Shown here: piece after piece, positions 1-27,751 of the stretch
How positions within the stretch are numbered: position 1 is the first letter of the stretch
Layout: each line of letters begins with the position of its first letter
From: a virus
Virus record (IMG/VR): IMGVR_UViG_3300027306_000012
Span: 1 to 27,751 of that record
Reading direction: 5' to 3' (one strand)
Length of the DNA: 27,751 nt
Translations under genes and position numbers: made by a program
The notes under the pieces: generated by a model
What the model saw: the letters and a program-made list of their open reading frames with translations, nothing else
What the model was told of the DNA's origin: nothing
Database searches by the model: none

Positions 1-916
1 AAGAAGCAACCCAATTAGTTCCATTCCATGTAATAATATCTCCAATATTTGCTGATGATTGTTGTATGGATGCCAGTGTATGTGTATGTCCTAACTGAGC
101 GTATCTAGCATCGCCTCTTGACTGATTGTAATATTGAGTGTGGTCATCATCAGATAGACCTGTGAAATTACCATGATCGGCATTCGACGGAGCATCAACA
201 GTGTCTGCAGAAGTCATCTGAGAAATCTTGCCAGAATCGTTGATCAAAACTGGTCTAGCAACAGCAGATGCATCAAGCAATATCACATTTGCAACAGACC
301 AAGGCGCCGCGACTGTTGCAATTGTGATTGTTTCTGAAATTGTTGCTGCTGTCGTTCTAGTGTTACTTTCGAAAACGAATCCAGTATTCGAACTTCCATC
401 ATTTTGAACCCCATGCCGAGTCCACCCCGATGTTGCTGCAGAAAATCCAATTCCTGCATTATTTGGAGATACATGGAAGCAAGAGAATGTGATCGAATTA
501 TCAGGCGCTGAAATCGATCCTGTTGTTAGAGTTGTACTATTTCCAGAATTTGTTTGCTGCGAGTTATAAGAAATCGGAGATACTTCAACAACAGAAATCG
601 TTCCATATAGATCTGCAGATCCTGCATAATTCACGGATACAGTATATGTTCCAGCTGGAACGTTCGTTGCAATCCAAATTGTCGGACTTCCTTGATATGA
701 AGGAAATCCATTTTCTGCAACAGAAATGCCTTCAGAAATTTTTGTGAAAGTTGCCCCAGCGACTCCTGAAACGCTTGTTGGTGATGTAATTGCAGTATCA
801 ATCTGAGCAGCACCGACTAGCAATGCGTTACCAGAAGACGTGACAGTGATTGAGGCAGTAATGCTTCCACTTCCTCCGCCTCTTGTCCCTGAAGCAACGT
901 TTCCGATTGTAATCAT
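1..916 (-). CDS. Tail-tip / fibre protein, C-terminus cut by window edge
   Basis: Reading the minus strand from the ATG at 916, the frame stays open for 305 codons to the left edge, so the gene is partial at its 3' end. The first ~200 residues are Gly/Ser/Thr-rich beta-type sequence. After them comes a module with DHGNFTGLSDDDHTQYYNQS and RGDARYAQLGHTHTL, a repeat style familiar from phage fibres and adhesins. The same module opens the gene just upstream (913-1659), and the two share a 68-base identical DNA stretch. The ATG overlaps the upstream stop in an ATGA arrangement, so translation is probably coupled. I infer a receptor-binding or fibre-tip component outside the virion. The length of the missing part is unknown. 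Confidence 0.8.
   Translation of the reverse strand, partial: MITIGNVASGTRGGGSGSITASITVTSSGNALLVGAAQIDTAITSPTSVSGVAGATFTKISEGISVAENGFPSYQGSPTIWIATNVPAGTYTVSVNYAGSADLYGTISVVEVSPISYNSQQTNSGNSTTLTTGSISAPDNSITFSCFHVSPNNAGIGFSAATSGWTRHGVQNDGSSNTGFVFESNTRTTAATISETITIATVAAPWSVANVILLDASAVARPVLINDSGKISQMTSADTVDAPSNADHGNFTGLSDDDHTQYYNQSRGDARYAQLGHTHTLASIQQSSANIGDIITWNGTNWVAS
78..145 (-). repeat. 68-base perfect direct repeat, copy 1
   Basis: Identical to 1469-1536, 1391 bases apart. It encodes DHTQYYNQS, RGDARYAQLGHTHT and flanking residues in two neighbouring adhesin genes. Identity well beyond what protein similarity needs suggests recent duplication or ongoing gene conversion. Confidence 0.9.
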
Positions 917-1659
917 GCAATTCTAATCAAGTTGAGTTCAGACCCTGTCTGAAGTGTGATTGCAGAAGATGCAACTTCTGTAGCAAATTGAATTTGGCAA
1001 TTTCCAGCAGTCGCTCCATTAGCAATTATTCCGGAAATTCTTGCTGTATGATTCGATGCTGTAGCCGTCACACCGGTTCCAAGAACGTTGCCTAGATTAG
1101 TTGCAGTTGCTGCATTAGGGAAAATAGTTCTTAGTTGAGATGCTGCCGCAGTTGATGTAATTGGAACAACGATCTCAACCATATTTCTGCACCCAGATGG
1201 AGTTGAAATACCTAAATTGAGTCCTGTCGTGGTTGCTGCGGATTGGAAAGTTACAAAGCAATCAATCTTATAAACTGCATTCGCCACCATTGCAAGAGCA
1301 AGTTGTGTCACATTTGCTAATGTAGTTGACGTAGATGCTTGAGTTGCTGTCATGACAGCTCTTGTTGCTGTCATGGTCCCTGTTGCATATGTCACCGGAG
1401 TCCATGCTGATCCATTCCAAATCGCCGTCTGTCCAGTCGTTGCTCCTGACTGCGAAAGATTTGAAAGCGTATGTGTATGTCCTAACTGAGCGTATCTAGC
1501 ATCGCCTCTTGACTGATTGTAATATTGAGTGTGGTCGTCATCGGATAACCCGATCAAAGATCCGTGATCTGAAAGAGCATCTGCATACAGAATTGTATCT
1601 GTTGCAGGAAGCTCTTGAATTCTACCATCAATCAATACAAGAGGACGTTTTTGTGCCAT
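913..1659 (-). CDS. Tail-tip / fibre adhesin, 248 aa
   Basis: A small virion-surface protein. Residues ~1-30 (MAQKRPLVLIDGRIQELP) look like an attachment segment. Residues ~30-75 carry the fibre module GSLIGLSDDDHTQYYNQS and RGDARYAQLGHTHTL, followed by TAIWNGSAWTPV. Residues ~90-248 are Ala/Thr-rich beta-type sequence that probably forms a globular, trimeric tip. The start follows the upstream stop after one base (TAA-A-ATG) with no clear ribosome site, so coupled translation is likely. The first half is closely related to the C-terminal part of the next gene downstream, including a 68-base perfect DNA repeat, which makes the pair a possible recombination site for host-range change. The adhesin role is inferred from motif style and neighbours. 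Confidence 0.75.
   Translation of the reverse strand: MAQKRPLVLIDGRIQELPATDTILYADALSDHGSLIGLSDDDHTQYYNQSRGDARYAQLGHTHTLSNLSQSGATTGQTAIWNGSAWTPVTYATGTMTATRAVMTATQASTSTTLANVTQLALAMVANAVYKIDCFVTFQSAATTTGLNLGISTPSGCRNMVEIVVPITSTAAASQLRTIFPNAATATNLGNVLGTGVTATASNHTARISGIIANGATAGNCQIQFATEVASSAITLQTGSELNLIRIA
1469..1536 (-). repeat. 68-base perfect direct repeat, copy 2
   Basis: Partner of 78-145, lying in the N-terminal third of the 248-residue adhesin. Because each copy leads into a different downstream tip sequence, crossover here would swap or delete tips. Confidence 0.9.
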
Positions 1660-1660
1660 T

Positions 1661-2344
1661 TTATGCTAGAACAATCGGAAGTTCCATTTGGAAGTTCAAA
1701 GATGTTGCAGAAACTGCCAGACCAACGATTTGAACGACATTTCCGCTTCCTGTTGGAGCTGTTGATGTTGTTCTTCCTGCCGTAGATGCCGAAAGATATT
1801 GAACGCCAGGAGTCATTCCGGTCAGCTGTGTATTGGTTCCTTCGAAATAGACAGTTGCGTTCTGTCCGCTCGTCACCGCAGAAAGAACAAATCCATGAGC
1901 CTCTTTCCCTGATGTAGATCCATCTGCTTTTCTGACGTTTGCAGTTCCGGTGTTGTTATAGATATTGACAAGATCTCCAGCAGCCAGTGTTTCAGATGCC
2001 AAAATTGAAGCAGTGTCTGCCCCGATTCCTGTTGGCATAACTGTAACATCAAGTTTACCAGAACCATCAAGTTTGACTAGCTTATTTGCAGAACTGGTTA
2101 CTGTGGCGTTGACAATACTGTCATCCAAAATTCCAGATGCATTCAGAGCTGGAATCTTTCCGGAATCTCCAGCACCCGCTGATGTCGTCTTGCTGTTGAT
2201 GATTGTTGAATCGAGAATTCCTGAAGCATTCAGAGCTGGAATCTTATTAGCATCGCCGGCTCCTGCAGACGTTGTCAGTGTAGTTTCTTCTCTGAGTTGT
2301 CCAGATACTTGTTTCAGAATTTTTGTTGTTGATGCGGTTCCCAT
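1661..2344 (-). CDS. Repetitive fibre/adhesin protein, 227 aa
   Basis: The N-terminal ~100 residues contain two near-identical units of about 30 residues, each with TTSAGAGD followed by KIPALNASGILD. A third, degenerate unit follows (NKLVKLDGSGKLDVTVMP). Such units are typical of phage fibre shafts. The C-terminal ~120 residues (ASETLAAGDLVNIYN onwards) resemble small beta-rich phage surface domains that carry an AGD-V-I pattern early and VGLAVS late. A good ribosome site, AAGGAG, sits about six bases before the ATG. The gene is one of five consecutive small adhesin-like genes, and I infer that they form a multi-protein fibre or tip. The exact role is not recognisable. Confidence 0.75.
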   Translation of the reverse strand: MGTASTTKILKQVSGQLREETTLTTSAGAGDANKIPALNASGILDSTIINSKTTSAGAGDSGKIPALNASGILDDSIVNATVTSSANKLVKLDGSGKLDVTVMPTGIGADTASILASETLAAGDLVNIYNNTGTANVRKADGSTSGKEAHGFVLSAVTSGQNATVYFEGTNTQLTGMTPGVQYLSASTAGRTTSTAPTGSGNVVQIVGLAVSATSLNFQMELPIVLA

Positions 2345-2353
2345 AAGAACTCC

Positions 2354-2881
2354 TTAATTGATTGAAATACAGATACCAAGATCAACGTAGATTGTCGTTG
2401 ATGAAATTGGATATCCAAGCTGTTGAATGAAAACTCCATTACTAGAAGGCGACTGAGTCAGATTTCCATTTTCTCCAAGAAAAATTGGAACATCTAGAAT
2501 CCAATTCCAAGAAGGTTCTGTAATCTCAAACTGAGTTCGAACATTGACTATATCTCCACTTATCGCAGCATTGAGAGAAATTCCAATTACTCTATTGATA
2601 TGAAGTGGATTTGAACTAGAAGCATATTCGACCTGACCGAATTGATTCAAAATCAATGCTCTATGACCAGAAATGTTATATCCAGCAGGTTTTTGAATTT
2701 TTCCAAGTTCGGCTGTTCCGCCTGATGTATCTCTTTGAATGAAGATCACATCAGACGAATTAAAAACTTCGATTGATTGTTTATCTACAATCTCGATGAC
2801 TTTATCGGATGATGTTCCCCCGACGACAATTTCAATCGTCGAACTGTCTTCGATGATTTCTAGAATTGTATCGTTGCTCAT
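2354..2881 (-). CDS. Small fibre-tip domain protein, 175 aa
   Basis: The start chosen is the ATG at 2881 (MSNDTILEIIED), which overlaps the upstream TGA as ATGA; a longer reading from 2947 would overlap the upstream gene by 70 bases without reason. The body is beta-rich. Its last ~75 residues run from RVIGISLNAAISGDIVNV through EPSWNWILDVPIFLGENG to QQLGYPISSTTIYVDLG. This pattern recurs at the C-termini of phage fibre and collar-type proteins, where the W-x-W and LG-x-NG-x-L elements form a small globular domain. Translation is probably coupled to the gene before it. The role in adsorption is inferred from this domain and from context. Confidence 0.7.
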   Translation of the reverse strand: MSNDTILEIIEDSSTIEIVVGGTSSDKVIEIVDKQSIEVFNSSDVIFIQRDTSGGTAELGKIQKPAGYNISGHRALILNQFGQVEYASSSNPLHINRVIGISLNAAISGDIVNVRTQFEITEPSWNWILDVPIFLGENGNLTQSPSSNGVFIQQLGYPISSTTIYVDLGICISIN

Positions 2882-3216
2882 TGGTCGTAGAATGAAAGAT
2901 TGCCTTTGAGGAATAGCTTTCTCTGTAGATCTGGAGTGGTCATCCAAACTTTGTATTGAGCATATGCCGTTAGTCGGATTCCGTCAGACAGATCATCAGC
3001 AAAGTTCAATTGAATCTTGCCTGATGCCGCATCAACTAGAATTCCACCGTTTCCGAGTGTCAATGTTCTGAATACAGTTGATTGATCCGAATAAAGTTCG
3101 GCTTCGAAGGAAAATCCAGTCAAGTCAACCGGCTCTCGATTTGATCCTTTCCAGATCATCGCAAGTGTTGAGTCTTCACCTTTCGGGATGTTCAATTTGT
3201 AAGATGGTGCTGCCAT
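2878..3216 (-). CDS. Small fibre-associated protein (BppU-N-like pattern), 112 aa
   Basis: The protein has the pattern of the small beta-sandwich domain common in phage baseplate and fibre proteins. It starts with a polar N-terminus, KGEDSTLAMIWKG, then VDLTGFSFEAELYSD, a mid-region GGILVDAASGKIQLNF, and a closing strand KLFLKGNLSFYD. Such domains often cap or anchor fibres. It begins a new transcription group: a terminator hairpin (3248-3281) and a GTAAGTA element (3238-3244) lie just upstream, and the ribosome site is AAGGA. The next gene overlaps its stop by four bases. The family resemblance is by pattern only and I did not search it. Confidence 0.7.
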   Translation of the reverse strand: MAAPSYKLNIPKGEDSTLAMIWKGSNREPVDLTGFSFEAELYSDQSTVFRTLTLGNGGILVDAASGKIQLNFADDLSDGIRLTAYAQYKVWMTTPDLQRKLFLKGNLSFYDQ

Positions 3217-3237
3217 GTTCTTTTCCTTGATTCTATC

Positions 3238-3244
3238 TACTTAC
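3238..3244 (-). promoter_or_regulatory. Candidate late-promoter element GTAAGTA
   Basis: Reading GTAAGTA on the minus strand, it lies 22 bases before the ATG at 3216. It is a variant of the CTAAGTA/CTAAATA element found upstream of eight other genes here. It is intergenic, just after the terminator hairpin, so it is not explained by a stop codon. Confidence 0.4.
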
Positions 3245-3247
3245 CAT

Positions 3248-3281
3248 CAAAAGAAGAGGGAGGTATCTATGTCCTCCCTCT
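3248..3281 (-). terminator. Rho-independent terminator after the 258-aa gene
   Basis: A 9-bp perfect stem (AGAGGGAGG with CCTCCCTCT) and a 9-base loop are followed on the minus strand by TCTTTTGAT. It lies 50 bases past the stop at 3331 and before the adhesin genes, separating two transcription groups. The T run is short, so termination may be partial. Confidence 0.7.
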
Positions 3282-3330
3282 GTCTTAAAATGCAATGGAG
3301 GCCGTTCTCGTTAAGATTGGCCGTATAAGA

Positions 3331-4107
3331 TCAAGAAACCAAAGAGTGATCTTGTTCCCAAGCTTTATGCAGATGCGGAGCAATGTCAAGGAAAGCATCA
3401 TCGGAAATTCTACGGTCATATCTGTCCATGAATTGATTATCATGAGCATGATACTGATAAATTTCGCCGGTCTTCTTGTCATGAATCACATGAAGATTTC
3501 CTTTGTCTTTATATGCATCAAACATGCAATGTTTGCCGTCCATCGCCGTGCACCAATCGGTCGTTCCCTTTTCATCGGTGTTTCCACCATAAAGTTTCTG
3601 AGATGCTTCTTTGCTATGAAGTCTGTAGATCTTGATTCGATCATCTTCATATTTCTTTTCTTGACCAGGGTGTTCAGGAATTTCCCAAGATTTGACAATG
3701 TGAACTTTGCCTGTATCTTCTTTGTAAGGCTCGACAGCCTTTTCAACATCACCAATCGTCTTATATTTGTTGATGTCTTTCTCTGGAAGCTTGTGTTTCC
3801 ATTTGTCAAAGAGTTCAAGGGTTGGCTTCAGTCTATGAGCATCTTCTTGACGAGTCTGACCATCATTATATCGAGCAACCGCCCATTGCGTATAGACTTT
3901 CTTCTTTGTTGGATCTGCAGTTTCGGCAAAGTGATCGACAATATCTGCTGGATCCTGATGAATAGCAGTTGAATCGTGCGAAGTATTCACGCCTTTGCTT
4001 GAATAAAGATTCTTCACGAAGTCAATACGATTCTCGAGAAGAATTCCAGACTCTGAAAGAATCTTTGATTCGATTAGAAAGTCTTTGAATTTCTTGATTT
4101 GTGTCAT
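3331..4107 (-). CDS. WCTA-motif protein with capsid-targeting-like N-terminus, 258 aa
   Basis: I do not recognise a named function. Residues 5-13 (KKFKDFLIE) match the T4 internal-protein targeting peptide (KTYQEFIAE) position by position in character. They end in an (L/I)xE protease site, and further sites end at E19 and E25. Residues 25-125 (ENRIDFVKN, then VYTQWAVARY and RQEDAHRL) and 170-250 (DWCTAM near 184-189, then IYQYHAHDNQFMD) are shared with the 450-residue protein at 12193-13545. The sequence is His-, Lys- and Asp-rich and has no membrane segment. Its own CTAAATA element lies upstream and a terminator downstream. I infer a protein packaged in the head and possibly injected; that it belongs to a phage family with a WCTA motif is pattern recognition only. 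Confidence 0.75.
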   Translation of the reverse strand: MTQIKKFKDFLIESKILSESGILLENRIDFVKNLYSSKGVNTSHDSTAIHQDPADIVDHFAETADPTKKKVYTQWAVARYNDGQTRQEDAHRLKPTLELFDKWKHKLPEKDINKYKTIGDVEKAVEPYKEDTGKVHIVKSWEIPEHPGQEKKYEDDRIKIYRLHSKEASQKLYGGNTDEKGTTDWCTAMDGKHCMFDAYKDKGNLHVIHDKKTGEIYQYHAHDNQFMDRYDRRISDDAFLDIAPHLHKAWEQDHSLVS

Positions 4108-4131
4108 GTGATTTTCCTTAAATGAGATTGA

Positions 4132-4139
4132 TTATTTAG
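4132..4139 (-). promoter_or_regulatory. Candidate late-promoter element CTAAATAA
   Basis: CTAAATAA on the minus strand lies 25 bases before the ATG at 4107. It is the closest of the set to the T4 late consensus TATAAATA. It includes the TAA stop of the upstream gene, so part of the match could be coincidental. Confidence 0.45.
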
Positions 4140-4602
4140 ACTTCTGGATTTCAAGTGATTTCAATTTAATATGAGAAGGGGCTCCATATCTTTCTGGTTC
4201 CTCTGTATCAAATGAATTGATGATGTAATCATTAGATCTATTCATTCTAGAAGTGAGCTTCTTGATAGAATTATGCATATCTATTGATGTTACAAACCGA
4301 ACTTTATTTCCTCGATTGAGAAATGGCTCTGCTAGATGTCTGATGTTTGAAATGAATCTAGGATTTGGAGCATTCCCGGTTAGCGATCCAATATTATCGT
4401 CAAAATCAAAATGATGAATTTCAATTGCTCCATCATGTTTCGATGTCGAATAATGATCTTTTCCATCTGTGAACATAGAAACATTCGAATGTCCACAGAA
4501 AGACATTGATGATTTGATCATCAATGCTTTCAGATCTTCAGCATGCTCTAGATTCGGATCCGAATCTAGAGACTCCAGAATTAGTTCATTAAGAAGTCTC
4601 AT
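4132..4602 (-). CDS. Unknown protein with ILE|S N-terminus, 156 aa
   Basis: No family is recognised. I chose the ATG at 4602 over the in-frame ATG at 4614. GGTGA, a good anti-SD match that also contains the stop of the tailspike gene, sits five bases before the 4602 ATG, and nothing similar precedes 4614. The N-terminus then reads MRLLNELILESLDSD, with (L/I)xE protease-type sites ending at E6 and E10, as in the other proposed cargo proteins. The rest is His/Asp/Ser-rich (AIEIHHFDFDDNIG, then RGNKVRFVTSIDM near residue 100) with alternating strand and helix character and no membrane segment. It sits between the tailspike-like gene and the WCTA protein. A head-packaged protein is inferred from the N-terminus and neighbours only. 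Confidence 0.65.
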   Translation of the reverse strand: MRLLNELILESLDSDPNLEHAEDLKALMIKSSMSFCGHSNVSMFTDGKDHYSTSKHDGAIEIHHFDFDDNIGSLTGNAPNPRFISNIRHLAEPFLNRGNKVRFVTSIDMHNSIKKLTSRMNRSNDYIINSFDTEEPERYGAPSHIKLKSLEIQKSK

Positions 4603-4607
4603 GTTGT

Positions 4608-7600
4608 TCACCATGTTGGATTATCTGTCCAGCTAAGGAATCCGTTTGTTGCTGCATTTGCGATATTTCCTCCCACGGAGAGTCCAGGCCATCCGCCTGT
4701 AAGAACAGCACCTTGGAAAGAACCATCGTCTGTGAAATCAATCAGAACTTCGTTAGAATTTCCATAGACTTTCACATTATTTCCGACCTTCACCATTTTC
4801 ACTCTTGCGTTTGTTGAAGGTAGATTATGAGTCACAGATCCAATGAACCACATATAAGCACCGTTCTTATACATGGCCATCGATGTCGGTCCAATGTCAA
4901 GTTTGTATCCAGTCGATGTCGACTTTGTTTGGAGAGTGAGAATCACAGTTCCAGGTGGGAGATTGAATGTTGCTCCAACGCTTTGATCGTCATTCTGAGT
5001 TCCATTTTCATGCCAAACTGGAGTGCCGTTTGAGAAGATATATGTCGTGTTACCAACTAGCTGACCATTCAGCGTTTCAAACATATCTTGAGTGAATCCG
5101 TAATAAACTGTATCTGTTCCCTTCCATTTTGGCGGATTCAGAGCACTCAGTTTAGTTCCATTTGCAGCATCAAACTGATATACTCCATTGACATCTGGAT
5201 CGTTATCAACTTGAAGCATTACAACAACATCAGAGTTTGCATATCCAATTTCACCGCCTGCATTAGATGCGGCAACCGTGCAGTAAACACCGAGTCCAAC
5301 GTAAGAAGAATCAAGAGTCACAGTTGATGAAGTTGCTCCTGGAATTGGTTGATTGTTAGATGCCGTCTTCCACTGATAAGCATAAGATGTAACAGAACCA
5401 CTCCAAGTCCCGTTCGTTACGGAAATCGGGAATGTAACTTGGAGAGATCCGCTAACAACAGGAGCTACAGTATTGATTGGAGTTGTTGCTGAAACGATAA
5501 CTCTGGCCATTGATGTTGCCGTTGCTGATCCAGCATCATTGGATGCGGTTTCCTCGACAAACAATTCATTAGTTACATCTCCTGCAACTGTCGTATATGT
5601 TGTTCCAGTTCCAACCTGCGTGATAGTTCCGCCTGTTGTTCTTCTTTTCCAGACGTAAGTTCTTGTCGATGGAATAGGAGCCCAGACACCAGGAGTAACA
5701 GTCATAACGTTACCGACAACGATATTTCCGGTAATGCTAGGATTCGTTCTGATAGAAGGAGCCGGAATCTTATTGAAAGGATAATTTACTGGATTTCCCT
5801 GAGATGCAAGTCCTCTTTGAGTTACCACTGCATAATCCGTTCCATTCAGACTGAAGAATGGAGAGGTTGGAAGCAGACTGAAATCGTTAGTTGCCCAGTC
5901 AAGGAATTGCGGATCTGTGTTGGTATTTGTTAGATTGAGGCTAGACATTGTTGCAGTCGATCTAGGTCCGCGAGCTAGTGTATCACTATTAGTAGGAACG
6001 AAGGACGCATCGATGAATACTGGACGAACATTATGGGCAATGTTATCGTTGAATACCCCAATTCCACCCCAATAGAAAATTCCCAAGTCTGGAGTTAGAG
6101 CGTATGAAGATGTAGCTTTATCTGACCAGAACAGATTGTTCTGAGCATATAGAGTTACCGCTTCTCTAATATTCATTGGAGAAAAAAGAGTATATGGAAG
6201 AGGATCGTATTGAATGCCTCTATATCCAGATGTTGCATCTCCTTTGCCGACAACAATGTTCTTGTAGAAATATACGTTTCCTCCTCGAATTTCATTGTTG
6301 ATTGAATAGAGTCCATCACCGTGACCGATTGCATTGCAACTTGTATCTCTCAAGTAGAATGTATTGGAATAGATGTAAGATTCTTGGTATAGTCTAGTTC
6401 CGAACTTATCATCGAGATTAGCAGTTGCGTCATAACTTGCTTCCGGATCTCTGATAGAGATTGCGTTGGCAGCTCCGCACAAGAATCTATTATACCTGAA
6501 AACTTGACCAGAAGATCTTTCTTTCAGATGATCTCCAGCAGATCCATCTGTCAAAGGATCGAAATAATTGAATTCGTGAATTGCATATGCACCTTCTGTA
6601 TACATGCTATGAGTGCTATAGACTCCATCTGGATTCCATGCGCCATTTCCACAATTCGTGAAGTAATTGAAAAGCGTATGAATATATCTCGACATCGATC
6701 GTTCACCAAGTGCTGGATTCGATGTTCCGAAAATTCCAAGTCCGCAGGTATCAAACTTGCATCCAGAAACTGTGATATGATCTACACCCTGGAACGTAAT
6801 TCCAGAAGCGAAAGTTCCCCATTTCTGTCTGACTCCGGTATATGCAGTAAAGTAGTTCTTTGAATTGAAGTTTCTGAATTCAAGATTTGAAATATGAATG
6901 AATGCAGGCTTGAAAGTTGAGCTTCCGCCAATTGGAAATCTAACAGTAATTGCTGCAGTTCCATAATGATACTGATTAGTCAAAGATCCTGGATATTCAA
7001 CTGCTTCAATTCCATCAAAGAATGGAAGTTCTCCATTCGGACCCTTCACGCCGATGATTTCAATCCATCTAGTCTGATCACCTCTGAAATAGATCGGAAT
7101 CATCTGTTTATATCCAGCTGCATCGTAATAGATGAAAACTCTGTCTCCCGGAAGCAAAGACAACCAAGGAACATCGTGGATGTTCGTATATTCTTTTCCT
7201 GGACCGACTCTGAAATCGTAAGAAGAATTTGTTCGTCCTACTTGCGAAGGCAGAGGAAGAGTAAAATCCCAGGCAGGGTATGTCGTTGACAGAGCAGATG
7301 TAATCGGAGTCGGTGCAGATCTTCCGTTCAAAGGATTTGGAGCAATGTTTGTTGGAACGATAGTTCCGTTTGCATATTGATTGAACCAATTCACAGTATC
7401 AGAATATGATGCTGCTGGTTGTTGCATTACGAAACTCAAATTTCCAGAGTTTGTATTAGTTCCATCTGAAATTGTATAAGAAATGTTCGGAACTAGCCCA
7501 GAGAAGTTGCTCTCTGGAGTGAAAGTATATGCACCATCTGCATTGATTCGAACAGTCCCGACACCAGAAATTGTAGCTGTAGTTCCTGGATTGAAATTCG

Positions 7601-8222
7601 ATCCTGCGCCTGTGTATGTGAAACTTACAACCGAAAGAGCATTAGATTCATAATCATAATCGTTCGAAAGAACGTTGCCCGTTAGAGTTGTATTCAGAGG
7701 CACAATTCCAACGTCTGCAGAAGCAATTGGAGCTTGATTAGATCCTGTAATTGAAATTGTCAATGTAGTTGAAGTTGATGTTCCGCCTCGGATATCTGTC
7801 ACTCTATATGTGAATACCTCAGATGCCGATTGACCTTGAGAAAGCGCTCTAGCAGCTGTTCCGAGTGTAAATGTGTAAGACCCATTCGCGCTGATAACGA
7901 AAGATCCATATGTTGTAGTGAACGAAGTTCCGACTGTATACGCAGTTGAAGAATAAGAAATTGAAGATACGACGAATGTATCTCCATCGGCATCTGTGTC
8001 ATTCGTAATGACATTTCCGGTAATATTTGTTGCAGAATCCAGAACAGTAGAGGTATCGGCAACGACACTTGGAGATCTATTGACACCAGACAAACTCGAA
8101 TTAATAGTATCCAGATCGGCCTGTAGTCCCTGAACATCTGCCTTTGTAAGAATCAAATTCCCAGAAGCATCTCCAACTTTTCCATTGATTTTTTTGATTT
8201 TGACTGATCTTGAAATTGGCAT
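4608..8222 (-). CDS. Tailspike-like multidomain adhesin, 1204 aa
   Basis: A mosaic extracellular protein. Residues ~1-45 form a short helical attachment segment (LTKADVQGLQADLDTI). Residues ~50-160 and ~164-268 are two VCBS/cadherin-like repeats with the signatures ITGNVITNDTDADGD and LTGNVLSNDYDYESN. Residues ~270-835 look like a right-handed beta-helix (GPGKEYTNIHDVPWLSLLPG, then HITVSGCKFDTCGLGIFG), the fold used by phage depolymerases and pectate lyases. Residues ~840-1010 hold two Ig-like units, each with a YxWK core. Residues ~1015-1204 resemble a concanavalin/laminin-G-type lectin domain (TGGWPGLSVGGN, FLSWTDN). I infer sugar binding, and possibly sugar cleavage, at the host surface; no catalytic residues can be assigned by eye. 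The ribosome site is AAGGA. Confidence 0.8.
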   Translation of the reverse strand: MPISRSVKIKKINGKVGDASGNLILTKADVQGLQADLDTINSSLSGVNRSPSVVADTSTVLDSATNITGNVITNDTDADGDTFVVSSISYSSTAYTVGTSFTTTYGSFVISANGSYTFTLGTAARALSQGQSASEVFTYRVTDIRGGTSTSTTLTISITGSNQAPIASADVGIVPLNTTLTGNVLSNDYDYESNALSVVSFTYTGAGSNFNPGTTATISGVGTVRINADGAYTFTPESNFSGLVPNISYTISDGTNTNSGNLSFVMQQPAASYSDTVNWFNQYANGTIVPTNIAPNPLNGRSAPTPITSALSTTYPAWDFTLPLPSQVGRTNSSYDFRVGPGKEYTNIHDVPWLSLLPGDRVFIYYDAAGYKQMIPIYFRGDQTRWIEIIGVKGPNGELPFFDGIEAVEYPGSLTNQYHYGTAAITVRFPIGGSSTFKPAFIHISNLEFRNFNSKNYFTAYTGVRQKWGTFASGITFQGVDHITVSGCKFDTCGLGIFGTSNPALGERSMSRYIHTLFNYFTNCGNGAWNPDGVYSTHSMYTEGAYAIHEFNYFDPLTDGSAGDHLKERSSGQVFRYNRFLCGAANAISIRDPEASYDATANLDDKFGTRLYQESYIYSNTFYLRDTSCNAIGHGDGLYSINNEIRGGNVYFYKNIVVGKGDATSGYRGIQYDPLPYTLFSPMNIREAVTLYAQNNLFWSDKATSSYALTPDLGIFYWGGIGVFNDNIAHNVRPVFIDASFVPTNSDTLARGPRSTATMSSLNLTNTNTDPQFLDWATNDFSLLPTSPFFSLNGTDYAVVTQRGLASQGNPVNYPFNKIPAPSIRTNPSITGNIVVGNVMTVTPGVWAPIPSTRTYVWKRRTTGGTITQVGTGTTYTTVAGDVTNELFVEETASNDAGSATATSMARVIVSATTPINTVAPVVSGSLQVTFPISVTNGTWSGSVTSYAYQWKTASNNQPIPGATSSTVTLDSSYVGLGVYCTVAASNAGGEIGYANSDVVVMLQVDNDPDVNGVYQFDAANGTKLSALNPPKWKGTDTVYYGFTQDMFETLNGQLVGNTTYIFSNGTPVWHENGTQNDDQSVGATFNLPPGTVILTLQTKSTSTGYKLDIGPTSMAMYKNGAYMWFIGSVTHNLPSTNARVKMVKVGNNVKVYGNSNEVLIDFTDDGSFQGAVLTGGWPGLSVGGNIANAATNGFLSWTDNPTW

Positions 8223-8231
8223 TATTTTTCC

Positions 8232-8489
8232 TTATACCTCTGTGATTCTTGCATATCCGGTGGGCGATCCAGCCCAAATTCCACTGATAACTCCCGTATA
8301 TACGAGGTTTGAAGATTCGTAAAAATCGCCTGGATCTAGCCGTGTAGTGAATGATGTCGTGCTTGCTGTATCTTTGAATGCAATATACAATGCAGTCGTT
8401 GCCTCGTTGATAATGATGAAGTTTTCTCTGCTAGCATTTGCTGCTAGCAGTTGAACAGATGAAGAATTTGATTGAATACTAGCTAGCAT
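8232..8489 (-). CDS. Stand-alone copy of the fibre C-terminal domain, 85 aa
   Basis: The whole protein aligns with the last ~95 residues of the 908-residue fibre encoded immediately upstream. Shared landmarks are SSSVQLLAAN against SSSVTLLASN, LYIAFKDTAS against VYIAYANTAS, RLDPGDFYES against KLDPGDYYET, and SGIWAGSPTGYARITE against a similar end. It is a compact all-beta domain of a type seen repeatedly in phage surface proteins. The start has a good ribosome site (AAGGA), and only ten bases separate it from the fibre stop. I infer a partial tandem duplication that has diverged. It may be a separate cap, an exchangeable tip or a decoration protein. Confidence 0.75.
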   Translation of the reverse strand: MLASIQSNSSSVQLLAANASRENFIIINEATTALYIAFKDTASTTSFTTRLDPGDFYESSNLVYTGVISGIWAGSPTGYARITEV

Positions 8490-8498
8490 ATTTTATCC

Positions 8499-11225
8499 TT
8501 AGGCTGTCAATTCTGTAATTGCAACAAATCCAGTCGGAGTCGAAGAAGAATCCCAAATCGCTGAAATTTGACCTCTGTAGACATATGCAGAGGTTTCATA
8601 ATAATCGCCCGGATCCAATTTGATCGAATAAGCTGTATTTGATGCAGTGTTAGCGTATGCGATATAAACCGCCATGTTAGATTCATTCGCAAAAGAAAAT
8701 CCAAGTCGATTGACATTTGATGCAAGCAAAGTTACACTGCTAGATGAAGCAGATACTTGAGTTGAAGTCGCTGTCGATGCTTTCTGGATACTTCCTCCTG
8801 CCGCAGCGGAAATCGTATTTCCAACAATCGTGATATTTGAACCAGCAGTAAGAGTGGCTTGCTTGCCATCCAATGCAGTTTGCAATCCAGTTACAGTTGA
8901 AATCGCTTGAGTTCCAGTGTGATTAGCTCTGCTCAGAAGAGTTGCATCAGGCGAGTTTGCAGTCGCATTCGTTGCAATTCCATTCAGCTTTGTCTTATCA
9001 GCTGATGACATCAATCCATTGACTGATGTGGTTGCTACAGTCGTATCAGCTTTGCCATTCAGTGCTGTTTGAGTTGCTGTTGAAATTGGCTTTGCTAGAT
9101 CCGAAGTGTTATCTACGTTATTCAAAGCCAGAGTTGTCTTGATAGACGCTGCAGATGCGGATCCAAGGATATTGTTCAGAACATAAGAAGAAACACTTGA
9201 CAAATTCACTTTAAGATCAAGTGCAGCCTGTGTAGCAATTGATACAGGCTTCGCAACGTCCGACGTGTTATCGACGTTTGCAAGTCCTACTTCACTCTTT
9301 GTGTGAGTATGAGCTGATGGAGCGAATGTCGTTGGTTTGTTTGTGATTGAAGACCAGTCTGTTTCAATTGTACCATCGATTGTAGCAGAGATTGTATTGC
9401 CAACGATTGTGACGTTTGCACCAGCAGTAAGCGTTGCTTGCTTGCCATCAAGAGCAGTTTGCAATCCCGAAACTGTCGAAATCGCTTGAGTTCCAGTGTG
9501 ATTAGCTCTATCTAGAAGAGTTGCATCAGGCGAGTTTGCTGTCGCGTTCGTATCAACTCCGTCTAGTTTGATTTTATCCGCAGGTGCCATCAAGCCAGCT
9601 TGAAGACCAGTTGCATTTGTCTTATCTGCTTTACCATCAAGAGCAGTCTGCAATCCTGAAACAGTTGAAATCGCTTGAGTTCCAGTGTGATTTGTTCTCG
9701 ATAGCAAAAACGCATCAGAAGAGTTTGCTGTTGCAGAAAAAGCAATTCCATTCAGCTTTGTCTTATCTGCTGATGACATCAAGCCATCAGCTGTCGTTGT
9801 TGCCGCCGTTTTATCTGCTTTGGCGTTAAGCGCTGTTTGAGTTGCAGTCGAAACAGGCTTGGCTAGATCGTTCGTATTCGTTACTTGATCCAATCCAAGA
9901 AGAGATTTCAGAGCGTTGGAATCTGCAGATGTAGTGAGAGTCAGAAAATATGAAGAAAATGCAACAGAATTGACTTTACCATCAAGAGCAGTCTGCAATC
10001 CAGAAACAGTTGAAATCGCTTGAGTTCCAGTGTGATTCGTTCTTGATAGCAAGAATGCATCAGTCGAGTTAGCGGTTGCGTTCGTTGCAATTCCATTCAG
10101 CTTTGTCTTATCAGCTGATGACATCAATCCATTGACTGATGTGGTTGCAACAGCATTTGATGCTTTACCATCTAGAGCAGCTTGTGTTGCTACCGAGATC
10201 GGCTTGTTTGCATCAGAGGTGTTATCGACGTTTGCAAGTCCTACTTCACTCTTTGTGTGAGTATGAGCTGATGGAGCGAATGTCGTTGGTTTGTTTGTGA
10301 TTGAAGACCAATCGGCAGTAAGGGAAAGTCCGGTGACAGAAATTGTGTCGCCGACGATAGAGATGTTAGATCCCGCGGTTAGAACATTCTGTTTAGCATT
10401 CAAAGCAGCCTGAGTGGCCGAAGAAATTGGCTTTGATAGATCCGAAGTATTATCGACGTTACCGATTCCGATTGCTGTCTTGAATGCAGATTGATTGGCT
10501 GATCCGAGAACTCCAAGAGAGTATGAAGAAACAGCCGATGAATTGACCTTACCATCCAATGCAGTCTGCAATCCCGAAACTGTCGAAATCGCTTGAGTTC
10601 CAGTGTGATTAGCTCTGTCAAGAACAAAAGAAAGATCAGCTCCTCCAATCGATCCATCTAGACCATCAAGCTTTGATTTGTCTTCTTTCGACATCAGGCC
10701 ATCTGTGATTGGAGAGGCAAGAGTCTTATCAGCCTTTGTATTCAAAGCAGCCTGAGTAGCCGAAGAAATTGGCTTTGATAGATCCGATGTGTTATCGACG
10801 TTTCCAAGACCGACTTCAAACTTCGTATGCGTATGATTTCCAGCAGCAACATCGTTAGAGCCAGTTCCCACGTCTTTGAACGCTGCAGTTCCCATATTCA
10901 GATTTGAAATGATAGCCGCGTAGTTCAGTCCAATTGCTCCGCCGACTAGAGTAATTCCGGATGCCGGAACTAGCAAATCTTGTTTAGCATTCAGAGCAGA
11001 TGATAGAGTCGGGTTGTCAGCAATCAGTCCTGAAATCAAATCCCATCTTGTTTGATAGTATCCAGTTCCATTATTAATCTGCTGGACAGTTCCATTTGAA
11101 TACTTGATGAACAATCCGCCAGAAATTTCGGAGAATGCTAGTTCGCCTGGAATAAGGTCTGTAGGCTGAGGTGTCGAATTTACAGTCGACGTCTTGATCT
11201 TGAATCTTGTTTTTTGATATGCCAT
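8499..11225 (-). CDS. Long repetitive tail fibre protein, 908 aa
   Basis: A fibrous adhesin. Residues ~1-60 (KTRFKIKTSTVNSTPQPTDL, then LIPGELAFSE) form an N-terminal attachment domain of a kind common in phage fibres. Residues ~60-810 are a shaft with five copies of HTGTQAIST(V)xGLQTALDGK. These alternate with NVDNTSDxxKPIS units of the phage fibre repeat type and with GLMSSADKTKLNGIA units. The final ~95 residues form a beta domain (LDPGDYYET, ISAIWDSS) that recurs as the separate gene downstream. The repeats are also near-identical at the DNA level, so length change by recombination is expected. The start has GGAG seven bases upstream and a CTAAGTAA element at 11248-11255. This is probably a main host-contact fibre; it is not a clear match to T4 gp34-gp37. 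Confidence 0.85.
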   Translation of the reverse strand: MAYQKTRFKIKTSTVNSTPQPTDLIPGELAFSEISGGLFIKYSNGTVQQINNGTGYYQTRWDLISGLIADNPTLSSALNAKQDLLVPASGITLVGGAIGLNYAAIISNLNMGTAAFKDVGTGSNDVAAGNHTHTKFEVGLGNVDNTSDLSKPISSATQAALNTKADKTLASPITDGLMSKEDKSKLDGLDGSIGGADLSFVLDRANHTGTQAISTVSGLQTALDGKVNSSAVSSYSLGVLGSANQSAFKTAIGIGNVDNTSDLSKPISSATQAALNAKQNVLTAGSNISIVGDTISVTGLSLTADWSSITNKPTTFAPSAHTHTKSEVGLANVDNTSDANKPISVATQAALDGKASNAVATTSVNGLMSSADKTKLNGIATNATANSTDAFLLSRTNHTGTQAISTVSGLQTALDGKVNSVAFSSYFLTLTTSADSNALKSLLGLDQVTNTNDLAKPVSTATQTALNAKADKTAATTTADGLMSSADKTKLNGIAFSATANSSDAFLLSRTNHTGTQAISTVSGLQTALDGKADKTNATGLQAGLMAPADKIKLDGVDTNATANSPDATLLDRANHTGTQAISTVSGLQTALDGKQATLTAGANVTIVGNTISATIDGTIETDWSSITNKPTTFAPSAHTHTKSEVGLANVDNTSDVAKPVSIATQAALDLKVNLSSVSSYVLNNILGSASAASIKTTLALNNVDNTSDLAKPISTATQTALNGKADTTVATTSVNGLMSSADKTKLNGIATNATANSPDATLLSRANHTGTQAISTVTGLQTALDGKQATLTAGSNITIVGNTISAAAGGSIQKASTATSTQVSASSSSVTLLASNVNRLGFSFANESNMAVYIAYANTASNTAYSIKLDPGDYYETSAYVYRGQISAIWDSSSTPTGFVAITELTA
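9265..9356 (-). repeat. 92-base perfect direct repeat, copy 1 (fibre gene)
   Basis: It is identical over 92 bases to 10219-10310, 954 bases away and in the same reading frame (954 is divisible by three). It encodes DWSSITNKPTTFAPSAHTHT and following residues. Recombination between the copies would delete or duplicate 318 residues without a frameshift. Confidence 0.85.
10219..10310 (-). repeat. 92-base perfect direct repeat, copy 2 (fibre gene)
   Basis: This is the partner of 9265-9356. A second pair, 68 bases long (8968-9035 and 10081-10148), flanks it on the same side, so two separate blocks of the shaft are duplicated almost unchanged. Confidence 0.85.
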
Positions 11226-11247
11226 GTTATCTCCGAAGAATTACTTC

Positions 11248-11255
11248 TTACTTAG
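11248..11255 (-). promoter_or_regulatory. Candidate late-promoter element CTAAGTAA
   Basis: CTAAGTAA lies 23 bases before the fibre ATG at 11225. It overlaps the Lys-TAA end of the upstream gene. It is one of nine similarly placed elements. Confidence 0.45.
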
Positions 11256-12183
11256 AATCGCTATTCTTCAGAACTGCAGAAAGCTGATCAGTTGCGTAGT
11301 CTTCATGATTTTCTCTGAATTTGTGCACATGAAGTTTCGATCCAATCACATGAGAAAGAATTGTATCCTTCGATCCTTGCTTTCTAGCCTCGAAAGTTAC
11401 TGGACTAGTTCTTGTAATGTCATGTCCTTCGTTTTCCATAGTCTTTTCGTGTTCTTTAGAAAGATCTTCAGGAGAAAGATGCGAGACATAAGCGTGATGA
11501 GTTGAATAAGATCCGGGCGATGTATGAGAACCAACTGCATAAGGCTTTTCGGACGAAAGTTCTTTGTGCACCTTCATTGCAAATCCATGAATTTCGTCTT
11601 CTCTAGCAGGATGTCCAATTGATTTGAGTTGAAGATCGCTCAATTGACTTCTGACTTCTGACGATGGTTCATACTCGAAAGCGTCGGAGTATCCTCTCTT
11701 GATTGGTTTCAGCGTTCCTAGATCATGATTGAGGTCATCGTGAAAGATCTTGTATTGCCCGTCTTCGCTCTTGAGTGCAGAGATTGGATTGCGATATCCA
11801 TTTTTGTGAGCATTGATCAATGCGTGCAAGACATGGAGTCTGACATCGTCTTTTGACTTCAGTTTATAGGTATCTTTATTGAGATTGAAGATATCAAATT
11901 TTCCAGGACTTGACTCAATGCCTGGATGAATTTTCAAAAAATCTGGATGCCATTGAAAATTATGACGATACCCACCATAGTCTTTCTGTCTTGAAACAGT
12001 AGCAATTGGCATTCCGGTTTCTTTTTCATGAATGATTCCGAAATCTTGAGATGCTCTAGTTGGAATACTTTGTTTGGCGTAATATCTAGCAGTTTTGTTA
12101 TGTTCCTCGGCTGCCTTCTTAATATCGGCAAGGTTATTGCTGATAATTGTATATTCTAGTTCTTCGTTGATAATGTCTGACAT
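11248..12183 (-). CDS. Unknown His-rich protein with INE|E N-terminus, 311 aa
   Basis: I do not recognise this protein. It is soluble by appearance, rich in His, Lys and Ser, and has no membrane segment or signal peptide. The N-terminus MSDIINEELEY contains an (L/I)xE site ending at E7. Recognisable stretches include YGGYRHNFQWHPDFLKIHPG (about residues 69-88), LHVLHALINAHKNGYRNP (about 116-133) and SYSTHHAYVSHLSPEDL (about 225-241). The ribosome site is AGAGG. It follows the 450-residue WCTA protein after ten bases, with no promoter element between, so the two are probably co-transcribed. Membership in the proposed head-cargo set is inference from position, composition and the N-terminal site; this is the weakest member of the set. 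Confidence 0.7.
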   Translation of the reverse strand: MSDIINEELEYTIISNNLADIKKAAEEHNKTARYYAKQSIPTRASQDFGIIHEKETGMPIATVSRQKDYGGYRHNFQWHPDFLKIHPGIESSPGKFDIFNLNKDTYKLKSKDDVRLHVLHALINAHKNGYRNPISALKSEDGQYKIFHDDLNHDLGTLKPIKRGYSDAFEYEPSSEVRSQLSDLQLKSIGHPAREDEIHGFAMKVHKELSSEKPYAVGSHTSPGSYSTHHAYVSHLSPEDLSKEHEKTMENEGHDITRTSPVTFEARKQGSKDTILSHVIGSKLHVHKFRENHEDYATDQLSAVLKNSDSK

Positions 12184-12192
12184 TCTTGCCTC

Positions 12193-13545
12193 TTATTTCT
12201 TCTTATTCTTCAAAGCTGCTTCTTGCACGCTAGGTTCAGAATCGTTTTTCAATTTTTCAATCACGTGCTTTGGAGTGTTCTTGTTTGATGCAACAGATGA
12301 TCTAATCCAGCTAAATTCTGACCCGGCTAGCTTTTCTAGATGTTCCGGCGAAGCTTTCTTATGTCTAGCAATCACACCTTGATATGACGGATTGTCAATG
12401 ACATGATCATGGACTTCTTTCGTTGCATTCGGATGTGCAATAGAATTGATGATGATTTCCCTATCTGATTTTGGATTTTTGATATGCTGGATCAAATGGG
12501 CAGGCGAGATAGATTTTGAATTGTTGATTGAATACACACTCTGAGGAATTGTAAGATCTCTGACTCGAGAAGATGTATTCGGATGTTCATAGAACTCATC
12601 GATTGATAGATAATATCCAGCCTTCTTGCTTTCTGCTTTCGCTGTATCATAGATTCTATCGATATGATCGGATGACAGATTCTTATTCTTGAGCAGGTTG
12701 CTAACCGAAACACTTTTAGGATGTAGCTTATGGATTTCAACTGCATCATCTGCGTCAAGCCTTCCGATTGCTCTATTGGCATATTTTCCATTTGCTTTTG
12801 AATTTTCTAGCAGCTTAGAATAATCAGATTCAAATGCCGGATGTCGATTTCGAAGTTCATCTACACCTCTAAGATCTGGATGTTTATCGACGAATTGATT
12901 GATATCTTCTGGTTTATCAAGCACATTCATGAATTGACCAGTCTCTGCATGAAATTGGTATTTCTTGTCTTCTTTCTTATCTCTGAAAACAAAAAGCGGA
13001 CCTTGACTTGAATAGTTGTCGAAATAGCTTGAATGATCTTTTGATGCTGTGCACCACTTCGTTCCTGCTCCGTATCTGCAAGCTGCATCGTGCGTATGGA
13101 TCTGATGAACTGATAGAGAATCTGTATCTAGAAGCTTAGTTGCTCCTTCTTCTTTGATAGCTTTGTCTTCTGCAGACTTTGATGTATGAGTTCCGATGTG
13201 TGGTGCCACGGCATCTTCAACTTCATTCAAACTCTTGTATTGTCCGATGTCTTTCTTTTCAAGCTTCGCTTTATGAGAATCAAAGTGTCCAAGCGATTCT
13301 TTGATTCGATCGGCATCTTCTTGTCTGAAGTCTTTATCTTTGTATCGATTCACGATCCACTGAGTGTAGATCTTCTTCTTTGATGGATCTGCATGCTCTG
13401 CAAAGTGATCGATAATCGACTTTGCATCTTTATGTTCTGCGAAGTCATCATGATCGGTTGAAATTTCTTTGACTGTGTCTTTAAGGAAATCGATTCTGTT
13501 CTCGTTGAGAAGCATTGATTCGATGAGTGTAGATAGATTGCTCAT
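12193..13545 (-). CDS. WCTA-motif plus LRV-repeat protein with LIE|S N-terminus, 450 aa
   Basis: The start chosen is the ATG at 13545 (MSNLSTLIESMLLNE), because an upstream in-frame ATG at 13653 would place the promoter-like CTAAGTA inside the gene and spoil the N-terminal match to its paralogue. (L/I)xE sites end at E9 and E15. Residues 16-112 (NENRIDFLKD, KIYTQWIVNRY, FRQEDADRI) and 155-210 (GTKWCTA at 161-167, then KYQFHAETGQFM) are shared with the 258-residue protein at 3331-4107. Residues ~265-450 read like leucine-rich-variant or HEAT-type repeats, clearest at the end: SPEHLEKLA, WIRSSVASNKNTPKHVIEKL, SVQEAALKN. A catalytic role is not apparent. It heads a new transcription unit after the capsid terminator. 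I infer a packaged protein with a protein-binding repeat tail. Confidence 0.75.
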   Translation of the reverse strand: MSNLSTLIESMLLNENRIDFLKDTVKEISTDHDDFAEHKDAKSIIDHFAEHADPSKKKIYTQWIVNRYKDKDFRQEDADRIKESLGHFDSHKAKLEKKDIGQYKSLNEVEDAVAPHIGTHTSKSAEDKAIKEEGATKLLDTDSLSVHQIHTHDAACRYGAGTKWCTASKDHSSYFDNYSSQGPLFVFRDKKEDKKYQFHAETGQFMNVLDKPEDINQFVDKHPDLRGVDELRNRHPAFESDYSKLLENSKANGKYANRAIGRLDADDAVEIHKLHPKSVSVSNLLKNKNLSSDHIDRIYDTAKAESKKAGYYLSIDEFYEHPNTSSRVRDLTIPQSVYSINNSKSISPAHLIQHIKNPKSDREIIINSIAHPNATKEVHDHVIDNPSYQGVIARHKKASPEHLEKLAGSEFSWIRSSVASNKNTPKHVIEKLKNDSEPSVQEAALKNKKK

Positions 13546-13586
13546 GCTCTTCTTTCTTGGTATGCTCAAACGTAGGAGTTGCATCA

Positions 13587-13593
13587 TACTTAG
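13587..13593 (-). promoter_or_regulatory. Candidate late-promoter element CTAAGTA
   Basis: CTAAGTA lies 42 bases before the ATG at 13545, in the 165-base gap between the capsid terminator and this gene. It is fully intergenic, which makes it one of the more convincing copies, and a new promoter is expected here after a strong terminator. Confidence 0.5.
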
Positions 13594-13668
13594 AGTCATT
13601 GATAGATTAACGACAACGGCTCTGGTTGCATTTTTATCGTTATGATGTATCAAGATATGTCCAGACGT

Positions 13669-13690
13669 AAAAAAGGCCCCGAAGGGCCTT
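13669..13690 (-). terminator. Rho-independent terminator after major capsid gene
   Basis: On the minus strand AAGGCCC-TTCG-GGGCCTT is followed at once by TTTT. This is a perfect 7-bp stem with the very stable UUCG tetraloop, 20 bases past the capsid stop codon. It is a textbook intrinsic terminator, expected after the most highly expressed gene. Confidence 0.92.
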
Positions 13691-13709
13691 CTTTTCTGTT
13701 CCTTGCGGA

Positions 13710-14999
13710 TTACAGGAGGTTCGAAACCTTGACACGTCTGAAGAACGTGTTCGAGTTAGCAGTCATACCGCCAGTCACGTCCGTCGGGTTAGCGAACGGA
13801 TGAGCTGTCAGACCGTAACGAGTCTTGAACGCCATCTTCGGTTGGAAGCTGAGCGGATCAACAGCGCGATGCAGTTGAAGAGCTTGGTATGGGCAGTAGT
13901 AGAGACCAGCCGTATAAGCGTCTGCACCCTTACCGATAACTGCAAGCCAGTTTTCGTTGTTCGAGCCAAGATATGGATCGATAAACACACGATAACGACC
14001 GTTCAGGATACCTGCAAAGGTCACCGAAGTTTCGTCAACGATAGAAGGACCTTGAACTGCCGGAGCAAAGTCAAGAACACCAGCCAGAGCGAGAGCGGAA
14101 GCAACGTCTGACGAACAGACAATCACGTTACCACGCACCAGACGAGTTTCCTTGGCGATTTGGTTAGCATCGCGTTCGATGCCGTACATCAGACCCTTGA
14201 ACTTCTCAACAGACCAACGGCCACCGGAGTCAACGTCGAGGTCGAAGATACCAGGAACGGTCGCAAACTGAGCACCAGGCTTAGCGGACACGAGGATGGT
14301 ACGAACGATTTCGCGGTTTTGTTCCGAGATGATTTCCGTCGACAGGATGTCGATCAGTTCTTGCTCAGCTTCCACACCGTGGATTGCGCGCAGGTCTTGC
14401 ACGAGTTCCACAGAGTATTCGGCCTTCAGAGCGCGAGTCTTGGCTTCGACCATCTTCGATTCGAAGGTCATGGACATTTCGGCGATAGCTGGGCTACCGG
14501 AAGTACCAAGAGCTTCACCAGCAGCAGTCGACATACCTGTACCGTATGTGAACGTACCAGGAACAGTATCGTTCAGAACGCCAGGGTTAGTACCTGCTTG
14601 AGTGCCAGTACCGGAGAAACCAGTATTAGCTTCTTGATAGAGAGCTTCCGAACCAGCTTGGTTCGTGTACTTTGCGCGTCTTGCAAAGATCTTACCAGTA
14701 GGCATGACCATTGGTTGAACGCCGCAAAGTTCAAAGCCGATGTGCAGAGGAGCAGTACGACGAACCAGCGAGATCAGAACCGGGTCAAACTTAGCGATGC
14801 CGCCTGTATCCGAGTAGCCACCAACCGAGTTAGTTGGAGCTGCTTCGAACAGAGCATGGCGAGTTTCTTCGTTTGCCTTTTCTTGGTTCTCGAGAAGGAT
14901 TGCAGTCACCTTGCGACGATATGCATCCTTAATTTCGCCGACGCCTTCCACGTCGAGCACTTCTGCCCACTTTTCGGTCAGGATTTGATCTTTTTCCAT
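13710..14999 (-). CDS. 23: Major capsid protein, gp23-like, 429 aa
   Basis: The precursor of the main head shell protein. The T4 gp23 signature is clear: LVRRTAPLHIGFELCGVQPM followed by PTGKIFARRAKYTNQAG, and later a capsid-fold body ending FFRRVKVSNLL. Residues 50-53 read LFE|A, a proper (L/I)xE site for the gp21 protease, so maturation should remove a 52-residue propeptide (65 in T4). At 429 residues it is shorter than T4's 521. Codon use looks richer in G and C at third positions than its neighbours, with CGT-type arginine codons where flanking genes favour AGA, as expected for a very highly expressed gene. The ribosome site is AAAAGGA. A separate vertex protein gene (gp24) is not adjacent. 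Confidence 0.95.
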   Translation of the reverse strand: MEKDQILTEKWAEVLDVEGVGEIKDAYRRKVTAILLENQEKANEETRHALFEAAPTNSVGGYSDTGGIAKFDPVLISLVRRTAPLHIGFELCGVQPMVMPTGKIFARRAKYTNQAGSEALYQEANTGFSGTGTQAGTNPGVLNDTVPGTFTYGTGMSTAAGEALGTSGSPAIAEMSMTFESKMVEAKTRALKAEYSVELVQDLRAIHGVEAEQELIDILSTEIISEQNREIVRTILVSAKPGAQFATVPGIFDLDVDSGGRWSVEKFKGLMYGIERDANQIAKETRLVRGNVIVCSSDVASALALAGVLDFAPAVQGPSIVDETSVTFAGILNGRYRVFIDPYLGSNNENWLAVIGKGADAYTAGLYYCPYQALQLHRAVDPLSFQPKMAFKTRYGLTAHPFANPTDVTGGMTANSNTFFRRVKVSNLL

Positions 15000-15032
15000 T
15001 TTAGTTCCTTTTAGATTGAATTTTGGATATTC

Positions 15033-15040
15033 TTACTTAC
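15033..15040 (-). promoter_or_regulatory. Candidate late-promoter element GTAAGTAA
   Basis: GTAAGTAA lies 34 bases before the capsid ATG at 14999. It overlaps the Lys-TAA end of the scaffold gene. The first base departs from the common C, so it is one of the weaker copies. Confidence 0.35.
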
Positions 15041-17192
15041 GCTTCGTTGTAGCCTTTCTGATATGATCTGCATACTTTGAAACCCGTGTTTCAGAAGGTT
15101 TCTTGATTTCTGCATCTTCAACCAGAGGTTTAGACGACAAATTCAGCTTAGATTGATCGATTTCGATTTTCTTGCCACTTCCGAAAACAGACTCTTTCAA
15201 CGAAGATAGTCTCTTAGTTAGTTCTTCGTTTGAAGTTGGTCCGAGTTCTTCTACAAGAGTTTTCAGCTTGATAGCATCGATTTCGGTCATTCCTTTGGTC
15301 GCGTTCTCCATGATGATTTCACGCTTTGTGTCTTCGAGCATTTGAGCCTTTTCATCAAGAGCGAGTTTCAATTGGACGATTTCGTCTTTGAGTTCGTCTT
15401 GAGTCTTTTCCATTGATTCCACGATGTCGATCTTCTCGACTGGGAAATCAATGTAATGGGCATCAAATACTTTCTTGATACTTTCCATGAACGATTCGGT
15501 CAGACTAGACCTGGTTCCTGCTTCTAGAGCAAGTTCATTATCACGCATCCATTGTTCCGACAGAATGTCGAAATATCCATCAATTTGTTCAATCAAATTT
15601 CTTTCAAACTCGGAGACAGACTCTTCGAGCTTTTGTGTGTATGTTGCTTCGAACTGAGCAGTTTTCTCTGCAACTGCAAGTTCAACTTCTTCTGCAAGCT
15701 TTGCTTCAAATAGAGCTCTTGCTTGTTCTTTGAATTCTTCTGAGAGCTCTTCAACTTCTTCTTGAACTTTGCCAGAAAGAATATCAACAGTCTTCTTCAG
15801 ATGCGAAGGATGGTTGAAGAAACTATCCGCTTGAGCAGCAGATCCACTGAACACATTCAGTTTTGCTCCGCCATCCTTATGACGTGCTACAATTGAAGCT
15901 CCGTTATTTCCAGCTTTGGCATGGAGAGTGATTGTCCAGTCGCCATGCTGAATAGAATCGCCACCAGTTTCACCAGATGCAGAATAAGATCCATCATTCA
16001 ATGACTCATTGAAATCGAGAAGATTTTGAAACTTTGATCTGGACATACCAAAGTGCTTATGCATTTCACCTGAAGCATTTGCATCTTCAAGTTCTGGTTT
16101 CTTATTCACAAAGTCGAGAACTGCCGCTTCTCCTCTCGAATTTGGATTATAGAGATAATCGTGAATTTGCTTGGGACTAAAATTTGCATCATGCTTTTTA
16201 TTGAAGAAATCGGTTGCCTTCTCAATGACATGATCTCTGGTTGCAGATTCTTCGATCTTTTCTTCTTCGTCTTCTGGCTGAGGATTTTGGTCATCGGCAT
16301 CAGAACCAGCAAGAGCTGGATCTAGAGGATTCTCGATTGTTACAGCAGGCTCATCTGTAACTTGATCTGCTTTGCCTTCTGCATCGTCTTTCATTTCTTT
16401 CTTGGATTCATTGAAAGGATTTCTGCTAGAATTAAAATTTCCACGATGATCGGAAATTTCATCGTCTTCTTTATCGGACTCGAATTTAGGTTTTGTCAGA
16501 CCATAGACACTTGAAGTTGAATAATGGTTAGACTCTGGCATACCGTCAATTTCTCCAGATTTGATCGTGAATGGCTTAGTTCCAGGAACCAAAGCAAATT
16601 CGTGGCTAGAAGGAAGAACTGGATGTGCAGTTACGCTTCCATCTTCATTCTTAGATAGAACTTTGAAATGTCTGATATTGTCTCCATAGTATACATCATC
16701 TCCATGATTATCATATGTGTATACATGATTCGGTTCCAATTCGGACGTATGAAACAATTGCGAAGCTTTGTATCCAGAAGAACTCTTAGAAGTTCTGGCT
16801 GTCTTCCAATCTTTTGCAAAGCCTAGAGCATATTCTTCCCGATTTGATGCATACGGATCTTCAGTTTCTTCAGAAAGCTTGGAGATTTTGTTTTGCATTT
16901 CTGTCTTATCTCCTTGATATCCACCATTGCTTGAAATCTTCACAAGATGTCCACCATGAAGACCTTCTGTACCAGCGTATCCATCAATGAAGTTATCTGT
17001 TTCCGTATGTTCATGAACCGCTTTTGCCTCATCTGCAGAAAGATGAGGATTCTGAGCAAGAATTTCATCGGGACTGTATACGTCATCACAGCATGCTGCA
17101 AATGGCTTTCCGTTGACTGTGCCTTTCATGTGATATTCGACCAGTTCGGTCTTTCCTTCCATGATAGCAAGCAATTTCTTTTCAATTGTCAT
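15033..17192 (-). CDS. 22: Prohead scaffold gp22 with ~470-residue N-terminal extension, 719 aa
   Basis: Residues ~470-719 are a gp22 scaffold: long helices rich in Glu and Lys, with YFDILSEQWMRDNELALEAG aligning to the T4 stretch around AKEWLAENKLAVDKG, then DIVESMEKTQDEL and a C-terminus VSKYADHIRKA. T4 gp22 is about 269 residues, so residues 1-470 are extra. These comprise an N-terminal tag with IME|G (residues 10-13), a first domain (~13-235), an acidic linker (~236-315) closed by IEE|S (313-316), and a second domain (~316-468, with HGDWTITLHAKAGNNGASI). By hand count, (L/I)xE sites number 13 in residues 483-719 but only four before that, and none from 316 to 482. No internal start is evident near 470, so this is one polypeptide. 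I infer cargo domains carried into the prohead by the scaffold. Confidence 0.9.
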   Translation of the reverse strand: MTIEKKLLAIMEGKTELVEYHMKGTVNGKPFAACCDDVYSPDEILAQNPHLSADEAKAVHEHTETDNFIDGYAGTEGLHGGHLVKISSNGGYQGDKTEMQNKISKLSEETEDPYASNREEYALGFAKDWKTARTSKSSSGYKASQLFHTSELEPNHVYTYDNHGDDVYYGDNIRHFKVLSKNEDGSVTAHPVLPSSHEFALVPGTKPFTIKSGEIDGMPESNHYSTSSVYGLTKPKFESDKEDDEISDHRGNFNSSRNPFNESKKEMKDDAEGKADQVTDEPAVTIENPLDPALAGSDADDQNPQPEDEEEKIEESATRDHVIEKATDFFNKKHDANFSPKQIHDYLYNPNSRGEAAVLDFVNKKPELEDANASGEMHKHFGMSRSKFQNLLDFNESLNDGSYSASGETGGDSIQHGDWTITLHAKAGNNGASIVARHKDGGAKLNVFSGSAAQADSFFNHPSHLKKTVDILSGKVQEEVEELSEEFKEQARALFEAKLAEEVELAVAEKTAQFEATYTQKLEESVSEFERNLIEQIDGYFDILSEQWMRDNELALEAGTRSSLTESFMESIKKVFDAHYIDFPVEKIDIVESMEKTQDELKDEIVQLKLALDEKAQMLEDTKREIIMENATKGMTEIDAIKLKTLVEELGPTSNEELTKRLSSLKESVFGSGKKIEIDQSKLNLSSKPLVEDAEIKKPSETRVSKYADHIRKATTKRK

Positions 17193-17215
17193 TGTTGAAA
17201 TCTCCTTAAGATTCT

Positions 17216-17223
17216 TTACTTAG
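17216..17223 (-). promoter_or_regulatory. Candidate late-promoter element CTAAGTAA
   Basis: CTAAGTAA lies 24 bases before the scaffold ATG at 17192. It includes the TAA stop of the protease gene. It is identical to the copies at 11248, 20554 and 26169. Confidence 0.45.
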
Positions 17224-17870
17224 ACCTTGATTTTATCAAGGAATGTTTTGAACGCATTCAATTTAGCAGATTCTAGATCAGACATTGAAGCCGCTCTTAC
17301 AGAATCTCTGATTTCAAAAAGATCTTTTTCGACTAGAATATCTCCGTACTTGACATACTCGACGTCTTCCATCAGACATTCGACAAAGGCATCTGCCACA
17401 GATGGATCAAAAACAACATCAGCTGCTGTTTTGATTTCATATCCTTCTTTGACATACGTCGTACCATTCTTCTTGATGATGTCACCAACACCTCTCGAAG
17501 AAACTCCGATCTTGACTCCATCATCAAGAAGATTACCAAGAAGCTTACCTAGCGGAGTAGAAAGAACTTTGGCTTTACCGATGTAGTGATTACCTTCTTG
17601 CTCTAGACTTTCGACAAGAATGCAAGCTCTTTCTGGATCAACAGATACTCTTCCGGCTGGATGGTTTAGTTCTCCCAGCGCTCTGCGATTGTCAATGAAA
17701 ACTTTCTGATATGTCCGAACAGCTTCCTCCATCACTTTCTTTGGATAGATTCTTCCATTGCGATTTTTCTTATCGAACATGAGAAATTTTCCGACAATTT
17801 TCATTGTCGGTTTTCCGTTTTCAATTTCCCGAATAACTTCGGAGTCGACTTGTTCGATGAGATACTGCAT
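17220..17870 (-). CDS. 21: Prohead maturation protease, gp21-like, 216 aa
   Basis: A serine protease of the T4 prohead core that digests scaffold and trims capsid and internal proteins after (L/I)xE. The family signature is visible: KFLMFDKKNRNGRIYPKKVM at 28-47, the catalytic His in GELNHP (H70), and the catalytic Ser in GVSSRGVG (S124 or S125). Length matches T4 gp21 (about 212). Sites such as LME|D (166-169) and LFE|I (184-187) near the C-terminus fit self-processing. It lies directly before the scaffold, as in T4, and begins two bases after the upstream stop (TGA-AA-ATG). Its specificity is supported here by the LFE|A site in the capsid precursor. Confidence 0.95.
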   Translation of the reverse strand: MQYLIEQVDSEVIREIENGKPTMKIVGKFLMFDKKNRNGRIYPKKVMEEAVRTYQKVFIDNRRALGELNHPAGRVSVDPERACILVESLEQEGNHYIGKAKVLSTPLGKLLGNLLDDGVKIGVSSRGVGDIIKKNGTTYVKEGYEIKTAADVVFDPSVADAFVECLMEDVEYVKYGDILVEKDLFEIRDSVRAASMSDLESAKLNAFKTFLDKIKV

Positions 17871-17872
17871 TT

Positions 17873-18205
17873 TCAGTCTTTCGTTTCCTTTGAATTAACG
17901 ATCTCTTTGATAATTCTAAAGAAGTTGTCATATGAATCACTCATGTATTCAATCAGGACTTCTTTATCCATATCAAGAGATTTCAGGATACTTACGCATT
18001 CTTCGTCAAGAAGAACTCTCGATCCATCTTTCAAAGAAAAGAAGATGTTTCCGAGAATACCTTCGCGCTTCTTATATGCAATAACATAATCATCAAGAGT
18101 CAATTTATCAGATTCAATAGATTCACAGATCTGAATGTAATGCGACTGCGAAATTTTCTTTCCGCCATCGAAAATGACAGATGCCAGACGGGAATTATCA
18201 ATCAT
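17873..18205 (-). CDS. Prohead core protein in the gp68 position, 110 aa
   Basis: A small, largely helical protein with charged patches, containing SRLASVIFDGGKKI, YVIAYKKREGILGNIFFSL and a C-terminal KEIVNSKETKD. I cannot claim sequence identity to T4 gp68 (141 residues). The assignment rests on its place between the gp67-like gene and the protease, exactly where gene 68 lies in T4, and on its size. T4 gp68 is a minor component of the prohead core that affects head length. The start has AAGGAG eight bases upstream, inside the end of the gp67-like gene, which it overlaps by eight bases, so the two are translationally coupled. Confidence 0.7.
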   Translation of the reverse strand: MIDNSRLASVIFDGGKKISQSHYIQICESIESDKLTLDDYVIAYKKREGILGNIFFSLKDGSRVLLDEECVSILKSLDMDKEVLIEYMSDSYDNFFRIIKEIVNSKETKD

Positions 18206-18362
18206 TCTGATTCTCCTTCATCATCGTCTTTCCGATTTTCTTTTTCATCTCTTCGAGCTTCGGTTTGATTGATTCAACCATCCGTTTTCTGAAAAGGATG
18301 TCAACGTCTTCTTTGCTACCTTCTTTGATTGCCTTGATCAGGTCTAGTGATGTTTGATTCAT
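18198..18362 (-). CDS. 67: Prohead core protein, gp67-like, 54 aa
   Basis: A very short gene read directly from the sequence: it starts MNQTSLDLIKAIKEGSKEDV, continues DILFRKRMVESI, and ends KTMMKENQND. The N-terminal half matches the T4 gp67 pattern (LIEAIKSNDLVAARKLF). T4 gp67 is about 80 residues with a long acidic tail; here the acidic tail is missing and the protein ends basic to neutral. AAGGAG lies a few bases before the ATG, which overlaps the portal stop as ATGA. In T4 gp67 is a prohead core component needed for correct head shape and is cut by gp21. The synteny portal-67-68-21 supports the call. Confidence 0.8.
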   Translation of the reverse strand: MNQTSLDLIKAIKEGSKEDVDILFRKRMVESIKPKLEEMKKKIGKTMMKENQND

Positions 18363-19927
18363 TGTGCGTCTCCTTGTCCAAGCATTCCAAAATCTCCCAT
18401 GATTTCTTTATTTCTAGGATCCAAAGAAGCCATCTGAGGGTTTTGTTGAATTGCTTGAATTCTCTTCATTCTTTCTTTTTCGATCTTCTGTTCTTCTTCG
18501 ATGATTTCTTCATCTGTCATCTTGAGGATCTTTTTCTTAGCATATTCTTCTGAGAAGTAGACACCAATCAAAGGAGAGATTTCTTCATACATCGAAAGCC
18601 GTTGTTGCAATACTTCATTATCTCTAAGTTCTGCAAAGTTATTATCTGAAACAAATTCGTATTGAATTCTAGTCTTGATAAACTCCCAGTCTTCCGGAGA
18701 GATAATTCCTTTGACGATCAGCTGGACACGAAGGATCTGATTGAAAGTATCGCAGAACTTTCTGCGAAGTCTCTTGATAAACTTTGCAAACTTCACTTCG
18801 TCTCTTGTAATTTCCATCGAACGACCGACGTTGAATGGAGTATCACTCATCATTCTCGAGAGAGGAACATTCAGAGCTTTAGCAAGTTTGTCTTTGTATG
18901 CCATCAGGGCTTCAATTTGTCCCTGAACTTGCGCTCCTTGAAGAGTTGTGATTTCAGTTCCTCTGCCTGAGCTTTGTCTTGGCATCCAGAAATCTTCAAG
19001 CATCGAGATGTGATTTCTATCGTCTCTGACTTCGCCTGTTGCAGAGTTGTAGACGACTTTGTTCTTATAGCGAGTCATTACATCTTTGAGATACTGCTCG
19101 GCTTTTGTCTTTTGCATACCAGACACGTCAACATAGAAAACTCGACGATCAGGAGCTCTTGTCATCTGATAGATCAGCATTGCATCTTCCATCGAGCGGA
19201 GCATATTTGCTGGCTTGATTGCTTTATGGAGATAGCTGATAACCTGATTGTTCTCATCAACCAATCCAGAAGGCGTATATGCTACAGTATCGACCGATAG
19301 CTTTGCACCCTGATTATTCGTAATTCCGAGATCGTTGAAGATAAAAAACTCTTCAACATTCGTCACAACATCAAGTCCCTCTGCAGTTCTCTCTTTTTCA
19401 ATCTGTCTGACTTTCTTGATTTTTCTCGGATCGACAATTCTTGCTTCGCGGATTCCTTTTGACAGATCAGATTCATCAACAATCAGATGGAAGTAGATTC
19501 TTCCATCGACATACCATTGTCTGAAGATGTCATGTCCCATGTTTTGAAAATCCATCACACTCAGGACATTCTTAAATTCTTCTGCAATGATTTCTCGAAC
19601 TTGCTCTGGGATTTCTTCTTCTTCGGCTCTGATGTTGATTCTGATTGGTTCTTCATCAAACTCTTCAACGGCAATTGCTTCGGATACGATATCTTCGATC
19701 GCAGAGTCTAGTTCAGGAAGAAGTTGAATCTGACGATATTTGCTAATGAGTTCGATTTCATTCTTAGCTACGAATTCAAATCCGTAGTTGTATCCATAGA
19801 AACCAGCTCCGGAAGTAACTTGCTCAACTGCGCCGTCGTTTTGATCCTTCGGAACAATTGATACTTCTCTTTTTTCTTCTTCTGGCTTTCTGATTACAAA
19901 GCCAAGAGGTTTACTCCACCAACTCAT
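18359..19927 (-). CDS. 20: Portal vertex protein, gp20-like, 522 aa
   Basis: A dodecameric portal subunit through which DNA enters and leaves the head and on which prohead assembly starts. Length equals that of T4 gp20 (524). Conserved gp20 stretches are evident: LDSAIEDIVSEAI, GRIYFHLIVDESDLSKGI, RIVDPRKIKKVRQI, APDRRVFYVDVSGM, then MTRYKNKVVYNSATGEVRDD and FWMPRQSSGRGTEITTLQGA. These are the regions used in marine g20 surveys. The C-terminal ~60 residues are a charged helix (EEEQKIEKERMKRIQ). GGAG precedes the ATG, and the start overlaps the stop of the small upstream ORF as ATGA. The stop overlaps the gp67-like start the same way, so the chain is tightly coupled. Confidence 0.97.
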   Translation of the reverse strand: MSWWSKPLGFVIRKPEEEKREVSIVPKDQNDGAVEQVTSGAGFYGYNYGFEFVAKNEIELISKYRQIQLLPELDSAIEDIVSEAIAVEEFDEEPIRINIRAEEEEIPEQVREIIAEEFKNVLSVMDFQNMGHDIFRQWYVDGRIYFHLIVDESDLSKGIREARIVDPRKIKKVRQIEKERTAEGLDVVTNVEEFFIFNDLGITNNQGAKLSVDTVAYTPSGLVDENNQVISYLHKAIKPANMLRSMEDAMLIYQMTRAPDRRVFYVDVSGMQKTKAEQYLKDVMTRYKNKVVYNSATGEVRDDRNHISMLEDFWMPRQSSGRGTEITTLQGAQVQGQIEALMAYKDKLAKALNVPLSRMMSDTPFNVGRSMEITRDEVKFAKFIKRLRRKFCDTFNQILRVQLIVKGIISPEDWEFIKTRIQYEFVSDNNFAELRDNEVLQQRLSMYEEISPLIGVYFSEEYAKKKILKMTDEEIIEEEQKIEKERMKRIQAIQQNPQMASLDPRNKEIMGDFGMLGQGDAQ

Positions 19928-20100
19928 TGATTATCTCCATTTGAAGGATAGCTCTTGATGAAATATCCTTTGATTCCAGTTTCTCTTGTTTCTTTGATCA
20001 TGCAAGGGTTCCAGATAAATCCGCGGGAAATCATTTCCCTCATGATTGACGTAAACAGATAGCGATTGCTATCAAAAAATTCGACAACATCACTCTTCAT
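19924..20100 (-). CDS. Small protein of unknown function, 58 aa
   Basis: The start is the ATG at 20100 (MKSDVVEFFDSNRYLF), chosen because AAGGAG stands eight bases upstream; a longer reading from 20133 has no such site. The protein is mixed-charge and probably helical (TSIMREMISRGFIW), ends FIKSYPSNGDNQ, and has no membrane segment. It overlaps the GIY-YIG-type gene by 11 bases and the portal gene by 4, which argues that it is really translated. I recognise no family. A guess would be a small late protein conserved in close relatives. Confidence 0.65.
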   Translation of the reverse strand: MKSDVVEFFDSNRYLFTSIMREMISRGFIWNPCMIKETRETGIKGYFIKSYPSNGDNQ

Positions 20101-20533
20101 CTGAAGTCTCCTTGATGTTAGATGCTCTGACACGAACCATAATCCAAGAGTTGTAGTACATATCGGGGTTCAAAAGAACGTCAAATTCAAACTGATATTT
20201 TGCTTCATAGTAAGAACATTCAGTCTTTGTCTTGCAAATCTTCAGAATCTCTCTTTTGAAGTTTTCTTGACCGAGTAATTCAACATCCTTGTTCAATGCA
20301 TCGTTCGATCCGAAATATGTTCTCCAATCAGAATCTTTCTTGATTGTGACTTTCTTTTTCTTCTTGACTCCACTTTTCAGGACGACAGTCTTCATAGCCT
20401 TTCTCGTGAAGAAAGCTTGTTTCTTCCCGATGTATTTCTTGCCAGAAACTAGATTTGTAATCAGATAAACGAATCCGATACAGTCTTCTGGTAGAGTTTC
20501 GATTTCAGATCCTTGAAAAGTCCAGTTACTCAT
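20090..20533 (-). CDS. GIY-YIG-type nuclease-like protein, 147 aa
   Basis: The GIY-YIG core is visible near residues 19-37: GFVYLITNLVSGKKYIGKK, where VYL replaces GIY and YIG is intact. A Lys-rich patch (KSGVKKKKKVTIKK), SDWRTYFGSND and a helix with the likely metal-binding Glu in CSYYEAKYQFE follow. A similar protein sits between tube and portal genes in T4-like cyanophages, as far as I recall, so this is probably a conserved late component and not a recent invader. The product may be a nuclease acting during packaging or DNA processing, or a former homing endonuclease; no interrupted gene is nearby. Its own CTAAGTAA element follows the tube terminator. The ribosome site is weak (AAAAGA). 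Confidence 0.8.
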   Translation of the reverse strand: MSNWTFQGSEIETLPEDCIGFVYLITNLVSGKKYIGKKQAFFTRKAMKTVVLKSGVKKKKKVTIKKDSDWRTYFGSNDALNKDVELLGQENFKREILKICKTKTECSYYEAKYQFEFDVLLNPDMYYNSWIMVRVRASNIKETSDEE

Positions 20534-20553
20534 ATGATTGTCTTTTGTTTCTT

Positions 20554-20561
20554 TTACTTAG
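20554..20561 (-). promoter_or_regulatory. Candidate late-promoter element CTAAGTAA
   Basis: CTAAGTAA lies 21 bases before the ATG at 20533 and directly after the tube-gene terminator. It is fully intergenic. A promoter is needed here for the portal-to-protease chain, so this is among the best-supported copies. Confidence 0.55.
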
Positions 20562-20565
20562 AGAG

Positions 20566-20596
20566 CAAAAAGAAAGCCGGGAAATTTCCCGGCTTT
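20566..20596 (-). terminator. Rho-independent terminator after tail tube gene
   Basis: A 24-base perfect palindrome (AAAGCCGGGAAA with TTTCCCGGCTTT) is followed on the minus strand by CTTTTT. It lies 22 bases past the tube stop. The stem is GC-rich at its centre and unusually perfect for this AT-rich sequence. Confidence 0.9.
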
Positions 20597-20617
20597 CGAA
20601 TGCTTATCTAGCTTAGA

Positions 20618-21169
20618 TTATAGACCGCCGAATCCGAGCGTGCTATTAATTCCAGAAGACTCGTAATAGTTGTATGCGAATGTCACTTCGAAAATTTCAA
20701 CCTGATTGTTAGCTTCGAAATCAAGCTGAATCGGTGAAATATTGATTGGCATTGCATCGACTAGTCGATATGTTTTGAGTACATCGCCGGCTCTATCGAG
20801 TTGATTCACGAAGAGGTCAGTTTGATATTGCAGAGGTGATACAATCCCGGTATTGTCGCCGAGATCGTTGATCCCATGCATCCATCTTTCAAACGCATCT
20901 CGAATCTGGAAGTTTTCGTTATACACTGCAATCGACCAAGGTTGAAATTCTCGCTCACCAGCCACGTTCACTGCTCTTCCTTGGTAGAAGACAGGAACAG
21001 GAGGGATAGTGCTTTCTGGAAGCGATGCAGCTTTGCAGTGAAATTGTCCAAGCTGAGCTGCTTGGATTCCATCCGTGACGTATGCTGGGAATGTCAAGTC
21101 CACCCGGAAAGTATTCGGGCGGACAAGACCAGTCTTCAGCGTAGAGCGAAAGCCTGAAATATTTGCCAT
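20618..21169 (-). CDS. 19: Tail tube protein, gp19-like, 183 aa
   Basis: It forms the inner tube of the contractile tail. Matches to the T4 gp19 pattern include LVRPNTFRVDLTFP near the N-terminus, FHCKAASLPES, VPVFYQGRAVNVAGEREF, WSIAVYNENFQIRDAFERWM and the closing strand EIFEVTFAYNYYES. T4 gp19 is 163 residues; the extra ~20 include a Gly-rich end (NSTLGFGGL). It lies directly after the sheath gene, as in T4, with AAGGA before the ATG and a strong terminator after the stop. A weaker CTAAGAA element lies at 21182-21188 but is too near the ribosome site to judge. Confidence 0.95.
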   Translation of the reverse strand: MANISGFRSTLKTGLVRPNTFRVDLTFPAYVTDGIQAAQLGQFHCKAASLPESTIPPVPVFYQGRAVNVAGEREFQPWSIAVYNENFQIRDAFERWMHGINDLGDNTGIVSPLQYQTDLFVNQLDRAGDVLKTYRLVDAMPINISPIQLDFEANNQVEIFEVTFAYNYYESSGINSTLGFGGL

Positions 21170-21191
21170 TTTGTCTTGTCCTTCTTAGAGA

Positions 21192-23129
21192 TTATCTACC
21201 AGTGATTTCCGAGAACGACACGCCTTCTGGTGTTGCAATGAAGTTCAGTTTGATGAATCTGATCGACTTAGTCGTCTTCACGTAGATGTTTGCAGCAAAA
21301 GTCTTGCTTTGAACAACTGTCGGAGTATTGACTGCGTCGCTAACGTCAACATAAAAGTCCGTCAATCCGCCTCTTCCTTGAATATCTCTCAAGAATGGTG
21401 TAATCATCGATACGAACAATTTGCGTGTCAGTTCGTTATTTTGTTCGAACAGGAAGAATCTAGCAGACGATGCAATAGCCTTTTCCATGAGAATGAACAA
21501 CATTCTGATTCCGATTGCATCAAAATCCGATGGTCTGTCGAGCAGAGTCTTGTCAGAGAACAGAATCGGACCTGAGTTCGGGAATGAAACAACGAAGTTC
21601 ACGGAAGCCTGGAACAATCTATCTCGTTGAGCTTTGTTTGGGTTCGTCGCGAGTCTTGTGACGTTCTTAACAGAGCCTCTGTTGAAACCAGCAGGAGCAG
21701 CCCATTCGTTTGCGTTATAGATTGATCTTGCAACAACACCAGCAACGTCGCCGTTCAGCGGAATCCAACGATATACGTCATTGAACTTATCGTATTGATA
21801 TTTGTAGCCAGAATCCAAGAAACCATATGTTGAATTATTCAATTGATTTCTGAATGCAATGAGTTGATCAATCGCCTCTGAAGTATCTCCGACGATAATT
21901 GAATTGTCGGTGTACTTGACAGGCGAGATAAATGCAACAGCATCGCGTCTAACTTCTGCAACGTTCTGAAGAACGTGTCTCGCAACCGTTGCTGACGCTT
22001 TGCCTGTCATTAGCAAAGATGTATCATACTTCTGAGCATCTGCAAAGATCGAGAAAGCAGTCATCAATTCGCCATCAGTTGCTCCATATCCATCAACACC
22101 GCCGGACAGTTGATATGTTAGCGGCCGTTTGATAGACTTGAACGATCCAGGCGATGTCTTTGCTCCGATGTTAATGCCAGATCCAGTTACATCCGAAGAT
22201 ACTGGATGATCCATCCACCAAATCCATTTGCTGTCACGCAACGCATTCTTGTAGTAAGCAGCAGTTCCGTCAAATTTCTTGGCATTCGATGCCTTAGACA
22301 GATTTTCAAGAACTTCAACTGCTTGTCCGCGAACTCCTGTGATTGCTCCTGTCGCATCGACAATAACAACGTGCAATCCATCATTCGTGCATTCGCTATC
22401 AAGAGCTTGATCAGAATCGATCGGAGCTCCGGCAAACAAATCAGCATATTCCCATCTTGCTCTTGCAGTTAGTCCAGAACCAGAGACAGGAGAATTTGAT
22501 GAGAAAGTCAGAAGTGTATCTGTCTGAATCGATGCAACAGTCAGTGTTACTTTAGATCCTGCATTTAGAATGTCGCTTCCTGCAAGAGTGAAAGTGATGG
22601 TATCCCCGACAGCAACTTCGTCTCTGAACAAAGAACCGACACCGGACATCGTCGCCTGGCCAGAAGTTAGAGTAACATCTCCAGATAGAGTTCTTTCAAA
22701 TCCATTTCTGTCGGCAATAGAAACCTTCAGAGCATTTCCTTTGATGCCTGGATATTTGGCAGCAAAAAGGCCAACTCCATTTGAACCAGCTTGGAATCTA
22801 GTTTCCCAATCGGTGAGATTCTTGATAATTGGAGCAGTTCCGGAAACGACCGCGTTTCTTTGAGCCGATGTGTTGACTCGAACAAGTCTCAGATCCGAAG
22901 TGTATTGAAGAAAATTCCACGCAGTATAGAATGCCGAATAGTTATTATCGTTCGGTGTGCCAAATCGGCTAACAAGATCTTCTTCGTTAGTCACTTGAAT
23001 TACGTCTTCGACAGGGCCCCATTCAAATTCACCAGCAAAAGCACCGATCGATGACGCAACAGCAGTTACGCCTGTCGTCAGGTCGGTTTCGGTGAATTCA
23101 ACGGCAGGTGATAGTTGAAAATATGACAT
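21192..23129 (-). CDS. 18: Tail sheath protein, gp18-like, 645 aa
   Basis: It is the contractile sheath around the tube. The N-terminus MSYFQLSPAVEFTETDLT and the C-terminal half (NWAAPAG-like ANEWAAPAGFNRG, FVSMITPFLRDIQGRGGLTD, and the final IKLNFIATPEGVSFSEI) are typical of T4-family sheaths. Length is close to T4 gp18 (659). I start it at the ATG at 23129, six bases after AAGGA. The frame can be read back two codons to a TTG, but no ribosome site fits that. Residues ~150-250 (RTLSGDVTLTSGQATMSGVG onward) form an inserted beta-type region that probably lies on the sheath exterior. A CTAAATA element stands 35 bases upstream. Confidence 0.96.
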   Translation of the reverse strand: MSYFQLSPAVEFTETDLTTGVTAVASSIGAFAGEFEWGPVEDVIQVTNEEDLVSRFGTPNDNNYSAFYTAWNFLQYTSDLRLVRVNTSAQRNAVVSGTAPIIKNLTDWETRFQAGSNGVGLFAAKYPGIKGNALKVSIADRNGFERTLSGDVTLTSGQATMSGVGSLFRDEVAVGDTITFTLAGSDILNAGSKVTLTVASIQTDTLLTFSSNSPVSGSGLTARARWEYADLFAGAPIDSDQALDSECTNDGLHVVIVDATGAITGVRGQAVEVLENLSKASNAKKFDGTAAYYKNALRDSKWIWWMDHPVSSDVTGSGINIGAKTSPGSFKSIKRPLTYQLSGGVDGYGATDGELMTAFSIFADAQKYDTSLLMTGKASATVARHVLQNVAEVRRDAVAFISPVKYTDNSIIVGDTSEAIDQLIAFRNQLNNSTYGFLDSGYKYQYDKFNDVYRWIPLNGDVAGVVARSIYNANEWAAPAGFNRGSVKNVTRLATNPNKAQRDRLFQASVNFVVSFPNSGPILFSDKTLLDRPSDFDAIGIRMLFILMEKAIASSARFFLFEQNNELTRKLFVSMITPFLRDIQGRGGLTDFYVDVSDAVNTPTVVQSKTFAANIYVKTTKSIRFIKLNFIATPEGVSFSEITGR

Positions 23130-23163
23130 GAGCAATCCTTATTGTTGAATTGTGAATACAGTC

Positions 23164-23170
23164 TATTTAG
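23164..23170 (-). promoter_or_regulatory. Candidate late-promoter element CTAAATA
   Basis: CTAAATA lies 35 bases before the sheath ATG, in the short gap after the terminase stop. It is intergenic and matches TAAATA of the T4 late consensus. Confidence 0.55.
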
Positions 23171-23173
23171 CCT

Positions 23174-24766
23174 TCAGAAGTTGAATGGAGTTTCGTCAAT
23201 CTCAGTTCCGTTTGTGAAGAAACCAATCGGAAGCTCGTTTTCTTGAATCGAATTGATCTGATTCTTTACAAATTCGAGTCTGAGAGAGACATCAAACAAA
23301 TTCTTGAAAGCTGTCGTTGTTGTAAGATATCCGAAGTTCACAAGACACATCATCAAATCATCATTCTTTCCATCTTCGGCTTTGAACGTGTTTCCTCTTC
23401 TGGCAAATGTTGACATTTCAGAAATGATATCGGCGTCTCGAACTTCTAATTGATCATTTTCAATGATCGTTTTGATTGTGTTGCATCCAACTTGTTTCGT
23501 TTTCTTGGTTGTCTTAGCTCCTGGAACGGCTCTAGACCCAAATCCATCGGTAATGTCATCTTTGATCGAGAGATACATGTTCTCATATTCGAGATCATAG
23601 AACAGGGCATCCGCCACCTGCTGTCCAAGCGAATTTGTCTCAACAAGAACGAACGCGTTGTTGTACATCTTGGCATAGTGAACAATGACCTCTGGATATG
23701 CAAGCGTATAGACAGAGTTGTTCTTGAATCTAGCTACGACCTTGAATGGATTCTTCGTGATGTCGAAAATCACGAAAGCACTGAAGTCTCCGCCTCCGCC
23801 CTCTGCTACGTCAACAGTCATGACATAAGATTTGTTCTTACTTGGTCGTTCATAACATTTGAATCCATCATTTGACTCTGCAATAGCTTGAGCAAGCGGA
23901 AGCTTTGCAATCTTCTCGCCTTTGATCAGAGTGTTCGATGATCCAAGGAACTCACATAGAATTTCCTGATGGAATTTGACGTCACCGAGAATCAGCCTCT
24001 GCTCTTCTAGCCATTTCTCATCACGTTTCGGGTGTTCATACCAATGTCCCTGAACAGCTACGAATCCATTCAAACCAGATTCTGCCTCTACCCACATCTT
24101 GTAATAATGGTTCAATCCCTTCGGGGTTGAGACGATGACTAGCTTTGATGTTTGAGAAGATGAAATCGTCGGGAAGACAGATGCAATGAACTCATCGGCC
24201 ATATTTCCACCAAGGAATGCAAACTCATCAAGAACCAGAAGAGAGATCGATTTTCCGCGAACTGCAGATGGCGATGTTGGTGCGCAGAAGCAGATTGCAT
24301 CGTTTTCCAGTTCGAAAGATGTCTTGTTCCATTCTTTGATCCCTTGTTGCATCCATTTTGGACACAATTCAATGATCATCTGAACTCTCGAGAAAATTTC
24401 TCGAGCGATTGACATCTTGTTTGCTAGAATACAAGCATGAACGGGTTGAGTTGCAAATAGACAATACCAAGCAACGTATCCAGCAACAACAGTTGATTTG
24501 CCTGATTGTCTGAATAGTTTAACTAGAACCTTCCGATTACCCTGAATGGCCTTCAGGATCTTTTTCTGATAAGGGAAAGGCTTGAATTTGACAATCCCAT
24601 CATCAAGTGAGATAATTTTTGCGTAGTTTTCCAAAAAATACTCGACAGACTCTGAGCACTTGGCATATTCATCCGATTGCTCGTCTGTAAATTCAATGAC
24701 TTCCCCAACTTTCTTGAGGAAGGCATTTCCTTGATATCCAGTATCTTTTTTCTTTGCTACAGCCAT
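23174..24766 (-). CDS. 17: Terminase large subunit, gp17-like, 530 aa
   Basis: It is the DNA-packaging motor and headful nuclease. The ATPase domain has Walker A FRQSGKST (85-92, K90), Walker B LLVLDE (176-181, E181 catalytic) and the coupling motif STP (213-215). The RNase-H-like nuclease domain has the acidic triad D319 in VMTVDVAEGGGGD, E376 in LVETNSLG and D469/D470 in GKNDDLM. T4 gp17 is 610 residues; the difference is at the ends. A small terminase (gp16) is not adjacent and must lie elsewhere or be unrecognised. The ATG shares one base with the stop of the upstream gene (TAATG), so translation is coupled. All key motifs are intact. Confidence 0.97.
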   Translation of the reverse strand: MAVAKKKDTGYQGNAFLKKVGEVIEFTDEQSDEYAKCSESVEYFLENYAKIISLDDGIVKFKPFPYQKKILKAIQGNRKVLVKLFRQSGKSTVVAGYVAWYCLFATQPVHACILANKMSIAREIFSRVQMIIELCPKWMQQGIKEWNKTSFELENDAICFCAPTSPSAVRGKSISLLVLDEFAFLGGNMADEFIASVFPTISSSQTSKLVIVSTPKGLNHYYKMWVEAESGLNGFVAVQGHWYEHPKRDEKWLEEQRLILGDVKFHQEILCEFLGSSNTLIKGEKIAKLPLAQAIAESNDGFKCYERPSKNKSYVMTVDVAEGGGGDFSAFVIFDITKNPFKVVARFKNNSVYTLAYPEVIVHYAKMYNNAFVLVETNSLGQQVADALFYDLEYENMYLSIKDDITDGFGSRAVPGAKTTKKTKQVGCNTIKTIIENDQLEVRDADIISEMSTFARRGNTFKAEDGKNDDLMMCLVNFGYLTTTTAFKNLFDVSLRLEFVKNQINSIQENELPIGFFTNGTEIDETPFNF

Positions 24767-26145
24767 TATGTCTCGATCGTAATTCTCATCTCTTCTTTTT
24801 GTGAGATAGAACGATAAATTGGACGTCTAGTCTCGACATAGATGATATCACCAGAATTTGTATCTACTTCTGGATTTTGAATTCCTGTGATAATTCCGGT
24901 TGCAGATGAGGTTGATCCTGTGACAGTCTGAGAAACAGAAAAATCTGGACCGATATTGGACGGATTTCTGACATACTTCAGAATCTTTGAAGTAGGAGAA
25001 TAAGAAACAAAAGTTCCTTTTGTACTTCCTTCGCTGATGAGGTTCTCATCATCAACAAAAGACCCAGATACTCCACCTGCGATTGAAATTCCTCGAAGAG
25101 CATTGGCAGTCTGAGATGTTAGAAGTGTCTGAGATCCATAAACTTTAGGATTCAGAATCAACCCAAGAATTCGATATTCGTTTTCTTTCAGAGTATCTTC
25201 TGACAGATCATCTCCGATCGATGCAGATACAGTGACATAGTATGCAAACAATTCTTCAATTGGATCGTATCCATGACCGTTCTTGGGTGATACAATCGGT
25301 GTCAAGATGGCAGGAGAAACATTTGTTCCAGTTGGTTTTGCAATCGCGTATGTGTATCCGGTTCCAACATTCGTGATATTGATAGATTCGATTCTTCCGA
25401 GGGCGTCGGTAGTTGCAGTTGCAGTTGCTCCTGTTCCATCACCGATGATTTCAACAGGAAGAGTTGAAGACGTTGCATATCCAGTTCCGGATGAAGCAAT
25501 TTCAATCACATCAATTGTTCCTGGAATAGCGGTTGACTGAACAAGATATTGATTGTAATATGGAGAGGAAGATCCCGGAGATGTCTTGAATGACTGAACA
25601 GGGAGGAAGTTTGCAGATTCGAATCTGAGAACATCAGCGGAGTTGATTGTAAGCATGTACTTCCATCGATATCCATCTGCAGTCATAAAGATGTTCGCAG
25701 ATGTTCCTGTTGGTTCGACTGTTGATGCTGCTCCGTTGTTATTTGAAATGCATTTGTATACATTGAAATCAGAATTGACAACATAGAAATTGGCATTGGA
25801 AAGACCATTTCTTGGAGTATCGGCTCCAGTCACAAGATCAACACCATTCAACTTGATGTTGTCATAATCGTTACGATACATGTCGTAATATCGGCCAGCT
25901 GTCCAGTTGATTCTGAAAAATGACTGAGTTACTTCAAGCGAGGCAACTTTTCTGAGTGTCATCATCTCATCTCGAGCCATCTTCTCAAAAACAAGAGAAT
26001 CTGTCGGAGCTGTTGGAACTGCTTCATCTGCCCATGCAGATGGCTTTGAAACGAAAAGATACAGTGAATTTGCCGGATCGACGAAAAGATCTTTCATCAG
26101 TCTGGCATTCTTGATTCTAAGAGTGCTAGTAACGATTGCTGTCAT
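24766..26145 (-). CDS. 8: Baseplate wedge protein, gp8-like, 459 aa
   Basis: The best clue is the C-terminus, GDIIYVETRRPIYRSISQKE followed by EEMRITIE, which matches the end of T4 gp8 (YMENRPPI, then QTEEINILF). The N-terminus (AIVTSTLRIKNARLMKDLF) and the region FYVVNSDFNVYKCISNNNG, then GYRWKYMLTI, also follow gp8 layout. T4 gp8 is 334 residues; about 125 extra residues include two Gly-rich beta repeats (IASSGTGYATSSTLPVEIIG and ITNVGTGYTYAIAKPTG). gp8 links the wedge arms of the baseplate. The gene is not beside other wedge genes in this window but overlaps the terminase by one base. AAGGA precedes the ATG, with CTAAGTAA upstream. Confidence 0.75.
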   Translation of the reverse strand: MTAIVTSTLRIKNARLMKDLFVDPANSLYLFVSKPSAWADEAVPTAPTDSLVFEKMARDEMMTLRKVASLEVTQSFFRINWTAGRYYDMYRNDYDNIKLNGVDLVTGADTPRNGLSNANFYVVNSDFNVYKCISNNNGAASTVEPTGTSANIFMTADGYRWKYMLTINSADVLRFESANFLPVQSFKTSPGSSSPYYNQYLVQSTAIPGTIDVIEIASSGTGYATSSTLPVEIIGDGTGATATATTDALGRIESINITNVGTGYTYAIAKPTGTNVSPAILTPIVSPKNGHGYDPIEELFAYYVTVSASIGDDLSEDTLKENEYRILGLILNPKVYGSQTLLTSQTANALRGISIAGGVSGSFVDDENLISEGSTKGTFVSYSPTSKILKYVRNPSNIGPDFSVSQTVTGSTSSATGIITGIQNPEVDTNSGDIIYVETRRPIYRSISQKEEMRITIET

Positions 26146-26168
26146 GTTGAATTCCTTATGTGAACGAT

Positions 26169-26176
26169 TTACTTAG
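26169..26176 (-). promoter_or_regulatory. Candidate late-promoter element CTAAGTAA
   Basis: CTAAGTAA lies 24 bases before the ATG at 26145. It falls just after the TGA stop of the membrane protein gene and does not overlap it. It probably drives the gp8-like and terminase genes. Confidence 0.5.
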
Positions 26177-26177
26177 A

Positions 26178-26531
26178 TCATCGTCCAAGAGATTTTTTAC
26201 AGTGATTCTTATCAACAACATCAAGGAATTTGCAGAGATAGCATCCCCATCTTTCTCCTCTGAGTTGAGATCTTGCCGCTCTCGAAGAAAGAGTTTCATC
26301 CTCAAATCCTCCGATTGCTGCATTGAAAGCTTGATCTTTTCCTACTGCAATTTTCCACCAACGAGGTCCATCAATAATCATAGATGGAATCATCCAGATA
26401 TAGCAGAGTAGATCTGCAATCATACAAACAAAGATAATCACAATTCCTGCGGCGATTCTGAAAATCGTTCTAAGAATTGTCTGAAGAAGTTTTCTGAGAT
26501 CATATACGGCATCTAGAATAAAATTCTTCAT
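26178..26531 (-). CDS. Small membrane protein with conserved-looking C-terminus, 117 aa
   Basis: I start it at the ATG at 26531 (MKNFILDAVYDLRKLL), which has AAGGAG eight bases upstream; a longer reading from 26609 would run into the preceding gene. Residues ~20-52 are strongly hydrophobic (RIAAGIVIIFVCMIADLL, then CYIWMIPSMII), enough for one long or two short membrane segments. The soluble tail has DQAFNAAIGG, DETLSSRAAR and WGCYLCKFLDVVDKNHC. I associate that pattern with small phage proteins of unknown role, seen often near lysis or structural genes. Topology and function are undetermined. A holin-like role is possible, but nothing specific supports it. Confidence 0.7.
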   Translation of the reverse strand: MKNFILDAVYDLRKLLQTILRTIFRIAAGIVIIFVCMIADLLCYIWMIPSMIIDGPRWWKIAVGKDQAFNAAIGGFEDETLSSRAARSQLRGERWGCYLCKFLDVVDKNHCKKSLGR

Positions 26532-26541
26532 ATCTTTCTCC

Positions 26542-27078
26542 TTACCAATTGATTTTAGGAAGCTCTTCGATGAATGACTGGATATCCTTCGGGAGAGATC
26601 TAGTTCCATCTTGCATTGATTGAATATTCACGAAGCAATAGTCCCAGATTTGATCTCTCCATAGAACTGCTGCTTTTCCTTCTGCTTTGAACTTAGGAAT
26701 CGTCGAGTTAGCATAAGTGCATGCTGAAAGGATGTTATCATAACCTTTCTTCTTTGCTTCCGAATCCATATGCAACTGGACAGCTGACATATAACTGTCC
26801 TTCATTGCATCGATTCTTTTGATCGCATTCTCCTGAATTGTTCTTTGATCTAGATCAAGAACTTCCCATTGCTGAGAATATACTCCTCGATATAGCTTTG
26901 GAGCTTTTTCAATCAAGATTTGAGAATAAGGATCAAAGCTCGGAGGTTCTTTTGCAACGACCTCTGCAAATTCCGGTGGAGGAACAAAAGTCGATCCAAA
27001 AGAAACATGAGGATATGACATACGAATTTCCATTTCTGTGAATGGATATTGTTTATCTGATTTTCTGATATATTTCAT
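26542..27078 (-). CDS. Tail-fibre assembly / chaperone-like protein, 178 aa
   Basis: The C-terminal ~75 residues have the layout of phage tail-assembly chaperone-type proteins: MDSEAKKKGYDNILSACTYA, then EGKAAVLWRDQIWDYCF, then a short end with FIEELPKINW. In that family the W-R-x-x-x-W segment and the terminal LP motif are characteristic. The N-terminal part (PFTEMEIRMSYPHVSF, FVPPPEF) resembles the start of fibre-assembly proteins that pair with a fibre gene. It begins one base after the stop of the beta-propeller adhesin (TAA-A-ATG), the usual position for a fibre's dedicated helper. The call rests on pattern and context. Confidence 0.7.
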   Translation of the reverse strand: MKYIRKSDKQYPFTEMEIRMSYPHVSFGSTFVPPPEFAEVVAKEPPSFDPYSQILIEKAPKLYRGVYSQQWEVLDLDQRTIQENAIKRIDAMKDSYMSAVQLHMDSEAKKKGYDNILSACTYANSTIPKFKAEGKAAVLWRDQIWDYCFVNIQSMQDGTRSLPKDIQSFIEELPKINW

Positions 27079-27079
27079 T

Positions 27080-27751
27080 TTATCTCACTGATGTGTAAAT
27101 CACGCCGTTATCTGTTGTTCCGCCTGCATCTCCATCTTCATCAGGAGCTCCAATAATCAAGAACTGACCGTCAAAAGAAATTGCAATATCTGTTCCAAAT
27201 CCTGAGAATGACTCGCCGCCTGGATCGTTGATATATCGAATCTCTGAAAATACATTTCCTGCTCTCGAATAAACAAATGCAATTCCTCCACCTGAGATCG
27301 CCTGAGGTCCAAGAACGAACGATCCTGTAAAAGCAAATAGAAGAGTATTCCCATCTTTAGATAGATAAACTTTAGAGGTGCTTGGATTTCTTTTTTGCTT
27401 TGATCCGGGAAGTTTAGCTTGCTGAGTCCAAGTTGATCCGGAACGTGTATGAATATAAGCCGCTCCTCTATTTGGAGATCCTCCATCTGTAGCTTCTCCG
27501 ATGTATACTTGCGGAGACGTTACCGCAATCGTGTTTCCATCATTTGAAATTGATACAGAATCTCCGAATCTATCATTTGCAACCCCAGCCGAATCGAAAA
27601 TCTTAGCTTGCTGAGTCCAAGTCGATCCAGACCTTGTATAGACATAGACTGCTCCAGAAAGCAAACCGCTCTGGCCAGAATCAACTGTTGATCCGATCAC
27701 TAAGGTGCTTCCATCACCAGATAGTGATACACTTTTTCCAAAATATGAATT
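27080..27751 (-). CDS. FG-GAP-like beta-propeller surface protein, N-terminus cut by window edge
   Basis: The frame is open to the right edge, so the 5' end is missing; the GTG at 27700 is internal. At least four blades of a propeller can be seen, each ending near a phrase such as FGKSVSLSGDGSTLVIGS, RFGDSVSISNDGNTIAV or FGTDIAISFDGQFLIIG. The blades are separated by YVYTRSGSTWTQQAKI-type strands. These are FG-GAP or integrin-alpha-like repeats, known from adhesins and some phage fibres. The final residues are DNGVIYTSVR. The DNA of the STWTQQAK units is repeated. It probably forms part of a fibre or spike, with the following chaperone-like gene as partner. Confidence 0.8.
   Translation of the reverse strand, partial: NSYFGKSVSLSGDGSTLVIGSTVDSGQSGLLSGAVYVYTRSGSTWTQQAKIFDSAGVANDRFGDSVSISNDGNTIAVTSPQVYIGEATDGGSPNRGAAYIHTRSGSTWTQQAKLPGSKQKRNPSTSKVYLSKDGNTLLFAFTGSFVLGPQAISGGGIAFVYSRAGNVFSEIRYINDPGGESFSGFGTDIAISFDGQFLIIGAPDEDGDAGGTTDNGVIYTSVR

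Follow-up and report, generated by a model that had tools for sequence, protein, structure and literature searches.

Detailed knowledge of internal head proteins is confined to very few phages, and the sequences of these proteins vary so much that they are seldom recognised. The closest described examples are IPI, IPII, IPIII and Alt of bacteriophage T4, each of which carries an N-terminal peptide with a prohead-protease motif, [LI]xE, at IAE-10 in IPII and IPIII, ITE-19 in IPI and ITE-6 in Alt. The motif also occurs at LRE-10 of gp24, LIE-9 of gp21 and LTE-65 of gp23, and the N-termini read MKTYQEFIAE-A (IPII and IPIII), MAKINELLRE-S (gp24) and MNEPQLLIE-T (gp21). According to PMC9958956, gp24 loses 10 residues, gp21 9 and gp23 65, lengths that end exactly at the glutamates of these motifs, and T4 served here as the positive control.

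The proteins described below share a domain with a WCTA motif, and one of their relatives is gp205 of PA5oct, which is listed as virion-associated and was suggested to be an alpha-N-acetylglucosaminidase with 66.5% model confidence (PMC6950013). From its numbering gp205 was taken to be EST35_0205, which is annotated as 'structural protein, ESI-MS/MS'. The PA5oct protein and its homologues in MIJ3, Paride, Callisto, Ettore and other Wroclawviruses show 30–38% identity over the shared domain and possess a MKLFEVFTLYED N-terminus, but their C-terminal region is unlike those of the proteins studied here. The database names of the family are phrog_17056 and phrog_28193, in effect one family split in two, whose entries give no function and mention no targeting peptide.

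The stretch of DNA analysed here (the window) is a 27,751-base virus record that represents a fragment of a T4-like myovirus and encodes gp17 to gp23. On the minus strand, which carries every feature given below, the order is a baseplate-wedge-like gene, gp17, gp18, gp19 (gp18 and gp19 being identified from their position and a reading of the translations), a small homing-endonuclease-like gene, the gp20 portal gene, the gp21 protease gene, an enlarged gp22, gp23, a 450-aa WCTA gene, a 311-aa gene, fibre-like genes, a 160-aa gene and a 258-aa WCTA gene. The gp21-type head maturation protease (17220..17870; phrog_207, E 2.3e-58) is the presumed processing enzyme, and the gp23 major capsid protein (13710..14999; PF07068, E 8e-117) has [LI]xE sites in its N-terminal region. 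The first gene past gp23, from which it is separated by a hairpin and T-run, encodes the 450-aa WCTA protein (12193..13545), the long paralogue with a repeat tail. Its start is better placed at the ATG at 13545, since this is preceded by AAGAAAGAAGAGC, than at an in-frame TTG (13653) that would give 486 aa. The short paralogue of 258 aa (3331..4107) is devoid of a repeat tail. An earlier sequence-only reading of this DNA had named these two reading frames and placed them 8 kb apart with fibre genes between them; both are present as described, and the 8.1 kb between them holds two long fibre-like genes, for a 908-aa tail-repeat protein and a 1204-aa cadherin/Ig adhesin-like protein. The T4 late promoter core ATAAATA occurs 0 times in the whole window against 4.2 expected, and expression timing therefore cannot be argued from late promoters.

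Judged by sequence comparison, the homology of the two WCTA proteins is far beyond chance, with 105 of 251 aligned residues identical (42%; BLASTP, 161 bits, E 4e-51). The elements ENRIDF, YTQW.V.RY, RQEDA, KDI..YK, WCTA, YQ(F/Y)HA and QFM are present and aligned in both, as had been noticed from the sequence, yet they do not fall into an N-terminal and a second block as first read but lie within one continuous region (residues 7–243 of the 450-aa protein). In a maximum-likelihood tree both proteins are placed inside one supported seven-member clade, where the 258-aa protein pairs with a protein of 261 aa from L032, a different T4-like phage (support 99/93), and not with the 450-aa protein. 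Because the short protein groups with this relative and not with its neighbour, the duplication that gave rise to the pair predates this phage.

The AlphaFold model of the 450-aa protein, built with 50 relatives, has a pLDDT above 90 for most of residues 21–230. It comprises an N-terminal helical domain (residues 41–116, 13198..13425; pLDDT >95), the WCTA core domain (residues 135–210, 12916..13143) and a C-terminal alpha-solenoid of the LRV type (residues 265–449, 12199..12753), the latter assigned from model secondary structure and Foldseek. The modelled core has the topology bb-a-[WC]-a-bbb, in which strands 135–140 and 144–149 and helix 152–158 precede the WCTA motif itself (W164–A167, 13045..13056), followed by helix 175–181 and strands 184–189, 194–199 and 204–206; in the short paralogue pairwise alignment places the core at 3412..3651 and its WCTA at 3544–3555. 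Modelled alone, the core (119 aa) is compact and confident (pLDDT 88, pTM 0.79), and the fold search suggested in the sequence-only reading found no PDB match for it (best E 0.23). In a search of viral models, the full-length model finds matches in PA5oct, in many phage proteins and in metagenomic Marseillevirus proteins. The tail of the 450-aa protein appears LRV-like in fold, as Foldseek matches it to the LRV structure 1lrv with a probability of 1.00, while its sequence scores 14 bits with the Pfam LRV model, below the cut-off of 21.6; the likeness to LRV proteins is limited to this solenoid. Across the family the C-terminal modules vary between LRV, DUF4116/HEAT-like and WG repeats and a GH19 endolysin.

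The WCTA proteins of the window match no Pfam, NCBIfam or PADLOC family and no solved structure, and no Pfam or NCBIfam model scores above threshold for the family. Profile searches match only the two PHROGs of unknown function, each of which detects 47 of 50 aligned members, in agreement with the earlier statement that no function had been established. A literature search for 'WCTA' together with 'phage' likewise found nothing. A degenerate DNA pattern for [YF]G[KN].T.WCTA retrieved at least 123 ORFs from viral contigs and 13 stretches from about 85,000 prokaryote species represented by one genome each, a contrast that is qualitative as the exact pattern misses variants and undercounts both collections. 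Among these 13, five look like phage-type members, each lying on a contig of a metagenome-derived assembly, and the scan also gave one divergent Mollicutes protein with leucine-rich-like repeats; a related-loci search of the viral contigs with this bacterial member returned no matches. The family is clearly viral for the most part. Relatives in annotated phages are found in the P. aeruginosa Wroclawviruses, Caulobacter CcrBL9 and Salicola SCTP-2, and profile searches of 23 records above 100 kb gave one to eight copies per genome. The WCTA domain is a defined domain without described function that is widespread in phages.

The sequence-only reading had suggested that conserved Trp, Cys, His and Gln residues mark a defined active or binding site. 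Since genes selected by the DNA pattern are circular for [YF]G[KN]..T.WCTA, which it fixes, conservation was counted on members that came from profile searches and were not themselves pattern hits, together with the window and database-phage proteins; a few rows nevertheless overlap the pattern-selected genes. In this set Gly and Cys are invariant (46/46 each), Tyr is kept in 44/46, Trp in 41/46 (the rest having Phe), the Thr after Cys in 42/46 and a late Asp in 38/42. The Cys and the aromatic residue before it were thereby upheld, but His and Gln are not conserved family-wide: the Q-hydrophobic-H triplet is present in just 29 of 67 non-redundant members, the His common to the window pair is replaced in large subfamilies and the Gln varies in one subfamily. 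A Cys-His active site was therefore rejected as a family feature; since no partner base is conserved along with the invariant Cys, a standard Cys-His hydrolase fits less well than a role in binding or structure or an unusual kind of catalysis. A cysteine-dependent hydrolase or transferase, in which the invariant Cys would be the nucleophile with a shared His as partner and which would modify a host target after delivery, has this conservation of Gly, Cys, Tyr and Asp in its favour as well as the precedent of T4 Alt as a packaged enzyme (PMC9958956). The loss of the His in large subfamilies speaks against it, as do the lack of any enzyme fold match for the core and the weakness of the acetyltransferase-like matches (TM <0.4), and such an enzyme is considered unlikely.

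A different parentage of the domain was prompted by its motif spacing and by Foldseek, which for the full-length model lists two viral proteins named PcfJ-like (probability 0.90 and 0.77), though with E-values of 0.05–0.11. In both families a Gly stands six residues ahead of the key Cys (Gly-x5-Cys), and a similar hairpin and a final strand follow; the best hhalign register aligns Cys with Cys. WCTA might accordingly be a divergent version of the PcfJ-like domain found in intracellular mobile-element proteins and share the role of PcfJ, which would lie in conjugation or phage conflict. However, the PF14284 (PcfJ) profile matches neither the window proteins nor the 50 members, hhalign comparisons with a 7-row and a 127-row PcfJ alignment are not significant (E 0.2–0.8, probability <1%), and shuffling the columns of the PcfJ alignment gives a score no lower than the real one in 96 of 150 trials. 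For want of significance, homology to PcfJ was not accepted and is kept as a weak lead; PcfJ genes also differ in being found in plasmids and phages, usually beside PcfK, the reading as a whole being quite improbable.

The best clue to a biological role, as far as can be judged from the sequences, is a feature that the sequence-only reading had missed, namely the T4-style [LI]xE motif at the N-termini of WCTA proteins, often at residue 9. Examples are MKFSEIILE-N, MRVTEFIAE-G, MQFSELIIE-S and MKLFELFLIE-N. The motif lies within the first 30 residues of 69 of 74 WCTA ORFs, 29 of them with the Glu at residue 9, compared with 104 of 268 distant ORFs (39%) and 79 of 173 flanking ORFs at the same loci, and it is retained in 52 of 58 proteins when one member per 62%-identity cluster is taken (Fisher p 5e-13 against the distant ORFs). 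Deeper windows of the same proteins contain it at 5–22%. The motif is short, being present in 26–39% of background ORFs, and a match is not equivalent to cleavage. The N-terminus of the 450-aa protein, MSNLSTLIESMLLNE (13501..13545), resembles a capsid-targeting propeptide with [LI]xE at E9 and E15, the latter invariant in a 16-member alignment despite N-termini of differing length. That of the 258-aa protein, MTQIKKFKDFLIESKILSESGILLE (4033..4107), has three sites, E13, E19 and E25. In these two proteins alone the motif is unremarkable, as about one third of shuffles carry one in the first 20 residues, and the case for packaging for this reason rests on the family.

Within the window [LI]xE is found in the first 40 residues of gp21, gp22, gp23, both WCTA proteins, the 160-aa protein and the 311-aa protein, and is absent from the same region of gp17, gp18, gp19, gp20 and the two long fibre-like proteins. 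The 160-aa protein (4132..4614; sites at E10 and E14) adjoins the short paralogue, has no match among the families searched and is a possible additional cargo. The 311-aa protein (11248..12183; site at E7) is encoded immediately downstream of the 450-aa gene. Because a relative of it (26% identity, E 1e-15) is also encoded directly downstream of the WCTA gene in the locus L003, the 311-aa and WCTA proteins may work together in the branch that includes L003 and the window.

It is proposed that both WCTA proteins are cargo of the T4 internal-protein type, packaged in the head, trimmed by gp21 and probably ejected, with a WCTA domain of the binding type, a proposal given about an even chance of being correct. 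The packaging part of it stands on the family-wide motif with its T4 control and on one virion detection. Also counted in its favour are the phage's own gp21 protease, the presence of an S77 protease (Pfam) in 13 of the 23 large WCTA-bearing records, and the expansion of paralogues with changing C-terminal modules. Like the T4 internal proteins and Alt, the family combines a peptide with [LI]xE near residue 10, a gp21 protease in the phage and a non-core distribution, and for one relative there is virion evidence. No sequence relation was found between the mature parts of the two groups, and in contrast to the internal proteins the WCTA family is distinct in that its members are mostly larger, have their own shared domain and often carry repeat tails, while cleavage and ejection are inferred.

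The virion detection concerns a single relative, the PA5oct protein found by mass spectrometry, for which the place within the virion is not given. Against the cargo proposal, the proteome of the major bands of MIJ3 does not report the WCTA homologue (PMC6892783), and 10 of the 23 large records show no S77 protease, although these may be incomplete. The published suggestion for gp205 (PMC6950013) would make WCTA proteins virion glycosidases or depolymerases that act on biofilm matrix or the cell envelope, and one 756-aa member (L020) indeed has a GH19 endolysin/chitinase domain fused behind its WCTA domain. That hydrolase is a separate domain missing from the window proteins, however, and for the gp205 sequence the best PDB hit, an unrelated flagellar protein, reaches E 0.67 and no glycosidase is matched. 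Nor is a glycosidase among the fold matches listed for the 450-aa model or the core, which shows no conserved carboxylate pair, Gly, Cys and Tyr being its most conserved residues; the N-terminal signal, moreover, indicates the head interior and not the tail tip. A glycosidase role is thus highly improbable.

The same packaging evidence would be expected of a static structural protein, a part of the minor capsid, inner body or scaffold that is packaged and trimmed but inactive in the host. Such a protein would suit the position of the long paralogue after gp23 and that of the WCTA gene in Wroclawviruses, where it follows the terminase gene or sits among structural genes, and ejection, which would distinguish cargo from it, is a putative step. 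PHROG scans of 119 flanking and 109 distant genes revealed no head-gene bias near WCTA genes, and position is therefore not evidence beyond the window and the Wroclawviruses; as flanking genes are not consistently head genes, which also counts against the cargo proposal, the neighbourhood was rejected as an argument for packaging. A static role is rather unlikely given the patchy distribution, strong divergence, one to eight paralogues and changing C-terminal modules of the family, and given that the single copy in a related 168-kb T4-like record (G126) is located about 120 kb from its capsid gene.

According to the cargo proposal, the N-terminal peptides (...LIE-9/LLNE-15 in the 450-aa protein and ...LLE-25 in the 258-aa protein) would direct the proteins into the prohead core, where the phage's own gp21-type protease would cut after [LI]xE. 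The remainder, consisting of the helical and WCTA domains with or without a repeat tail, would remain in the head and, along with the DNA, probably be ejected into the host, where the WCTA domain would most likely bind a factor involved in restriction, defence or takeover. The variable repeat tail may help to choose the target; a Cys-His hydrolase is considered less likely here than a binding module. The toxicity or defence inhibition envisaged in the earlier reading is consistent with such a putative head-packaged effector. On the best-supported reading, the WCTA proteins belong to a known kind, internal or ejection proteins, and are built on a domain without described function. More speculatively, and on balance doubtful, they could make up one of the largest groups of effectors that phages inject, based on a dedicated virus-borne fold with an invariant Gly and Cys. 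Such effectors would leave the head as infection begins, and their genes, in as many as eight copies per genome, would have gained different repeat tails or enzymes in order to disarm different host targets. The shared domain and targeting peptide together would point to candidates for injection across many large phages, among them the P. aeruginosa jumbo phages PA5oct and Paride, which laboratories already have, and the roles of injected proteins in the first minutes of infection would become testable.

The WCTA-LRV gene, which encodes the 450-aa WCTA protein with its C-terminal LRV-type solenoid, is directly followed on its 3' side by a gene for a 311-aa protein (window 11248-12183). The same arrangement is found in a second, different phage, where a 278-aa gene (L003:7679-8515) lies directly 3' of the WCTA-LRV gene, and the two genes possibly form a two-gene unit. 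The 311/278-aa gene has no known relatives in annotated phages.

Elsewhere the WCTA domain is joined to other modules. A WCTA protein with an IAE-9 N-terminus is fused to a GH19 chitinase/endolysin domain (L020:1175-3445; PF00182, E 5e-13; phrog_181, E 1e-43). The product of a Mollicutes gene flanked on both sides by housekeeping genes (L137:5857-7971) has a divergent WCTA-like domain (YGKGTGWCTAGG...), and after this domain come long leucine-rich-like repeats. The domain may also extend to viruses of eukaryotes, because the BFVD models A0A481Z016, A0A481YW50 and A0A481YZT2 of metagenomic Marseillevirus match the WCTA protein model (E 1e-9 to 1e-11); one of the Marseillevirus matches is named ankyrin repeat and one is annotated as glutamate--tRNA ligase. 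Proteins resembling PcfJ, a weak structural lead for the WCTA domain, and carrying the EG..M.HCV..Y pattern are very common in viral contigs (at least 120, L210-L329) and, among the matches listed, often exceed 1000 aa.

The gp22 scaffold homologue of the window (15033-17192, 719 aa) matches T4_CASP only over residues 479-710, leaving an N-terminal extension of ~480 aa outside the match; a 531-aa N-terminal piece gave no tblastn match among 50,697 phage records. Despite the T4-type head genes of the phage, window 1-27751 contains no copy of the T4 late-promoter core ATAAATA (0 vs 4.2 expected by chance). A 1204-aa protein with bacterial cadherin/Ig-like domains (window 4608-8222) is likely to be an adhesin-type fibre.

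At L001:1001-9469, a locus of another contig, MK-L-x-E-type N-termini are common to several adjoining genes, encoding a nucleotidyltransferase-like 226-aa protein, a ParB-like 179-aa protein and two WCTA proteins. This group looks like a cargo cluster, and the N-terminal motif could serve for finding other clusters of this kind.
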